Of a stretch of DNA of 64,000 nt, positions 1 through 64,000 are shown in pieces. The stretch comes from Methanoregula sp. PtaB.Bin085. Its GTDB lineage: Archaea > Halobacteriota > Methanomicrobia > Methanomicrobiales > Methanospirillaceae. Numbering within the stretch: the stretch's first letter is position 1; the number at the start of each line of letters is the position of its first letter. The DNA is taken from positions 1 through 64,000 of the forward strand of contig NZ_MVQB01000043.1 of the NCBI RefSeq assembly GCF_002067035.1, given 5' to 3'. Made by a program: the position numbers and the translations under genes. The notes under the pieces are model-generated. The model worked only from the letters and a program-made list of their open reading frames with translations, made no database searches and had not been told where the DNA came from.

Positions 1-1
1 G

Positions 2-247
2 AAAAATTCTATTGAGCTCTATTACATCCTCGAGGGAACCGGCGAGATGCACATCGGGGTCCGGTCCGCTCCGGTGCACCCCGGCCAAATCGTCCTCATC
101 CCGAAAGGCAGGAGGCAGTTCATCAGAAATACCGGTTTAAAGGACCTTGTCTTCCTCTGCATCGTCAGCCCGAAGTGGCAGGCCGCAGACGAGGAGCTGG
201 CGGATGAAAGCAGTCCGCCTCCCCCCGGAAAAAACCGCCGTAAATAA
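2..247 (+). CDS. Cupin-domain protein, C-terminal part (start outside window)
   Basis: The reading frame is open from the first bases of the window and ends at TAA 245-247, so only the last 81 residues are present. The fragment reads YYILEGTGEMHIG, then PGQIVLIPKGRRQFIRNTG, which is the second half of a small beta-barrel cupin: an acidic turn, a glycine-proline turn and a late strand before a charged tail. Cupins of this size usually bind a metal or a small ligand. The upstream histidine motif that would show metal binding is outside the window, so no substrate can be named. The Pro-rich, Lys-rich tail (SPPPPGKNRRK) is probably disordered. Confidence 0.7.
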   Translation, partial: KNSIELYYILEGTGEMHIGVRSAPVHPGQIVLIPKGRRQFIRNTGLKDLVFLCIVSPKWQAADEELADESSPPPPGKNRRK

Positions 248-366
248 TGAAACCGGAGAGAGGTCGCGCGTTGTGGCCTTTCGTCTCCCGGGAGTATTTT
301 TCCTGTGGCAGGATATCCATGGAATACCGGTGCCGGAGGGCTGCACAAAAAACAGGGTGCCGGGGA

Positions 367-957
367 TCAGTTCCAGTAATTCGCGATAAAAAGTTTCGAC
401 GACCGGATCGTGCCGGTACCGAACCGGAGCGCCAGCGGCACGATGAGAAGCGTGACGATGACGTTGCCTGCAAACCACGTGAGAAAGATACCAGTGATAC
501 CGGCTGTCGTCACGAGTGAGAGGGTGAATGCCCCCCATGCTGCCCCCGCAAGGTTATTGAGGAGGACGGCAAAGAGGATCACGATCGTCCAGTCCCGTCG
601 TTCAGGAAGGGAGAGATCGACATCGAACATCCGGGTAGCTGCAAGCGGTATCAGCGTCTGCACAAGCCCGGCTGCCGCCCAGATGACAGCAATCTCCGGG
701 TGCTGCACGAGTTCGGGCGTGGTCAGAAGACCGCCGAGAAGAGATCCGGCGTACGCCGCGATTGCCCCGTACAGACCGAACCAGAGGGCGAACAGGACCA
801 TGAAGGCGACGGCTATATAGACCGGGGAAACACCGCTGGTGCCGGTTGCAAAGAACGTAACCGAGGCCCACGCGAGCACGGTGTCAATGATGATGAGGAG
901 GAGGGTCAGGATGACCAAGGAATAGGTGGGTTCCTGTTTCTGTCTCACGGGTTTCAC
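367..957 (-). CDS. Multi-pass membrane protein (MASE1- or ECF-S-like)
   Basis: A 196-residue protein made almost wholly of hydrophobic segments: about residues 12-36, 45-75, 88-108, 122-140 and 145-178. No catalytic motif is visible. The pattern of short loops, Gly/Ala-rich helices and an Asn-Asn-Leu-Ala-Gly-Ala stretch near residue 135 resembles MASE1-type sensor membrane domains or substrate-binding subunits of ECF transporters, but the resemblance is too weak to choose. The start is GTG (957-955) with a GAAGGTGA-type ribosome site just upstream. It is divergent from the histidine kinase that follows, and the 273-bp spacer between them holds TATA-like stretches (about 1132-1142 and 1169-1178) facing the kinase. 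Confidence 0.6.
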   Translation of the reverse strand: MKPVRQKQEPTYSLVILTLLLIIIDTVLAWASVTFFATGTSGVSPVYIAVAFMVLFALWFGLYGAIAAYAGSLLGGLLTTPELVQHPEIAVIWAAAGLVQTLIPLAATRMFDVDLSLPERRDWTIVILFAVLLNNLAGAAWGAFTLSLVTTAGITGIFLTWFAGNVIVTLLIVPLALRFGTGTIRSSKLFIANYWN

Positions 958-1230
958 CTTCTTTACTTCTTGGGTTTTGTCCTAAAAAGCGTTTTACCCC
1001 AAATTACCGGCATGAGACATTCAGGGCACCGCAACAGCCCCGGACAGTTCCGGGCTGCCGGCACTTCAGAGAGAGCGGGTGTACATGCCTCACGTACTGA
1101 TCGCTTTTTACCCCCTCTTCCCGATACAGGCTTTTATTATATCCTGCACCAACAGGATTACAAAGGGGTTTAAAAAACCCGTAAAATACAGTAGAACCGT
1201 CCTCACCGATCAAACACCAGGAGTCCCGGG

Positions 1231-3444
1231 ATGATGCCGAAAGGGCTGGCAGATAAAAAAGAGTTCAGAAACCGCAGGCCGGACACCTGGCTCATTATCG
1301 GGATACTTCTGATCATCGCCGGCGGCATTGCGCTGAACCTCTGGATGGCACAGAAAGAGGACCGCAGCCTTCGCGGTGACCTGCTCGCGAAGAGCAGGCT
1401 CGTGAAAGTCGGGTTTGATACGGATGACCTGGAAAGCCTGAACGGAACGCCCGCGGACCTGTCATCCCCCGCGTACATTGCCGCAAAACAGCAGCTGATG
1501 CGGGTGAGGTTTGCCGATCCGCCGATCCGGTTCGTGTATCTTATGAAACAGCGGCCGGATGGCACTGTGGTTTTCCTTGCCGATTCCGAACCGCCGGAGT
1601 CAGAGAATTACTCGCCGCCGGGGCAGGAATATCCCGAGGCGTCGGAAGAGATGCTGTCGGTATTCGCCACGGGAGTGGAGACCACAGAAGGCCCGTTGTC
1701 CGACCGGTGGGGGACCTGGGTGAGCAGTCTCACCCCGGTCACAGACCCGAAGACCGGTTCGGTTATCGCCGTGCTCGGCATGGACATGGATGCCCGCGAC
1801 TGGAACATCATGATGTTCGAAGCATGCCTGCCGGTGATCATCGCCACCCTTATCCTCCTGTTCCTCCTGCTGGTCTTCACGTATGCCCACGAAATGAACG
1901 AGAGGGAGCGCCGGATCCTCGAGGAATCGCACCGGGAGATTCGGGAATCCGAACACCGGCTCAACGATATCATCAACTTCCTCCCGGATGCAACGTTTGT
2001 CATCGATCGCGGGGGCCGCGTCATCACCTGGAACCGGGCAATGGAGGAGATGACCGGCGTCAAAGCCGGTGACATCCTCGGCAAAGGCGATTTCGAGTAT
2101 GCCCTGCCGTTCTACAAAAAACGGCGACCGCTCCTGATCAACCTCGTGCTGGAGCCGGATAACACGATCATCCGGCAATATACCGGGGGTGTCCACCGGC
2201 AGGGAGATTTTCTGGTCACGGAAACAGATACTGATCTCGTGCGGCCTGACGGTTCCCATGCCTTCCTCGCGGCACGGGCATCACCACTCCGTGACGTGGA
2301 CGGGAACATTGTCGGAGCAATCGAATCGATCCGGGACATCACCTTCCGGAAGAAAGCCGAACTCGAACTGAAGTCACGGGAAGATCGGCTCCGCCTCATC
2401 CTGATGAATATCAACGATGGCCTCCTTATCCATCGCATTTCACAGGACGGTCCGCAGGATATCCTGGAAGTAAACGACCGCATCTGCCAGCTCCTCGGGT
2501 ACTCCCGTCAGGAACTCCTGAGGATGTCAATCCAGGATATCGACGTACCCGAACAGCAAAAGAACGTGGCCGCCCTTGCCGGCGAGCTCTTTGCACGGAA
2601 GCATATCATATTCGAGACCGAGTATTTCAACAAGGCCAGGCAGCGGATCCCGGTCGAGATCAGCGCAAGCCTCTTCGAGATGGACAACCAGCCCGCTATC
2701 CTTGCGATCGTGAGAGACATCACGGAGAGAAAGATCCTCGAGTCCGAGATGGAACATCACACAGCCGAGCTGCACCGGTTCTCCCAGACACTCCAGCATG
2801 TCAACAACAAACTCAACCTGATGAACCGGATCACACGGCACGACATCCTCAACCAGCTCACGGCTATCGTCGGATACCTTGACCTGATGAAGGAGAAGGT
2901 TACCGATCCCGGGCTGCAGGATTACATCGCTATCGAGCTCCGTGCAGCGAAGAATATCGAGGACCAGATCATGTTCACCAAGGACTACCAGGATATTGGC
3001 TCCCAGTCTCCCCGGTGGTTCGATCTCAGGAGTGTTATCCGCTCTGCAGCGGAGAAACTCACCCTTTCCCCTGTAACGCTCTCGGTCGATACAGGCCCCT
3101 CACAGATCTATGCCGACCCGATGTTCGAGAAGGTGTTCTATACGCTCTTCGAGAACACAATCCGCCACGGCCGGAACGTGACGGCCATCACGATCTCCGC
3201 TGCTGAAAAAGACTCCCGGCTCGTCATCGTCTACGAAGACAACGGGGGCGGTGTGCCGGCCGGGCATAAAGAGGATATCTTCAACCGGAAATATTTCAGG
3301 CACACCGGCTTCGGGCTGTTCCTGTGCCGGACGATCCTGGGTATCACGGGTATCATCATCCGTGAGACCGGCGAACCGGAGAAAGGCGTGAGGTTCGAGA
3401 TCCTGGTGCCCGCAGATGCATACCGTATGGAACCACCGGTATGA
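1231..3444 (+). CDS. Membrane-bound PAS sensor histidine kinase
   Basis: 737 residues. A first membrane helix (about 20-38) and a second (about 190-215) bracket an extracytoplasmic sensor region of roughly 150 residues, the layout of Cache-type sensors. Two PAS domains follow (about 245-370 and 385-505), each ending in the usual GAIESIRDIT / LAIVRDITERK PAC segment. The dimerisation/phosphoacceptor box reads RITRHDILNQL with the likely phosphorylated His at 537, a variant typical of Methanomicrobiales kinases. The ATPase domain shows NTIRHG (N box), EDNGGGVP (G1) and GFGLFLC (G2). It ends without a receiver domain and no response regulator lies nearby, so its partner is unknown. GGAG lies 7-10 bases before the ATGATG start. 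Confidence 0.88.
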   Translation: MMPKGLADKKEFRNRRPDTWLIIGILLIIAGGIALNLWMAQKEDRSLRGDLLAKSRLVKVGFDTDDLESLNGTPADLSSPAYIAAKQQLMRVRFADPPIRFVYLMKQRPDGTVVFLADSEPPESENYSPPGQEYPEASEEMLSVFATGVETTEGPLSDRWGTWVSSLTPVTDPKTGSVIAVLGMDMDARDWNIMMFEACLPVIIATLILLFLLLVFTYAHEMNERERRILEESHREIRESEHRLNDIINFLPDATFVIDRGGRVITWNRAMEEMTGVKAGDILGKGDFEYALPFYKKRRPLLINLVLEPDNTIIRQYTGGVHRQGDFLVTETDTDLVRPDGSHAFLAARASPLRDVDGNIVGAIESIRDITFRKKAELELKSREDRLRLILMNINDGLLIHRISQDGPQDILEVNDRICQLLGYSRQELLRMSIQDIDVPEQQKNVAALAGELFARKHIIFETEYFNKARQRIPVEISASLFEMDNQPAILAIVRDITERKILESEMEHHTAELHRFSQTLQHVNNKLNLMNRITRHDILNQLTAIVGYLDLMKEKVTDPGLQDYIAIELRAAKNIEDQIMFTKDYQDIGSQSPRWFDLRSVIRSAAEKLTLSPVTLSVDTGPSQIYADPMFEKVFYTLFENTIRHGRNVTAITISAAEKDSRLVIVYEDNGGGVPAGHKEDIFNRKYFRHTGFGLFLCRTILGITGIIIRETGEPEKGVRFEILVPADAYRMEPPV

Positions 3445-3583
3445 AACCCCGGGCACTACACCCCGGGAGATGTCGTTCCGCTGTTCCGGGCTACCGGATC
3501 CTGCCCGGCGTTTCCCAAATTCTTAAGTAATCCCGGGCCGACTGTCATCATACCAGCTTGCCGTATTCCGGCATTTCCACAGT

Positions 3584-6136
3584 ATGACCCTTCCTGATAT
3601 CGATTCGGTTGCCGGCCTGTCCGTCCAGGAAGCTGCAAAGAAACTCCGGGCCGACGGGTTCAACGAAATCGCCGACTCGCGCCATACGAGCACGTTCCAA
3701 ATCATCGTCGGGGTCATCAGGGAGCCGATGTTCATCCTGCTCGTTGCGAGCGGGCTCATCTATTTCGTTCTCGGCGACATTTCCGAAGGCCTGATGCTCC
3801 TGAGCTTCGTCGTCCTTGTCATCGGCATCACCGTGTATCAGGAACGGAAGACCGAGCGGGCGCTCGAGGCGCTGCAGAATCTCTCGAGCCCGCGGGCGCT
3901 CGTCATCCGGGATCATGAACAGATGCGCATCCCCGGCCGGGAGGTCGTCTGCGGCGATATGCTCATTCTTGCGGAGGGTGACAGGGTGCCCGCAGACGGC
4001 ATCCTGCTCTATTCCAACAATATAATGGTGGACGAGTCCCTGCTGACCGGGGAGTCTGTTCCGGTCCGGAAGACCGCATGGCGCGAGGGTCTGCCTCCCG
4101 CACGGCCCGGTGGTAACGGCCAGCCCGCAGTCTTCTCCGGCACGCTCGTCGTGCAGGGCCAGGGCCTTGCAGAGGTCAGGGCGACCGGGGCGCGGACCGA
4201 GATGGGCAGGATCGGTGTTGTACTCCGGACGCTCGAGCGGGGGGATACCCGGCTGAAGACCGAGATCACCGGAATCGTCCGGACCATCGCAGTTGCCGGC
4301 CTGTTATTATGCGCTACCATCGTTGTCGTATACGGGCTGACCCGGCACGACTGGCTGGGGGGATTCCTTGCCGGTATCACGCTTGCCATGGCGATCCTGC
4401 CGGAGGAGTTTCCGGTTGTTCTGACTGTATTCCTCGCCCTCGGGGCATGGCGGATCTCCAAAAAGAATGTACTCACCCGTCAGGTGCCGGCCATTGAGAC
4501 GCTGGGCTCGGCTACGGTCCTCTGCGTGGACAAGACCGGAACGCTCACCGAGAACCGTATGGCGGTCCGCAGTTTTTTTGCCGGAGGAGATCTGTGCCGT
4601 CATGACGAGGGCGGGAAAAACCCGGTCCCGGAGACCTGCCATGAGCTGGCCGAGTACGCGATCCTTGCGTGCAAGAAGGATCCTTTCGATCCCATGGAGC
4701 GGGCACTGTTCCGGTTAAAGGAAGGAGATTTCGGCAGCACCGAGCACATCCACGCAAACTGGATTCTCGTACAGGAATATACGCTGAAACCGGACCTCCT
4801 CGCGATGTCCAATGTCTGGAGGTCGCCTGACGGGAATGATTACATCATTGCCGCAAAAGGGGCGCCGGAGGCGATCTTTGATCTCTGCCATTTCGATACC
4901 GCACAGGCAGAGGCACTCAATACGCAAATCGACGTTATGGCTGCCGACGGACTCCGTGTGCTGGGCGTTGCAAAGGCCTCGTTCACCCGCGCCCGTCTGC
5001 CCGGGGAGCAGCACGATTTCACCTTCACCTTCCTCGGTCTTGTCGGGTTTGCCGATCCGGTCCGGCCGCAGGTGAAGGATGCGATTAGCATCTGCTATTC
5101 CGCAGGAATCCGTGTGATCATGATCACTGGTGATTACCCGCTGACAGCCATGAACATCGCCCGGCAGATCGGCCTTGCAGGTGCGGACCGCTGCCTGACC
5201 GGTGCTGAGATGGAGGTGATGGGTACGGAGGAACTTCACCGGCAGATCACCGGATTCACGATCTTTGCCCGGGTCGTCCCCGAGCAGAAACTCCATATTA
5301 TCGATGCGCTGAAGGCAAACGGGGACGTGGTCGCGATGACCGGCGACGGGGTGAACGATGCGCCTGCCCTGAAATCGGCTGACATCGGGATCGCCATGGG
5401 CGGGAGGGGAACGGACGTTGCACGGGAAGCCTCTTCACTTGTCCTGCTCGATGACAACTTCACATCCATTGTTTCGGCTGTCCGGCTCGGCAGGAGGATC
5501 TACGACAACATCAGGAAGGCCATGGCCTACGTCATCTCGGTCCACGTCCCGATTGCCGGCATGTCGCTCGTCCCGGTAATCCTGAACATGCCGCTCATCC
5601 TCCTGCCGGTCCATATCGTTTTCCTCGAGCTGATCATCGACCCGGCCTGCTCCATCGTCTTCGAGTCGGAGAAGGAGGAAGCCGATGTCATGCACCGCCC
5701 GCCCCGACGGGTGGATGAGCGCCTGTTTACGAAACGGAGCATCCTTCTCAGTATCCTGCAGGGCACGGTCGTGCTCATGGTTGTGATGGGCGTCTACTTC
5801 ATGGCCCTTGCACGGGGATTCGGGGAGCCGGAGACGAGGACACTCGCCTTCACCGCGATTGTCTTTGCGAACCTCTCCCTCATCCTGACGAACCGGTCAT
5901 GGCAGGAGACGATCACTTCAACGATCCGCACGCCGAACCGGGCGCTGGTGTGGGTCTTTTCCCTCACACTCGTCTGCCTGGCGCTGGTACTCTTCGTTCC
6001 CGCCCTGCGAGAACTCTTCCGGTTCGGCCCGGTCCCGCTTCCCGATCTCGTTATGTGCGCAGCGGCCGGAGGCGCAAGTGTCACCTGGTTTGAGATCTAC
6101 AAGCTCTGGAACAGGAAGAACGGTACGACAGCCTAA
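3584..6136 (+). CDS. Cation-transporting P-type ATPase (P2 / calcium-type)
   Basis: An 850-residue ATP-driven cation pump of the cytoplasmic membrane. In order: N-terminal cation-ATPase domain with VQEAAKKLRADGFNE, two membrane helices, the actuator domain with LTGES (about 153), helices 3-4 with the ion-site sequence PEEFP, the phosphorylation motif DKTGTLTEN with Asp316, the nucleotide-binding KGAPE (about 425), the hinge MTGDGVNDAPALKSADIGIAMG (about 585), and a six-helix C-terminal half. PEEFP replaces the PEGLP of animal calcium pumps and is seen in a prokaryotic subgroup of P2 pumps. Calcium or manganese is therefore a reasonable guess for the ion, but the sequence alone does not settle it. 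The next gene is also a metal transporter. Confidence 0.9.
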   Translation: MTLPDIDSVAGLSVQEAAKKLRADGFNEIADSRHTSTFQIIVGVIREPMFILLVASGLIYFVLGDISEGLMLLSFVVLVIGITVYQERKTERALEALQNLSSPRALVIRDHEQMRIPGREVVCGDMLILAEGDRVPADGILLYSNNIMVDESLLTGESVPVRKTAWREGLPPARPGGNGQPAVFSGTLVVQGQGLAEVRATGARTEMGRIGVVLRTLERGDTRLKTEITGIVRTIAVAGLLLCATIVVVYGLTRHDWLGGFLAGITLAMAILPEEFPVVLTVFLALGAWRISKKNVLTRQVPAIETLGSATVLCVDKTGTLTENRMAVRSFFAGGDLCRHDEGGKNPVPETCHELAEYAILACKKDPFDPMERALFRLKEGDFGSTEHIHANWILVQEYTLKPDLLAMSNVWRSPDGNDYIIAAKGAPEAIFDLCHFDTAQAEALNTQIDVMAADGLRVLGVAKASFTRARLPGEQHDFTFTFLGLVGFADPVRPQVKDAISICYSAGIRVIMITGDYPLTAMNIARQIGLAGADRCLTGAEMEVMGTEELHRQITGFTIFARVVPEQKLHIIDALKANGDVVAMTGDGVNDAPALKSADIGIAMGGRGTDVAREASSLVLLDDNFTSIVSAVRLGRRIYDNIRKAMAYVISVHVPIAGMSLVPVILNMPLILLPVHIVFLELIIDPACSIVFESEKEEADVMHRPPRRVDERLFTKRSILLSILQGTVVLMVVMGVYFMALARGFGEPETRTLAFTAIVFANLSLILTNRSWQETITSTIRTPNRALVWVFSLTLVCLALVLFVPALRELFRFGPVPLPDLVMCAAAGGASVTWFEIYKLWNRKNGTTA

Positions 6137-6263
6137 AGCCGGGGCGGCTGCATGACCGGACCCGGCAAAACCCGGGTTTGCTGCGTTTTTTCCATCAGGA
6201 TTCCTGCCGGTCAGGTCCTTCCATACCTTGAAGTGAGTTCAGGCCAACAGTATACGTATCGCT

Positions 6264-7223
6264 ATGAACAATTCCCCTGACAAGGAATCACTCGACCTTG
6301 CCAAGCAGAACACTGCCCGGCTCTCGGTCCTTTCCAACACCACGCTCGTTCTGATGAAGTTTGTTGTCGGGTTTGCGATCGGCTCGGTCAGCATCATCTC
6401 GGAAGCTATCCACTCATCCATGGACCTCATCGCGGCCGTGATCGCCTTCTTCTCGGTCCGGAAATCGGCAGAGCCGCCGGACACCGAGCACTCGTTCGGG
6501 CACGGGAAATTTGAGGATATTTCGGGACTAATCGAGGCCCTGCTCATCTTCGTTGCCGCGCTCCTGATCATTTACGAGGCAGGAGTCAAACTGCTCGGCC
6601 ACGAGACGCAGGAGATGCGGCCGGAGCTGCTCATTGCCGGTATCGCGGTCATGGGCATCTCGGCGATCGCCAACTGGTATGTTTCTCACCGGCTGTTCGC
6701 AATTGCAAAAGAGTCCGAGTCGATCGCTCTCGAGAGCGACGCCTGGCACCTGCGAACCGATGTATACACCTCGCTCGGGGTCTTTGCCGGGCTCATCCTG
6801 ATCAAACTCACCGGCAACCCGATCTTCGACCCGCTCGTCGCCCTCTGCGTAGCCGTCGTTATCATGAAAGCCGCGTACGATCTTACGAAACGGTCGGTTG
6901 CAGATCTCATCGATCACAGCATCCCGGCTGCGGACGAGAAGCGGATCAAGGAGATCATCCACCAGCATGCTGAGATCTACGCGGGATTCCACGATCTGAA
7001 GACCCGGCGCTCGGGCCCGGAGATCTTCATCGAGTTCCATCTCGTGGTCCCGGGAGACATCTCCGTAGTGCAGTCCCATGATCTCACCGACCACCTCGAG
7101 TCCGATCTGACCACCGAATTCCCCCGGGCGACTATCACGATCCATGTCGAGCCCTGCACCGAAGGCAAGTGCACCCGGTGCGGGGAGTTCTGCACTTTTA
7201 CACAGAAGCACCCGGACGAATAA
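6264..7223 (+). CDS. Cation diffusion facilitator (CDF) metal efflux transporter
   Basis: 319 residues, a full-length CDF protein that exports divalent metal ions in exchange for protons. Six membrane helices occupy about residues 18-205. Metal-site motifs are visible as SEAIHSSMD in helix 2 and ESDAWHLRTDVYTS in helix 5. The cytoplasmic ferredoxin-like domain spans about 213-297. The C-terminal tail is unusual: CTEGKCTRCGEFC holds four cysteines within 13 residues and may be an extra soft-metal or Zn site. The gene follows the P-type ATPase by 127 bp on the same strand, so the two may serve metal homeostasis together. No Shine-Dalgarno sequence precedes the ATG. Confidence 0.9.
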   Translation: MNNSPDKESLDLAKQNTARLSVLSNTTLVLMKFVVGFAIGSVSIISEAIHSSMDLIAAVIAFFSVRKSAEPPDTEHSFGHGKFEDISGLIEALLIFVAALLIIYEAGVKLLGHETQEMRPELLIAGIAVMGISAIANWYVSHRLFAIAKESESIALESDAWHLRTDVYTSLGVFAGLILIKLTGNPIFDPLVALCVAVVIMKAAYDLTKRSVADLIDHSIPAADEKRIKEIIHQHAEIYAGFHDLKTRRSGPEIFIEFHLVVPGDISVVQSHDLTDHLESDLTTEFPRATITIHVEPCTEGKCTRCGEFCTFTQKHPDE

Positions 7224-7338
7224 TCTTTCCGGGAGATACGGATGGTAGCCTTGTAGTGGAATACAATCCAGGCTCAAAATCCCCGATGCTTCTATTTTTT
7301 TCGCAGTCAACGCCAGGTTCATGAGCTTCTGACCCCAA

Positions 7339-7363
7339 GCGTGTCTGATCAATCATGACACGC
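7339..7363 (+). promoter_or_regulatory. Hairpin enclosing the start codon of the beta-propeller lipoprotein gene
   Basis: A perfect 7-bp inverted repeat, GCGTGTC (7339-7345) and GACACGC (7357-7363), is separated by 11 bases. The ATG start (7355-7357) sits at the loop-to-stem edge. In RNA it could hide the start codon; in DNA it could be an operator. No Shine-Dalgarno sequence is seen. Either role is inference. Confidence 0.35.
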
Positions 7364-9556
7364 AGCAGTTTCCCCCTCCTCGTGCTCATCGCCCTCGCGC
7401 TGCTGGGCGCAATCTTCGCGTCCGGCTGTACGGGGACGGTTGTGGCACCCGCAGTAACAGGGGATATCCACAAGTTCGGTTCAGCGGACGAGATCCGCGA
7501 GTACATCAGGAACAACACAGCCCTCGCAGCCAGTGAGGATGGTTACGGGTACCGCGAGGACGCTGGAATGGTCAACGGACTGCGGACTATGGCTCCCACT
7601 GCCGCCCCGGCAGCGTCCGGCATGGCCGAGTCTTCCGCGGTTGCCAAGGGAGTGTCCCAGGGAGCCTCACCAGGTTTCTGGGCCGGTTCGGCAGGCTCTG
7701 CGGACCACTCAGCGACAAATGTCCAGGTCGCGGGCGTTGACGAGCCGGACTTTGTCAAGAACGACGGAAAGTACATTTACGTGATCACCGGCCAGACACT
7801 TGCCATCGTTGACGCGTACCCGGCAGCATCTGCTTCTGTTGTCTCGCGCACTGAGATCGAGAACTCACCGCGGGACATCTTCATCGACGGCAACCGGCTC
7901 GTGCTCTTTGCAACCGGGACCGCGGAGGTGGACAATACGGAGTCCTCCGGCAATGCGGGCGGTTCTGCCAAAATGATCGCTATGGACTACTACCGCCCCT
8001 CACGGTATTCGATGCCGGTCACCCACGCGGTCTTCTACGACATCACCGACCGGGCGCACCCGAAGGTGACAAAGGACTTCACCATTGACGGTGACTACAT
8101 CGACGCCCGGCTGATCGGCCACAACCTGTACCTCGTCACCCGTGAACAGGTGTACACGTATTACCTTGACACCATCACTGCGCCCGTGGTGCGGGAAGGC
8201 ACGAAGACCGTGATCGCGCCGGATGTGTACTACTTCGACAACCCCGAGCGCCAGTACGCTTTCACGACTGTCTCCTCGTTCGACACGCAGGCGGCAAAGG
8301 AGAAGGAGGCCAAGACCTACCTCGTCGGCACCGGTAATCTCATGTACGTCTCCGAGAACGCGATGTACATCACGTACCAGAAGTACCACAACGTGTACCG
8401 TACGATGAAGGCCCAGCCCCTGATCGATGTTGAGGAGGACGTTGCCGTTTCGGGCTCCTCCGCATCCGGTGTCTCCGCTCCCGTCCTCTGGGAGGACTTC
8501 AACAGGATGAGCGAGTCCGACAAGCAGGCGTATATCCGGAAGATGAAAGACGCCGAGCAGGAGGCTGTCAGGAAGAAGGAGATCGACCAGACTACGACCG
8601 TGATCCACAAGATCGCGATCAATAACGGCGCCATCAGCTATGTTGCCCGGGGCGAAGTCCCCGGTGTTCTCGAGAGCCAGTTCTCAATGGATGAGTACAA
8701 AGGCAACCTCCGCGCTGCCACCACCTCCAACGTGTACACGACCCGGGGCTCGTACGAGTACAACAACGTCTTCGTGCTCGACTCCGGTATGAACACCATC
8801 GGCTCCCTGACCCATGTGGCCGAGCAGGAGAAGATCTACTCCGCCCGGTTCATCGGCGACCGGCTCTACCTCGTCACGTTCAAGCGGATCGACCCGTTCT
8901 TCGTGATCGACCTGTCCAGCCCGCAGGCCCCGAAGATCCTCGGCAAGCTCAAGATACCGGGGTACTCGGACTACCTGCACCCCTACGATGCAACGCACAT
9001 CATTGGCGTAGGCAAGGAGACCGCGACAAATGACTGGGGCGGCGTGTCAACAAAGGGCATCAAGCTCGCCCTCTTCGATGTCTCCGATGTTGCGAATCCG
9101 AAGCAGATCGACAAGGTCGAGATCGGCGATGCCGGTTCGGACTCCGCGGCGCTCTCGGACCACAAGGCGTTCCTGTTCAGCAGGGAGAAGAACCTGCTCG
9201 TAATCCCGGCCCGCGTTGTGAAAAACCAGGCGGTGACGACCGACAAATACGGCGGATCCCGGCCGACCATCTGGTACGGGACATACGTCTTCGGCATCAC
9301 GCCCGAGACCGGCTTTAACCTGAAGGGGACAGTCCAGCACGGCACAGACAACAGCACCTACTACTGGTACGGCAGCTCGCAGGCCGAGGTGAAGCGCTCG
9401 CTCTACATCGACAACGTGCTCTACACGCTTTCCACAAAGAGGATCCTGGCAAACTCGCTTTCGGATGTCAACACCACGATCAAGACCATCGACCTTGCGG
9501 GTGCGGACGACGTGCTTTACCCGCCGGTGCTGAACGAGAAGGCGATGGTGGAGTAA
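7355..9556 (+). CDS. Secreted beta-propeller lipoprotein (COG4880 type)
   Basis: 733 residues. Residues 1-25 form a lipoprotein signal (hydrophobic LLVLIALALLGAIFA then SGC, lipidated Cys25), so the protein is probably anchored to the outer face of the membrane. After a low-complexity Ala/Ser stretch (about 80-120) comes a long beta-propeller-like region starting AGVDEPDFVKNDGKYIYVITG, with recurrent DGNRLVLFATG, GDYIDARLIGHNLYLVTRE, GDRLYLVTFKRIDPFFVIDL and DATHIIGVGKE blades. This matches the family of archaeal and bacterial secreted C-terminal beta-propeller proteins distantly related to WD40. The function is unknown; a surface binding or scaffold role is inferred. A basic, charged linker (about 390-420) interrupts the blades. 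Confidence 0.85.
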   Translation: MTRSSFPLLVLIALALLGAIFASGCTGTVVAPAVTGDIHKFGSADEIREYIRNNTALAASEDGYGYREDAGMVNGLRTMAPTAAPAASGMAESSAVAKGVSQGASPGFWAGSAGSADHSATNVQVAGVDEPDFVKNDGKYIYVITGQTLAIVDAYPAASASVVSRTEIENSPRDIFIDGNRLVLFATGTAEVDNTESSGNAGGSAKMIAMDYYRPSRYSMPVTHAVFYDITDRAHPKVTKDFTIDGDYIDARLIGHNLYLVTREQVYTYYLDTITAPVVREGTKTVIAPDVYYFDNPERQYAFTTVSSFDTQAAKEKEAKTYLVGTGNLMYVSENAMYITYQKYHNVYRTMKAQPLIDVEEDVAVSGSSASGVSAPVLWEDFNRMSESDKQAYIRKMKDAEQEAVRKKEIDQTTTVIHKIAINNGAISYVARGEVPGVLESQFSMDEYKGNLRAATTSNVYTTRGSYEYNNVFVLDSGMNTIGSLTHVAEQEKIYSARFIGDRLYLVTFKRIDPFFVIDLSSPQAPKILGKLKIPGYSDYLHPYDATHIIGVGKETATNDWGGVSTKGIKLALFDVSDVANPKQIDKVEIGDAGSDSAALSDHKAFLFSREKNLLVIPARVVKNQAVTTDKYGGSRPTIWYGTYVFGITPETGFNLKGTVQHGTDNSTYYWYGSSQAEVKRSLYIDNVLYTLSTKRILANSLSDVNTTIKTIDLAGADDVLYPPVLNEKAMVE

Positions 9557-9564
9557 GCCGGAAA

Positions 9565-9590
9565 CCCCCTTTTTTCAGATTCATTTTTAA
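9565..9590 (+). terminator. T-rich transcription terminator after the beta-propeller gene
   Basis: Nine bases after the stop codon comes CCCCC followed by T6 (9570-9575) and T5 (9584-9588). Poly-T runs on the coding strand are the usual archaeal intrinsic termination signal. There is no clear stem-loop. Confidence 0.5.
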
Positions 9591-9841
9591 TAAAAGTTCT
9601 CGCCAACTCCTTACTCGGCCGGCATCCAACGGATACTCAGGGCGTCCTGCGAATCGTTCGAAGGATACCGCTCCTGTTGCCAGTCTGCTGACTCGCGAGA
9701 TTCTCCTGTTTTCAGGTTCACAGATGCTGGCATCCCCTCATTGATCAGACGGTTTGTTTTTCCAGCCCTCGGTTCTGATAATCCTGAGGAAGAACTGGAT
9801 AAAGGACACTCTGACAATCGTTCAGAAAAAAGTGATTGGGA

Positions 9842-10375
9842 TCAGATCGGCTGGGCGCCCATGCCGGGCGGGATGATCTGGCGGATAAGGATCTCCGGGA
9901 CCTGCCGGGAGGTCATGACCCGCATGTCAAAGAGTGCGTTGCTGCCGGAAGACCCGATGTATTTCAGCACGATCTGGAAATCCGTGTCGATGACCGGCAT
10001 GCCGAGTGCGGAGATGCGGGCATAGCGCGCACTGATAGTCCGCTCCTGGCCGACCGCGAGGCGTTCCTTGACGCCGTCAACAGAGGTATCGACCTCGTTG
10101 CCCATGGTCAGGACGAGGATCTTGCTGCTCCCGATGGAGATCGGCTGGCTGTCGGGAATCGAGACCCGGTACGTGGTGGTGTACGGGAACGAGTTCCCGG
10201 TCGGTGTGTCGAGGACGGCGACCGAGAGGGTCAGGACCGCGATGACACTAACGATGACCACAATAGCGATCAGCCAGAGCAGGATCCGGGTGCCGAGGCT
10301 CCATCCCTGCTTCTCCTTGATCACCACAGTCTGCTGGACAGGCTGGGTTGTTGGTTGGGGTGAATCATTCGCCAT
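9842..10375 (-). CDS. Membrane-anchored hypothetical protein
   Basis: 177 residues. A short Gln/Pro/Thr-rich cytoplasmic stretch is followed by one strong membrane helix (about 28-52, TRILLWLIAIVVIVSVIAVL). An extracytoplasmic domain of about 125 residues then looks all-beta (FPYTTTYRVSIPDSQPISI, KILVLTMGNEVD). The layout is that of a signal-anchored surface protein. I do not recognise the family. A TATA-like element (ATATATT, about 10408-10416 on the minus strand) lies about 35 bases before the ATG, so the leader is very short. The 285-bp spacer towards the beta-propeller gene holds only the terminator noted there and no gene I can support. Confidence 0.6.
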   Translation of the reverse strand: MANDSPQPTTQPVQQTVVIKEKQGWSLGTRILLWLIAIVVIVSVIAVLTLSVAVLDTPTGNSFPYTTTYRVSIPDSQPISIGSSKILVLTMGNEVDTSVDGVKERLAVGQERTISARYARISALGMPVIDTDFQIVLKYIGSSGSNALFDMRVMTSRQVPEILIRQIIPPGMGAQPI

Positions 10376-10644
10376 AGTAGTATTCCATGGGAAGGTGGGG
10401 GCGATGATAATATATTGGTTGTGGAATGATTTCAGAAATTACGCACGGAACGATCCATCCGGAAGGGTGCCCAAAGCATGCCGATGGATTCGAAAGATTC
10501 ATTATACTCCTGATGCCGATGCAGGTTGGATGGGACGCAGGCCGCCACAGGCAGGCCGGTAAATCCTGCGGCGAAAAACCCTGAGGTTCCCTGAAAACAC
10601 TCCCCCAGGACGAGGGATGTTGGATTCCCGAGACCTCCGCCAGA

Positions 10645-11973
10645 TCAGGTAAAGCGATACTTTCCCTTCGGTACGCGGATCTCGAAGCGTGCACCACTCC
10701 CCAGCGTGCCGGTCTCTTTCATTGCAAGATCCGTGATGGAGAGGATCTCGCGGGACAGGAACAGTCCCAGGCCGGTATTCTTCCCGAACCCTTTCTCAAA
10801 GATACGCTCCTTCTCGGCATCCGGCACGCCGATGCCGTCGTCCCCGTACACAATCGAGAGCTCATCGTTCGGCTCCCGGACGAGCGAGAACGATATGCGC
10901 CGGACACGTTCGCCATGCCGCCGGGAATTGTCGATGAGGTTCTCGAACACCTTATCCAGCATGGGATCGGCATAGACCTCGACCGCGTCCAGCGCCGGTG
11001 ACGCATCGATAACGATATCGGGTACTGCCGGGACCAGCGCCCGTACCCGCGCCCCGATGTTCTGCCACACGGGCGTATGGGCGCCGATCCCCTCGTAATT
11101 CCCGACAAACTCGATCTGTCGCTGGATATTCTGTGCTGCGGTCTCCTCCTGCCCAATGAACTGCAGCATGGCGGGATCGGCGGTCTTCAGCCTCGCAAGC
11201 CCGGCTGCGGTGCGGAGCACCGTAACCTGGTTGAGGATGTCGTGGCGGGTGACCCCGAGAAGGAGGCTGAGTTTCCGGTTCACCAGGGAGAGGGCGTTCC
11301 GTGCCTCACGGTGATCGGTGATGTCGACCACCGTGCATATGATCTCGTCCTGGTCCGTCTTCACAGAAGAGACAAGCACCCACCGGATGGTGCCGTCCCG
11401 GGCAAGAAGACACAACTCGCCATCCACGACAACCTGCCGGCCATGGAGGCGGGAAAGGAACGACGCCCGTTCTGCGGGATCCGGGATGATGTCGGCAAGC
11501 GTCATTGTCTTCAAGATTTCAGGATCGTACCCGATCATCCGGGCGAACTTCGGGTTGGTATCCGATATCTTTCCCGATTCCTCGTTGAAACTGAACGCTC
11601 CTGCCTGGGAATTGTAGTACAGGTCGCATTTCCTCTGTTCCGCCCGGTAATATTCCTGGGAATAGACCGAGATCAGGACACCGAGCGAGACAAAGATGTA
11701 GAACTGGATCGTTGCAACGGTAAAAATGCGTGCATCCGCCGGTGCCCAGAACCAGGCCAGCATGAAGTACAGCCACCCGATGAAGACTGTCCCGTAAATC
11801 CCGACTTTCGGGCGGGAGAACGCAATCAGGACAATAGGGACAAGATAGAAGTACGGGAAGACATCGTACACCCCGTTTGTGAGACATTCGCGGGTGATCA
11901 CGATGGCAGCAGCGACACTCGCAACGGTGCATACGTCGAACAGGACCTGCTTTCTGCGGGACATCTGCTGCAT
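10645..11973 (-). CDS. PAS sensor histidine kinase with N-terminal membrane domain
   Basis: 442 residues from the chosen start. Four hydrophobic segments (about 12-110) with short loops form a membrane sensor that includes YFYLVPIVLIAFSRPK, as in 4TM MASE-like sensors. One PAS domain follows (about 135-255, ending VVDITDHREARNAL). The phosphoacceptor box is VTRHDILNQVTVL with His244, and the ATPase domain shows NSRRHG, YGDDGIGVP and KNTGLGLFLSRE. It is the same kinase subtype as the one at 1.2 kb. The frame is open 45 codons further upstream, but a TATA-like TTTATTAAA (about 12003-12012) places transcription start only a few bases before the ATG at 11973, so that start is preferred. No receiver partner lies adjacent. 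Confidence 0.85.
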   Translation of the reverse strand: MQQMSRRKQVLFDVCTVASVAAAIVITRECLTNGVYDVFPYFYLVPIVLIAFSRPKVGIYGTVFIGWLYFMLAWFWAPADARIFTVATIQFYIFVSLGVLISVYSQEYYRAEQRKCDLYYNSQAGAFSFNEESGKISDTNPKFARMIGYDPEILKTMTLADIIPDPAERASFLSRLHGRQVVVDGELCLLARDGTIRWVLVSSVKTDQDEIICTVVDITDHREARNALSLVNRKLSLLLGVTRHDILNQVTVLRTAAGLARLKTADPAMLQFIGQEETAAQNIQRQIEFVGNYEGIGAHTPVWQNIGARVRALVPAVPDIVIDASPALDAVEVYADPMLDKVFENLIDNSRRHGERVRRISFSLVREPNDELSIVYGDDGIGVPDAEKERIFEKGFGKNTGLGLFLSREILSITDLAMKETGTLGSGARFEIRVPKGKYRFT

Positions 11974-12151
11974 GGAGGTTCTTACATCATAGTATTTGCT
12001 CGGTTTAATAAAGATACCCCCATTTTTCAGGCAGTCCCCGTCATGCCGTTTTCCGCTGAATAGAATCTGAAAGTGAAAGACAGCCGGTTCCAGCGGAAGC
12101 TCAGGCACAATAACATCATTACCTCCCGCCGCACATTGTTATAGGATTCTG

Positions 12152-13444
12152 ATGCGCATTCCCATCAACGAAGTAACGCCGGCAATCCCGTCTGCGGAGG
12201 TCTGCGGCTGGGTCCACGAGGTCCGTGATCTCGGCGGCCTCGCCTTCCTGCTCGTCCGCGACCGGACCGGCATCATCCAGGTCACCATCCCCAAGAAGAA
12301 GGTACCCGAACCGGTCCTTGCCGCCCTGAAGTCCGTCTCCCGCGAGTCCGTAGTCCGGGTCACCGGCGCGGTCAAGGCCATGGAGAAGGCTCCCGGTGGC
12401 CGCGAGCTCGTGCCCGAATCCCTTGTGATCGTCAGCCTTGCCGAAACCCCGCTGCCGCTCGACGTTTCCGAGAAGGTCCCTGCGGAACTCGACACCCGGC
12501 TCGATGCCCGCTTCCTGGATGTCCGCAGGCCCCGGGTCGCAGCGGTCTTCGAGATCCGGTCCGCAGCAATGCACGCCATCCACCAGTACTTCCACCACGA
12601 GGGTTTCACCGCCATCACCACGCCAAAGATCGTGGCGGCGGCGACCGAGGGCGGCACCGAGCTCTTCCCCATCGCGTACTTTGACAAGGAGGCCTTCCTC
12701 AACCAGAGCCCGCAGCTCTACAAGCAGATGATGATGGCTGCCGGATGCGAGAAGGTGTACGAGATCGGCCCGATCTTCCGGGCGGAGGAGCACAACACAA
12801 CAAAGCACCTGAACGAGGCGACGAGCATTGACATCGAGGTTTCGTTTGCCGACCACACCGACGTGATGCGCATCCTCGAAGAGATAATCGTCAAGGCCTA
12901 CGCGTACGTGTACCGCTCCTGCCCTGATCAGCTCGCGAACCTGGAGATCGCCGACTTCGCCGTGCCGAAAGCCCCGTTCCCCCGCCTTCCCTATGCGGAA
13001 GCAATCGAGATCGCGAAGAAGGGGATCGACGAACCGATCAAGTACGGCGACGACATCTCCCCGGCAGCCGAGCGGGCGATCGGGGCCGAGATGGGCGGCC
13101 ACTACTTTATCGTGGACTGGCCCTCCGAGATCCGGCCGTACTACGCAATGCATTACGAGAACGATCCCTCCATCTGCAAGGCATTCGACCTGATGCACCC
13201 GCGGATGGAGCTCTCGAGCGGGGCCCAGCGGGAGCACCGGTACGACAAACTCGTGCAGCAGATCAGCCAGAAGGGGCTCAACCCCGAGTCCTTCGAGTTC
13301 TACCTCAGGCCGTTCCGGTACGGCATGCCGCCGCATGCGGGCTGGGGCCTCGGCGCCGAGCGCCTCGTGATGACAATGCTCGGCCTTTCCAATGTCCGCG
13401 AAGCCGTCCTCTTCCCCCGCGACATGCACCGGCTCGTGCCGTGA
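12152..13444 (+). CDS. aspS: Aspartyl-tRNA synthetase, archaeal type
   Basis: 430 residues, the normal length for archaeal AspRS. It charges tRNA-Asp with aspartate for translation in the cytoplasm. The N-terminal OB-fold anticodon-binding domain (about 1-105) is seen in [24 protein letters not shown]. The class II catalytic core carries motif 2 ([18 protein letters not shown]) and motif 3 ([16 protein letters not shown]) intact, plus the aspartate-binding stretch QLYKQMMM. Whether it also charges tRNA-Asn cannot be read here, because that depends on whether the genome has an AsnRS. It is a single-gene unit followed by a terminator-like region. Confidence 0.96.
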
Positions 13445-13486
13445 TTTCAGGGAATCCAATTTTTCGATGTAGTTGTGAAGAGAACG

Positions 13487-13536
13487 ATCGCCCCCTTGCG
13501 CCAGCCCTGCTCCCGTTGGGGGCGGGGGCGCTTAGG
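13487..13536. repeat. Dispersed intergenic repeat, short copy
   Basis: The stretch beginning ATCGCCCCCTTGCGCCAGCC and ending with a GGGGGCGGGGGCG tract and CTTAGG matches, in inverted orientation and with an internal deletion, the ends of the element at 33309-33409. This pairing was found by eye. The element is not coding here. Confidence 0.5.
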
Positions 13537-13550
13537 ATTCCGCAGCATTA

Positions 13551-13580
13551 CCTGTACAGGAATTTTTCCACGTTTTTTTT
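13551..13580 (+). terminator. Palindrome plus T-tract after aspS
   Basis: The perfect 10-bp palindrome CCTGTACAGG (13551-13560) is followed by T5 and then T8 (13573-13580). This is the best termination signal in the 335-bp spacer between aspS and metE. The spacer also holds a hairpin (GGACTGCC 13623-13630 with GGCAGTCC 13641-13648) but no credible gene. Confidence 0.45.
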
Positions 13581-13765
13581 AGTATCGTGGTCATTGGTCT
13601 CTTCCGGAACCGCCCGCCCGGAGGACTGCCTGCCTGTGGCGGCAGTCCGTAGGAGTGGGGGGATTGGGGGGAGTTGGTTCACAAGCGGGTTATCGTTGGT
13701 AATTTCCTTTGATTTTCCCCCCACCACGAACTATTTCTCGTAAGGAGTCAACCCAATAACCAATC

Positions 13766-13779
13766 AGTGTCCGGACACT
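13766..13779. promoter_or_regulatory. Perfect palindrome abutting the metE start codon (candidate operator)
   Basis: AGTGTCCGGACACT is a perfect 14-bp palindrome whose last base is directly followed by the ATG of the methionine synthase gene. Its position around the expected transcription or translation start fits a repressor site. The regulator is not identified. Confidence 0.5.
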
Positions 13780-14685
13780 ATGACGAAGGCATATTTTATC
13801 AATAAAGTACTGGCGACCACGGTTGTCGGCAGTTACCCGGTGGTGAAAGGCGGCGGTCTCATGAGCTTCCTCGATCCGCTCCGCCCCGCGGTTGAGACCG
13901 CGATCGGCGACCAGCTTGCTGCCGGGATCGATATCATCTCGGACGGGCAGGTCCGCGGGGATATGATCGGGGCGTTCGTATCCCACCTTCCGGGTATCCG
14001 CGAGCAGGAGGTCATCGGCAAGGTCCAGCCGGCGAATGGCGGGATCACGGTTGCCGATACGAAGCTTGCCATCAGCAGGGCTCCGAAGGTGAAGGGAATC
14101 ATCACCGGCCCGACAACGCTCGCCCACGGCCTTCACATCGCTACGCCGATGTACCGCGGCAAGGAAGATCTTGTACCTGACCTGGCTGCCGCTCTGCTCG
14201 TGGAAGCCCGGGCACTCGAGGCAGCGGGAGTGGCTCTCATCCAGATCGATGAGCCCATCCTCTCCACCGGCATCGCCGACCTGGCCGTGGCGCGGCAGGC
14301 GGTAGATACCATCACCGCAGGCCTCCATACCCCCGTCTGCATGCATGTATGCGGCAGCCTCGGCAACGTCATCGACGAGATTTTGAAGTTCAATGTGCAT
14401 GTCTTCGACTTCGAGTTCGCGAACAACCCGGCGAACCTCGACCTCCTCTCCCGCCGTGACCTGGGCGGCCGCATGCTCGGGTACGGCTGCGTGGATAACA
14501 CATCGGACCGCATAGACAGCGTCGCCGAGATCAAAAAGCGGATCGAGAAGGGCGTGGAGATCTTCGACCCGAAGATCCTGCTCATCGACCCTGACTGCGG
14601 CCTGCGGATGCGGACCCGCGAGTCGGCCTATGCCAAGCTGAAGTACATGTGCGACGCGGCAAAGGAAGTGCGGCTCGCGCTGTAA
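13780..14685 (+). CDS. metE: Core-type methionine synthase (short MetE)
   Basis: 301 residues, which corresponds only to the C-terminal catalytic barrel of cobalamin-independent methionine synthase. Motifs in order: TTVVGSYP near the start, DIISDGQVRGDMI, QIDEPILS (acidic ligand region), CMHVCGS (zinc ligands His189 and Cys191) and DPDCGLRMR (third zinc ligand Cys273). Short archaeal core enzymes transfer a methyl group to homocysteine and are thought to take it from a corrinoid or methylcobalamin rather than from methyl-folate, because the folate-binding N-terminal half is missing. The gene is alone, with a 14-bp palindrome against its start codon that suggests dedicated control. Confidence 0.88.
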   Translation: MTKAYFINKVLATTVVGSYPVVKGGGLMSFLDPLRPAVETAIGDQLAAGIDIISDGQVRGDMIGAFVSHLPGIREQEVIGKVQPANGGITVADTKLAISRAPKVKGIITGPTTLAHGLHIATPMYRGKEDLVPDLAAALLVEARALEAAGVALIQIDEPILSTGIADLAVARQAVDTITAGLHTPVCMHVCGSLGNVIDEILKFNVHVFDFEFANNPANLDLLSRRDLGGRMLGYGCVDNTSDRIDSVAEIKKRIEKGVEIFDPKILLIDPDCGLRMRTRESAYAKLKYMCDAAKEVRLAL

Positions 14686-14786
14686 TATTTCCTCCTTTTC
14701 CTCTTCATCAGCCTTTGGCATGGCAATAAGCGCAGATCAACAGCTTATTGATTCATCACGGAACCAATAGTATTCAGCGATACACA

Positions 14787-15530
14787 ATGCCCAAGACCTG
14801 TCCCTCCTGCGGGTACCGCGAGCCCGATCCGCAGGCCATGTACTGTAACAAGTGCGGGTATCCCTTCCCTGCACAACAGCCCCGGCAGGTGCCACCGCAG
14901 CCAGTACGGCAGGCCGCATCGGCACCCGCCGCCCGCCCTGCACCCCGAACCGCGAAACGGCCGGCCCGGAAAAAAGCCCGCGGGGGTTTTCTCGATTTTT
15001 CCTCCCTCATCACGGAGAACCACCTGAAGCTGATCTACATTCTCGGTGCGGCCCTGATCGTGCTCGTCTCGGTCATGGGGATTGCCGGGATGTTCAAGAA
15101 ACCGGGAACATCGGACAAGGAGGAGAAGACCGCCAATGCAACCCTCATCGACACGAAAGCGATGGCCGAGTACCCGGCGGGCTCCCCGGTCTTCTGGGTT
15201 GGTTTCCTTGTTGTGGGGAGTGTCCTGTGGCGGATGTTCTGCGAGCTCTTCGCGCTGCTGTACCGGCTGCACGGCGGTGCCGGTTCGGACGAGGACGAGG
15301 ATGAAGGGTATGACGATGATGATGAGGGGTACGCGGACGTCCACGCTGCCGCCCCGGGCGGGGCCGGATCCGGCCAGATGGTCGAATGCCCCAAGTGCCA
15401 CAAAATCGTCCCCGTTGAAGACCTGCGGGAGTGCGAGCACTGCGGGGTGCAGGGGTGCACGAACTGCATCCGGCTGATGGGGCTCCTCAAAAAGAAGCTG
15501 ACCTGCCGGGAGTGTTTCGAGGGGAACTGA
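14787..15530 (+). CDS. Zinc-ribbon membrane protein
   Basis: 247 residues from the ATG at 14787; the frame is open 13 codons upstream, but MPKTCPSCGY is a normal zinc-ribbon beginning. The N-terminal ribbon has two CxxC knuckles (CPSCGY, CNKCGY). A basic, Pro/Ala-rich linker leads to a membrane helix (about 86-106, HLKLIYILGAALIVLVSVMG) and a second one (about 137-160). An acidic cytoplasmic patch (DEDEDEGYDDDDEGY) follows, and then a second cysteine-rich module with CPKC, CEHC, CTNC and CREC in the last 50 residues. The family is not recognised. It runs with the next gene, which starts 9 bases later. Confidence 0.65.
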   Translation: MPKTCPSCGYREPDPQAMYCNKCGYPFPAQQPRQVPPQPVRQAASAPAARPAPRTAKRPARKKARGGFLDFSSLITENHLKLIYILGAALIVLVSVMGIAGMFKKPGTSDKEEKTANATLIDTKAMAEYPAGSPVFWVGFLVVGSVLWRMFCELFALLYRLHGGAGSDEDEDEGYDDDDEGYADVHAAAPGGAGSGQMVECPKCHKIVPVEDLRECEHCGVQGCTNCIRLMGLLKKKLTCRECFEGN

Positions 15531-15539
15531 CCGGCCGAT

Positions 15540-16292
15540 ATGAGAGGGCACTTCATCCTTTTCATCGCGATCATCTTTATGAGCACCCAGGGTGCTGCAG
15601 GTTTCACAGTCTCCTGGTTCGCTGTCGTCCCGCCTGGTGATCTCGAGGACCGCACCATGGTCACCATAACGTGCGAAATCCCGCGAACCGGCATCCTGCT
15701 CTACGACCAGCTGGTGATCGTGACCGATCTCGATTCTCCGGTCTGGGAGCCCGTGGTCATCGTGCATGACCGGGAGACACCGGTCACACCCGCATCCCAA
15801 GACGGGAACCGGCTCGTCCTCAACGGGGCGGCGTTCAATTACCCGGAGCCGGTCCCGGCGAAACTCCGGCTGATCGTCAAGGGATGGGTGCCCGCCAACC
15901 ACACGGCAAACCAGACGCTGCTGGACATCCGGCAGATCGATTCGGGCGGGATTCCGTATGCCTGGCCGTCGGGAAATTTTACCCTGCCGATGCCCGGGTT
16001 ACCTACAGGAACTGTCCCGGTGCTTCCCGCGACAACGATCCCGATACCGGAAGAAACCCTCACCCCGTACACGATGCCAGCGATACAGCTGCCGTCCCCG
16101 GCAGAATCTTTGCCGGCAGCAGCCGGTACGAACCCTGAGAAAACCCGGGTTCTTCCCACACCATTGCCAGACACAAGACCGAAAAAAACTGCGTCAGCCG
16201 GGCCGCTGGTTGTTCTCGCGGCGGTGGGGATCGCCGCATTGTTCACAGGAAAATGTTCCGGCAGATACGCTGAGTCAGGAAAAACTGTCTGA
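15540..16292 (+). CDS. Secreted / membrane-anchored surface protein
   Basis: 250 residues with an N-terminal signal segment (GHFILFIAIIFMSTQGAAG) and a C-terminal hydrophobic segment (about 219-236, GPLVVLAAVGIAALF) followed by a short tail. This is the usual form of a surface protein anchored at its C-terminus. Between them lies a beta-rich domain (about 25-135) and a Pro/Thr-rich stalk (about 150-215), which is probably glycosylated. It starts 9 bases after the zinc-ribbon gene, so the two form a likely operon. I do not recognise the domain. Confidence 0.6.
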   Translation: MRGHFILFIAIIFMSTQGAAGFTVSWFAVVPPGDLEDRTMVTITCEIPRTGILLYDQLVIVTDLDSPVWEPVVIVHDRETPVTPASQDGNRLVLNGAAFNYPEPVPAKLRLIVKGWVPANHTANQTLLDIRQIDSGGIPYAWPSGNFTLPMPGLPTGTVPVLPATTIPIPEETLTPYTMPAIQLPSPAESLPAAAGTNPEKTRVLPTPLPDTRPKKTASAGPLVVLAAVGIAALFTGKCSGRYAESGKTV

Positions 16293-16334
16293 AAAAAATA
16301 TGAAAATTTTAAACGGGGAGGTTCTGCCCGCGGT

Positions 16335-16781
16335 TCATTTGCCCATCGACGGGGTCACCGATCCGTCCAGCACCCGGCGGACACCTTCATTGGATCCGCG
16401 CCGGTGGATGGAATCGGAGTAGGGATTGTAGATCCATTCCTTGGCGTATGCATACGGGTCAGCAGCCGTGCCGGCCTCCAGATTCTTCACTGCACGGCTC
16501 TCGACCGTGACGAAGTAGGAATACTTCTCCATGTCGTTGGCTTTCCACGTGATGTTCTTGTCGCCGTTGACATAGCCGTCAGCACCAAAGATCAGCCCGT
16601 TCTCCCACGAGCCGATGATCGGGTCCATGCCGGCCAGCGGGCGCGTCACTGTCGGCTCGGGAGTCGGTGTCGGCGGTATCGTCATGGTCGGCTCGGGAGT
16701 GGCGACCGGCTGCTGTGTTGTCGTGCACCCGGCAGATACCAGGACGAGTGCAAGCAGGAGAATAACAATACAGTACCTCAT
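16335..16781 (-). CDS. Small lipoprotein
   Basis: 148 residues from the ATG at 16781, which is preceded by a clear GGGGAG ribosome site; the longer open frame adds 29 unlikely residues. Residues 1-19 (MRYCIVILLLALVLVSAGC) are a lipoprotein signal with Cys19 as the anchor. A short Pro/Thr linker (TPEPTMTIPPTPTPEPT) precedes a compact domain of about 95 residues containing DPIIGSWENGLIFGADGY and a later KEWIYNPYSDSIHRRGS. Similar small lipoproteins are common in Methanoregula-type genomes. Function unknown. Confidence 0.65.
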   Translation of the reverse strand: MRYCIVILLLALVLVSAGCTTTQQPVATPEPTMTIPPTPTPEPTVTRPLAGMDPIIGSWENGLIFGADGYVNGDKNITWKANDMEKYSYFVTVESRAVKNLEAGTAADPYAYAKEWIYNPYSDSIHRRGSNEGVRRVLDGSVTPSMGK

Positions 16782-16886
16782 ACACTCCCCTTTATTCTGA
16801 AGCCCTAAAAATATTGCTAAATTTTTCGGATCTGTGGGTGCATCAGCCAGAAGAAACCTGCACCACACGGCCTTTTCAGGAATACG

Positions 16887-18287
16887 TCATGCAAACGAGA
16901 ACGTTTCCGGAACCAGCGTCTGCAAATCCACCGCAACCGCGAGCGCCGGTGTCGGGTTCACATTCATCTGCTTCTGGAACTTGGTCTGGGACTGCCACGT
17001 GCCGGCATTGATCCCGAGCACGCCGCGGTACTGGGTGATGCCCTTGATGTGGACGTGGCCGGTGTGCAGGATCTCGGGCAGCGGGTCGATGATGAGCCGG
17101 TCGGTCCGGCCCGCCGCGATCGGCGTACGGCGGCCGTAGGCCGGCGCGAGGTGCCTGCGGATGAGCATCTCCTCCATCATGAGGCCGGAATGCTCGTACG
17201 AGGCGCCGGGGATGAGCCCGATCATGTCATCGATGGACCTGCCGTGGTACATCAGCACCCGCACACCCTGAAGCCGCACGAGCGCCGGGTTCTCCACGAG
17301 AACGCAGTTGTCCGGGAACTTCTTTGTGAACTGCTCCGGGAGCACCGGCTGGGGCTCGGCCCCGCGGACAACGTCGTGGTTGCCGGGCGAGATGATGATC
17401 TTCATGCGGGAGGGCAGGTCCTTCATCATGGCACCGAAAGCGTCGTACTGTTCATAAATATTCTTTATCCGGAGCTCGGCATCCTGCCCGGGGTAGATGC
17501 CGATCCCGTCCACGAGGTCGCCTGCGATCAGGAGGTAGGAGTAGTCGGAATCGGAGAGCCAGTCAGCGAATTTGTTCCAGCTCCCCTCGAGGAACGTGTC
17601 GCTGCCAACGTGGGTGTCGGAGATGAAGACGGCTTTCCCGGGATCAGTGCTCCTGAACGGGGCGTTGTCGATCCGGATATCGGGGCGGTACAGGAGCTCG
17701 GCAAAGAAGAGCTTGCCGTCCATGGAGAGCTTGCCTTTGACCCCAATCACTTCGTCGTGGATGATCCTCTCGGCATCGGAAAAGACCGGCCGGTCCTTGC
17801 GGAAGAGCACCGTGATGGTGCCGGTCGCGTCCTCGATCTCGGCGATGCGGTGGCCGTTCGTGGTCGTCTTCACGTCAACGACCATCCCGATGACCGTGCA
17901 CTCCTCCTGCCGGTAGCGGGTGCTCTTTGACAGCCCCTCGATGGGCATGGCGCCGACCCGGCCCCGGATCATCCCGCCGAGCTTCGCATACCGGTGGCGG
18001 AAGTAGTGGAGGTAGTCCTCCGTGCCGTTGACAGCCCCGGATGTGCCGGCGGAGCCGGTCACGACCTCGACTGCGGGGTCCACGTGGAACCGCATGCCGT
18101 CCCGGACCGGCTTCACCCCGGGGATGTGCTTTGCGGAGACCACGATGGCGTCCTGCGGGACAGTGGCGATGATGCGGTCGATCATCGCATCCGGCTCGTC
18201 CTGCTCCAGGATGTGGCGCACGACCTCCGGGTGCACCTGGAGCTTTTTGTCGAGGAAGCGGTGAGCGATCTCCTGCGCATCAAGCAT
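16887..18287 (-). CDS. polB: DNA polymerase D small subunit (DP1, exonuclease)
   Basis: 466 residues from the ATG at 18287. The open frame runs another 152 codons upstream, but that part overlaps the opposite-strand lipoprotein gene and has no family character. DP1 is the proofreading 3'-5' exonuclease subunit of the archaeal replicative polymerase D. An OB-fold region (about 120-215, TVIGMVVDVKTTTNGHRIAE) precedes the calcineurin-like phosphoesterase core, whose metal motifs are all intact: DTHVGSD (about 224), AGDLVDG (about 257), SPGNHD (about 301) and HTGHVH (about 411). The large subunit DP2 is not in the window. Confidence 0.94.
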   Translation of the reverse strand: MLDAQEIAHRFLDKKLQVHPEVVRHILEQDEPDAMIDRIIATVPQDAIVVSAKHIPGVKPVRDGMRFHVDPAVEVVTGSAGTSGAVNGTEDYLHYFRHRYAKLGGMIRGRVGAMPIEGLSKSTRYRQEECTVIGMVVDVKTTTNGHRIAEIEDATGTITVLFRKDRPVFSDAERIIHDEVIGVKGKLSMDGKLFFAELLYRPDIRIDNAPFRSTDPGKAVFISDTHVGSDTFLEGSWNKFADWLSDSDYSYLLIAGDLVDGIGIYPGQDAELRIKNIYEQYDAFGAMMKDLPSRMKIIISPGNHDVVRGAEPQPVLPEQFTKKFPDNCVLVENPALVRLQGVRVLMYHGRSIDDMIGLIPGASYEHSGLMMEEMLIRRHLAPAYGRRTPIAAGRTDRLIIDPLPEILHTGHVHIKGITQYRGVLGINAGTWQSQTKFQKQMNVNPTPALAVAVDLQTLVPETFSFA

Positions 18288-18389
18288 ACCGGATTTTTGG
18301 CGCCGGAAGTAGATAGAGATGGTTGTTACGGCACCGGCAACGTGAGAGTACCGCGGCAGGCGATCGTTTCCTACAACCTTAATAATTTG

Positions 18390-18980
18390 ATGACCCAGAC
18401 CGGAATAAGCAAAAAAACCCGGCCTGCTCCTGTGCTGCGCCGCACTCGCAACCCTCGCCATCGTCTCGGCCTGCACAACACAGACAGCAGGAACCGATCT
18501 GGGAAACGGTTTTAAGGAATACAGGGATGTCCCGATGGGCATCAGTTTCGAGTATCCCGCCAGCTGGCATATGGAACGGGCAGCTTCCGCAGAATATGCA
18601 AGAACCGTGCAATACACCTTCATCCGTCCCGGCGGGAATTTCACGGCTGCGTTCCAGAGCGGCGACAACGCCGCCCTGAAACATTCCCCGGCAACCCTTG
18701 AAGCGTGGCGGGACCAGTATCTGGAGATGCTTCCCAACGCCACCTACCGCACGGACTACAGACTCGTGGCAAGCGAGCCTGCCACTCTGTCGGGATCGCC
18801 GGCCTGGCGGATCGAGTACACCGCCCTGATGAAGAACGGCCCCCGCATGCGGGGGGAGGTTTTCCTGATGATGAACGGGACGCGGGGCGCCATGATTGCG
18901 CTTGTCGGCAACGATGATGCCGACGGTGCCCTTTCCGACGGCCCGCGCATTTCGTCAGGTCAATCGAAATCGCGGGATAA
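18390..18980 (+). pseudogene. Lipoprotein gene with two compensating homopolymer frameshifts
   Basis: From ATG 18390 the frame reads MTQTGISKK and then meets A7 (18411-18417). Skipping one A continues as PGLLLCCAALATLAIVSAC, a textbook lipoprotein signal with lipobox Cys, and then about 150 residues of an envelope domain (ISFEYPASWHMERA to AMIALVGNDDADGALSDGP). At the CCC run (18942-18944) one extra C would restore the natural ending AHFVRSIEIAG and a TAA at 18978-18980. As written the gene is split into three frames. It is either a decayed gene, a phase-variable or slippery gene, or a product of assembly errors. Divergent from polB across about 100 bp. Confidence 0.7.
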
Positions 18981-19123
18981 TACCGGCCGGAACGGCCTTT
19001 TTTTGGAAGAATCTTCTTTCCCCAAAAATACTCGAAAAACACCCGGCCCGCATCTTCCGCAGCGGCAGATTCCCGTGCCATTCCAATAACGGCAAAAGTA
19101 TTCATATTTACAATGCTTACACT

Positions 19124-19330
19124 ATGATCATGCCCGCGGTAAAACGGATACCGGTGACAGAACCGGTCTGGAAGGATCTTGCCGAGATGCGGTCAGCCGG
19201 CCAGACCTACACGGATCTTCTGGAGGAGATGATTCAGGATCGGAAGATGCGCCGGCTCGAGGAAGACGCGAGGTCCTGGCGCAGCCGCAGAAAGAGGGAT
19301 TATGTTTCCCTTGCGGAGATTAAGGATTGA
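19124..19330 (+). CDS. Antitoxin of a RelE-type toxin-antitoxin pair
   Basis: 68 residues, starting ATG 19124 (or the in-frame ATG 19130). The protein has the pattern of short archaeal antitoxins that precede RelE/ParE toxins: an N-terminal strand VKRIPVTEPVWKDLAEM, then a helix TYTDLLEEMIQDRKMRRLEED and a charged, basic tail. A TATA-like TTCATATTTA about 20-25 bases upstream suggests a nearly leaderless transcript. Its stop overlaps the toxin start by 4 bases (TTGA), so the two are translationally coupled. It would bind both the toxin and its own promoter. Confidence 0.75.
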   Translation: MIMPAVKRIPVTEPVWKDLAEMRSAGQTYTDLLEEMIQDRKMRRLEEDARSWRSRRKRDYVSLAEIKD

Positions 19331-19617
19331 CCTATTCCCTCATCCTCTGGCATGAACTGGCAGACGAGATCAACAGCCTGCCTGATAAATCACGCCGGAT
19401 TATCAAAACTGCCCTGAAACGGCTCGAGGAAGATCCGTTCCCGGGAAAAGAGGGCGATAAGGAAAAACTGGTCCTGCGGGGCGGGATAATTATTTACCGG
19501 CTTCATATCTCCCGCAGGTATACCGTCTTATATGAGATCGATAAAGAGGAAAAACTGGTGATTGTCCAGGAGATCCTCCCGATAGAACAGGCTCACAAGA
19601 AATACGGGTATTACTGA
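19327..19617 (+). CDS. RelE/ParE-family toxin
   Basis: 96 residues from a TTG start that overlaps the antitoxin stop. The sequence follows the RelE fold: N-terminal helix pair (LADEINSLPDKSRRIIKTALKRLEEDPFPG), central strands with LVLRGGIIIYRLHISRRYTVLYEI, and a final strand LVIVQEILPI ending AHKKYGYY. RelE toxins cleave mRNA in the ribosome; ParE relatives block gyrase. The basic/aromatic end (Arg, Tyr, Lys-Lys-Tyr) fits an RNase-type RelE but does not prove it. The pair is self-contained, with no other mobile gene beside it. Confidence 0.82.
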   Translation: MTYSLILWHELADEINSLPDKSRRIIKTALKRLEEDPFPGKEGDKEKLVLRGGIIIYRLHISRRYTVLYEIDKEEKLVIVQEILPIEQAHKKYGYY

Positions 19618-19661
19618 TTACCCGTACCCGTCGTTTTTTCAGAACATAAAAAAATTTTCTG

Positions 19662-20687
19662 TTATTGTCGCCTCCGCATCCAGAGCACGGCGCCGATCGC
19701 GATAATCCCGAACACTGCCGCAAAGCCCGGCGACTTCTTTGCCGCAGCAAGCCCGGTGTTGTACTTCGTTGTCTCGCCCGCGGTGATCGAGACCGGCGTG
19801 GAGAGATCGGCGTACCCGTCCAGTTTCAGAAGGAGCGTGTGATCGCCCGGTGCGAGCCCGGGGATGTCTGCCGGGGAGACACCCCGCTGGACGCCGTCGA
19901 TGAAGATTGAGGCGCCGGCCGGGGTCGTGGTGACCGAGAGGGTGCCGGTGGCTCCGGGTGCGATACTGCCTGCCGCTGCTGAACCGGACTGCTGGGAACC
20001 GGATCCCGATCCGGACTGAGATGAGCCTGTCTGCTGGTTATCTGAAGAGGAGCCGCCCTGCTGGCTGCCGGAGGAGGATACGGTTTGCGATGACCCTGAC
20101 TGCGAAGAACCGGCGAGCGCTGCTGCCGCTGCACCTAGGTTCTGCGATCCCGATGCACCGACCTTCGACCCGCTGCCCTGTGCTGCCGTTGTGGTCGTGA
20201 CTTTCGCAACAATCGTGGGCTTGTCAAGTTTCGGCATCGTCGTGGTCTTCGCTGCTGCGAAATTCACTGCGCCCGGTTTGATCGCGACGGGCGTTGTCGT
20301 TGGAGGGGCAGCCGATGAGGGCGTCAGATAAACGTATACATACGAATACTTGCGATCGCAGACCGTCGTGGCGATCAGAAGACGTTCATATCCCGGCCTG
20401 GTATATTTCAGGATATAAGAGCCGGGACCAAGCGAGACATGATATGCCGGGATATCACCGTACGGTGCGGGTAAATACTTATAATCTGCCGGAAGGAGTG
20501 TTGTATCCCCCCAGTATATCTTCACGTCTTCTGAATACGGCAGATCGGAAAGGAAATAAACATCCCCGCTGGCCCAGTTGGAGAGCGCGGGATTGTCCTC
20601 TACGCAGGACCCTTCCGGCGGTGCTGCATGTGCCCACCCGCTACAGAGTGCCGCGAGCAGGAGAAAAAGGAGAACAGGGTATTTCAT
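19662..20687 (-). CDS. PEGA-domain surface protein with PGF-CTERM-like tail (copy 1)
   Basis: 341 residues. Signal peptide 1-21 (MKYPVLLFLLLAALCSGWAH), then an N-terminal domain of about 110 residues with paired Cys (SCVEDNPA, TTVCDRKYSYVYVYLTP). A long Ser/Gln/Gly/Thr-rich linker follows (about 130-250), then one PEGA domain (about 253-315: TLSVTTTPAGASIFIDGVQ, PGLAPGDHTLLLKLDGY). The tail KKSPGFAAVFGIIAIGAVLW plus MRRRQ has the PGF tripeptide, hydrophobic helix and Arg cluster of archaeosortase (ArtA) substrates, which are cut and linked to a lipid. Its leader region and both ends are shared with the next two genes, so the three arose by tandem duplication. Confidence 0.82.
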   Translation of the reverse strand: MKYPVLLFLLLAALCSGWAHAAPPEGSCVEDNPALSNWASGDVYFLSDLPYSEDVKIYWGDTTLLPADYKYLPAPYGDIPAYHVSLGPGSYILKYTRPGYERLLIATTVCDRKYSYVYVYLTPSSAAPPTTTPVAIKPGAVNFAAAKTTTMPKLDKPTIVAKVTTTTAAQGSGSKVGASGSQNLGAAAAALAGSSQSGSSQTVSSSGSQQGGSSSDNQQTGSSQSGSGSGSQQSGSAAAGSIAPGATGTLSVTTTPAGASIFIDGVQRGVSPADIPGLAPGDHTLLLKLDGYADLSTPVSITAGETTKYNTGLAAAKKSPGFAAVFGIIAIGAVLWMRRRQ

Positions 20688-20848
20688 ATCCGGTCTGTTG
20701 TATGAAGGGGTTAATTACCGTTCCGATTTTAATCCTGCTTCCCGAATAATCCCGGATAACGTCGTAATTGAATCGTCGGGCCCGGAAATGGGCGGATTGC
20801 CGGTACAGGAGGTGAATCGGGCGATGAGATAGCCGGCAGGGAAATACG

Positions 20849-21880
20849 TTATTGGGATCGCATCTCCCGCAGGCAGAGGACCGCACCCAGTGAGGCGAGT
20901 GCCGCGATGAACGCAAAGCCCGGCGACTTCTTTGTGGCAACAGGAGTCCCGGATACCGGGACAAGACCGGAGCTGAATGGCTGGGTCTGGCCGGCGATGA
21001 TCGTTATCGTGGTGGTGAGGTCCTTGTACCCGTCCATCTTCAGGAGAAGGGTATGGTCCCCGGGTGCAAGTCCCGAGATGGTCGCGGGGGTGACGCCCCG
21101 CTGGGCCCCGTCGATGAAGACATAGGCGCCGGCCGGAGTCGTGGTGACCGAGAGGATGCCGGTTGCAGCGGGTGCAATATTCCCGGCAGTTCCGGAGCCG
21201 GCCTGCTGCGATCCTGAGCCGGAGCCGGCCTGCGAACTTACGGAGGTAGACCCGGTCTGGCCGGAACCCGTGGAACCGGTGCCGGTGCCCTGCGATCCCG
21301 TTCCTCCGGTCTGCGACCCGCTGCCCTGCGATACCGAAGCGGTCGTGGTCTTCGGAGCAAGAGTAGCGACATCGATCGTACCAGCAACATTGACGGCATA
21401 TTTGGGCGTCGTGGTCACCGGTGCGGTGGTGGCCGCGGTAATGACTGAATAGCCGGATACTGCCGGTTTGACGGCATACCCGCTCTTTGCCGTTGTCACC
21501 GTTGTCGTGACGGCAGGTACCATGACGACATTGACAAAGGAATACTTGCAGTCGCAGACTTCGGTTGAGAACGCGGCATCGTTATAACCGGGTCTCCTGA
21601 CGGTGATCGTGTAGGTCCCGGGAGAAAACCCGAGCTCGTATCCCGTGTAAATTGAATACGGATCAGGAAGGGACCGTATCGTGGGATGCAGCTGCTCGGT
21701 CCCGCGCAGGAATATCACGTCATCGGACACGGGGAGGTTGAGATACACCATAACCCGCCCGTTGGGCATGTTGCCACAGCTGCCGATATATGATTGTGCG
21801 CAGGACTGTGTTGGCGGTGCAGCACAGACACAGGCGATACAGAAGAACAGTACGAGGAGAAATGCTGTTCCGTATTTCAT
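20849..21880 (-). CDS. PEGA-domain surface protein with PGF-CTERM-like tail (copy 2)
   Basis: 343 residues from the ATG at 21880; the frame extends 75 codons upstream, but MKYGTAFLLVLFFCIACVCA is a clear signal peptide matching copy 1. The layout is as in copy 1: N-terminal domain with CAQSYIGSCGN and VCDCKYSFVNVV, a Thr/Val then Gly/Ser/Gln-rich linker (about 130-250), one PEGA domain (ILSVTTTPAGAYVFIDGAQ, GDHTLLLKMDGY) and the tail KKSPGFAFIAALASLGAVLC followed by LREMRSQ. The 160-bp regions upstream of copies 1 and 2 share several blocks (the CATATCCGG-CTGTTGTATG region, ACCGTTCC and GAATAATCCCGGAT), so the promoter was duplicated with the gene. Confidence 0.82.
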   Translation of the reverse strand: MKYGTAFLLVLFFCIACVCAAPPTQSCAQSYIGSCGNMPNGRVMVYLNLPVSDDVIFLRGTEQLHPTIRSLPDPYSIYTGYELGFSPGTYTITVRRPGYNDAAFSTEVCDCKYSFVNVVMVPAVTTTVTTAKSGYAVKPAVSGYSVITAATTAPVTTTPKYAVNVAGTIDVATLAPKTTTASVSQGSGSQTGGTGSQGTGTGSTGSGQTGSTSVSSQAGSGSGSQQAGSGTAGNIAPAATGILSVTTTPAGAYVFIDGAQRGVTPATISGLAPGDHTLLLKMDGYKDLTTTITIIAGQTQPFSSGLVPVSGTPVATKKSPGFAFIAALASLGAVLCLREMRSQ

Positions 21881-22040
21881 ATCCGGACTGTTGTATGCAT
21901 CGTTTAATACCGTTCCGTTTTTAATCCGGCCTCTGGAATAATCCCGGATGGCGTCCGAATTCTGCCGTAGCGGATAACGAAAGGCCGGATTGCCGGCACA
22001 TGAAAAATGACGGGCAGGGGAAAAACCGAAAAAACGGGGA

Positions 22041-22967
22041 TTATGATCGTATCTTCCGCAGGCAGAGGACCGCACCCAGACCCGCGAGCGCTGCAATGAA
22101 CGCAAAGCCCGGCGACTTCTTCGGCGTTACTGTTGTTTCCGGGGTCGCTGCCGCTGCTGTTGTAGCCTCAGTTGTTGCCGCCACCTTCGCCATGGCTGAT
22201 GAGTATTCCTGCGTCTTGCCGGCTGAGATCGTGACCGGCGTGCTGATGTCCTGGTACCCGTCAAGTTTCAACAGCAGCGTGTGGGTGCCGGCTGTAATCC
22301 CGGGGATCGTGGCCGGCGTGACGCCCCGCTGGACGCCGTCGATGAAGATGAACGCACCGGCTGGCTCTGTCTTCACGGAAAGGGAGCCGAGCGTGTCAGG
22401 CTGGGCCGTTGCGAAAGTCTGCTGTCCTGCTGGTACGGCCGGTACTGCAGATGATCCTCCGGAGGACGGGACTGTTGTCGTCGGCAGGGGGACGTTGCCG
22501 AATGCCCCACCGGACTTCGAACTCCCGCCGGAACTGGCTGCAGCGGTTGTGATTGTCGTGGTTACCTTGACAGCGCCGGTATTGATCCCTGTCTTGCCGA
22601 GGGATACGCTCTTCGTCGGACTAAAGTCTGCATTCGTCACTTTCCCGGCGCATACCTGTATCGTATCGCTGATTTCGCTATATCCTGTCGCCGTGAGTCT
22701 CAGCGAATGATATCCCGCCGGTATCTGCCCCACGTATTCGCGTTCCGAATCATCGTAAATGACCTCCGTCAGCGATGCCGGATATACTCCGTCAATGGTA
22801 ATATCGCCACCAGAATGGCTGAAACCCGCGCTGTTGTGGAGCTGGATTCGGACATGCCCGTTATTCTGGGTACACCAGGAACAGGCCTCGGTCCCGCATG
22901 CAATGCTGGCTGTTGCGGGAGCGATACAGAAGAGAAGGACAAGGATAAGCGACAGGGAGAATCTCAT
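22041..22967 (-). CDS. PEGA-domain surface protein with PGF-CTERM-like tail (copy 3)
   Basis: 308 residues. Signal peptide MRFSLSLILVLLFCIAPATAS, then an N-terminal domain with CGTEACSWC and a different, PEGA-like fold (NGHVRIQLHNSAGFSHSGGD, QIPAGYHSLRLTATGYSEIS). The linker is shorter and lacks the Ser/Gln repeats of copies 1 and 2. The second, canonical PEGA domain (about 195-265, SLSVKTEPAGAFIFIDGVQ) is followed by an Ala/Thr-rich stalk and the tail KKSPGFAFIAALAGLGAVLC with LRKIRS. It therefore seems to carry two PEGA-type modules. The last 69 bases of coding tail recur almost unchanged at 23121-23189. Confidence 0.82.
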   Translation of the reverse strand: MRFSLSLILVLLFCIAPATASIACGTEACSWCTQNNGHVRIQLHNSAGFSHSGGDITIDGVYPASLTEVIYDDSEREYVGQIPAGYHSLRLTATGYSEISDTIQVCAGKVTNADFSPTKSVSLGKTGINTGAVKVTTTITTAAASSGGSSKSGGAFGNVPLPTTTVPSSGGSSAVPAVPAGQQTFATAQPDTLGSLSVKTEPAGAFIFIDGVQRGVTPATIPGITAGTHTLLLKLDGYQDISTPVTISAGKTQEYSSAMAKVAATTEATTAAAATPETTVTPKKSPGFAFIAALAGLGAVLCLRKIRS

Positions 22968-23105
22968 ACAGGTACGGTAAAATCTGATGGGTAATTATTC
23001 TTATGCTCGTATCCGACCGTCTTGATGACGACGGTACGAGACGTCGTTCACGACGGAAAATCAGTCCGGAACCATTGGCCGGGCTGCCAGGAGCGGCCGG
23101 AAAAA

Positions 23106-23213
23106 TTATCCGGCCAGTCCCTTCCGCAGGCAGAGGACTGCACCCAGACCCGCGAGCGCTGCAATGAACGCAAAGCCCGGCGACTTCTTTGTGACTGAAG
23201 GTGCCGCAGTTGC
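23106..23213 (-). pseudogene. Orphan C-terminal tail of a fourth PEGA/PGF-CTERM gene
   Basis: Read on the minus strand, this stretch encodes LATAAPSVTKKSPGFAFIAA, LAGLGAVLCLRKGLAG and a stop, which is the complete PGF-CTERM-like tail without any protein before it; an in-frame TAG closes the frame just upstream. Bases 23121-23189 match the tail of copy 3 (22053-22121) at 68 of 69 positions. It is the remnant of a fourth tandem copy or a recent tail duplication. Confidence 0.75.
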
Positions 23214-23273
23214 CAGTAGGAAAAAAGGCTATCCCACCGGATCATCCGCGGGCAAAGGTGCCTGCCCGGTCTA

Positions 23274-23393
23274 TTTATCCCCATTGACCCCCCTTTCGCA
23301 TGCTCCCGGTAAAAACCTGCATTTTCCGGAGTAAAATGGACCGGAATTAACCATGAAAGCGGGCATGCCACAAGGGGGGTCATTGGGGATAAA
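23274..23393. repeat. 120-bp imperfect palindrome with 30-bp arms
   Basis: The left arm 23274-23303 begins TTTATCCCCATTGACCCCCC and ends GCATGC. The right arm 23363-23393 is its near-perfect reverse complement. A third, single copy (TTATCCCCACTGACCCCCC, ATGC) lies at 23481-23503. The block fills the spacer between the PEGA cluster and the LysE gene. No coding sequence is seen in it. It may be a small transposable element or a regulatory site. Confidence 0.6.
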
Positions 23394-23531
23394 TTTCCGG
23401 CAGCCGTTCCGGATTCCTTAAATTCAACAGGTATTTACGCCGTAATAAAACCTCGGCTCTCCGGCCGGCAGGATCCGGAATTATCCCCACTGACCCCCCA
23501 TGCGTGGCTGCACGGGTCATGCTGGCCCGGC

Positions 23532-24200
23532 ATGTTTCAATACCGAACGGGACAAGAAAGTACATACGGAGCCACTCTGTTGCTGACCGAAATCCTCTCC
23601 ACCCTCGCCCTCGGCCTCCTCATCGGCTTCACCGGAGCCCTCGCCCCGGGGCCAACGCTCGTCGCCACCATCAACGCATCGCTGAAAGGCGACTGGACGG
23701 CGGGGCTGCGGGTCTCGCTCGGCCACATCGTGATCGAGACCGCGATCTTCTTTCTGATCGTCCTCGGCCTCGCCGCGGTTGCGCGGCCGTACACGACCAT
23801 CATCGCGATAGTCGGCGGTATTGCGCTGATCGTCTTCGGGATCATGACGATCACCGGCAGCCGGAGCGCTACACTCTCGCTGGCATCGCAGCATGAGAGC
23901 GCCGGCCCGGTCATGGCCGGCCTCCTCACCAGTGCCGCGAACCCCTACTTCTGGCTCTGGTGGCTTTCCGTGGGGAGCGCCCTTTTGATCAATGCACTCT
24001 CGGGCGGCCTCCTGCTTGCGATTGTTTTCATGATCGGCCACTGGGGGGCTGATGTCAGCTGGTACACCTTCGTCTCCACCGGCATTGCGAAGGGAAAAGC
24101 GATCCTTGCCGACACTGCCTACCGCATGATCATGGGCGCCTGCGGCATCTTCCTTGTGCTCTTCGGGATTTACTACCTTGCCGGCCCGTTCCTGCCGTGA
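23532..24200 (+). CDS. LysE/RhtB-family amino-acid exporter
   Basis: 222 residues from ATG 23532; a TTG at 23580, which trims 16 residues, is the more conserved-looking start (LTEILSTLALGLLIGFTGAL). Six membrane helices. The family signature is visible in GFTGALAPGPTLVATINASL at the N-terminus, SAANPYFWLWWLSVGSALL in the middle and the MIMGACGIFLVLFGIYYL end. LysE/RhtB proteins export basic or hydrophobic amino acids or related metabolites in exchange for protons. The substrate is not readable. Downstream lies the signal peptidase on the same strand. Confidence 0.82.
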   Translation: MFQYRTGQESTYGATLLLTEILSTLALGLLIGFTGALAPGPTLVATINASLKGDWTAGLRVSLGHIVIETAIFFLIVLGLAAVARPYTTIIAIVGGIALIVFGIMTITGSRSATLSLASQHESAGPVMAGLLTSAANPYFWLWWLSVGSALLINALSGGLLLAIVFMIGHWGADVSWYTFVSTGIAKGKAILADTAYRMIMGACGIFLVLFGIYYLAGPFLP

Positions 24201-24329
24201 CCCTGGAACCGCGGCAATCCTGCCAGGTCGAAGAACACTTCGCGGCATTCTCCTGATTTGAGCCCGATGAGCCTCAGCATGGTTAATGTGCAGGGGATCC
24301 AACACTATACCATCAATCAGGTCGATCCC

Positions 24330-25289
24330 ATGGCTGACACCCCGCCGTCCCGCGATTCCCCATCGATCATCGAACAGTTCCGCACCAGCGACCACTGGGC
24401 CGTTTCGCTCGCCCGCGACCTTATCTGGGTCGTCTGCGTTGTCGGGGGTATCGCGCTCGCCCTGTACCTCATCTGCGGCACGTGGCCCGCGGTCGTGACC
24501 ATCGAGTCCGGCAGCATGATCCCCCACATGAACATCGGGGACCTCGTCATCGTGGTCGAGAAGGACCGGCTCGGGAACCTCCAGACCTGGGACCAGGGGA
24601 AGGCGTCAGGGTACCAGAAGTTCGGGGACTATGGCGACGTGATCATCTACCGGCCGAACGGGTACACCGACTTCTGGGCGCAGGTCGGCCTGCTGCCGCT
24701 CTCGGGCCAGCACCCGATCATCCACCGGGCAATGACCTGGACTGAGGCAGGGGAGCAGGTCCCCCAGTATATCAACGTGTACAAGGGATCCGTCACACCG
24801 ACAGCCTACCTCCCGCTCGCGGCCGCGGGCACTACCGTAAAAGGGTACACGATCCTTGCAGCCGGCAACGACACCGGTGCAGCGAACTATACCGCTGGCG
24901 ACAGCGACATCACGATCACCAGCACCGCATTCGGGAATTACGTCATCCCCGAACGCTATGTTGACGGCAAGACCGGTTACATCCGGGACATGGGCATTAC
25001 CACCGACCATGGCGGGTACATCACCAAGGGCGACAACAACAACTTCAGCGACCAGGGATCGCTCTTCTATACCAATACCGGGAAGATCGAGCCGGTGAAG
25101 AAGGAATGGGTTGTCGGGAAGGCGCTCATCGCCATCCCGTACGTCGGGCTCCTGCCCCTCAATATCGTGCCGGTCATTGTCATCGTGCTGATCCTCATGG
25201 GACTCCACGAGCTGTACCTCCGCAGGAAAGAGGCGGCGGGGAGCGGGGATGCAAAGCCGGCGAAGAAAGGATCGAAGAAGAAGCGGTGA
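24330..25289 (+). CDS. Signal peptidase I, archaeal (Ser-His) type
   Basis: 319 residues from the ATG at 24330 (MADTPPSRDS); the frame is open 24 codons further up, without a clear ribosome site. A membrane helix (about 31-53) is followed by the catalytic ESGSMIPHMNIGDLV with Ser62, and by HPIIHR (His128 or His132), the Ser-His arrangement of archaeal and ER signal peptidases instead of Ser-Lys. A large extracytoplasmic part with DSDITITSTAFGNYVIPERY and TKGDNNNFSDQG (family box with Asp) continues to a C-terminal membrane helix (about 274-292) and a Lys-rich tail. It is longer than minimal archaeal enzymes because of an insertion around residues 133-215. It would cleave secretory signals such as those of the PEGA proteins. 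Confidence 0.88.
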   Translation: MADTPPSRDSPSIIEQFRTSDHWAVSLARDLIWVVCVVGGIALALYLICGTWPAVVTIESGSMIPHMNIGDLVIVVEKDRLGNLQTWDQGKASGYQKFGDYGDVIIYRPNGYTDFWAQVGLLPLSGQHPIIHRAMTWTEAGEQVPQYINVYKGSVTPTAYLPLAAAGTTVKGYTILAAGNDTGAANYTAGDSDITITSTAFGNYVIPERYVDGKTGYIRDMGITTDHGGYITKGDNNNFSDQGSLFYTNTGKIEPVKKEWVVGKALIAIPYVGLLPLNIVPVIVIVLILMGLHELYLRRKEAAGSGDAKPAKKGSKKKR

Positions 25290-25301
25290 GAGGGAGAGGC
25301 G

Positions 25302-26417
25302 ATGACAAAGATCCAGGCACTGGTATCCGATGTGCTGGACGGCCACCGGCTCACGGAAGCGGAAGCGGAACGCCTCCTTTCGGCAACAGGCCGGGACGTG
25401 TGGCGGATCACGGCTGCCGCTGACGAGATGCGGGAGCGGAAGGTCGGCAACACGGTCACTTATGTCCGGAACCAGAACCTGCACGTCACCAATATCTGCA
25501 AGAACCTCTGCGGGTTCTGCGGCTTTGGCCGGAAGGCAACAGACGAGGGGGCATTCTGCCACGACAGGGCGGGAATCCAGGAGCAGGCTCGTCTCGCACG
25601 CAGGCGGAAGGTGACCGAGATCTGCCTGCTGTCGGGCGTCCACCCCGGGTTCACGCTCGACACCTTCGTAGACATCATGCACTGGATCCAGGAGGCGGCG
25701 CCGGGTGTCCATATCCACGCGTTCAGCCCGGACGAGATCGCCCACGCGGCAAAGCGGGGGAAGATCCCGACCGCGGAGGTTATTGCCCGGCTGAAAGACG
25801 AGGGTCTCGGGACGATCCAGGGGACGGCAGCGGAGATTCTCGTGGACGATGTCCGGAAGGTCATCTGCCCCCGCAAAGTCCCGACCGCGGAATGGGTGCG
25901 GATCATTAAGGAGTGCCACAACGCGGGGCTGCGGTCAACGGCCACCATCATGTTCGGCTCGTGCGAGACCCCCCGCGACCAGGCCGAACACCTCCGCGTC
26001 CTCCGCGACGTGCAGGACGAAACGCACGGTTTCACGGAGCTCGTCACGCTCCCGTTCGTCCACACCAGCACGCCGCTGTTTAAAAAAGGGCTCGCCCGGG
26101 CAGGGCCGACCGGCCGCGAGGACCTGCTGATGATTGCAACCTGCCGGCTCTTCCTCGATAATATCGACAACGTCCAGGTGGCGTGGGGCAAAGTCGGCCT
26201 GAAGATGACGCAGCTTGCGCTTCTCTCGGGCGCAAACGACCTTGCCGGTACCATGTTCACGGACGACGTGACCGGCAGCGCCGGGGTGTCGGGGTCGGAT
26301 TACCTGGACCCGGAGGACATGGAGCGGATCGTCCACGACCTTGGCCGGAACCTCCGGCAGCGTACAACGTTGTACGACCTTGTCCCGGAAAAGAAGAAAA
26401 CGAAGGAGAGGGCGTAA
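25302..26417 (+). CDS. cofH: Radical SAM protein CofH (F420 precursor FO synthase subunit 2), copy 1
   Basis: 371 residues. CofH joins tyrosine-derived p-hydroxybenzyl to 5-amino-6-ribitylaminouracil, a step towards the deazaflavin FO of coenzyme F420, the hydride carrier of methanogenesis. The radical SAM cluster motif is CKNLCGFCGF (Cys66, Cys70, Cys73) after TYVRNQNLHVTNI. The barrel contains TEICLLSGVHPGFTLDTF, GTIQGTAAEILVDDVRKVIC, STATIMFGSCETPRDQAEHL and a C-terminal TLYDLVPEKKK. A paralogue lies at 41.0 kb. The related subunit CofG is not in the window. The start has GGGAGAGG just upstream and follows the signal peptidase stop by 12 bases. Confidence 0.88.
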   Translation: MTKIQALVSDVLDGHRLTEAEAERLLSATGRDVWRITAAADEMRERKVGNTVTYVRNQNLHVTNICKNLCGFCGFGRKATDEGAFCHDRAGIQEQARLARRRKVTEICLLSGVHPGFTLDTFVDIMHWIQEAAPGVHIHAFSPDEIAHAAKRGKIPTAEVIARLKDEGLGTIQGTAAEILVDDVRKVICPRKVPTAEWVRIIKECHNAGLRSTATIMFGSCETPRDQAEHLRVLRDVQDETHGFTELVTLPFVHTSTPLFKKGLARAGPTGREDLLMIATCRLFLDNIDNVQVAWGKVGLKMTQLALLSGANDLAGTMFTDDVTGSAGVSGSDYLDPEDMERIVHDLGRNLRQRTTLYDLVPEKKKTKERA

Positions 26418-26420
26418 TCC

Positions 26421-26706
26421 ATGACAACACAGGGCGGTTCGAAGATCGCGGTCATCGCGGCAGTTGCCGGCAACCTGATCATCGCGATCACCAAGTTCAT
26501 TGCAGCGGCAATTACGGGTTCATCAGCTATGGTTTCCGAGGGCATCCACTCGCTCGTGGACACCGGGAACGGCGGTCTCGTGCTGCTCGGCATGCGGCAG
26601 GCACAGAAGCCTGCCGACGAAACGCACCCGTTCGGGCATGGCAAGTCCCTCTACTTCTGGACGCATATTGTTGCGATCTCCATCTTCGGGATCGGTGGCG
26701 GGATGC
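26421..26706 (+). pseudogene. Truncated CDF transporter gene
   Basis: Starting 3 bases after cofH, the first 95 residues are a good CDF transporter N-terminus: IAAVAGNLIIAITKFIAAAI, SEGIHSLVDTGNGGLVLLG with the helix 2 metal motif, KPADETHPFGHGKSLYFWTH and IFGIGGG. At about 26706 the homology stops, just before the stop codon (26715-26713) of the opposite-strand ligase. The frame then runs antisense through that gene to a stop at 26795. About two thirds of the transporter (helices 4-6 and the cytoplasmic domain) is missing. A deletion appears to have fused the two convergent genes end to end. Confidence 0.8.
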
Positions 26707-26712
26707 CCCGAT

Positions 26713-28236
26713 TCAGGAATACATCCGCGTTGCTGCAGAACGGAGCGGTTTTCCCTGAGGTGTCCGCGGGATGGTGTCTACAAAGAAGAATTTGAGCGGT
26801 ATCTTGTGCGGGGAGAGCTGGCCGGCGAGATACCCGCGGAGCTCTCCGGCAGTGAGGGCCGGGGCCGGGCCTTGGACTACCACCAGCGCCCCGATCTCCT
26901 CCCCGAGGGAAGGATCATCGATGCGGAAACAGAGGGCGTCTGCAACCGCCGGGTGTTTCAGGAGCGCTGCATCGACTTCCGCCGGGGAGATCTTCTCGCC
27001 TCCCTTGTTGATCAGTTCCTTCTTCCGGCCGGTGAGGTGAAGGTAGCCCTCGTCATCAAGGAACCCGGTGTCGCCCGTCCGGAACCATCCGTTGGTGAAC
27101 AGCGATGCATTCTCCTCCGGGCTGCTGTCGTCATACCCGCTAAAAACGCACGGTCCCCGGACAGCAATCTCGCCTTCCTGCAGGGGAGGGAGTGTGTTCC
27201 CGTTCTCGTCGATGATGGCGAGTTCGTCGATTACCGGCCTGCCCACGGATCCCTGCTTTCCCGGCGGCAGGTTGGTAGAGATGGTGCCCCCGACCTCGGA
27301 CATCCCGTAGCTCTCGATAACGGGGACGCCGAGCACCCGCTCGAGCTCCTCGCGGACGGTGCCGGGAAGGCTCGCCGAGGACGAACGGATATGGCGCAGA
27401 CTGTGCCCCTGCAGTTCTGCCGGCGGGATTGTTTTGAGCACCTTCAGGATGGCCGCGTGCATGGCCGGTCCGGCCGCGTAGAACGTCGGGCGGAACTCTT
27501 TCAGCAGTGGTGGGAGATCGGAGGGTATGAAATCCTTCGGGCAGATCACCGTGCCCCCGGCGCACAGGGGAGCAATAAAGCTCCCCATGATCCCCATGGT
27601 ATGGTAGTACGGGGCAATATGGAGGCAGCGGTCGCGGGGAGTGAACGCGAACGTCCCGCACACCCGCTGCGCAACCCTGCAGATGAGGCGGTGCGTGAGG
27701 GGCACGATCCGGGTGGTCGACGTTGTCCCCGAGGTCTGGAGCAGGATGAGCGTATCAGAACCGGATCCAAAAATGGCATTCCCGGTACCGGGGAAGTCCG
27801 GGCGGAGGACGAACGTGCCGGCACGGTTGCCGTCCGGGATCATACCGATGACCGGGAGCCCGCAGCGGGCGGCCGCAGTTCTTGCCGCACGGTTATCGTG
27901 CTCCTCCACGATGACTGCATCGATCCGCAGCTGCCGGAAGGAGCGCTCGTACTCCTCCGCGGTATACCTGGGGTTGAGGGGGGCGCAGGTGCAGCCGGTC
28001 ATGACCGAGAGAATGAGAACGCCGGTTACCGGGTGGTCGGGAGTAACGACGGCAACCCGGCTCGATGTCGAAAATCCCAGCCCGTTCAGGAACCGGATGG
28101 TGCCGGCTGCCTGGTCCCGGAGCCCGCCAAAGGAGAGCGGCAGCGAGCCGGGTGATTCGATGGCCGGCGTGTCAGGATCCTGGCCGTTTTCGAAAAGGAG
28201 GTCGTAGAGCGAGGGCTGGTCCGCGGTAAAAACCAT
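26713..28236 (-). CDS. AMP-forming acyl-CoA synthetase / ligase
   Basis: 507 residues, a full-length ANL-superfamily adenylate-forming enzyme. It activates a carboxylic acid with ATP and transfers it to CoA. The P-loop reads LLQTSGTTSTTRIVPLTHR, followed by MGIMGSFIAPL, ESYGMSEVGGTIS (A5 motif), the AMP-binding RTGDTGFLDDEGYLHLTGRKKE (A7/A8) and the C-terminal IPRTPQGKPLRSAATR with the catalytic Lys. The acid substrate is not readable; O-succinylbenzoate, medium-chain and aromatic acid ligases share this length. The 3' end abuts the truncated CDF gene. Confidence 0.88.
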   Translation of the reverse strand: MVFTADQPSLYDLLFENGQDPDTPAIESPGSLPLSFGGLRDQAAGTIRFLNGLGFSTSSRVAVVTPDHPVTGVLILSVMTGCTCAPLNPRYTAEEYERSFRQLRIDAVIVEEHDNRAARTAAARCGLPVIGMIPDGNRAGTFVLRPDFPGTGNAIFGSGSDTLILLQTSGTTSTTRIVPLTHRLICRVAQRVCGTFAFTPRDRCLHIAPYYHTMGIMGSFIAPLCAGGTVICPKDFIPSDLPPLLKEFRPTFYAAGPAMHAAILKVLKTIPPAELQGHSLRHIRSSSASLPGTVREELERVLGVPVIESYGMSEVGGTISTNLPPGKQGSVGRPVIDELAIIDENGNTLPPLQEGEIAVRGPCVFSGYDDSSPEENASLFTNGWFRTGDTGFLDDEGYLHLTGRKKELINKGGEKISPAEVDAALLKHPAVADALCFRIDDPSLGEEIGALVVVQGPAPALTAGELRGYLAGQLSPHKIPLKFFFVDTIPRTPQGKPLRSAATRMYS

Positions 28237-28371
28237 GATCGTGCAATAGTATGAGCCCGTTCTGCTATCAAGGTTCCATTATGCGGGTAATATGCAGGGG
28301 TTGTTTATTTTCCGCAATACCCGGGTTTGCCCGTACGGGGAGCATTATATCAGATTGCCCTCGGACTGCAC

Positions 28372-28980
28372 TCACTTCTTCCAGAGCATCGCGAGCCCGT
28401 TCTCGATGATTGCTTCATCGGACATCCCGGATTCCCCGCTCCCGATCAGGGAAAGGATCCCGCTCATGATCTGGTACAGCATCGTGCCATGGAATTCAAA
28501 CGGGAGATCTGCAAGGAGACCTTCGCGGATCGCGGTCTGCATCAGCCCCTCCATCCAGGAGAATTCCTCATAGATCTCCTGCTGCACGTCCTCGCCGATG
28601 CCCGGGTAGTTGTAGCACTGGTCGATGAACCGGACCTTGAGCGGGTTTGTCATGCCCCAGAAGATGAAGCCGCGGATGGCCTTCTCGATGCGCGGCTTTG
28701 TCGGCAGGGACGGGTCGGCATTATTCCTGATCGCGGCCGCCATCTCCTTTTTTATCGAGAGGTAGAGCGCCCCGACGAGCCTGTCCTTGTCCGGGAAATA
28801 GTGGAAGAGCGTGCCGGTCGAGACGCCGGCTTCTTTGCTGATCCGGGCGGTCGGGGTTGCGTCCACGCCATATTCCGTGAAGAGCCGGAGGGCCGTTGCA
28901 AGGATCTTCCCGCGATTGCCGGGAGCGGATTCCGGCGCCGCTGCCGGCGATTTCCCGGCAGTCCTCCGCTGTGCGGTCAT
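28372..28980 (-). CDS. TetR/AcrR-family transcriptional regulator
   Basis: 202 residues from the ATG at 28980, which has AAAGGA five bases upstream. A GTG at 29034, overlapping the stop of the previous gene (GTGA), would add 18 residues beginning with a second MTAQR. The helix-turn-helix is NRGKILATALRLFTEYGVDA then ISKEAGVSTGTLFHYFPDKD, classical for TetR. The rest is the all-helical ligand-binding and dimer domain. It is the last gene of the operon ABC ATPase, permease, aldo/keto reductase, tetR. The double palindrome at 32419-32438 in front of that operon is its likely operator, so autoregulation with release by an unknown ligand is inferred. Confidence 0.85.
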   Translation of the reverse strand: MTAQRRTAGKSPAAAPESAPGNRGKILATALRLFTEYGVDATPTARISKEAGVSTGTLFHYFPDKDRLVGALYLSIKKEMAAAIRNNADPSLPTKPRIEKAIRGFIFWGMTNPLKVRFIDQCYNYPGIGEDVQQEIYEEFSWMEGLMQTAIREGLLADLPFEFHGTMLYQIMSGILSLIGSGESGMSDEAIIENGLAMLWKK

Positions 28981-29030
28981 GGTGTCCTTTCTTCCGCCAC
29001 CGCTCTTTTTATGATCCTTCCGCTGCGCTG

Positions 29031-30242
29031 TCACTCCTTTACCTCTTTGGGGAACATCATCCGTACCACCGGCATCAGTATCTTCGTGCGGAGGCCACCG
29101 AGTGTTCTGTTCACTTTTGCCAGCTCATCCGGGATCGCGATATGCTGGGGGCAGGCCTTCGCGCACTTCCCGCACTGCTTACAGAGGGAGGCGTCCGCCC
29201 GGGCGGGCATTACTCCTCCCATCAGCATTGCACCGTACATCCCGCGTGTGAGGATCCTGTTCGCACCGATGTGGTAATCGTTATACATCGAGAAGCACAT
29301 CGGGATGTTCACGCCAAACGGGCAGGGCATGCAGTAGGCGCAGCCGGTGCAGCCGACAGGAACGAGACCGCGGTACGCCGCGACCACATCGGCGATGGTG
29401 GCGAGCTCGGCATCGGACATCGCATTCGGGAACGCGGTCTGGCACACCCGGATGTTTTCGGCGATGTGGTTCTCGTCGTTCATGCCGGAGAGGACGACCG
29501 TGACCTCGGGATGGTTCCAGACCCAGCGGAGCGCCCACTCGGCCGGGGAGCGTTTCAGGGGCGATTTGTCGTATACCTGCTGCACCGCTGCCGGCAATTT
29601 CCCGGCCAGCATCCCGCCCCGGAGCGGCTCCATCACCATGACCGCAACATTCTTCGAGGCGGCATACTGCAGCCCCTCGGTCCCGGCCTGGTTCGTCTCG
29701 TCGAGATAGTTGTACTGGATCTGGCAGAAGGTCCAGTCGTAGGCATCGATGATCTCTTTAAACGCCTTCCGGTCCCCGTGGAACGAGAACCCGGCGTTCC
29801 GGATCCTGCCGTCCGCCTTTGCCGTGTCAAGGAAGTCCAGCACGCCGAGGTCGTGCAGCCGCTTCCACTGGCTGCCCTCGATCCCGTGCAGGAGGTAGTA
29901 GTCGATATGGTCCGTCTTCAGCTTCTTCAGCTGGATCCCGAGGATCCGGTCCATGTCCTCCCGCGTGTTCACGTTCTGCGGGGGCAGTTTTGTTGCGAGT
30001 TTCACTTTCTGCCGGTACCCGTCCTGCAGGCACCTGCCCAGGAACCGCTCGCTCTCCCCGCCGTGGTACGGCACCGCGGTATCGATGTAATTGACCCCGG
30101 CATCGATCGCCGAGCGGATCTGTTTTGTTGCGCGTTCCTCGTCGATACTCATGCGCCGGGTCGGGAGCCGCATCGCCCCGAAACCGAGCGCCGAGAGCTT
30201 GTCGCCGTTCTTCGGTACGGTCCGGTATTGCATCATGGTCAT
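29031..30242 (-). CDS. Aldo/keto reductase with C-terminal 2[4Fe-4S] ferredoxin domain
   Basis: 403 residues. The N-terminal barrel (about 1-290) carries the reductase tetrad in NYIDTAVPYHGGES (Asp, Tyr), KLATKLPPQN (Lys) and YYLLHGIEG (His). The C-terminal part has a cysteine cluster GCTGCAYCMPCPFGVNIPMC and a second one, CKQCGKCAKACPQHI, which together bind iron-sulfur clusters. Such fusion proteins, common in anaerobes, are thought to couple a carbonyl/alcohol reaction to ferredoxin-like electron transfer. The start ATG is 27 bases after the permease stop. In the operon with an ABC exporter and TetR it suggests a response to a toxic carbonyl or hydrophobic compound (inference). Confidence 0.87.
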   Translation of the reverse strand: MTMMQYRTVPKNGDKLSALGFGAMRLPTRRMSIDEERATKQIRSAIDAGVNYIDTAVPYHGGESERFLGRCLQDGYRQKVKLATKLPPQNVNTREDMDRILGIQLKKLKTDHIDYYLLHGIEGSQWKRLHDLGVLDFLDTAKADGRIRNAGFSFHGDRKAFKEIIDAYDWTFCQIQYNYLDETNQAGTEGLQYAASKNVAVMVMEPLRGGMLAGKLPAAVQQVYDKSPLKRSPAEWALRWVWNHPEVTVVLSGMNDENHIAENIRVCQTAFPNAMSDAELATIADVVAAYRGLVPVGCTGCAYCMPCPFGVNIPMCFSMYNDYHIGANRILTRGMYGAMLMGGVMPARADASLCKQCGKCAKACPQHIAIPDELAKVNRTLGGLRTKILMPVVRMMFPKEVKE

Positions 30243-30269
30243 TGTTTTTCACCTCTGTCGTGTGTCATC

Positions 30270-31673
30270 TCAGAACCCCTGCGGATCCACCGCATCCCAC
30301 CGTATCTTTGCCTGCCGGATGAAGAGCCATGCCGGCACCGCGAGGATGACCGAACCGAGGGCATACCAGGGGTTGATGAACGAGAGCGCGGAGAAGACGG
30401 TTATCACGACGCCCACGAGGAGGAGGTACTCGAAGAGCACCTTTACGTCGTATACGAGCACGTTGGGCGAGAGGCCGCAGAGCCATGCCATGATGCCCAC
30501 GGCATAGAACGAGACCGAAAGGCCGAGCACCACCGCGGGGACCAGGTACGCCGCCTCGCCCGCGAGGATGGAAACCGCCGCAATGAAGACGGCCGGAATT
30601 ATCTGGAGGATCGTGAACGTGGTCAGCTTGCTCTCGATCAGCGTGCTGACGGCCACGGGAAGGCAGGCGTATGGTCCGAAGGCGTCGAACATCGTGACCC
30701 ACGTGTACATGGTCGATGCAATGACGCCGGTGGTCACGGCGTACAGGAAGAGCAGGGCGTGGGGCGGGAAGAACTGCGCCATCAGGGAGAGGAAGAACCA
30801 GATCACGCCAAGCGGGACCACGAAGGAGAAGATGGTCTGGCCGATCAGGCTCCCGCTCCGGTGGAGGTCGACGGCGTCCTTTGCAGCGAGCGGGGGGTTG
30901 GGCAGGAAACTGAGCCGCCCGAGCACGGGCGTGAAGAGATCGGGGTGTTTCTTCTCCGAGCCGACAGATTCGGGGTTGAAGAGCCAGAGCGAGACCACGA
31001 AGAGGTACGCGAGCACGATGCAGGAGAGGCCGAGGTTCCACCACGAGAACTCCTCGTGCAGCATCAGCGGCGGGAAGAGGATGGCAGGGTTCAGGCCGGA
31101 CGCCATGATCCCGCCGAAACCAACGCCGAGCAGGAGGAGGAAGGCCCAGAAGACCGGCTTCGACCACGAAAAGACCGTGGAGAGGAAGAAGATCCCGCAG
31201 AGGCCGAAGAGGAACGAGAGCGTGAGCGTGAGAAGGAGAAAGAGCGTGGAGGAGAGCGGGATACCGAGGAACGGCGCCGCGAGGATGTACCCGAACGCGA
31301 ACGGGAAGACCCAGAGGAAGAAGTAGTACACGGTGTCCTTGACCACGAAGTTTGCAAAGATAGTCCTCTCGGAGATCGGGAGGCTCCGGGCGGAGTAGGC
31401 GAGGAAGCTAGCCTGCCCGAAGCGCCGGTTCATCACTTCGTTGCCCAGCATGCCGAACCCGCCGACCATGAGCCCGAGCATCAGGTACATGGCATGGATG
31501 ATGATCGAGAGGTTCCCGACCGGGAGCGTCCGCTTTACGACCGGGATCAGGAACGATCCCATGAAAGCGATCCCGAAGATCAGGAACGGGAAGAGGGCGA
31601 ACGAGAGGCTGCCGAACATGGTGGAATGGACCCGCCACTCCTCCTTGACCATGGCGATGAAGAGCTCAAACAT
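30270..31673 (-). CDS. ABC transporter permease (ABC-2 type)
   Basis: 467 residues with about ten to twelve hydrophobic helices and no soluble domain. Near the N-terminus it reads FALFPFLIFGIAFMGSFLIP. The best-conserved looking part is ARSLPISERTIFANFVVKD (about 115), where ABC-2 export permeases of the ABC ATPase-2TM class have a membrane-entrance motif. The start overlaps the ATPase stop by 8 bases, so the two proteins are made together as one export complex. The substrate is unknown; context (aldo/keto reductase, TetR) hints at a drug or membrane-damaging compound. Confidence 0.8.
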   Translation of the reverse strand: MFELFIAMVKEEWRVHSTMFGSLSFALFPFLIFGIAFMGSFLIPVVKRTLPVGNLSIIIHAMYLMLGLMVGGFGMLGNEVMNRRFGQASFLAYSARSLPISERTIFANFVVKDTVYYFFLWVFPFAFGYILAAPFLGIPLSSTLFLLLTLTLSFLFGLCGIFFLSTVFSWSKPVFWAFLLLLGVGFGGIMASGLNPAILFPPLMLHEEFSWWNLGLSCIVLAYLFVVSLWLFNPESVGSEKKHPDLFTPVLGRLSFLPNPPLAAKDAVDLHRSGSLIGQTIFSFVVPLGVIWFFLSLMAQFFPPHALLFLYAVTTGVIASTMYTWVTMFDAFGPYACLPVAVSTLIESKLTTFTILQIIPAVFIAAVSILAGEAAYLVPAVVLGLSVSFYAVGIMAWLCGLSPNVLVYDVKVLFEYLLLVGVVITVFSALSFINPWYALGSVILAVPAWLFIRQAKIRWDAVDPQGF

Positions 31674-32391
31674 GGCGACCCTTCCCGACGAGCGAGAGGA
31701 AGAACGCGGGCAGGTGTTCGCCGCGTGCCTTCAGGTCGGCGACCGGCCCGGTGTGGAGGAGCGTGCCCTTGTGCAGGATCGCAAACTCCGAGCAGATCTC
31801 CTCGGCCACCTCGAGGATATGCGTGGAGATGAAGATCGTCCGGCCGTTCTTCACGTACTTTGCCAGGTAGTCCTTGACAAGGTCCTGCATGATCGGGTCG
31901 AAGTTGATGAGCGGTTCGTCGATGAGCGCGAGCTCCGGCTCGTGGATAAAGGCCTGCGTGAACATCAGTTTCTGCCGGGTGCCCCGCGACAAATCCTTGC
32001 AGAGCACGTCCTTCTTGTCCGCGAAGTCGAGGAAGTCGAACCACCAGTCCGCTTTCTTCCCGATCTCCGGGATCTGCCGGACCGCCGCCACGAACTTCAG
32101 GTACTCCATCGCGGTGAGGAAGCTCGGCGGCGTCTCCTGCTCGGGGATGATCCCGACCCGGGCCCGGATCCCGACCGGGTCCTGCGTCACGTCAATCCCG
32201 AGCACCGAGGCCGAGCCGCTGGTCGGCCGCGTCTGCCCGGTCAGCATCCTGATCATCGTGGTCTTGCCCGAGCCGTTGGGCCCGAGGAGGCCGAAGAGGG
32301 CCCCCTTCTCCACCGAGAGGCTTACGCCCTTCACTGCCTGCACATCGCCGTACGTTTTCGCGAGGTTGTCTGCCTTGATCACTGCGGTCAT
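31666..32391 (-). CDS. ABC transporter ATP-binding protein
   Basis: 241 residues, one full nucleotide-binding domain. Walker A GLLGPNGSGKTTMIRML, Q-loop in GIIPEQETPPSFLTAMEYL, signature LSRGTRQKLMFTQ (LSRGT replaces the usual LSGGQ), Walker B LALIDEPLINFDP and the switch IFISTHILEVAEEICS are all in place. It powers the downstream permease, which overlaps it by 8 bases. It is the first gene of the four-gene minus-strand operon; two overlapping palindromes lie 28-47 bases upstream of its ATG. Confidence 0.92.
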   Translation of the reverse strand: MTAVIKADNLAKTYGDVQAVKGVSLSVEKGALFGLLGPNGSGKTTMIRMLTGQTRPTSGSASVLGIDVTQDPVGIRARVGIIPEQETPPSFLTAMEYLKFVAAVRQIPEIGKKADWWFDFLDFADKKDVLCKDLSRGTRQKLMFTQAFIHEPELALIDEPLINFDPIMQDLVKDYLAKYVKNGRTIFISTHILEVAEEICSEFAILHKGTLLHTGPVADLKARGEHLPAFFLSLVGKGRHV

Positions 32392-32418
32392 TGTGAACGT
32401 CCCTTCCCAGACTGGTTG

Positions 32419-32438
32419 GTCTAGACTGACTAGTCGGT
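32419..32438. promoter_or_regulatory. Double palindromic operator in front of the ABC-AKR-TetR operon
   Basis: GTCTAGAC (32419-32426) is a perfect palindrome. ACTGACTAGTCGGT (32425-32438) is a 14-bp near-palindrome centred on GACTAGTC. Their centres are 9 bp apart. A minus-strand TATA-like CTTTATCC (about 32453-32460) puts the expected transcription start inside this block, the position of a repressor site. TetR regulators typically bind palindromes of this size; the operon's own last gene is tetR. Confidence 0.65.
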
Positions 32439-32550
32439 TGGATGCGGGAGGGGATAAAGGTGACGGGGCGGGAAAATTTTACTATAGTGACACATAATCA
32501 TTATATATTTCGTAAGAAATGTTGAAATTCGTCTAAGCCTAATATATTGA

Positions 32551-32673
32551 ATGATGGGGGTGGATGTTTTGGGTGAATCAGCAGACACTGAACGGTGGCA
32601 ATACACTGTTGGAGCAATTGTACTGTTTGTGATTCTGATTTTTTGGTTACTTTTTTCATCAAAAATGATCTAA
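32551..32673 (+). CDS. Single-helix small membrane protein (40 aa)
   Basis: A 40-codon frame reading MMGVDVLGESADTERWQYT, then a strongly hydrophobic helix VGAIVLFVILIFWLLF and a short SSKMI end. It begins ATGATG, has no overlapping gene on either strand that I can support, and the hydrophobic run is too clean for chance in AT-rich DNA. A TATA-like TATATATTT lies about 45 bases upstream. It sits in the AT-rich patch downstream of the ABC operon promoter. Function unknown; small single-helix proteins often modulate membrane complexes. Bases 32674-32858 hold nothing recognisable. Confidence 0.5.
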   Translation: MMGVDVLGESADTERWQYTVGAIVLFVILIFWLLFSSKMI

Positions 32674-32858
32674 AACACCAATCTTTTTTCATCAATTCTC
32701 CTTAGCGTCCTTATGGATTATCGCAATGGTACAGCGGTGGAGGCATATTCATATGTCCTCCAAGAGCGAAATTTTTTTTAATGGTTTTTGAACCCATTTT
32801 CAGAATTCTTTACATACAGATATGAACACATCGAAGAAAAATGAGGATTAATTTTTGA

Positions 32859-33161
32859 TCATTTTGACCAAATGAGTTTTGAGAAAGGAACACCAGAAAG
32901 CCAACTTAAGACAAAAATATAGACGAGGAAATCAAGAATTAAAAAAAACACTATTAAAATACTCACAAAAATCCTTGGCTCTATTGAGGGACTGTTGTTA
33001 AGTTGAGGAATGAATATCGAGATCCAAGATAAGAGAGGAAATACACATGTAAAAATAATGATAAGCAAAGCAAAGGTCAAAAATAGTAATAAAATGGTTC
33101 TAGCGATCTTTGCACCGGGATCATTTGATACTAGATAACGTCTTCCATTTTTATCTATCAT
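32859..33161 (-). CDS. Small AT-rich membrane protein
   Basis: 100 residues: a short polar N-terminus (MIDKNGRRYLVSNDPGAKIA), then hydrophobic segments at about 21-48 and 64-92 separated by a loop, and the end PFSKLIWSK. A good ribosome site (TTGAGGAAAGA) lies before the ATG at 33161. The base composition is far more AT-rich than its neighbours, and the gene lies in a patch rich in repeats and next to a MITE, so it is probably acquired. The family is not recognised. Confidence 0.55.
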   Translation of the reverse strand: MIDKNGRRYLVSNDPGAKIARTILLLFLTFALLIIIFTCVFPLLSWISIFIPQLNNSPSIEPRIFVSILIVFFLILDFLVYIFVLSWLSGVPFSKLIWSK

Positions 33162-33308
33162 CAGTCTTTCCTCAAATAGAATAATGACTATTTATCGAGC
33201 ATGAAACTATCATAGCTGTTTAGACCCTCTTATACCTCTCAGCCCGCCGGATGTTGAATTTAGAACCTGATCGGATCTTTTTATGATATCAATACCAACC
33301 ATAATAGA

Positions 33309-33409
33309 CCAAGCTCCCGCCCCCGACGGAGTGCTAAGGGTCATCAGACCCGACGCAGGGGAAGAGCAATAAGGCTCTTTGACTACAGGGTTGGCGCAAG
33401 GGGGACGAT
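33309..33409. repeat. Dispersed intergenic repeat, long copy
   Basis: One end (33309-33327, CAAGCTCCCGCCCCCGAC) and the other (33386-33409, CAGGGTTGGCGCAAGGGGG) match the two halves of the short copy at 13487-13536 in inverted orientation, with about 55 extra bases between them here. The spacer 33162-33424 contains no gene I can support. Confidence 0.5.
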
Positions 33410-33424
33410 TATTTAAAGAAATTA

Positions 33425-33661
33425 CGGCTCTGTAGAAATCCTTTTCATAACGCACTCAGTGGAATTGCGAGGGTGACCCCCTCTCTCCCCCAGAGGGGGA
33501 GGCAGCCCAAGGGGGCAAGCCCCCTTGACCCCCAATTCCGATCTTTTTTATGAATGCTCCAATACGGCGATGCTCCACGGGGCGAGGGTCGACAGACCCC
33601 GAGCGCCCGTGGCTCCATCGCAATACAATCCAAGATTTCTGTTAGCTTTTCTACAGAGCCG
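33425..33661. mobile_element. 237-bp MITE with 14-bp terminal inverted repeats
   Basis: The ends CGGCTCTGTAGAAA (33425-33438) and TTTCTACAGAGCCG (33648-33661) are perfect inverted repeats. They are flanked by direct AAATTA copies (33419-33424 and 33662-33667), a probable target-site duplication. The inside holds no transposase. It contains two strong GC hairpins in a segment bounded by GGAATTG (33461) and CAATTCC (33539), and a 46-bp palindromic repeat also present at 61.8 kb. The terminal sequence resembles those of insertion sequences that start GGCTCTGT, so a full-length parent element elsewhere in the genome is expected to mobilise it. Confidence 0.78.
33571..33616. repeat. 46-bp palindromic repeat, copy inside the MITE
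   Basis: Begins TGCTCCACGGGGCGAGGGTC and ends with CCCGTGGCTCC. CCACGGG and GGGTC on the left pair with GACCC and CCCGTGG on the right to form a strong hairpin. The copy at 61792-61837 differs at 3 of 46 positions. Confidence 0.7.
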
Positions 33662-33693
33662 AAATTAAAGAGAAAAGAGAGAGAGGATTATCT

Positions 33694-36003
33694 TCACAGC
33701 TGCTCCGCCTCATGCGTCTCGGCGTGCCCGTGCCGGTTCTCGAACCACACGGTGATCTGCCCCATGACCGAGAGCACTGCGGGCATGATGAAGATCGCGC
33801 CGATGAGCGAGAAGCCGACCGCGATCAGCGTGGTGACGCCGAAGTTGCTGATGATCGGGAAGGTCGCGAGGCAGAGGGCCGAGAACCCGAAGAAGGTGGC
33901 AAGGCCCGAGACCGTAATCGCGGTCCCGATCTTCTGGACGCTCTCCTGGATGGCAGCGATCGGGTCGTGCAGCCGCTCCTCTTCCTCGGAGTAGCGCTCC
34001 ATCACGAGGATCGTGTACTCCGCAGCCACCCCTATCGTCATCGACCCGAGCGTCGCGGTCAGCGGCGAGTAGTCGATGCCGAGGATGTACATGGCCACCG
34101 CGTTCCAGCCCACGATGAAGATGATGGGGATGATTGGCGATGCCGCGTGGAGGTGCCGGTACACCAGGATCAGGAAGACGAAGACGAAGATGAACCCGAG
34201 CATGTTCATCAGCTCCTTGGACTCGGCCATTGACGACAGCAGCGTGGTGAAGAGCTCGAAGTTCCCTGCCGGGTCAACCGAGATCCCGATCGGGGGCTCG
34301 ATGAAGGTAAGGTCGCTCACGACCCGCTTCTTCAGGTCGTTCTGCTGTGTCATGGACAGGTCCGCGGTGCTGAGCCGGATGACCGCACTCATCGACCCGG
34401 CCAGGTAGGGCTTCTTCGTGTCAGCCGGGATGCTGTCCAGCACGGCATCGAGCTGGGACTGGGTCTCCGGCATCGCGCCGCCGTTGTACTGGAGCACGTA
34501 GGTTGCAATGCTCGTCGCCCCGGTGATCTCCGGGTGGTGCGCAATCTCGTAGTCCTGGAACTCCTTCATCCAGACGATCGTGTCGAGATCGGTCACGCGG
34601 GAGCCCCGGACGAAGAGGTCCGCGGTGCTTGTTGCGCCGATGACGCGGGTGACCTTGTCAATGTTGATCTTGGCCGGCATGTCCGACGGGACGAACGCGT
34701 TTTCGGAGGTCTGGATCGGGATGTTCGGGTCGATCTGGAATCCGATGAAGGCGACCAGACCGGCAATGAGCAGGATCGGGATCGGGTTTTTGGCAATCTT
34801 CATGGAAACGTTTGTCAGGAAATCGCCATAGGAGAAGCCGTTCTTCTTTGCCTTCTCCTTTCCGATGATCGTGTCGCACGCATCGGTCCCTACTGCATAG
34901 CACTGGCCGGTCTGGTCCGGTTTGGGCTGGTAGTTCACGAGAAGGGCGAACGTGGGCATGCCGATGCACGAGATCCAGAAGCAGGTGTTGATCCCGATGA
35001 TGGAGACGAGGCCGAACGAGCGGATCATCGGCATCGTCGATACGAACATGGCCAGGAACCCCATGCTCGTGGCAAGCATCGCGTACATCACGGCCGGCCC
35101 GGTGCGGGTCACGGTCATGAAGACCGCGTTCTCGAGGGAGCCCTTCCGGGCCTCCTCGTCGAACCGGGCATGGAACTGGATTGCGTAGTCGATCCCGAGG
35201 CCGATCAGGACCGGGAAGGCCCCGATCACCGCCATGTTCAGCTTAATGCCGAAGAGACCCATCAGCCCGAGGGAGGTGATGAGGCCGATCCCGACGAGCA
35301 GGACCGGCAGGAAACGGTGGCGGACATAGGAGAAGAGGATCCCCATCGTGATGACCATCAGGACCATGGCGCCGCCGATCAGAACGCCCATGTTGCTCAT
35401 AAGCCCGGCGCTCATCTGCTGCTGGAACGCGGGCGAGCCGGAGAGCTCGACCTTCACGCCCGGCGGGGGGGTTGAGGTGTCGGCAATGGACTGGATGTTG
35501 GCAAGGACACCCTTCTGGGTCTTCTCGGAGAGGCCCTCCGTGAGTTTGACCTGCACGAGGGTCAGGACATTGGAGGAGACGAGCTGGCTGCGGGTTGCTG
35601 CGGGCATCGCGGCGATGATCCGGTCCGTCTCCGCCCGGGACGCGGGCAGTTTTCCGCCGTTGTATGCCTTGAGGGCATCCACGATGGAGAGCGTGCTCCG
35701 GATATTCTGCTGCTGCCGGAAATTGGTCTCCAGGTTATCGACATACGCGAGGACTTCGGGACTGAGCGGGTCGGCGGCCTCAATGATGAGGATGATCGCG
35801 TCAGACTTGTAGTCCTCCTGGTATTTTGCCTCGAGGATACCGGCGGTGGTGTCTTTGTCGAGGTAGGTCTCCCACCCGGTCTGCATCGTCATCAGGGTCA
35901 TGCCGTAGAGACCGGTGAGGAAGATGAGGCCGACCAAACAGGCGACCAGCTTTGGCTGCCGGTTGATGGTATGTGCTATGCCTTCGAAGATCTGCTGGAT
36001 CAT
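33694..36003 (-). CDS. RND/MMPL-superfamily exporter (HAE3 type)
   Basis: 769 residues. Two halves of six membrane helices are each preceded by a large extracytoplasmic loop: helix 1 at about 18-38, loop to about 205, helices to about 385, helix 7 near 400-420, loop to about 600, then the last five helices. The signature stretch FPVLIGLGIDYAIQFHARFD (about 262) and the matching TLGSMTIGVAAEYTILVME (about 650) are the RND central-helix motifs with the acidic/Tyr proton-relay region. Single-chain HAE3 proteins move hydrophobic molecules or lipids by proton motive force. It is the last gene of an operon with two NEW3-type surface proteins, which probably act as its extracytoplasmic partners. Confidence 0.87.
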   Translation of the reverse strand: MIQQIFEGIAHTINRQPKLVACLVGLIFLTGLYGMTLMTMQTGWETYLDKDTTAGILEAKYQEDYKSDAIILIIEAADPLSPEVLAYVDNLETNFRQQQNIRSTLSIVDALKAYNGGKLPASRAETDRIIAAMPAATRSQLVSSNVLTLVQVKLTEGLSEKTQKGVLANIQSIADTSTPPPGVKVELSGSPAFQQQMSAGLMSNMGVLIGGAMVLMVITMGILFSYVRHRFLPVLLVGIGLITSLGLMGLFGIKLNMAVIGAFPVLIGLGIDYAIQFHARFDEEARKGSLENAVFMTVTRTGPAVMYAMLATSMGFLAMFVSTMPMIRSFGLVSIIGINTCFWISCIGMPTFALLVNYQPKPDQTGQCYAVGTDACDTIIGKEKAKKNGFSYGDFLTNVSMKIAKNPIPILLIAGLVAFIGFQIDPNIPIQTSENAFVPSDMPAKINIDKVTRVIGATSTADLFVRGSRVTDLDTIVWMKEFQDYEIAHHPEITGATSIATYVLQYNGGAMPETQSQLDAVLDSIPADTKKPYLAGSMSAVIRLSTADLSMTQQNDLKKRVVSDLTFIEPPIGISVDPAGNFELFTTLLSSMAESKELMNMLGFIFVFVFLILVYRHLHAASPIIPIIFIVGWNAVAMYILGIDYSPLTATLGSMTIGVAAEYTILVMERYSEEEERLHDPIAAIQESVQKIGTAITVSGLATFFGFSALCLATFPIISNFGVTTLIAVGFSLIGAIFIMPAVLSVMGQITVWFENRHGHAETHEAEQL

Positions 36004-36012
36004 GGGATATCC

Positions 36013-37338
36013 TCAGCGGCTGCTCTTCTTCCGCGTATAGAGGAAGAAACCGGCACCCGCGATGATGAGCACGATGACGAGGAAAACGGTCACGATCCCG
36101 CCCGGCAGTACTGAGAGGCCGCCCGCTGCCGGGACGACATCCAGCTGCACCGGTATGGTATCGGATTCAATGCTGGTACCCTTTGCATCGCGGTAGCGTA
36201 TGGAACTGTCAAGGGAATGTTTCCCCGTCCCTGCCTCCGGGTCCGCACGGATCACGAAGCGGGCCGTTGCCGTCTCCCCGGGTCCGATGTCGCCGAGGAA
36301 CGCGTTGTTGTCGCTCGCGGTGATCGGGTTGTGCGGCTGGAGCCTCACCTGTGCATCGCGGACCTCAACGCTTCCCTCGTTCCGGTAGACAACTTCGATG
36401 GTGGTGTCCGCACCGCGGGGGATCGCAGGGACTGGCGATATGATGGTAAAAGCCGGTTTGTCATACACGGGAACGCCGACGGTGGTCTTCTGGGATGTCA
36501 CGACTGCCCCCTCGCGGTTGGTATAGGTGACGGCAAGGTCCACGGGGTAGGTCTGGTTCGTAGCGTCCTTCGAGACAGAGACCTTGTACCGGCATGTCAC
36601 AACGCCGCCGCTCGGGAAGTCACCGATGAAGACGGTGCTCGTTGCCGGGATGATCGGGCTCTGGCCGTTCCGTATCAGCCGGACTGCCGCCATCGTCCCG
36701 TTCTCGGGTCCGATATTTTTGATGGTCAGGTTCAGGTACCCCTCGGAGCCGGCAACAATCTGTTCGGGCACAAGCCCGGTGACTTCCGGCTTGACGTGTG
36801 GCTTGATCCGGAGGGTGATCGGGAGGGTCTTCTTGCCGTTGTTGTAGGTGTACTCGAAGACATCCGCCCGCTCCTGGACGATCACCCGGAGGTACCGGTA
36901 CTCGATCGTCATGGGCAGCTGGTATTCCCCTTCGGTTGCATTCGCGGAGATCTTCGCCCTGAACTGAACGGTGACCGTCTCCCCGCCGGGGATGTCGCCC
37001 ACCATCTGCGGGTCGGTCTTGACGATGACCGCATCGCCCGAGGAGTTGAGGCCAATCACGGTGGTCTTGGCCGTGTTCTGCTGGTCTTCGGGCTGGATGG
37101 TGCCCATCATGACCTGTTTCATGGAATTGAGGCCGGTGTTCTTGACAATGATGGATACGGTAGCATCCTGGCCCGGCTCGAACTCGTTGGTCCCGCTGAC
37201 CGTCGCGGAAAAGTCAGGGCCGCTCCCGAGGTGCTGCTCCACGGCGGATGCGGGCACCGCTATCAGCACGCTGCAGGCGAGCAGGACGAGAAACACTGTT
37301 ACAGTCCCGGCATATCCGGGACAACGTGTGCGGGTCAT
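36013..37338 (-). CDS. COG1361-type surface protein (NEW3/CARDB repeats), exporter partner 1
   Basis: 441 residues. Signal peptide about 1-32 (VTVFLVLLACSVLIAVPASA), then three or four Ig-like modules recognisable by NEFEPGQDATVSIIVKNTG, GYLNLTIKNIGPENGTMA and TTIEVVYRNEGSVEVRDAQV with intervening FLGDIGPGETATARFVI. A C-terminal membrane helix (about 411-432, GIVTVFLVIVLIIAGAGFFL) ends in basic RKKSSR. It is anchored in the membrane and faces outwards. It lies 9 bases before the RND gene and 9 bases after the next paralogue, so the three are co-transcribed. It is similar along its length to the 452-residue neighbour, pointing to an ancient duplication. Confidence 0.82.
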   Translation of the reverse strand: MTRTRCPGYAGTVTVFLVLLACSVLIAVPASAVEQHLGSGPDFSATVSGTNEFEPGQDATVSIIVKNTGLNSMKQVMMGTIQPEDQQNTAKTTVIGLNSSGDAVIVKTDPQMVGDIPGGETVTVQFRAKISANATEGEYQLPMTIEYRYLRVIVQERADVFEYTYNNGKKTLPITLRIKPHVKPEVTGLVPEQIVAGSEGYLNLTIKNIGPENGTMAAVRLIRNGQSPIIPATSTVFIGDFPSGGVVTCRYKVSVSKDATNQTYPVDLAVTYTNREGAVVTSQKTTVGVPVYDKPAFTIISPVPAIPRGADTTIEVVYRNEGSVEVRDAQVRLQPHNPITASDNNAFLGDIGPGETATARFVIRADPEAGTGKHSLDSSIRYRDAKGTSIESDTIPVQLDVVPAAGGLSVLPGGIVTVFLVIVLIIAGAGFFLYTRKKSSR

Positions 37339-37347
37339 TTCGACCTC

Positions 37348-38706
37348 TCACGCGTTCTGGCGCTTACGGTAGATGAGGTACCCTGCACCGATGATTATGG
37401 CTGCAAGGACAGCAAGCAGGATCGGGTTTTTGAGCAATCCTGCAACAAGGCCGGTATCTTCCTTCACGGTGATGCCGAGCTTGATGGGGTCCGAGATGAT
37501 CTGGTTGTCGAACGCGTCGTTATACCTGATCTCGGAGTCGATACCGTATTTTTTCAGGGTCGCCGACTTGTCGACCGTGATGAGGAACGAGGCCTCTTTT
37601 GTCTCGCCGGGCCCGACATCCCCGAGGTATGCCGTATCGTCATTGCTCGTGAACGGGTCGACCATGCTCACGCGGGCCTGGGCCTGGTGCGCCGTTGCCC
37701 CGCCGGTGTTTTTGAACTGGACTGTGATGGTCTTCTTCTGGCCGGGGCTTACAGTCACGGGTTCAGAAACGATGACGAACCGGGTCTTCCCGCCGACCGG
37801 GACACCGATTGTCTCGATGTCCGAGGCAATGCTGTCCCCGTCGCTGTTCTCGTATTTCACGTACACGTCAAGCGGGTAGGTCTGGGCTTCTGCACTGCTG
37901 GAAACCGATGCCCGGAAGACCGCTGTCGCGGTTCCGCCGGCAGGGAAATCGCCGATGTAGGCACTGCCCTCGGTCGGGACAATCGGGCTGCCATCGTTCC
38001 GTGCAATGGTCAGGATGGCTTTCTTCCCGTTCTCGTGCCCCGTGTTCTTCACCGTGAGCTTAACGGATCCCTCGGTGCCGGCATTCAAATCCTTAAATTC
38101 AGAGGACTCGACGCTGATCCGGACATCCGGCTTGACGCGGACCGGGAACTCGAAGTTCTCTTCTTTCTCCTTGTAGAAATTCTGGACGGTATCAACGCCG
38201 TACTGTTCTGCCGTCTGGAGGTAGGTGTAGTTCACCCTGACCGGCAGGTTGTAGACGCCCGCGGGAGTATCCGACGGGATCCTGACCGTGAACCGGCCGA
38301 TAGCCGTGCTGCTCGCACGGAGATCGCCAAGCATCTGGGGATCGGACTTGATGATGAACGGTGATTCGCCGGCGCCGAGCGTGACGGTCAGGAACTTCGC
38401 CGTGTTCGGGAGATCGTCACGACTGACGAGCCCGGTGTTGACGAACTTGAACTGGTTCAGGCCGCTGTTTTCGATGACAACGGCGATCTGGACTTCCTGT
38501 CCCGGGGAGAACTCGTTCGTGCCCGCGAGATATGCGGAAAGTTTCGGGCTGCCCGACATGTACTGTTCGCCAGCGCTGGCAGGAGCGACAGCGAGAAGCA
38601 GTGCTGCAATACAGATAAGGATGAACGGCCGCAGCAGGCTTGCCTGCCCCTGCGTGAGCGGGAAACTGCCGCTGCCGGTCTTGTGCTGGTTCATGGTAAC
38701 GATCAT
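37348..38706 (-). CDS. COG1361-type surface protein (NEW3/CARDB repeats), exporter partner 2
   Basis: 452 residues (or 448 from the second Met at 38694). Signal region PFILICIAALLLAVAPASAG, then repeated Ig-like modules: NEFSPGQEVQIAVVIENSG, GSVKLTVKNTGHENGKKAI, KKTITVQFKNTGGATAHQAQ and AYLGDVGPGETKEASFLI. The C-terminal helix (about 424-443, KNPILLAVLAAIIIGAGYLI) ends in YRKRQNA. First gene of the three-gene operon with its paralogue and the RND exporter. A minus-strand TATA-like TTTTAATAG (about 38750) suggests a 20-30 base leader. The HTH-PAS regulator upstream, on the same strand and 179 bp away, may control it. Confidence 0.82.
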   Translation of the reverse strand: MIVTMNQHKTGSGSFPLTQGQASLLRPFILICIAALLLAVAPASAGEQYMSGSPKLSAYLAGTNEFSPGQEVQIAVVIENSGLNQFKFVNTGLVSRDDLPNTAKFLTVTLGAGESPFIIKSDPQMLGDLRASSTAIGRFTVRIPSDTPAGVYNLPVRVNYTYLQTAEQYGVDTVQNFYKEKEENFEFPVRVKPDVRISVESSEFKDLNAGTEGSVKLTVKNTGHENGKKAILTIARNDGSPIVPTEGSAYIGDFPAGGTATAVFRASVSSSAEAQTYPLDVYVKYENSDGDSIASDIETIGVPVGGKTRFVIVSEPVTVSPGQKKTITVQFKNTGGATAHQAQARVSMVDPFTSNDDTAYLGDVGPGETKEASFLITVDKSATLKKYGIDSEIRYNDAFDNQIISDPIKLGITVKEDTGLVAGLLKNPILLAVLAAIIIGAGYLIYRKRQNA

Positions 38707-38885
38707 AATGATTCCGCGATATTTGTTCTGTCTAGGTTTGAGGTTATTCTATTAAAACATTTGCCATATTGGTTATACAAAATGATTATAAACGATGCGC
38801 AGGGGCTTTGGGTAACGGCTGTGCCCCGTGGAAGCACTGACAGAAATTGAACAGTGCCTGCAGCCGGTGCGGCATCGCACCGCGA

Positions 38886-40271
38886 TCAGTGGAGGAGCTC
38901 CTGGAGCGCATCGATCCGTTCGCGCAGGACCTTCTCCCGCTCGGCAAAGCCCGTGATATCCGCGATGGTGATGTAGTAGCTTGTGATATCCCCGCGCCGG
39001 GCAGCCGTGACCTTGCCATGGATGTAGCGGCGCTCGCCGTCCTTGCGCCGGATCCAGATCTTGAACTCGCACGGTTCGGGAGAATCAGGCCGGACCGCCT
39101 GGAATACTTCCCGGATCTGGCACCGCTCCCTGATCGGGAGGAACCGCGCATCAACGATCTCCGTGATGTCTTCTGCCTGCAGCGTGCCGTCAATGCCCTG
39201 CCGGGCAATCTCTTCCGTTGTATACCCGGTGATCTCCTTGATGCGGCGGTTGGAGAAGACGATGCGGTCGTTCTCGACGATGATGAGGCCGTCCTGGATA
39301 TTGTCTGCCATCATCCGGAACCGCTCCTCGCTCTCGGCAATGCGGGCATCCTGCAGCCGGTGTTCAGTAACGTCCGTGAAGACGATGAAGTTGTAGAACC
39401 GGTCGTGGTGCCTCACCCCGCTGACCCTTGTATGGACGAAACGCCGTTCACCATCCTTCCTGACGATGCAGGTCTGGAGGTCCCGGGGTTTCTCCGGGTG
39501 GGCTTCAACGGCCCGGGCATGCTCCTCAGCTTTCTCACGGTATTCCGGCGCGATGATCCCGATGGGTTTCAGTGCCCACAGCTCCTTGATGGAATAGCCG
39601 GTAATCTCGGCTATCCGCTTGTTGGCATAGATGATAGTGCCGTTCTCCATGATGATGAGCCCGTCCTGGATGTTGTCGGCCATCATCCGGAACCGCTCTT
39701 CGCTGTCCCGGATCTCCCGCTCGGCAAGGATATGCTCTGTCACGTCCGTGAGCATGACCGTGATCGCCTTTTTGCCGTCATCGAAGACGGTCGGGATGCA
39801 CTTCTGGTGGAAGATCCGCTCCCCCCGGTCGCGGGTCGGGAAGGTGATGGTGATCTCCCTGTCCCCGCCGTTCTTCGCGATACTCCCGAGCAGCTCGTGC
39901 GTGTCTGCTGCAGGCGACTGGAGATACGCGATATTCTTCCCGACAGCCTGCTCCCGGGGGAGTTCGAGGAGGGCAAGGAAATTATCGTTGATGTCGATGA
40001 TCCGGTTCGCATCGTCGAGGACCATGATCAGTTCCCTGGAGTAACTGAGCATGGCCGAGAGCGGGACGCGGCGGGAGATCGTGTACACCTTGGCCATCCC
40101 GAATGTCCGCATGTCCACCTGGCCGGAGATGAGCAGGATGTCGAGGTACCTCCCTACGGTATTCTTGTTCTTTTTTAACGCCTTCGAGATATCGGTGACG
40201 CTCATGCCCTCGGGATTCTTCGACAGAAGATCCTTGATGGCCGCGAGTTCCTGCTGGTAATCCTGCATCAT
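38886..40271 (-). CDS. HTH-PAS sensory transcription regulator
   Basis: 461 residues. The N-terminal winged helix (about 8-70: LAAIKDLLSKNPEGMSVTD, ISKALKKNKNTVGRYLDIL) is a DNA-binding domain of the kind archaea use for one-component regulators. Three PAS domains follow (about 80-195, 200-320, 325-450), the last two near-duplicates of each other (EERFRMMADNIQDGLIIMEN and EERFRMMADNIQDGLIIVEN), both with PAC ends. There is no kinase domain. It would sense a small ligand or redox state and bind DNA directly. A TATA-like TTATAAATAA (about 40343-40352) lies upstream. The adjacent RND/COG1361 operon on the same strand is the obvious candidate target. Confidence 0.85.
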   Translation of the reverse strand: MMQDYQQELAAIKDLLSKNPEGMSVTDISKALKKNKNTVGRYLDILLISGQVDMRTFGMAKVYTISRRVPLSAMLSYSRELIMVLDDANRIIDINDNFLALLELPREQAVGKNIAYLQSPAADTHELLGSIAKNGGDREITITFPTRDRGERIFHQKCIPTVFDDGKKAITVMLTDVTEHILAEREIRDSEERFRMMADNIQDGLIIMENGTIIYANKRIAEITGYSIKELWALKPIGIIAPEYREKAEEHARAVEAHPEKPRDLQTCIVRKDGERRFVHTRVSGVRHHDRFYNFIVFTDVTEHRLQDARIAESEERFRMMADNIQDGLIIVENDRIVFSNRRIKEITGYTTEEIARQGIDGTLQAEDITEIVDARFLPIRERCQIREVFQAVRPDSPEPCEFKIWIRRKDGERRYIHGKVTAARRGDITSYYITIADITGFAEREKVLRERIDALQELLH

Positions 40272-40627
40272 AGCCGGGTAAGCCGCGCAACCGTCCCTGG
40301 AGCGGACAGTATCAGTGTGTTACTACAGATATGTATCGCCATTATTTATAATCGATTGAAGGAGTGTTTAAATATTTGATTGGGGAGAACTGACGTCGGC
40401 AGGGATTCAGCATATATGGCAGCGGACAGGGTACTACAAAATCGCTATGAAGAAATCACTGAATACACACCCTGAGGGTTGGACGTCATCGGACCCGAAA
40501 AGGGAGAAGAACCATCGGGCTCTTCGAGTCTGGTGGCGCACGAGGGAGAATCACGTTCCGGTACAGGATTTTTCCAGCAAAAAAAATAGGGAAGACAGGA
40601 AAGATCCGGGATATGTCGCAGGTGCGT
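40272..40627. other. 356-bp spacer; promoter only
   Basis: Holds the minus-strand promoter of the HTH-PAS gene (TATA-like TTATAAATAA near 40343-40352). A plus-strand frame from 40447 has no ribosome site and runs into the antisense of the next gene. I see no RNA gene or repeat. Confidence 0.5.
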
Positions 40628-40927
40628 TCAGAGCAGCTCGAGCGCCTGCCTTCCGGTCATCCCGATGGTGATCCCGCGGCTCATCGCCGAGCGATTCGCT
40701 TCCTTTACAATACCCCTGAGGACATCATCCGTGTCCACGATACCCGGGCCGATGGCAGGCCGGACCCTGGCTGCCGGGTAGCTGAACGAATCCATCGCCG
40801 CGATATCGAACGCCCCGCACCCGACCATGCCGATGTCAGTCTTTATCGCAACAAGGTTGAAGGGCCCGAGCGGGATAACAAACCCTTCGCCCTTCTTCTT
40901 CGGTAACCGGACTTCAGTGAATTCCAT
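40628..40927 (-). CDS. DUF1805 (YunC-like) protein
   Basis: 99 residues from the ATG at 40927, preceded by AGGAGC. The longer open frame upstream is antisense to the spacer and the cofH start. The sequence GFVIPLGPFNLVAIKTDIGM, GCGAFDIAAMDSFSYPAARV and the end ALELL match the small DUF1805 family (about 100 residues, known from Bacillus YunC and many methanogens). The biochemical role is unknown. It is divergent from the second cofH gene, with 111 bp between starts that must hold both promoters. Confidence 0.75.
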   Translation of the reverse strand: MEFTEVRLPKKKGEGFVIPLGPFNLVAIKTDIGMVGCGAFDIAAMDSFSYPAARVRPAIGPGIVDTDDVLRGIVKEANRSAMSRGITIGMTGRQALELL

Positions 40928-41038
40928 AGCGCTCCTGCAGGAATGGTTGGCGCGGAAAAATATCAAGGATGCGCACAACCAAACGATAGATTTACCTCCC
41001 CTCAGGCGCCACACTGGACAACAGGAGGAAGGACTTCG

Positions 41039-42127
41039 GTGGACAGGATACTGGGAACGCTGCTTGATGACGTGAAGGGGGGCCACCGGCTGAACCCGAA
41101 GGAGGCGCTCGCGCTCTTTAAGACACGGGGACGTGCTGTCTGGGATGTAGCCGCTGCCGCGGACGAGGTCCGCGAAGAGCGGGCCGGCAATGCTGTCACG
41201 TACGTCCGCAACCAGAACATCAACGTCACCAACCTCTGTGTGAACGCCTGCGGGTTCTGCGGCTACTCGAAGAAACCCGGCGACGAGGGAATTTATTTCC
41301 ACGACCGTGCAGCGATTAAAAAGAAGATCGCACAGGCGCGGGAGCGGAAGGTGACCGAGATCTGCACCGTGAGCGGCCTCCACCCGGACTTCACCCTCGA
41401 ATCATATACCGGCGTCTACCGGCTCATCCATGAGTCCGCGCCGGGCATCCACATCCACGCCAGCAACCCGATGGAGGTTGCGTACGCGGCAAAGAAGAGC
41501 CGGATGAGCACGGTCGACGTGCTGGAGGCGATGAAGGAGGCCGGGCTCAACTCGATGTGCGGGACGGCGGCGGAGATCCTTGTGGACTCGGTCCGGGACG
41601 TGATCTGCCGGCAGAAGATCCCGACGAAGGAGTGGGTCCGGATCATCACGGAAGCCCACGGCCTCGGGATCCCGACAACGGCCACGATCATGTACGGCCA
41701 CTGCGAGACCGACGAGCACCGCGTGAAGCACCTCGCCATCCTCCGGGACATCCAGGATGAGACGAACGGGTTCACGGAATTCGTCCCCCTCTCCTTCATC
41801 CACATGAACACGCCCCTGTATAAAGCGGGGAAAGCCCGGGCCGGCGCTACCGGCCGGGAGGACCTGCTGATGGTCGCGGTCGGGCGGCTCTTCCTCGACA
41901 ATTTCCGGAACGTACAGGTCTCGTGGGTTAAGGAAGGGATCAAGCTGGCCCAGCTCGGCCTGATTGCAGGGGCAAACGATCTCGGCGGCACGATGTTCGA
42001 GGAGAGCATCTCCAAGGGCGCCGGTGCGCAGAACACCGATTACCTTGACCCGGCCGAGATGGAGCGGGTGGCAAAGGACCTCGGGCGGACCCTCCGGCGA
42101 CGGACAACATTATACAAGCTGCTCTGA
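41039..42127 (+). CDS. cofH: Radical SAM protein CofH-like, copy 2
   Basis: 362 residues from the GTG at 41039, which has a strong AGGAGGAAGG site before it; the longer frame adds 32 residues from the spacer. The radical SAM motif is CVNACGFCGYS (Cys67, Cys71, Cys74) after TYVRNQNINVTNL. It follows copy 1 over its whole length (for example TEICTVSGLHPDFTLESYTG, GTAAEILVDSVRDVICRQKI, TTATIMYGHCETDEHRVKHL, RRTTLYKLL). Two CofH paralogues in one genome may differ in the uracil-ribityl substrate or the partner CofG; the sequence does not show which one serves F420. Neither copy shows loss of key residues. Confidence 0.85.
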   Translation: MDRILGTLLDDVKGGHRLNPKEALALFKTRGRAVWDVAAAADEVREERAGNAVTYVRNQNINVTNLCVNACGFCGYSKKPGDEGIYFHDRAAIKKKIAQARERKVTEICTVSGLHPDFTLESYTGVYRLIHESAPGIHIHASNPMEVAYAAKKSRMSTVDVLEAMKEAGLNSMCGTAAEILVDSVRDVICRQKIPTKEWVRIITEAHGLGIPTTATIMYGHCETDEHRVKHLAILRDIQDETNGFTEFVPLSFIHMNTPLYKAGKARAGATGREDLLMVAVGRLFLDNFRNVQVSWVKEGIKLAQLGLIAGANDLGGTMFEESISKGAGAQNTDYLDPAEMERVAKDLGRTLRRRTTLYKLL

Positions 42128-42160
42128 AGCGGCTGCGGGCACCGGAAAACAGGGACACCA

Positions 42161-42616
42161 ATGCGACGGAAGGATTGTGAGATAACGGATCCGGCTGAGA
42201 TGGAGGCAGTCATTGCGGAGGCTGCGGTCTGCCGGATCGGCCTTGCGGACGAGACTGGGCCCTACATTGTCCCGCTCTGTTTCGGGTACGGGGACAGGGC
42301 GCTCTGGATCCATGCAGCTCACGAGGGAAGGAAGATCGATATGCTCCGGAAGGATCCCCGGTGCTGCTTCGAGATTGATATCTGCGACGGGATCATCAGA
42401 GGCGGCAGCCCCTGCTCGTGGGGCATGCGGTACCGGAGCGTGATAGTGTTTGGCAGGGCGGTTTTTGTCCATACCCCGGAAGAGAAACAGTACGGGCTGA
42501 ACTGCATCATGCAGCATTACGGCGGGGGCACCCACGCATTCTCAGAACGCGATCTCAGAACCGTGACGGTCATCCGGATCGATATCGAATCCATGACCGG
42601 AAAAAAGCATGACTGA
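42161..42616 (+). CDS. Pyridoxamine 5'-phosphate oxidase-like FMN-binding protein
   Basis: 151 residues with the split-barrel flavin fold: EAAVCRIGLADETGPYIVPL, CFGYGDRALWIHAAHEGRKI, DMLRKDPRCCFEIDI, then YRSVIVFGRAVFVHTPEEKQ. This is the pattern of the NimA/PPOX-like small FMN or F420-binding proteins of anaerobes, which act on nitro compounds or flavins. The conserved His pair (WIHAAHEG) is present. It follows cofH copy 2 by 33 bp on the same strand. In a methanogen an F420 role is possible but cannot be read from the sequence. Confidence 0.8.
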   Translation: MRRKDCEITDPAEMEAVIAEAAVCRIGLADETGPYIVPLCFGYGDRALWIHAAHEGRKIDMLRKDPRCCFEIDICDGIIRGGSPCSWGMRYRSVIVFGRAVFVHTPEEKQYGLNCIMQHYGGGTHAFSERDLRTVTVIRIDIESMTGKKHD

Positions 42617-42630
42617 AGGTCAGGCCCCGT

Positions 42631-43185
42631 TTATGCGTGGTTTTTCTTCACCAGCCGGACGATCTTGTCGCCGATCTTCTGCGCCTTTTTGATCGCCTCG
42701 GTATCGTTCAGAACGTCGCCCTCGTGGTACCCGGTCCCGCTGACTTCCCCGAGCGACGCGAACTCATGGGCTGACAGGAACCCCTCGATGGTCTGGACCG
42801 CACGGGTGGCCCCCTTGTTTGCATGGACGGCAACTGCCACGGCCTTCTTTCCCGCAAGCTTGCGATCATGGTAGAGCGAGTAGGTGCGGTCGATGAAGTT
42901 CTTGAGCTGGCCTCCCACATCGTAATAGTACGTGGGCGAGCCGACGATGAGCACATCGCTTTTCATAACCTCGAGCACGATATCGTTCCAGTCGTCGCTC
43001 TCGTTGATGCACCATTTCCGCTGCTTGCACTTCTCGCAGCCAAGGCAGGGCATGATCTTCTTGCCTGCCAGGGAGATGAAATCGGTCTTGATACCCGCGT
43101 CCTCGCACCGCTGGAGGATGACCTTGACCAGCTGTGCCGTGTTGCCGTCCTTCCGCATGCTGCCGGATAACCCCAGGACTCTCAT
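42631..43185 (-). CDS. Iron-sulfur flavoprotein (Isf-like NADPH-dependent FMN reductase fold)
   Basis: 184 residues with a flavodoxin-like fold: MRVLGLSGSMRKDGNTAQLV (phosphate loop), VLIVGSPTYYYDVGGQLKNF and AVHANKGATRAVQTIEGFL. The compact cysteine motif CLGCEKCKQRKWC (CxxCxxCx5C, about residue 47-59) binds the 4Fe-4S cluster of Isf proteins, which in methanogens take electrons from ferredoxin and reduce oxygen species or other acceptors. It converges with the FMN-binding gene, with 14 bp between the stops. Confidence 0.85.
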   Translation of the reverse strand: MRVLGLSGSMRKDGNTAQLVKVILQRCEDAGIKTDFISLAGKKIMPCLGCEKCKQRKWCINESDDWNDIVLEVMKSDVLIVGSPTYYYDVGGQLKNFIDRTYSLYHDRKLAGKKAVAVAVHANKGATRAVQTIEGFLSAHEFASLGEVSGTGYHEGDVLNDTEAIKKAQKIGDKIVRLVKKNHA

Positions 43186-43202
43186 AGATATCCCTTACTG
43201 CG

Positions 43203-43640
43203 TTACGGGTTCATGAGGGTTTTGGTGCGGGCATCAAGCCCGAGGACACGGAAAGCCGCCTGCACTTCCGCGACCGGGTTTGTCCGCCGCCAGAAAAGGT
43301 GGGATGTACAGCTGCAGTCGCTGCAGCCGAAATGCGGGACGCTCTCCCCGCCGATGGCCCCTGCAAGCCGGCACTCCAGCCGTTCCCCGGTCGCCCCGCT
43401 GATTGCGTACCGAAGGGTGAAGGACGGGCTTGTCGAGAGGTAATCGACATGCCATTTCGGGTGTTTGTTCCTGTCCCGGGAAAGGGCGATGTGTCGGTCG
43501 AGCCGGGCAAGCCCGCCGCTGCCGAGCGCCGAGCCTACGTAGATATGCCAGCCTCTTCTGAATGCGATCTCCCCCAGCGCCCCGGCCCGGAGCGTGCAGG
43601 CCGGGTTTCTGAAGATCAGGCAATAGATACCCTTATCCAT
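43203..43640 (-). CDS. DUF123 / GIY-YIG-like protein
   Basis: 145 residues. The N-terminus GIYCLIFRNPACTLRAGALG, GWHIYVGSALG, RLDRHIALSRDRNKHPKWHV and DYLSTSP is diagnostic of the DUF123 family, which is related to GIY-YIG nucleases, and GCSDCSCTSHLFW is its conserved Cys/His end. The family often sits beside or is fused to endonuclease III-type repair enzymes, but here the neighbours are an Isf protein and an MBL hydrolase. The stop of the MBL gene overlaps its start by 8 bases. Confidence 0.82.
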   Translation of the reverse strand: MDKGIYCLIFRNPACTLRAGALGEIAFRRGWHIYVGSALGSGGLARLDRHIALSRDRNKHPKWHVDYLSTSPSFTLRYAISGATGERLECRLAGAIGGESVPHFGCSDCSCTSHLFWRRTNPVAEVQAAFRVLGLDARTKTLMNP

Positions 43641-44235
43641 ACCCGCTCTTCATCAGCGCCAGTGCTGCCGCGATACACCGGCTGCCATTGATCTCCGTTG
43701 GTTCACCGTGGCCGGCAAACAGGCCGTCCACGTCAAGCGCCGCGAGGCGCGTAAGCGACTGTTCAAGCTCAGCCCTGCTGCCGCCCATAAAGTCGTACCG
43801 CCCGAAGTACCCGTCGGCAAAGACCGTGTCGCCGGAGAAGAGGAGCCGGTCCTTTTCGGAATACAGGCAGATACAGCCCGGGGTGTGGCCGGGGGTGTGG
43901 ATCACGGTAAACTCCCCGACCGTATCGCCATCACTGAGGAGGATGTCCGGTTTTACCACCGGTGAGCGCCCCCCAAAATTCAAAGCAAGGCTCCGGACAT
44001 CGTCGGCAAGCCCCCGGGAATCTGCCCTGTGGATGGCGACCTTTGCGCTGCACATGTGCGCGATCTCCTTCAGCCTGGCAATGTGATCGAAATGGCAGTG
44101 GGTGAGGACGATCGTGTCAATCTGCTCCCTGTACGGCGCGACATCCATAGGGAGGACCCCGGCGTCCACGAGGATATTCCCGGCGACATAGGAATTCGCC
44201 CACGGATCGCCGCTGTACAGCCATTCGACCTGCAT
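43633..44235 (-). CDS. MBL-fold metallo-hydrolase
   Basis: 200 residues from the ATG at 44235 (MQVEWLYSGDPWANSYVAGN); the open frame continues antisense through thiC and is not used. The metal motifs are THCHFDH (HxHxDH), HTPGHTPGC, FSGDTVF and AGHGEPT, in the right order for a small glyoxalase II-like hydrolase. Substrates of this class range from thioesters to phosphate esters; none can be assigned. Divergent from thiC with only 25 bp between starts. The 3' end overlaps the DUF123 gene by 8 bases. Confidence 0.87.
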   Translation of the reverse strand: MQVEWLYSGDPWANSYVAGNILVDAGVLPMDVAPYREQIDTIVLTHCHFDHIARLKEIAHMCSAKVAIHRADSRGLADDVRSLALNFGGRSPVVKPDILLSDGDTVGEFTVIHTPGHTPGCICLYSEKDRLLFSGDTVFADGYFGRYDFMGGSRAELEQSLTRLAALDVDGLFAGHGEPTEINGSRCIAAALALMKSGYG

Positions 44236-44260
44236 GCACAATAATAAGGGCTGGTGACAG

Positions 44261-45583
44261 ATGTTTCTTATGGATTTGCTCATCCGCAGGTGCCGGAAAG
44301 GGCTTCCCCGGGAACTGGGGGCCGCGGCGCGGGAAAGCGGGATGGAACCGGACGAGCTTGCCCGGCGGATAGCAGCGGGACGGGTTGTTGTCCCGAAGAA
44401 CCCGGCGCGGAAGCATGCGCTCTGCACCATCGGCGAGGGATGCCCGGTCAGGATCAATGTCAACATCGGGACCTCGGGGAGCCGGTGCGACCCGGCGCTC
44501 GAGGAGAAAAAAGCGAAGGCGGCGCTGGAAAACGGCGCCGATGCCCTGATGGACCTCTCGACCGGCGGCAACCTTGTCGCGGTCCGGAAGAAGATCCTGA
44601 AACTGGACACGACCATCGGGACCGTGCCGGTGTACGAGGCCGTCCGCCGTGCGGGGAATGCTGCGGACGTTGATGCCGATCTCCTGTTCCGCGTCATCCG
44701 CGAGCACTGCCGGCAGGGCGTTGATTTCCTGACCCTCCACTGCGGGGTGAACCGGCAGGCCCTCGATGCGCTGAAGGCCGACCCCCGTCTGATGGGCGTG
44801 GTGAGCCGGGGCGGGTCGTTCCACTGCGCCATGATGATGCAGCGGGACGAGGAGAACCCGCTCTTTTCGGAGTACGACTACCTGCTGGAGATCCTGGCAG
44901 AATACGATGTCACGGTCAGCCTCGGTGACGGGATGCGCCCCGGCTGCCTGCAGGACGCGGGGAAGCTGGCGAAGTCCGTGGAGTACATGACCCTCGGCAC
45001 CCTCGCGAAGCAGGCGCTGGAGAGGGGTGTCCAGCGGATGATCGAGGGGCCGGGGCACATGCCGCTCGACCAGGTGGGTTACAATGTCCGGATGATCAAG
45101 GAGATCACGGACCATGCCCCGCTCTACCTGCTCGGCCCGCTCGTCACCGACATTGCGCCGGGCTACGATCACGTGGTCGGGGCCATCGGCGGGGCTGAGG
45201 CCTGCCTTGCCGGCGCCGACTTCCTCTGCATGGTCTCGCCAAGCGAGCACCTCGCGCTGCCGGACGTTGATGACATCATCGAGGGCACCCGGGTCGCGAA
45301 GATCGCGGCCCATATCGGCGATACGGTGCGGAAGCCGGGTGGCTGGCGGGCGGAGCGGGAGGTTGCGATGGCAACGGCCCGGCACGAACTCGACTGGGAC
45401 GAACAGTTCCGGCTCGCGTTGTATGGCGACCATGCCCGGAAGATCCACGAGCGGGACGGGGAGACCGAGACCTGCTCGATGTGCGGGGACCTGTGTGCGG
45501 TGAAGATGGTCAACGAGCTGTTCGGGACTGCAAAGAAAGGCAAAGGGAAGAAGAAAAGGGACGAGAAAGTAAATCCCGGATAA
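44261..45583 (+). CDS. thiC: Phosphomethylpyrimidine synthase ThiC
   Basis: 440 residues. A radical SAM enzyme that rearranges aminoimidazole ribotide to the pyrimidine half of thiamine. Conserved stretches: RINVNIGTSG, GADALMDLSTGGNL, SLGDGMRPGC, EGPGHMPLDQV, GPLVTDIAPGYDHVVGAIGG and FLCMVSPSEHL. The cluster-binding end CSMCGDLC (CxxCx4C) is intact and followed by a Lys-rich tail. GGTGA lies three bases before the ATG. A thiamine riboswitch is ruled out by the 25-bp spacer. The last part of the gene (45449-45529) is duplicated at 46359-46439 beyond a toxin-antitoxin pair. Confidence 0.95.
   Translation: MFLMDLLIRRCRKGLPRELGAAARESGMEPDELARRIAAGRVVVPKNPARKHALCTIGEGCPVRINVNIGTSGSRCDPALEEKKAKAALENGADALMDLSTGGNLVAVRKKILKLDTTIGTVPVYEAVRRAGNAADVDADLLFRVIREHCRQGVDFLTLHCGVNRQALDALKADPRLMGVVSRGGSFHCAMMMQRDEENPLFSEYDYLLEILAEYDVTVSLGDGMRPGCLQDAGKLAKSVEYMTLGTLAKQALERGVQRMIEGPGHMPLDQVGYNVRMIKEITDHAPLYLLGPLVTDIAPGYDHVVGAIGGAEACLAGADFLCMVSPSEHLALPDVDDIIEGTRVAKIAAHIGDTVRKPGGWRAEREVAMATARHELDWDEQFRLALYGDHARKIHERDGETETCSMCGDLCAVKMVNELFGTAKKGKGKKKRDEKVNPG
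45449..45529 (+). repeat. Direct repeat, thiC copy (left flank of the MNT-HEPN insertion)
   Basis: 81 bases encoding ERDGETETCSMCGDLCAVKM and VNELFGT, with 76 matches to 46359-46439. The stretch 45479-45528 is identical in both for 50 bases. The offset is 910 bp. Confidence 0.8.
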
Positions 45584-45676
45584 TGCATCTTTGTTATCCC
45601 CCTGTTTTGATTTCAATTCTCCCTGAAAAAATATAACTTCGGGCAATCCCATCATCTATACTAAGAAGGCGTTATC

Positions 45677-45997
45677 ATGCCCGGGGCCAGACCCTCCCGG
45701 AAAAAACAATCGGTCGATGAGATCCGGCAGAAACTCCAGGCACACCTGCCCGATCTCCGGAGCCGTTACGGCATTACCTACCTCGGGATATTCGGTTCGT
45801 ATGTCCGGGGCGAACAGAAAACAACAAGCGACGTGGATATTCTTGTGGAATTCAATCGCCCGGGGACACTCCTTGGATTTATCCATCTCCAGAACGATCT
45901 CGAGGACCTGCTCGGTGTCAGGGTGGATCTTGTGGAAAAGAACGGGCTCAAGCCCGCGATCAGGCCGCACGTGCTCGGAGAAGTTATTGTGGTATGA
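45677..45997 (+). CDS. mntA: MNT nucleotidyltransferase antitoxin (of a HEPN-MNT pair)
   Basis: 106 residues. The minimal nucleotidyltransferase motif GSYVRGEQKTTSDVDILVEF has Gly-Ser, then Asp-x-Asp as metal ligands (GSx10DxD). The later LVEKNGLKPAIRPHVLGEVI completes the small fold. In these pairs MNT adenylylates a Tyr of the HEPN toxin and thereby neutralises it. It overlaps the HEPN gene by 4 bases (ATGA). The pair lies between two copies of the thiC 3' end. Confidence 0.87.
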   Translation: MPGARPSRKKQSVDEIRQKLQAHLPDLRSRYGITYLGIFGSYVRGEQKTTSDVDILVEFNRPGTLLGFIHLQNDLEDLLGVRVDLVEKNGLKPAIRPHVLGEVIVV

Positions 45998-46335
45998 CGA
46001 GCCCGAGAGAGAGACGTAGTGCACGAGAGTACCTCGCTGATATGCGTGAGGCCGTCCACGCAGCCCGCAGCTTTACCACAGGCGTAACATTCGATGAGTT
46101 CCGGAAGAACCGGGAAAAGCAGTATGCTGTCACCCATGCTCTCGAGGTCATCGGAGAAGCGGCAAAGCAGGTCCCGGCGTCCGTGCGGGACGAATACCCG
46201 GATATCCCGTGGCGCGATATTATCGGCATGCGGGACCGGCTCATACACGGCTATTTTTCCATAAACATTGAACGGCTGTGGAATACTGTCCGGGATGACC
46301 TGCCCGGCCTTGAAGAGAGACTCGGAAAGAAATGA
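45994..46335 (+). CDS. hepT: HEPN toxin (DUF86, RNase)
   Basis: 113 residues, all-helical. The catalytic motif Rx4HxY is seen as RDRLIHGYF near residue 83-90. Other family stretches are YLADMREAVHAARSF, AVTHALEVIGEAAKQVP and EYPDIPWRDIIGMRD. HEPN toxins of this kind are RNases; the Tyr of the motif is the residue modified by MNT. It starts inside the MNT stop (ATGA) and ends 23 bp before the duplicated thiC fragment. Confidence 0.88.
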   Translation: MTSPRERRSAREYLADMREAVHAARSFTTGVTFDEFRKNREKQYAVTHALEVIGEAAKQVPASVRDEYPDIPWRDIIGMRDRLIHGYFSINIERLWNTVRDDLPGLEERLGKK

Positions 46336-46358
46336 TCTTTCCCGTTCCCGTTCAATTT

Positions 46359-46439
46359 GAGAGGGACGGCGAGACGGAGACCTGCCCGATGTGCGGGGAC
46401 CTGTGTGCGGTGAAGATGGTCAACGAGCTGTTCGGGACC
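46359..46439 (+). pseudogene. thiC: Duplicated thiC 3'-end fragment
   Basis: The frame encodes ERDGETETCPMCGDLCAVKM and VNELFGT, the cluster-binding end of ThiC, with no preceding ThiC sequence. 50 bases (46389-46438) are identical to the intact gene, then the sequence continues with a Lys/Arg-rich KKREKRDKIRKK reading that resembles, but does not copy, the ThiC tail. It is either the displaced original end of thiC or the remains of a second thiC copy. Confidence 0.8.
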
Positions 46440-46506
46440 GGCGGCCGGGTGAAGAAAAGAGAGAAACGCGATAAGATACGGAAAAAGTTAGGGCCGTTTG
46501 GCAGAA

Positions 46507-47007
46507 TCACATTTTCTTTTTTCGTTTTTTTATCTTTGGTTTTTTTGTATAATCCTCAATTTTTTTCGTTATGGCTTCATCAGATAAAGAAAGATCAACC
46601 TCTATTGAATTGTCTTCTTCGACCTCACCTTTTATCAGATACCTCTTGGTCAGTTTGAATTTCAGGGAGCGGTTTCTGCTTTCAAGCTGCCGAAATTTTA
46701 ACAAAGCCGTGATAAGACCCACAACTGCTGTACCAAAATAAAGATACGCAATAATTTCCGGCCCGCTTTCGTGGGATTCTAAAACGTATTTCTCTCCATC
46801 TCTTTCGATTAGTGTCGCACCTTCTTTTTTAACAGGCTGATATTGAGAGATAAATTCATTGAACTGAGTCCATGTTTCATGCCAATGGTTATAACAACAA
46901 CAACCCCCATCAACAGGTTTGATTTTTATTGAGACGTATTCTTCGTAATTTTGCGGTGTGCGCAATAATTGAATCGCACGATTCAGATTCAGTTCTAAGT
47001 TATCCAT
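46507..47007 (-). CDS. AT-rich membrane protein of unknown family
   Basis: 166 residues, preceded by a GGGGG ribosome-like site before the ATG at 47007. An N-terminal soluble part (about 1-80) has an unusual CCCYNHWHETW cluster that could bind metal. One membrane helix follows (about 84-102, EIIAYLYFGTAVVGLITALL), then a charged C-terminal domain ending in KKPKIKKRKKKM. Base composition is strongly AT-rich compared with thiC, which suggests acquired DNA. Not recognised. Confidence 0.6.
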   Translation of the reverse strand: MDNLELNLNRAIQLLRTPQNYEEYVSIKIKPVDGGCCCYNHWHETWTQFNEFISQYQPVKKEGATLIERDGEKYVLESHESGPEIIAYLYFGTAVVGLITALLKFRQLESRNRSLKFKLTKRYLIKGEVEEDNSIEVDLSLSDEAITKKIEDYTKKPKIKKRKKKM

Positions 47008-47265
47008 AATCCCCCACTTGCTATTATAAAATCTGATACATTATTCTTTCCAACCGTGGGTGGATAATATTGTTTGACGCTCTCGGGGGCTCCGCTGACG
47101 CTCCGCCCCGCCGCGTGGGCATCCCCCGCATTGTGATGGTGACCTATAACCTTCTGAGGGATTATCCAAAGTTCGTCCCGTCCCCCTTCTGGGGGTCCGG
47201 AGCTGAAAGAGATGTGGTGACATCAGACCTGAGGAATAATGTTCCATCAAATCCAGGATTCAAAA

Positions 47266-47609
47266 TCTCAATCGCAACCATGATCGCGATTGAAAATGTG
47301 ATCCGGATCGATCGAAACCTGATTTGAATTTTTCAACCAGACTTTGATTTTGTATTTTCAGTCAAACCCTGATTGAAAATTTTTCAGCAGACCCTGATTG
47401 AAAAACAGTATAACGGTAAGCTTTCCGTCGTGACCGATTGCTGTGCAATAGTGCACATGTGTTTAACTTTTGATCACCAGACCCTGATGAAAAAAATTTC
47501 AGCAGACTTTGATGAAAAAATTTCAAACAGACTTTGATTGAAATAAATTCATCGCGATCACAATCGCGATCGAAAAATCAATCCGGATCGATCGGACCCT
47601 GAATGAAAT
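47266..47609. repeat. Iteron-like repeat field framed by 60-bp direct repeats
   Basis: Two related blocks of about 60 bp (47266-47328 and 47547-47608), each with two ATCGCGAT-like words and ATCCGGATCGATCG, enclose at least six copies of a roughly 24-nt unit close to CAGCAGACCCTGATTGAAAA: near 47337, 47360, 47385, 47476, 47500 and 47524. Many units carry the inverted core TGAAAATTTTTCA. A unique 70-bp segment (47406-47475) splits the field. The units abut without spacers, so it is not a CRISPR array. The rest of the gene-free stretch 47008-47801 holds a GC-rich block (47080-47115, GGGGGCTCCGCTGACGCTCC) but no gene I can support. Confidence 0.7.
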
Positions 47610-47801
47610 CCCATAACAAATCCTATCGGTACTTCGGATTATGATCATCCGGGCCGTGCTCCTGCATCCCCTGTGGCATTATATCGTACGGGATGAGGAA
47701 ACGATGATGACCGGCCTGTGCCGGGATGAATACGGGAATACCAGAAGAGGACGGGACGGTTTTTGCCAAGGCTCACCGGGCGTTGAGCTGTCCTGATCCG
47801 T

Positions 47802-48041
47802 TCAGGCCAGCGCCGCGAGCGCCGATGCCGCCATCACGGTATTCACGCCGTTGATGGCCATGATGCCGCGGGACTGCGTGTGGTACCCCCATGCGACGAG
47901 CAGGAGGCCTCCGATGACCCAGATGGTAAAGCCGATCTGCTGGGCCGTGATGCTCCCGATCTGGCGGACACCGAACCAGCCGATGATGCCGAGGCCGGCG
48001 CCGGCATACTCAAGAAAAGTATTGAGGGTTACCGGGATCAT
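47802..48041 (-). CDS. Small membrane protein
   Basis: 79 residues with three hydrophobic segments (about 6-24, 33-52 and 58-78) and only short polar links (RQIGSITAQQIG, HTQSRGIM). It looks complete, with GGGAGC before the ATG at 48041. The size and three-helix plan resemble the small half-size membrane proteins related to PnuC or SWEET-like sugar carriers, but no diagnostic motif is present. Isolated gene between the iteron field and the TIGR04076 gene; the 231-bp spacer downstream in the window shows nothing recognisable. Confidence 0.55.
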   Translation of the reverse strand: MIPVTLNTFLEYAGAGLGIIGWFGVRQIGSITAQQIGFTIWVIGGLLLVAWGYHTQSRGIMAINGVNTVMAASALAALA

Positions 48042-48272
48042 GGAGCACGCTCCCGGCTATTGAAGGGACGGGGCTGCCGGCAGTGTGCGGCTCCGGCATG
48101 ACAAAAGGACCTGTGGGAGTTCAATGTACTGCCCCGTTTGTGCTCTCACTCATGTGGGGAACTTTTGTTTATGAATTCCTACGATAGCTGCGGTTCAATG
48201 GGATGATAAGGAAAATACCTAAGGATTACCCATCCCGGCATCCCGCCGGAAAAAAGAGGGGGCAGACAGTCC

Positions 48273-48587
48273 TCAGTTCTCAATCCTCTCGATCCGGAAG
48301 ATCACCGGCCGGACACCGTCCGTGCAGCAGCCGATCATCGTCCGGTCGTCCTTCATCCATCCTTCGAACATTCCGCGGGAGAAGTTCCCGCCGGTGAGCA
48401 GGACGGCGACCATCGGGTGAATGTCCCGCCATGCCCAGTCGCAGAATTTTTCGGGTTTCGAAAGGCCGCAGACAAACTCCTGCCCTTCACTGAAACAGGG
48501 GCACGGGGATATCTCATTCTGACAGTATTCCTTCGCCAGTTCCGGGTAAAGGGTCTTTTTGATTACCGTGATTTTACACCTTGTCAT
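48273..48587 (-). CDS. TIGR04076-family cysteine-rich protein
   Basis: 104 residues. It starts MTRCKITVIKKTLYPELAKE, the usual opening of this small family, and continues with CPCFSEGQEFVCG, then FCDWAWRDIHPMVAVLLTGG and a C-terminal DGVRPVIFRIERIEN. The cysteines (CPC, and later GCC) suggest metal or cluster binding. The family is common in anaerobic bacteria and archaea, with no known function. Independent of its neighbours apart from a same-strand DUF3795 gene 68 bp upstream. Confidence 0.75.
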   Translation of the reverse strand: MTRCKITVIKKTLYPELAKEYCQNEISPCPCFSEGQEFVCGLSKPEKFCDWAWRDIHPMVAVLLTGGNFSRGMFEGWMKDDRTMIGCCTDGVRPVIFRIERIEN

Positions 48588-48655
48588 ACCTTGTTCACTT
48601 CCCGTTTTTCATTTCTGTCCGATACGCACCAGACCCGCCAGGAGGTTTCCCTCCG

Positions 48656-48958
48656 TCACTTCCTCGACCTGAGCTCTTTCTCCATCGCGGCAAGGCTTGC
48701 CTGTACCTGCTCTTCGGTTATTCCCGGGGTATCCCGGATCCGGTTGTACCGGTCGCACATCAGGTCCGGGCATTTGCCGCAGTGCGGCAACTTCCGGTCA
48801 TTCGTGCAGCAGTCGTAGATAGCGCACCGGTCAATGCCGACGAACGCGGTCCAGAACGGCTTGCCCTTCGTCTTTATGCAGCCGGGACATTCCTTTGTGT
48901 GGTGCATGCAGTCGCTGCAGGAGTACCCGCAGACGGTCTGGATCTTCTTTGGTGCCAT
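48656..48958 (-). CDS. DUF3795 zinc-binding protein
   Basis: 100 residues with eleven cysteines in knuckle-like spacing: VCGYSCSDCMHHTKECPGCI, DRCAIYDCC and HCGKCPDLMCDRY, followed by a charged helix (PGITEEQVQASLAAMEKEL). This is the pattern of DUF3795, a small metal-binding domain found widely in anaerobes, of unknown function. It starts ATG 48958, just upstream of the TIGR04076 gene, with which it may be transcribed. Confidence 0.8.
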   Translation of the reverse strand: MAPKKIQTVCGYSCSDCMHHTKECPGCIKTKGKPFWTAFVGIDRCAIYDCCTNDRKLPHCGKCPDLMCDRYNRIRDTPGITEEQVQASLAAMEKELRSRK

Positions 48959-49167
48959 ACTCTAGTGATATTTTTCTCGATGGATAAAGAGGCGGAATAC
49001 GCGATGCGAAAGTGTCCGGGCATGGCAGGTCCGCCGTGTCCGGGCCCGTGCATTGCCCTGCGGTATTGCCGGTATCTCGGGAGAACGACCGGCGGGAATC
49101 CCGCCGGAGATTCATTTCACAATTTTAATAAACCATTCCGTTTAAAGACGGGATCACAGGATTTCCC

Positions 49168-52100
49168 ATGCTCCCTGCTACCCCTCCTTTTCCTCAATGC
49201 AGCAGCAGAACGCTTTTTTGTATCACGATCATGCTCCTGATAGCGTGCTGCTGTCCTGCTCATGCTGCCATTACCGGCCTCCAGCCGAAAGTAACGATCA
49301 ACCCGGGCGTTGTAACACCTGCAACGACAACCGCGACTCCCACCGTCACCTGCCAGGCGCCATGCGAGTGCATGGCCGAGCGGGATGCTGCCCTGCGCTG
49401 GAGGGCGGAAGGGTTCACAAAATGTTCGCCAACGCCATGCGCATATACGTACGGGGCAGCAGATGTTCCCCCGAATTACTGTTTCAAATCCGCAGGGACG
49501 ACCACGGTCCTCCAGCCGCAGGCCTCTGTGTCCATCCAGAAGATCACCACCAGACAGACCGGAACCGCCCTTGCCAGGCCAACCCTCTCCCTCCAGCAGG
49601 TGACAACCTCTGCCGGGAGCATCGCGTTCAGGCCAACGCTGAATCCCGCATACTCCTGCGGTCTCAACACCACCGATTCGGATCTCGGTGTCTCGACCTG
49701 CCACCAGGATACAAACAGCCTGAACGGCCAGATCTGCACATCGCAGGGTGATGGTATTCCCGATGCCTGCGACAACTGCCCTTCCGTATATAACCCGGAC
49801 CAGATTGACTCGGACGGCGACGGGCTCGGGAACGCGTGCGATAACTGCGGCTTTGTTATCAATCCCGGGCAGGCAGATGCGGATGGCGACGGTGCCGGCG
49901 ACCCCTGCGACAACTGCCCTGCAACAGCAAATCCTCCGCAGACCGATTCGGATCACGATGGTCTCGGCGATGCATGCGATCTCTGCCCGCACCACAAATG
50001 CGAAGCCCATGACTGCCTGACGGAAAATGCAGAATCGCCCCGGCACGGGACTGACGCTGATAATGACGGGGTAATCACCTTGTGCGATAACTGCCCGTTC
50101 CTTTCCAACCCGAACCAGACCGACACCGACGGCGATGGCGTCGGGGACCCCTGCGATCCCGACACCGGCTGCGGCACAGGATCGTTCTCCCTGACCGCGG
50201 TCAAGGCAGTCCAGGCATTTTATGATTCGGATCTCGTGTACGGGAAAGGAACCGCATTCCGGACCCTGGTCAGCTCGACCTATGGCTGCAACAGGTCGGT
50301 GAAATTCAAATTGACCCTGCCGGCGGACCAGTGGGGCGTCACCGGCAGCCCGGTGTCCAATTATAATACCGGGCAGGCAATCCAGCAGGTCTATGGCCCG
50401 ATCTCTATTCCGGCCCATGCGAATAATGTCGAAGTTATCCTGCCGTATGTTCCTCCCGGCCAGGAGAATACGATCGGTACCCTGATGGGACAGATCGCCC
50501 CGGGCTGCGAACAGAGCATGTACTGCCCGCAGGTCAGGATCATGCCCATGCCAATTACGAAGGGGGATGTCAGTTTCCAGATCGAAGCGGATCCTGAAAA
50601 TGAGTTTGCAGGATCCCATGCATCCGGGTATGCGGTAAAATCCGGGACAGCCCGTGTCGTCAGGACAAAACCCTGGAAGTTTCTCCTGATCCCGCTCAAG
50701 TCGCAGGGCCTGGTGCAGCCGTACTCCTGTTCCCGGGACGGGATACGCATCTCCATGGAACACCTGCTCGGCGCTTTCCCGGTTGCCGACGACCAGCTGG
50801 ACTGGGACGTGATGGACGGCTATTATTCCGCCCCCTGTGGTCAGGGCGCCTGTCCGGTCTCCTGCCCGCCGCCCCACCAGGACCAGACCTGTTACCAGCC
50901 CTGTCCCACGCAGGGATGGGACCAGTGCCCGTACGTCCGGGACATGGATGCCGATACTTCGGAGTACAGGGTGGATACCTACCAGTACCTTGGCACAACG
51001 GCGAAAGAATGGGGATATGATCTCGGTGTCGGCCTTGCCATCGGGGAGGGACAGAACATTGGCGGGGCGATCCTGCTCGACCCCTGCGTGAGTCTCCCGC
51101 CGGGTCACCCGGAAAATGCCCCGGGAGGATTCGGGAACAGGCCCTGGGTTCTGGCCCATGAATTCAACCATATCGTCGTCCCGATGGACGACGGGGCGCT
51201 GCACCAGTACTGGTATTACTGCAACAAGGCTTCGGGTGCATCGCTCTGGGTGAACCGGTACAGAAATGTCTCCGGTCTCCCCTACTTCATGGACGGCCCG
51301 AGCTCGCCCGACTGCTGGAATATTTTCAGCAACCTCGATTCAATGAACATCAATAACGTGGCCTGCCAGAATGAATATCCGCCGGGGAACGACGGGTATT
51401 ATTCCCTGCTGCACAACCAGTTCAAAGACCCGGTGGATCCGGCGGCGCTGCTGGTGAGCGGGATTGTCCGGAAGAACGGGACGGCGACCCTTGGTACGGT
51501 CTCGTACCTCCCGGAGGCGAACCTTGACCTGCTGCCCGACTCAGCCGGAGATTATACTATCGCCCTTGTTGATGCACAGGGCAGTGTTCTGGGCAAGAGC
51601 GGTTTCACGCCGCAGTTCTATATCTCGGAACCGGCACTGAACAGCTCATCCTACAAGGGAGGCCCGACACAGAGTACTCCCTTTGCCTACCGGGTTGCAT
51701 GGAAGCAGGGCGTTAAACGCGTCGAGCTCCGGGACAGCCGGGGTACGGTGCTCGCATCCCGTGCCGTCTCCGCGAACGCCCCGTCTGTCCGGATCATATC
51801 GCCGAACGGAGGAGAGACCTGGACCGCAGGATCGCCGGTCACGCTCCGCTGGGAAGGGACCGATGCCGATGGCGATACCCTCACCTATTCTCTGGGTCTC
51901 AGCAGCGACGGCGGAAAGACCTGGGTGCCTCTTGCCACGGAACTGACCGGCAACCAGACCACCATCGTTACCGGCAGGCTGGAGAGCGGGGACAATTACC
52001 GGGTGAAGATCATTGCAAACGACGGGGCGAATACGGGTGAGGCGGTATCGGCAGCAGCGTTCCGTGTCGGCCCGAAGGGATCCTCGGACGGAGGGATCCC

Positions 52101-52194
52101 GGTTACCGGTATCGCAGCAGGAGTGCTCGTCATCGGTGCGGCGGGTGCCGGCTGGTTCTTCCTGAGAAAGAAGAACGGCGGGAACGGGCAGTAA
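49168..52194 (+). CDS. Secreted zincin-like protein with TSP3 calcium-binding repeats
   Basis: 1008 residues. A signal segment (about 15-34, [20 protein letters not shown]) is followed by a Thr-rich stretch and about five thrombospondin type 3 repeats (about 192-335; e.g. [41 protein letters not shown]), which bind calcium through Asp ladders and disulfides. A large domain (about 340-760) contains [10 protein letters not shown], a HExxH zinc-protease motif with His664, Glu665 and His668. Then comes an Ig-like domain beginning [20 protein letters not shown] and a C-terminal anchor helix (about 977-1000) with RKK. The third zinc ligand was not identified, so protease activity is inferred. Free-standing gene. 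Confidence 0.8.
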
Positions 52195-52220
52195 CGCGGT
52201 CCCCCGCCCAAAAAAGTTAT

Positions 52221-52724
52221 TTACTTCCTTTTTACCGTCTTCCGCCGGGCCGGCTTCTTCTTTCCCGCCGCATTCCCTGCCTGCCTGACCCCTTTTGTCT
52301 CGCAGGGGATGCACTTCTCGAGTTTCTCGTCCACGATGCGGTAGGCGTTTGCCAGAACCGACGAGTTCGAGATCATGCCCGAGAGCAGGATCACCTCGAG
52401 GATCTCCTCGCGGGTGGCCCCCATCTTCAGCGCGGCCTGCATGTGGTAGCCGGTGCAGTGCGGGCACTTGAGGGCCGCCCCCACCGCCATGCTGATCAGC
52501 TCCACGTACTTGGGGTCGAGCGGGCTCGTCTCGGCCACCGTACCCTTGTACAGCAGGTGGGAGATAAGCACCTCAGGACGCTCGCTCATCCGCCGGAAGA
52601 TGAGCGGGACCTTCCCGTACTCCACCTCGATGGCTTTCATCCACTCTTCCGCGGTAACGTCGGCGCCCTGCCGGACAATGTGCGCAAGCTTCTCCTCAAA
52701 ATGCATTTTCGATGCTTTTCCCAT
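52221..52724 (-). CDS. Carboxymuconolactone decarboxylase / AhpD-like protein
   Basis: 167 residues. The helical AhpD-like core has LKCPHCTGYHMQAALKMGAT with the redox CxxC pair and the following His, then REEILEVILLSGMISNSSVL. AhpD-type proteins are disulfide-based peroxidase partners; related ones are decarboxylases. The tail is Lys-rich (KKPARRKTVKRK). Its ATG begins directly after the stop of methanogenesis marker 7 (no gap), so it is the last gene of the MCR-activation operon. A redox-protection role for that complex is a reasonable inference from this coupling only. Confidence 0.83.
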   Translation of the reverse strand: MGKASKMHFEEKLAHIVRQGADVTAEEWMKAIEVEYGKVPLIFRRMSERPEVLISHLLYKGTVAETSPLDPKYVELISMAVGAALKCPHCTGYHMQAALKMGATREEILEVILLSGMISNSSVLANAYRIVDEKLEKCIPCETKGVRQAGNAAGKKKPARRKTVKRK

Positions 52725-53663
52725 TCATACCACCATGTTCGTCTCGGAGAACGGCAGGATCTTCACCAGGATGTAGTCCCGCATCCGTGAGGGAAGAACC
52801 TCTGCCACATCGCCAAGGTGTATCCCGTCCTCGATTGCGATCTTCTTCAGCGGCTCCGCAAACGTATCGTACGGCAGCTTGACCCGGAGGCCCTGCATCT
52901 GCACGGTCAGGGGCGTCGGTGAGGTGACGTCGAGGATCGCCGGCACCTTCTCCCGGATCAGGTCCATGAGCCGGGCGGGGGAGACCGAGAGCGGATCCTT
53001 TGCGATCTCCTCGCGCTTCTTCTCGACAACCCGGGTGATCACGTCTACGATCTCGTCAAGCTTCTCCAGCTGTTCGGCCTCCTTGGTCCGGCGCATGAAC
53101 CGCCCGACGTTCCCCACGTACCCGTCGAACGGCGGGTCCGTGATGCGCCGGAGGGCAGCCTCGTCCGGGCCGCCGCAGAGGATGATCGGGACATCGATCC
53201 CCCGCCGGAGTTTCGGCATCTTCTCCCCGATGCAGTGCTCGAAGTTCCCCATCAGGTAGACCGCAAGATCGTGCTCGTTGATCACGTCCCGCTCCTCGTC
53301 GTTCAGGCCCGAGATCCGTTTCCCGGGCCCGCGGGCAAGGCTGACCATGTTGCTCTTGGCCCCGATCCGTCGCACGTACTCCGCGATGTCGCACGACGGG
53401 TGGGGCAGGTGGTGGATCTCGAGGCTCATCGACACGATGGCAATCTCGGTACCCACGAGCGGCGAATCCGTTACCTCGCCAAAGAGCGGCTTGCCGAGCC
53501 GGCGGATCAACTCGATGTCCTCTTTCGGGACAAAACACTGGAGCACCACTTCCGATGCAATAACGTGCTTCTGGACGATGTAGCCGCCGAGGTCCTCGAT
53601 GAGGTCGGTGATGATGTCGTGCTGGTAGATCCCACCCTTGTACGTGACCGGCACGAGCGTCAT
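52725..53663 (-). CDS. mmp7: Methanogenesis marker protein 7
   Basis: 312 residues. Recognised by MTLVPVTYKGGIYQHDIITD, VLQCFVPKEDIELIRRLGKP, LEIHHLPHPSCDIAEYVRRI, GNFEHCIGEKMPKLRRGIDV and VPIILCGGPDEAALRRI, the pattern of this methanogen-specific family. Conserved Cys residues (HPSC, FEHCIGEK, ILCGG) could be cluster ligands. Marker proteins of this set are associated with methyl-coenzyme M reductase activation or maturation. It overlaps marker 17 by 4 bases (ATGA) and is followed without a gap by the AhpD-like gene. Confidence 0.9.
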   Translation of the reverse strand: MTLVPVTYKGGIYQHDIITDLIEDLGGYIVQKHVIASEVVLQCFVPKEDIELIRRLGKPLFGEVTDSPLVGTEIAIVSMSLEIHHLPHPSCDIAEYVRRIGAKSNMVSLARGPGKRISGLNDEERDVINEHDLAVYLMGNFEHCIGEKMPKLRRGIDVPIILCGGPDEAALRRITDPPFDGYVGNVGRFMRRTKEAEQLEKLDEIVDVITRVVEKKREEIAKDPLSVSPARLMDLIREKVPAILDVTSPTPLTVQMQGLRVKLPYDTFAEPLKKIAIEDGIHLGDVAEVLPSRMRDYILVKILPFSETNMVV

Positions 53664-54241
53664 GGCTTCTCACCAATAAGGGCGAACTTCTGCGCCACGA
53701 GTGCATCGATATCCTCGGCAAGGGTGTTCTCGCTTGCGACAAACGAGAACTTCGTCTTGTCGAACTTTTCCTTCCGCAGCCGGAACCCCTCGGGCGCAAT
53801 GCACCGCAGCGCATAGATGAGGTCGCGGAAGAGGGACTCGCTCGGATCGGCAACGACAATGTCCTCGACCTCCTTTGCGGACATCTTCACGTCATACAGC
53901 ATGACCGTGAACCGGTCCGGCTGCTCCACGTGCTCCTTCCCGAATGTCTCCCAGAAGATCTTCAGCATCGGGGCAAGGTAGGTCTCGTCTGAGATGACGA
54001 GCGTCATCTTGCCCTCGAGCGGGTTCACGTTGACGAAATCGCGGACCCGGACGATCGTGGTGATCCGGCGCAGAGTCCCGACCGCAACAAAGACCGGCAC
54101 CTTCGGATCGATATAAATGTGGAGTTTCTCCACGACTTTCAGGAGGTTGTGATCGAGCAGGACGTCGTTTGCGATCTGCCGGTAGTACTCCGCCCCCAGC
54201 GGCTCGGGGCATTCCACTTCAAAGTACTCGAGGGCTGCCAT
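53660..54241 (-). CDS. mmp17: Methanogenesis marker protein 17
   Basis: 193 residues from the ATG at 54241 (MAALEYFEVECPEPLGAEYY); the frame is open 27 codons upstream, but those codons lie in the previous gene. The protein has an alpha/beta pattern with VEKLHIYIDPKVPVFVAVGT, LRRITTIVRVRDFVNVNPLE and a late KEVEDIVVADPSESLFRDLI. The family occurs only in methanogens and relatives and is part of the MCR-activation group. The start lies one base after the marker 15 stop, and its stop overlaps marker 7 by 4 bases. Confidence 0.88.
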   Translation of the reverse strand: MAALEYFEVECPEPLGAEYYRQIANDVLLDHNLLKVVEKLHIYIDPKVPVFVAVGTLRRITTIVRVRDFVNVNPLEGKMTLVISDETYLAPMLKIFWETFGKEHVEQPDRFTVMLYDVKMSAKEVEDIVVADPSESLFRDLIYALRCIAPEGFRLRKEKFDKTKFSFVASENTLAEDIDALVAQKFALIGEKP

Positions 54242-54242
54242 C

Positions 54243-55481
54243 TCATCGTTCCTGTATGAATCCCGACGCAAGGAGCGCCGACCCGACCGCACCGATGTAC
54301 TGCGAGTGGGGCGGGACAACAACGTTCACGTGGAGGAGCTGGCCCATGGCGTAGACAAGTCCTTCGATCAGGGACGTCCCGCCGACCATGATCACCGGCT
54401 CCTTGATGTCCACTTCCTGCAGCTGCTGCTCGAAGACCTGCTCGGCAACGGAGTGGCAGGCTGCTGCGGCAACATCCTCGGGCCTGCTGCCGGCGGCAAG
54501 GGCATTCACGAGGCTCTGGGTACCGAACACGATACAGTAGCTGTTCATCGGCACGTTTGCGCCCATCCCTTTCATGGCAAGCGGTCCGAGTTCGGTGATG
54601 TCGACGCCCAGCCGTTTTGAGGTCATGTCGAGGAACCGCCCGCTGGCGCCGGCGCAGATGCCGCCCATGGTGAAGGTCCCGGGGATCCCGTCCATCACCG
54701 AGATGGCCTTGTTGTCCATGCCGCCGATATCGATCACGGTCGCCGGCCCGTGCTGGCGGTCAGCGAGATACACGGCACCCTTCGAGTTGACCGTCAGCTC
54801 CTCCTGGATGAGGTCGGCCCTGATCTCCTTCCCGACAAGGAACCGCCCGTATCCCGTGGTCCCGACCGCCTGGATGTCGTCCCGGGTGAGACCCGCTTCG
54901 GCAAGGGCGCGGGCGATCACCTCGTTTGCGCTCTTCAGCACCTCGGTCGTGGGCTGCCAGCCGGTACCGATGATTTTGTTGTCCTTCATCACGATAGCTT
55001 TCGTTGTGGCAGAACCCGAATCGACGCCGAGGGTAATGCCCTGCTGCACCTCGCGGGCGAGGAGGGCACGCCTGCGGGCGATCGTGGTGAGGGCTTCCAT
55101 GCGCGTGAGCAGGGTCCCCGCGGTGGTACGCTCGGTGAACGAGTAGCTGACCACCGGGAGGCGCGAGTTCTCGGTGATGTACCGCCGGAGCTCGTTTCTC
55201 ACGATAGCCGCCTCGGCGCACCGGAAGCAGGTGGCGATGAAGACCGCATCCGCCTCCACCCGCCCTTCCACGAGCGCTTTTGCCCGGGCGATGTTCAGTT
55301 TCAGGTCGGGGCTGCGGACGTCGAGGCCGAAGAGGTCGAAGTCCCGGCGGATATCCTTGAGCGCAATGTCCGGGAAGAAGATCTCCCCGCCGACCTCGGC
55401 TGCCGCCGTGTCGATCTCGTGCTGGATGCCCGAGTATTCCGCCCCGCAGGAGAGCTGGGCGATCCGGACCGGCTGGGTCAT
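54243..55481 (-). CDS. mmp15: Methanogenesis marker protein 15 (BadF/BcrA-type ATPase)
   Basis: 412 residues. An N-terminal domain of about 145 residues with [15 protein letters not shown] and [11 protein letters not shown] is followed by an activase-type ATPase of the ASKHA fold: [20 protein letters not shown] (phosphate 1), [12 protein letters not shown] (phosphate 2), [20 protein letters not shown] (cluster-binding CxxG region) and [16 protein letters not shown]. Relatives such as HgdC and BadF use ATP to push electrons to low potential. In methanogens the protein is tied to reductive activation of Ni(I) in methyl-coenzyme M reductase. It overlaps marker 5 by 4 bases. Confidence 0.92.
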
Positions 55482-55924
55482 TGCTTCCCTCCCAGCCCGT
55501 CAAGGAACCGCTTGATCGCCGCCACGAACCGCACGCCCTCCTCCTCGCTCTTCGGGTAGTACAGGTCGAGCTTCGGGATGTCCTTCTGCCGCAGGAGGTA
55601 CTTTACCAGCTCGTTCGTGCGGGCGCACCCCATGCAGCCGAACGAGAGGTCCGCGTCGTTAATGATGATCGCTGCTTCTGCGGCTTCGATCTGCGGCCCG
55701 TAGAGCGCCATCCGTCCCCGGACTCCCGCCGGGACCTCGACTGCCGCCCACCGGAGGCCTTTCTTGGGCTCCTCGGGGGTGATCTGGAGCGGAGGGGACT
55801 CGAGTCCTGCGGTCTGGATACGTTCGCGCACGGCAACAGCCGATGAGAGCGGTGTGTGACCGTAACGGGAGACGAGGTCGGAGAGGATCAGGCTCGTTGC
55901 GGGGTAAATGAATACTTTTGCCAT
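55478..55924 (-). CDS. mmp5: Methanogenesis marker protein 5
   Basis: 148 residues from the ATG at 55924 ([20 protein letters not shown]). Two short conserved areas are [20 protein letters not shown] and [20 protein letters not shown] with the CxxC pair. Methanogen-specific small protein encoded together with markers 6 and 15. Start one base after the marker 6 stop; the stop overlaps marker 15 by 4 bases (ATGA). The precise role is unknown; context places it in MCR activation. Confidence 0.88.
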
Positions 55925-55925
55925 T

Positions 55926-56384
55926 TCAGGACTCCTGTGCTTCAATCAGTTTTTTCAGGCGGGCGATCCCGAGCTCGCGGTGGTCGAGGGGATTCTCCGG
56001 CGGCGGGACGGATGCAATGTCGCGGGTCTTCAGCGCTTCAAGGCCGTGCGAGACGTACGGGATGACCGTCATCTCGTTCTCCATGCCATGGTATCCCGGG
56101 CGTGCGCCGCCGATGTTGGCCCGGCAGCGACGGGGATCGCCCGGCGGGAACCCCCGGTCCTTGACGAAGATGTGATCGGGATCGATCTTCCGCAGTTCCG
56201 CGACAACCCGGTTCACCTCTTCCTCCTTCCCGTTGATCACGAGGCCGAAACAGGTTTCCTTGACCATCGTGTCCTTCGAGATCTCGTAGGCACGGATCCC
56301 GAGGTCCGCCGGCGTGATGTCGAACGACTCCACGACAACGTATTTTGTCACGGTCCCGGCATGGACCGGCGTATAGTCCGTCAC
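55926..56384 (-). CDS. mmp6: Methanogenesis marker protein 6
   Basis: 152 residues: TKYVVVESFDITPADLGIRA, KETCFGLVINGKEEEVNRVV, IDPDHIFVKDRGFPPGDPRR and CRANIGGARPGYHGMENEMT, the pattern of this methanogen-only family. Two cysteines (ETCFG and RRCRAN) and a Pro/Gly/Arg-rich loop are the visible features. It overlaps marker 3 by 4 bases and precedes marker 5 by one base. It belongs to the MCR-activation gene set. Confidence 0.9.
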   Translation of the reverse strand: MTDYTPVHAGTVTKYVVVESFDITPADLGIRAYEISKDTMVKETCFGLVINGKEEEVNRVVAELRKIDPDHIFVKDRGFPPGDPRRCRANIGGARPGYHGMENEMTVIPYVSHGLEALKTRDIASVPPPENPLDHRELGIARLKKLIEAQES

Positions 56385-57907
56385 TTCCGCACCTCCCTGA
56401 TATACACTTTCTCCCGCTCCTTCACTTTTTTGATCTTATCCGTATCTACGACCCTTCCTATGATATTGGTCCCGTCGAACGGCTCGGACGTAGGCCCGAA
56501 CTCCCGGTGGGCCGAGAGGCGGACGCCCACGAGGCCTGCGTTCTTGCAGGAATCGTTGGTGATGGCAAGAGCTGCCGCAGGGGCCTCGTTGTCCGGAGTA
56601 TTCTCCGGGATGAGCTTGATGCCGGGAGGGATCGTTGGCCGGAAGAGCACCACGTCGTCGAACTTCATGAAGACCGGCAGGACGCCGGCATCGTGCTCGG
56701 CAAGGCCGGTGATTCGCCGGAACACCGCAACGCTCGCCGGTGCACGTGCTTCATCGAGCTCGATATCGATCACCTTGTCGATGGGTGCGGTGGTCACGGC
56801 GACTTTCCCGGTTGCCAGGATCTCCAGCGTGGTTTCGGGTTCCTGAGCGACAACAATCCGCTCCCCCGCGTCCCTGTCAATGGAAAGCGCGATCCCCCGT
56901 GCGGCTGCAATGCCCTTTGCCTGCGGGAGCGGAATGCCGAGCAGGTTGATCCGTTCCGGCCGTACGGCTACCGCGAGCACGTCGTGTTCCTGCGCGAGCC
57001 GGACCAGTTCGATCCCCTGGACTACCTGGCCGACGACCGTGTGCGCCATGCTCCCCGGCACATCGGTCCGGTACAGGAATACTCCCCCGGCCGCTTTTCC
57101 TGCCGTGCGGACTGTTACGGCGCCCTCCCGCCGCGGGTGATGATACTCCCGGGGAACCTCCGTCCCGGCGCGCCGCAGGTCGCCGATATGGGTGCTCGTT
57201 GAGCGGTCGGCCACGAACCTTCCGCTCTGCAGGGAGAGGAGCATATGTTCGACGCTCGCGGCCGCTTCGTCCGAGATCTTCTCTGGAGCAAACCCCTGTG
57301 CGACGATGGCAACCCGGGTCACGACCCGCATCCCGTCCTCGAGCGGGAGAGAGAGGTCGGTTGTGGTGAACGAACGGCTGGTGTCCGCCCAGCTGATGAC
57401 CGGTTCCGTCTTCGTTACCCTGTCACCGGTCGACCAGCGGTCGATGACACCGAGGCCGCTGACAACCCTGCCGACGATCCCCCCGTCTTCACCCGCACCA
57501 TGGTCCGCCGCGTGCCTGCTCCGGGAAAATATCAGGTACGACCGCGCCGGATCGTACCCGCCGCAGCCAAGGATAACGTCCCCCCGCTCGTACAGGTGCG
57601 GCTTCCTTGCCGGGCGCGTATCCGCGGGGAACGGCCCGAATGCGGCCGCGTACCGGTCCTGCCAGTGGAGCGTAAGGGACGGGACACGATCCGGGGATTC
57701 GAGAAATGCTGCCTGGTCCCCGGCAAGCTCGACCACTACCTGGCCGGCGGTCGTGCTGATCGCAAGGCTGCCGGTCTTAGCCTGCTCCTGCGTGGATGGG
57801 CGGATAATCGCAACCGCACAGTCCGGGGGATGGTCCTTCAGGATACTGGTTAATGTGCTTCCGTCGGCAGCCACCAGCCGCTCCCCATCGAGGTGGATGG
57901 TGACCAT
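56381..57907 (-). CDS. mmp3: Methanogenesis marker protein 3 (UPF0288)
   Basis: 508 residues. The N-terminus MVTIHLDGERLVAADGSTLT looks like a small ubiquitin-like or ferredoxin-like module. The middle has RYAAAFGPFPADTRPARKPH and LGCGGYDPARSYLIFSRSRH, and two cyclophilin-like stretches, GIVGRVVSGLGVIDRWSTGD and MAHTVVGQVVQGIELVRLAQ. The C-terminal part contains VTTAPIDKVIDIELDEARAP and HREFGPTSEPFDGTNIIGRV. The family is restricted to methanogens and is part of the MCR-activation group. The gene starts 7 bases after the atwA stop. Confidence 0.9.
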   Translation of the reverse strand: MVTIHLDGERLVAADGSTLTSILKDHPPDCAVAIIRPSTQEQAKTGSLAISTTAGQVVVELAGDQAAFLESPDRVPSLTLHWQDRYAAAFGPFPADTRPARKPHLYERGDVILGCGGYDPARSYLIFSRSRHAADHGAGEDGGIVGRVVSGLGVIDRWSTGDRVTKTEPVISWADTSRSFTTTDLSLPLEDGMRVVTRVAIVAQGFAPEKISDEAAASVEHMLLSLQSGRFVADRSTSTHIGDLRRAGTEVPREYHHPRREGAVTVRTAGKAAGGVFLYRTDVPGSMAHTVVGQVVQGIELVRLAQEHDVLAVAVRPERINLLGIPLPQAKGIAAARGIALSIDRDAGERIVVAQEPETTLEILATGKVAVTTAPIDKVIDIELDEARAPASVAVFRRITGLAEHDAGVLPVFMKFDDVVLFRPTIPPGIKLIPENTPDNEAPAAALAITNDSCKNAGLVGVRLSAHREFGPTSEPFDGTNIIGRVVDTDKIKKVKEREKVYIREVRK

Positions 57908-57914
57908 GGCCGCC

Positions 57915-59528
57915 TCATGGGGCCGGCTGGCTCATGACCTTGCGTTCTTCCGCCGTGAGATGCGCAAGCACGTCGCTGGTCTTGCCGATCTCCACGATCT
58001 TGCCGCCCCGCATCAGGGCCAGGCGGTCACAGATGTCCCGCACGAAATCCATGTCGTGCGAGACAACGATGAAGGTCTCGTCCATCTCCTCGCGGGCGTG
58101 CATGATGGAGTGCTTGACATCGACCTTGGTGATGGGATCCATGGTGCCGGTTGGCTCGTCGAGGATGACGAGCCGGGGCTCACGGATGAGCACCTGGGCA
58201 AGGGCAACACGGTGCCGCTCGCCGTCAGAGAGCTGCCCGGGCATCCGCTCGAGGATCTCCGCGCTCTTCTCCTCGGAAAACCCTGCCATCCTGAGCGTGA
58301 CGAGCGCTTTTCTCATGGCGAGTTCCTTGGGAAACTCGAGGCCGATGGCATCGGTCAGGTTGTCGAGCACCGTGCGGTGCGGGAAGAGGTCATACTCCTG
58401 GTGGAGGAGCCCGATATACGGGGTCGCCCGGCCGCGCTGATCCACGCCGGGCTTGGTCATGTCCACCCATTCCTCTCCGATCCGGATATTCATTTCGCCA
58501 CTCGTGGGCTCGACAAGACCGGCGATAATGCCGGAGAGGGTGGTCTTGCCCGCCCCGGACTTGCCGATGATGCCGAAGATCTCCCGGGTCTGGACCTCAA
58601 AGCTGACGCCGTTGACCGCTTTCACGACGCCCCGGTCGACCGAGATGTAGCGCTTGATAAGGTCGCGGGCAACGACCATCTTCTCGCCAAGCTCGGCCTC
58701 TTCGAACTTTTCGGAGTCGTCATACCCCTTCATGAACTGGGCGATGACCTCCTTTGGCGACCCGGCCTTCGCGATACTGCCATCGATGAGCAGGAAAGCC
58801 CGGTCAACAACATCCTCGATTGTCTGCGAGAAGTGGGACGTGACCACCATCCCCATGTTGTTTGTCTTTGCCGCCTCGGCAAGCATCTCGTGCACGATCT
58901 TCGCGGTGCCGGGATCGAGTGTGCCGGTGGGTTCGTCGGCAAAGAGCATGAAGGGCTCCTTTGCGAGCTGGCGGGCGAGGACCACCCGCTGCTTCTCGCC
59001 GCCCGAGAGGTCGCGGGCGATGTGCATCATCCGGTGGGAGAGCCGGACCTGGTCGATGAGGTCGGCCGCCCGGTTGATGGCCTGCTCGGCAGGGTAATCG
59101 ATATCGTCGAGGGCGTGGAGGACGTTCTCGATGACCCGGTCGTCGCCGTACAGGGCAAAGGTCCGCTGGAACATGATGGCCGTCCGCCGCATCAGCCGGC
59201 GACGGAGCGTCTCGTCCTTCTCGTTCCAGAGATCGATATCCTGTGCTGCCATGGAACCGCCGCAGTGCGGGCAGGGCTTCCCGGCGGCGCTCCCCACGTC
59301 AAGGAATGCACACCCGCTGCAGACTGCCACATGGTAGACGATCCTGCCGCTCGTCGGGGGCTGTTCCACGCCCCGCATGAGATGCATCAGGACCGTCTTA
59401 CCGGCACCGCTCCTGCCGATGATCCCCAGGACCTCGCCTTCCGCGATCTCAAAAGAGATGTTTTTGAGAACGCTTTTCCCGTCAAAATTCATGGAAAGGT
59501 TCTCGACTGTGATCAATGGAGCCTTCAT
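57915..59528 (-). CDS. atwA: Methyl-coenzyme M reductase activation component A2 (twin ABC ATPase)
   Basis: 537 residues with two fused ABC domains and no membrane part. Domain 1: Walker A GIIGRSGAGKTVLM, a zinc-type insertion with CSGCAFLD and CPHCGG, signature LSGGEKQRVVLA, Walker B FMLFADEPTG. Domain 2: Walker A GIIGKSGAGKTTLSG, signature LSDGERHRVALAQ, Walker B LVILDEPTG. Component A2 uses ATP to help reduce the nickel of cofactor F430 in methyl-coenzyme M reductase to the active Ni(I) state. It heads the marker cluster and follows the HAD gene by 35 bases. Confidence 0.94.
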   Translation of the reverse strand: MKAPLITVENLSMNFDGKSVLKNISFEIAEGEVLGIIGRSGAGKTVLMHLMRGVEQPPTSGRIVYHVAVCSGCAFLDVGSAAGKPCPHCGGSMAAQDIDLWNEKDETLRRRLMRRTAIMFQRTFALYGDDRVIENVLHALDDIDYPAEQAINRAADLIDQVRLSHRMMHIARDLSGGEKQRVVLARQLAKEPFMLFADEPTGTLDPGTAKIVHEMLAEAAKTNNMGMVVTSHFSQTIEDVVDRAFLLIDGSIAKAGSPKEVIAQFMKGYDDSEKFEEAELGEKMVVARDLIKRYISVDRGVVKAVNGVSFEVQTREIFGIIGKSGAGKTTLSGIIAGLVEPTSGEMNIRIGEEWVDMTKPGVDQRGRATPYIGLLHQEYDLFPHRTVLDNLTDAIGLEFPKELAMRKALVTLRMAGFSEEKSAEILERMPGQLSDGERHRVALAQVLIREPRLVILDEPTGTMDPITKVDVKHSIMHAREEMDETFIVVSHDMDFVRDICDRLALMRGGKIVEIGKTSDVLAHLTAEERKVMSQPAP

Positions 59529-59563
59529 AATACCCTTGTATCTAATGTGGCACAGGTGGCATA

Positions 59564-60421
59564 TTACCTTTTATGTGTAGTATCACAGCCGTCACGATCG
59601 CAACTTTTCTTTGCCCGGAGGAGGTCCTCCACGATGGTCACGACCTCCCCCACGCTGCTGACCACATGGTCCGCTTCCTTGTACAGGTCTTCCGGCCGGT
59701 CGCCCGGCTGCTGGACGGTCAGGATGGCGATGTCGGCGTTCCGCATGGCGCACAGGTCGTTGATGCCGTCCCCCACCATCAGCACCTTGTCGTATTCCTG
59801 CCGGAGGTCGCTGACGATCTGGGCCTTGACCGTCGGTGTTGCCACGCCATAGACCCGGTCGCGGGGGATCCCGAGATGGTCCGCCATCTTTTCGAGCTTG
59901 GTGACCCGGTCGCCGGATGCGATGAAGGTCGGCACGCCCATGCGGTGGAGAGCCGTGATCGCGTCCTTTGCGCCATCGAACGGCCAGCCGCCGGCAGTGA
60001 TGGCGAACTCGATGCCCCGCTGCGCCATGTTGATGATGGCGCCGCTGTTCAGCGTCACGACCGATTCCTCCTTGCAGACCGTCCAGACGTTCCGGATGCA
60101 CTCCTGCAGGTCGCCCACCCGGGCGCGGTCATCGGCATACAGAACCTCCCCGATCTCGTCGGCTGTGGTGATTTTCCGCGTGCAGCTGATGCCAAACCCG
60201 ATATCATGCCGGACCAGGTATTCCGACAGGACGGTGCCGGCCGGCGCTGCCATGAGATCCTTTGACCGGACCGGGAGCACAATCAGGACGCGGTCGGGCG
60301 AGCTGAACGTGAGCGTCGTGGTCTCGATGCCGGGCAGCAGGGTGTTGTTGCAGATGTCCTTTGCAACCCGGTAGGTATTCAGGAGCGTTCCTGCACTGTC
60401 GAAAACAACGGCCACTGACAT
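59564..60421 (-). CDS. HAD phosphatase, soluble P-type-ATPase-like
   Basis: 285 residues. HAD motif I is VVFDSAGTLL (Asp8 nucleophile, with Ser in place of the usual second Asp region), motif II FIASGDRVTK and motif III/IV MVGDGINDLCAM. The order and the GDGINDL end resemble the phosphorylation core of P-type ATPases without any membrane helix, as in the Methanocaldococcus soluble P-type-like phosphatase family. The natural substrate is unknown. It stands 35 bases upstream of atwA on the same strand, so it may begin the MCR-activation transcript. Divergent from e2b2 by 45 bp. Confidence 0.83.
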   Translation of the reverse strand: MSVAVVFDSAGTLLNTYRVAKDICNNTLLPGIETTTLTFSSPDRVLIVLPVRSKDLMAAPAGTVLSEYLVRHDIGFGISCTRKITTADEIGEVLYADDRARVGDLQECIRNVWTVCKEESVVTLNSGAIINMAQRGIEFAITAGGWPFDGAKDAITALHRMGVPTFIASGDRVTKLEKMADHLGIPRDRVYGVATPTVKAQIVSDLRQEYDKVLMVGDGINDLCAMRNADIAILTVQQPGDRPEDLYKEADHVVSSVGEVVTIVEDLLRAKKSCDRDGCDTTHKR

Positions 60422-60466
60422 GATCCACCCGGCAATACCTTATTGTCCTTTTCACTCCATTGTTCA

Positions 60467-61438
60467 ATGAAGCTGATGACCGTACCTGAAACCGCAGAGA
60501 AGATAAAGAGCATGGAGATCCGGGGGGCCGGCCGGATCGCCCGTGCAGCCGCTGAGGCGCTCCGGGATCATGCACAGACCCTGAAAGCAAAGGACCTGCA
60601 GGCGTTTAAAAAAGAGATGGAACGGTCCGCACGGGTTCTGATCGCAACACGGCCGACCGCAGTGTCGCTCCCGAATGCCGTCCATATTGTCATGAGAGGC
60701 CTTGGCGACGAACGTACCGTGGAGGAGGCCCGCGCCGCCCTGGTCCGGAGGGCAGACGGGTTCATCGATTCTTCCCGGCACGCGGTGGAGAAGATCGCGC
60801 AGTTCGGCGCCCGCCACATCCGCGATGGCGACACGATCCTGACGCACTGCAACTCCGAGGTTGCGCTGGGTTGCATCATCGAGGCGCACCGGCAGGGGAG
60901 GGATATCGAGGTCTTTGCGACCGAGGTCCGGCCGAGGAACCAGGGGCATATCACGATCCGGACCCTGAACGATGCCGGGATCAGGACGAACTTCATCGTG
61001 GACTCGGCCGTCCGATCGTTTATCAACGACGTGGATCTCGTCATCGTGGGCGCCGATGCCGTGACGGTCAATGGTGCAGTGGTGAACAAGATCGGCACCT
61101 CGCAGGTGGCCCACACGGCAAAGGAAGCACGGGTGAACATGATCGTTGCCACCGAGACCTACAAGTTCGCCCCGCGGACGGTCATGGGCGAGTTCATTGA
61201 TATCGAGGAGCGGGGACCGGACGAGGTGTTACCGGAAGCTGTCCGGAAGACGCTGCCGAATGTGACGGTCCGCAACCCGGCGTTCGACGTCACTCCTCCG
61301 GAATTTATCGACCTGATCGTGACCGAGGCCGGGGCGATCCCGCCGCAGATGGCCTACGTCATCATCCGGGAATTCCTCGGATGGGACATCGGGGAGTTCG
61401 GGGCGGAGACCGGCCCCTCCGGGATCAACGGGGAATGA
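60467..61438 (+). CDS. Ribose-1,5-bisphosphate isomerase
   Basis: 323 residues from the ATG at 60467 (MKLMTVPETAEKIKSMEIRG); an ATG 24 bases upstream lies next to the divergent promoter and is less likely. The eIF2B-like fold carries IRDGDTILTHCNSEVA (catalytic Cys) and DLVIVGADAVTVNGAVVNKI (catalytic Asp), then RNPAFDVTPPEFIDLIVTE and the family ending. It converts ribose-1,5-bisphosphate to ribulose-1,5-bisphosphate in the archaeal AMP-degradation route that feeds type III RuBisCO. The partner genes (AMP phosphorylase, RuBisCO) are not in the window. The local name is e2b2. Confidence 0.92.
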   Translation: MKLMTVPETAEKIKSMEIRGAGRIARAAAEALRDHAQTLKAKDLQAFKKEMERSARVLIATRPTAVSLPNAVHIVMRGLGDERTVEEARAALVRRADGFIDSSRHAVEKIAQFGARHIRDGDTILTHCNSEVALGCIIEAHRQGRDIEVFATEVRPRNQGHITIRTLNDAGIRTNFIVDSAVRSFINDVDLVIVGADAVTVNGAVVNKIGTSQVAHTAKEARVNMIVATETYKFAPRTVMGEFIDIEERGPDEVLPEAVRKTLPNVTVRNPAFDVTPPEFIDLIVTEAGAIPPQMAYVIIREFLGWDIGEFGAETGPSGINGE

Positions 61439-61970
61439 GGCGTCCGCAACCGGTCAGGGATTCTGATGCCGGCTGCAGGATAGTCATCTTAAAAAGCGGA
61501 TCTGTTGAAACGGGCATGAAGGGTTTCACATCAGGATGATGAAAAGAACATGAAATCCGGATATGTATGAGGGCTCCCTGCCTCATGGCCTCTCCGGGGC
61601 ACGGCGGGGCCAGAGCAGGTTTTGGGAACCGGTAATCGAAGGCCGCCGCGGGAGCGCCCCCGCGGGGGCGGCGGCATCTATCCTGAAGGGGGTATGGGGG
61701 CATCAGCCCCCATCGTTTATCCTGAAGCGTAATTTTCATGGGAGATCCATTCCTGATGAAAAATTATCACATGGATTTCGATCCAAAATCGTGCTCCACG
61801 GGGCGAGCCCCGACAGACCCCGAGCGCCCGTGGCTCCTTCCCAATCCAGAGCTTTGCCTTGAAAGGCTTTCCAAGAATCCAAAAAGACTCAACGGAACAC
61901 AATTCCGTACCTGTTCCATTCTCCCCGCACCCTCAAAACAATAAATTCCCCGCACAACCCATCTGTACCC
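61439..61970. other. 532-bp repeat-rich spacer
   Basis: Contains a GC palindrome (about 61640-61675, CCGCCGCGGG with CCGCGGGGGCGGCGG), GGGGGCATCAGCCCCC (about 61700-61715), two TATCCTGAAG direct repeats and the 46-bp palindromic repeat at 61792. No gene is supported; the small open frames follow the palindromes. It probably collects the transcription end of e2b2 and the promoter of lysA. Confidence 0.55.
61792..61837. repeat. 46-bp palindromic repeat, second copy
   Basis: Begins TGCTCCACGGGGCGAGCCCC and ends CCCGTGGCTCC. Matches 33571-33616 at 43 of 46 positions; the three changes lie in the hairpin loop side. Read on the minus strand both copies encode EPRALGVCR and SPRGA, but no real gene. 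Confidence 0.7.
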
Positions 61971-63284
61971 ATGCAGGGAGCGAAACCAATCACAAAGACC
62001 GTCCCCTTTACCAAAGCCCGGATCGAGGAACTTGAGAAAAGGTATCCGACACCGTTCCATATCTACGATGAGGAGGCGATCCGCGCAGGAGCACGGCGGC
62101 TGTACAAAGCATTCTCGTGGGTAACGGATACTGAAGGTAAAAAGGGCGGCTTTACAAATTTCTTCGCGGTCAAGGCGCTCCCGAACCCCTCCATCCTCCG
62201 GATCCTGCACGAGGAGGGGATGGGAGCTGACTGCAGCTCACTTCCCGAGCTCCTGCTGGCAGACGCCGCCGGAATCAAAGGGGAGGAGATCATGTTCACC
62301 TCCAACGATACACCGGCCGATGAGTTCGCCCTTGCAAGGAAAATGGGAGCAGTCATCAACCTGGACGATATCACCCATATCGGTTTCCTTGAGAAGGCCG
62401 CAGGAATCCCCCGGCTCATCTGCTTCCGGTACAACCCCGGCGAGGAATACAGTCACGGGAACGCGATCATCGGGAACCCGGCCGAAGCGAAATACGGGCT
62501 CACGCACGACCAGATCCTCAAAGCCTACACGATCGCACGGAAGAAAGGCGCACAGCGGTTCGGCCTGCATGCCATGATCGTGTCCAACCAGCGCGACGAG
62601 GATATCCTCGTTGAAGCGGCCCGGCTGCTGTTCAATCTGGCTGTCGAGATCAAGGAAAAGACCGGCATCCGGGTCGAGTTCATCAATCTCGGCGGTGGTA
62701 TCGGGATTCCCTACTCACCGGTCGATCACCAGGTTGACCTTGAGCGATATGCACGGGGAGTTCACAAGGCCTATAAGGAGATTATCGCAAAGAACGGGCT
62801 TGCACCGATGCGCATCGTCATGGAGAGCGGCAGGGCTGTCACCGGGCCGTACGGGTACCTGGTGTCACGCGTACGGCACGTTGCACGGAAGCACCGCGAT
62901 TATGTCGGGCTTGATGCCTGCATGGCAAACCTTATGCGCCCCGCCCTCTACGGCGCGTATCATCACATCACGGTGCTTGGAAAGGAGAAGAAGCCCCTTG
63001 ATCATGTGTATGACGTGACCGGCAGCCTGTGCGAGAACAACGACAAGTTCGCTGTCCAGAGGTTCCTTCCCGCGATGAGCCCCGGGGATCTCGTCGTGAT
63101 CCATGACACGGGAGCGCACGGCCACGCAATGGGCTTCAACTACAACGGCAAGCTCCGCTCGGCCGAGTTCCTGATGCAGAAAGGCGGGACATTCAGGCTC
63201 ATCCGGAGGGCGGAGACCGCGAACGATTATTTCGCCACCCTGGACTTCGAAGGATCGGACTTCTCCGGGCTTGCACGAAAGTAA
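61971..63284 (+). CDS. lysA: Diaminopimelate decarboxylase
   Basis: 437 residues, a PLP enzyme that makes lysine from meso-diaminopimelate. The PLP lysine is in TNFFAVKALPNP (Lys68). Then come GMGADCSSLPELLLADAAGI, VEFINLGGGIGIPY (phosphate loop), MESGRAVTGPYGYLV, DACMANLMRPALYGAYHHIT and the substrate-side GSLCENNDKFA with the conserved Cys. The protein is complete. It is followed by dapF on the same strand after 306 bp, so the last two steps of the lysine pathway are neighbours. Confidence 0.96.
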   Translation: MQGAKPITKTVPFTKARIEELEKRYPTPFHIYDEEAIRAGARRLYKAFSWVTDTEGKKGGFTNFFAVKALPNPSILRILHEEGMGADCSSLPELLLADAAGIKGEEIMFTSNDTPADEFALARKMGAVINLDDITHIGFLEKAAGIPRLICFRYNPGEEYSHGNAIIGNPAEAKYGLTHDQILKAYTIARKKGAQRFGLHAMIVSNQRDEDILVEAARLLFNLAVEIKEKTGIRVEFINLGGGIGIPYSPVDHQVDLERYARGVHKAYKEIIAKNGLAPMRIVMESGRAVTGPYGYLVSRVRHVARKHRDYVGLDACMANLMRPALYGAYHHITVLGKEKKPLDHVYDVTGSLCENNDKFAVQRFLPAMSPGDLVVIHDTGAHGHAMGFNYNGKLRSAEFLMQKGGTFRLIRRAETANDYFATLDFEGSDFSGLARK

Positions 63285-63590
63285 TACCCGGAACGGCAAA
63301 GGCAGGGTGCAGGAAACGGTAAATCCCGACCCGGGGAATACCGGTATCGCCTTTTCTTTTTTCGCCAGCAACCCGTGATTTCAGAACGTCACCGGCCTCA
63401 TCCTCAAAAACCGGTCCGGGCTGCGAATTCTGCACCCGGCAGCACCGGTTCAGAACGAATCACGTCGTGACCGGACCCGGCCGGGAGATTCACCGGAACC
63501 GATGCTTTTATCGGAGATCAGGGCCCTCAACAGTAGTACAGGCAAGAACCGGCGGGAACCCGCGAGACGGCAGGGCACGGGGGATTTTCC
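63285..63590. other. 306-bp spacer with a candidate dapF promoter
   Basis: A TATA-like CTTTTATC (63505-63512) lies in the loop of a small palindrome (CCGAT 63499-63503, ATCGG 63510-63514), about 80 bases before dapF. GGGGGA precedes the dapF ATG. No gene or repeat is seen. Confidence 0.4.
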
Positions 63591-64000
63591 ATGGAGATTC
63601 ATTTCAGCAAACTTCACGAAAATGGCGTTGACTTCATCGTGATCGACGAGTACCACACACTTGTCATTCCCGACGACATGAAAGGGCAGTTCGCTTCCTG
63701 TTACTGCGATCGCCGGGTTGGCATTGGTGCCGACGGCGTGCTGTTCCTCATGAAGTCGGCAAAGGACAGTCTCCGGATGCGCCTCTTTCTGCCGGACGGG
63801 AGCGAGGCGGAGATGTGCGGGAACGGGATCCGCTGCCTTGCCAAAGCTGCAGCAGATGCCGGGTACGTGAAAGGATCCTTCACGGTGGAGACTGCCGCTG
63901 GATCGCTCTCGGTCGTGACAGAGAATTCCGACGACGGATTTCTGGCAACGGTCATCATGTCCCCCCCGCAGTTCGACCGCAGCGATATCCCGGCAACCGG
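63591..64000 (+). CDS. dapF: Diaminopimelate epimerase, N-terminal part (runs off the window)
   Basis: The first 136 codons are present. MEIHFSKLHENGVDFIVIDE is the family start, though Gly-Asn-Asp becomes Gly-Val-Asp here. RRVGIGADGVLFL and LPDGSEAEMCGNGIRCLAKA follow, with the first catalytic Cys in EMCGNG. The enzyme converts LL- to meso-diaminopimelate, the substrate of the lysA product just upstream. The second catalytic Cys lies beyond the window. Confidence 0.93.
   Translation, partial: MEIHFSKLHENGVDFIVIDEYHTLVIPDDMKGQFASCYCDRRVGIGADGVLFLMKSAKDSLRMRLFLPDGSEAEMCGNGIRCLAKAAADAGYVKGSFTVETAAGSLSVVTENSDDGFLATVIMSPPQFDRSDIPAT

Follow-up and report, generated by a model that had tools for sequence, protein, structure and literature searches.

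Proteins bearing the PEGA domain (PF08308) have been described among the surface proteins of Methanosarcina acetivorans (PMC2447325), and an S-layer protein of Methanospirillum hungatei that has a PGF-CTERM domain is presumed to be anchored in the membrane (PMC11641113). Known surface-variation systems, as exemplified by Anaplasma, combine a single expression site with promoterless copies bearing variant domains, and the same source outlines concerted evolution by short-tract gene conversion (PMC11276520). In the window, i.e. the whole stretch of 64,000 nucleotides analyzed here, we found three tandem genes that share features with each of these systems. Like the methanogen PEGA proteins, their products are predicted to be secreted, carry PEGA and belong to a large paralogous family, with 56 PEGA matches in this genome; unlike them, they have an N-terminal domain which appears to be a divergent PEGA-type sandwich, scoring below or near the Pfam cut-off. 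The locus is quite probably an ordinary tandem array of PEGA surface-protein genes, situated in a lineage-specific insert of about 5.2 kb and made up of old paralogues, in which a fourth gene has been lost and the tails have undergone conversion or crossing-over.

The three genes lie on the minus strand at 19662-20687 (gene 1), 20849-21880 (gene 2) and 22041-22967 (gene 3), and all are complete, each with its own start. Every one of them consists of a Sec-type signal peptide, an N-terminal sandwich domain of ~90 residues, a low-complexity linker (rich in Ser, Gly and Gln in gene 1), one PEGA domain and a PGF-type tail with the motif KKSPGF (19662-19739, 20849-20932 and 22041-22121, respectively). 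With Pfam scores of 65.4, 73.4 and 78.4 bits, all above the gathering cut-off of 20.8, the products are PEGA-domain proteins, and the initial annotation, which had proposed tandem genes with signal peptides and PEGA, was right on this point. It had also proposed duplicated promoter blocks, which holds for two of the genes: the regions upstream of gene 1 (20688-20810, minus strand) and gene 2 (21881-22003, minus strand) are homologous, with a local alignment score of 95 where shuffled sequences reached at most 22, but gene 3 has a distinct upstream region of its own from which the block is absent (local score 14-16, i.e. at shuffle level). Genes 1 and 2 would then have arisen when a unit including the upstream region was duplicated.

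The N-terminal domains had been described as strongly different, and their identity is indeed low, but those of genes 1 and 2 are homologous (37% identity, E 2e-18) and the group of three aligned with PEGA in a profile comparison (probability 83%, E 9e-6, 38 columns). In genes 2 and 3, Pfam furthermore indicated another PEGA stretch, albeit a weak one. The AlphaFold model of gene 2, with a mean pLDDT of 55 (low overall confidence) and ~70-83 in the folded parts, shows two beta-sandwich domains with similar strand order, at residues 41-118 and 241-305, as well as a predicted C-terminal helix at 320-341, and Foldseek matched CnaB and transthyretin-like sandwiches. On account of the profile alignment, the weak second PEGA stretch, the strand order and the Foldseek matches, what had been called a variable outer domain can most likely be regarded as a diverged domain of PEGA type and not as an unrelated module that was swapped in. 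Each protein would thus carry two PEGA-type sandwich domains joined via a flexible linker.

In all three genes KKSPGF is followed by a hydrophobic stretch and then by basic residues (R/K) at the extreme C-terminus. The tails therefore resemble those of PGF-CTERM/archaeosortase proteins, as first claimed, in motif order, hydrophobic stretch and basic end, but differ from them in scoring below the curated cut-offs: the NCBIfam PGF-CTERM model gave 13.7 and 15.1 bits against 24.5, the whole-genome scan gave 14.5-18.4 bits for the three gene tails against the same 24.5, and the Pfam model gave 12.6 bits for gene 3 against 18.8; gene 2 was not listed. The C-terminal ~47 residues of gene 3 could be aligned to the end of an S-layer glycoprotein model from methanogens (25.5 bits). 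A search for archaeosortase, which had been suggested as a check, was positive, as the genome encodes three ArtA (TIGR04125) homologues with 291, 241 and 171 bits (cut-off 75). Genes 1-3 probably encode secreted surface proteins, exported via Sec, whose PGF-type tails would be cut and lipid-anchored by one of the archaeosortases of the cell; since the PGF-CTERM models stay under their cut-offs, this anchoring is predicted rather than proven. Elsewhere in the genome are its two strongest PGF-CTERM tails, equal in score at 32.6 bits (C46:175-255 and C60:208326-208406), which perhaps represent a duplicated S-layer gene where the assembly, which consists of 63 contigs, was broken. Both are situated at contig ends, and we did not count them as tails lacking a gene.

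The array is carried by a gap between two genes that are usually close neighbors, namely that of DP1, the small exonuclease-like subunit of archaeal DNA polymerase D (16887-18284, minus strand; Pfam DNA_pol_E_B 46.8 bits), on the left, and that of a LysE-type transporter (23580-24200, plus strand, longest start 23532; Pfam LysE 101.4 bits) on the right. DP1 is 85-93% identical in the nearest relatives, 93% being the highest value among the four compared. The distance between the two genes is 102-170 bases in 25 out of the 29 congeners with a LysE gene, and about 5.2 kb here (18284-23580). Among the remaining relatives some gaps are 252 or 423 bases long, one is rearranged (G002, L201), and that of G017 (L200) accommodates a Kup-type transporter together with a gene for a small lipoprotein, as named from their sequences. 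With the flanks adjacent in 25 of 29 relatives, the locus is a lineage-specific insert, and the array is specific to this lineage among the genomes compared. A PsbP-like protein fragment (18535-19089, plus strand; sub-threshold Pfam PsbP_2 match, 22.1 bits) is also found in the insert. Adjoining the array within the insert is, in addition, a toxin-antitoxin-like pair at 19130-19617, formed by a VapB-like antitoxin candidate (19130-19330, plus strand; sub-threshold Pfam VAPB_antitox match, 17.2 bits) and a ParE/RelE-type toxin candidate (19327-19617, plus strand; Pfam ParE_toxin 25.7 bits, cut-off 23). A foreign origin was considered on the basis of composition, with a G+C content of 55-60% versus about 60-63% in the surroundings, and set aside, as the difference is too weak to use.

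The PEGA genes of the array are not syntenic with their best relatives (G021, G006 and G002). Tandem PEGA/PGF genes do occur elsewhere in this genome and in one congener. The second array in the genome itself is found at C19:17785-19981 (L070), where the match to the first member reads through a TAG stop.

Between the array and the LysE gene lies another feature, a three-box element at 23273-23499 (unstranded), in which TTATCCCCANTGACCCCCC occurs at 23275(+), 23374(-) and 23481(+). A signature of GACCCCC, 72-100 bases, GGGGGTC, 100-130 bases and GACCCCC, defined without the half-site, was matched more than 80 times, in 16 out of 39 congeneric genomes, and its reversed control not once. Each box is composed of the constant GACCCCC and a half-site of 9-12 bases, which is usually common to the boxes of an element (mean 8.6/12, versus 5.6/12 between random boxes) and varies between elements and between species. 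The gaps between boxes are mostly ~81 and ~110 bases, with a ACGNCGTAAAA-like motif near mid-gap in many copies. Besides the copy in the window, elements were found at L094-L099, L170-L199 and L202:7723-7961, the last of these (G042) in the same DP1-LysE gap with the PEGA genes absent. In several genomes there are copies that are nearly identical, and closely similar ones recur in two related genomes. Open reading frames beside the elements have every orientation; about half of the elements are clear of any frame in a mechanically made list, and the rest overlap frames that may not be genes. No Rfam family was hit in the window, and at the other element loci the sole hit was a tRNA. In appearance it is either a dispersed REPIN- or MITE-type element or a group of sites bound by protein. 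It is possibly undescribed; a narrow literature search returned no published description of it. Viral contigs yielded 12 pattern matches, which we took as chance hits, the half-sites generally not being shared. Separately, AGCCCCCTTGACCCCC-like sequences were observed at about 3683 in L097, at about 4762 in L099 and at 33518 in the window, the former two within a second G-rich repeat (GGGGGCTTGCCCCCTTGGGCTGCCTCCCCCTCTGGGGGAGAGAGGGGGTCACC) that is distinct from the three-box element. Being genus-wide, with strict spacing and an element-specific half-site, the three-box element is more notable than the array itself.

Upstream of gene 3, a further tail is found at 23106-23189 on the minus strand (KKSPGF...GLAG-stop), in an open frame of ~40 codons that lacks a start codon and is absent from the list of open reading frames. 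The fourth tail without a gene that the initial annotation had reported is thus real, and so is its match to the tail of gene 3: positions 23121-23189 are identical to it at 68 of 69 nucleotides, with the similarity stopping abruptly on both sides, and 22 of 23 codons are the same where 9.0 are expected from codon usage (P about 5e-9). The annotation had also spoken of spare tails available for recombination, but a genome-wide search together with the PGF-CTERM scan found this one only, and none of 38 congeners contained a close DNA match to it. Tail-to-tail spacing along the array is 1193, 1189 and 1068 bases, which places the orphan one unit upstream of the gene 3 tail, where the tail of a fourth gene would be expected. 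It is probably the truncated remnant of such a gene; the array would formerly have comprised at least four genes, the extra one having been reduced to its tail.

The main alternative to a lost fourth gene is that the orphan arose as a direct duplication of the gene 3 tail, as the scar of a tandem duplication or an insertion, and was never part of a gene. Consistent with this is the restriction of the similarity to 69 bases with abrupt ends, but the C-terminal residues and the stop of the orphan are its own, its frame remains open for 12 codons further upstream (FFLLATAAPSVT), where it loosely resembles the sequence that precedes the tail in gene 2, and it sits at the distance of one gene unit. 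We therefore regard direct duplication as unlikely, albeit worth keeping in mind, and prefer the loss of a fourth gene.

The tails of genes 2 and 3 are also alike at the DNA level, with 17 of 21 codons identical (8.2 expected, P 6e-5). At fourfold sites, 13 out of 17 agree between the two genes in the tail versus 18 out of 68 elsewhere (P 4e-4), and outside the tail, in the PEGA and N-terminal parts, these sites are near saturation. Such a contrast at silent sites indicates that the tail similarity is young and local and that the genes are old. In a PEGA tree, gene 3 is placed with genes of other species (G021 and G006) and another copy from its own genome (98/92), apart from genes 1 and 2, although the tree covers 68 columns only and gives genes 1 and 2 no firm position. 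Judging from these comparisons, genes 1-3 are old paralogues with locally homogenized tails, and the recent copying or gene conversion that was initially suggested for the tails is well in line with the silent-site identity. As in concerted evolution via short-tract gene conversion (PMC11276520), one segment has been locally homogenized among paralogues; the difference is that here the tail alone is affected, the rest of genes 2 and 3 having diverged to saturation. We infer that recent short gene conversion or unequal crossing-over, which a single genome does not distinguish and either of which would homogenize the tails, made those of gene 3 and the remnant near-identical and that of gene 2 partly so.

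In a more dynamic interpretation, the locus is an active site of recombination: the 69-base tail repeats around gene 3 would enable loss, duplication and exchange of surface genes at their tails, and the three-box element would help to make the gap a hotspot. We give this only a slim chance. Slimmer still is that of the surface-variation cassette which had been proposed for the locus, i.e. the exchange of N-terminal domains on a shared tail, for which spare tails would serve as partners in recombination. A constant tail, divergent N-termini and recently copied tails would fit, and the 69-base direct repeats on either side of gene 3 could lead to this gene being deleted or duplicated. As in antigenic-variation loci with silent donors (Anaplasma; PMC11276520), there is also a partial copy nearby, truncated and promoterless, together with signs of conversion. 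Unlike in those loci, however, the one promoterless copy that was found consists of the constant tail, the opposite of a silent donor of variants. Nor is there a single expression site as far as the sequence tells, since all three genes are complete with separate starts and their own upstream regions, alike in genes 1 and 2 and different in gene 3. The variable domains show no sign of exchange, as the N-termini of genes 2 and 3 have reached saturation and share no blocks, and congeners carry PEGA genes of this same architecture at unrelated loci. Were it true, a surface-variation system would be important for archaea; the evidence, however, argues against it. Lastly, selection on the amino acids of the sorting signal as the sole cause of the likeness of the tails, which the presence of KKSPGF in all copies might suggest, is hardly credible and is already disfavored by silent sites, where identity far exceeds the codon-usage expectation both between gene 3 and the orphan and between genes 2 and 3, and the orphan, lacking a start codon, should escape selection on protein.

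An ordinary PEGA array with a lost fourth gene and converted or crossed-over tails is thus the interpretation that we retain. It would make the locus a tandem family of archaeosortase type in which the sorting tail is homogenized while the outer parts diverge, a pattern that fits known short-tract gene conversion.
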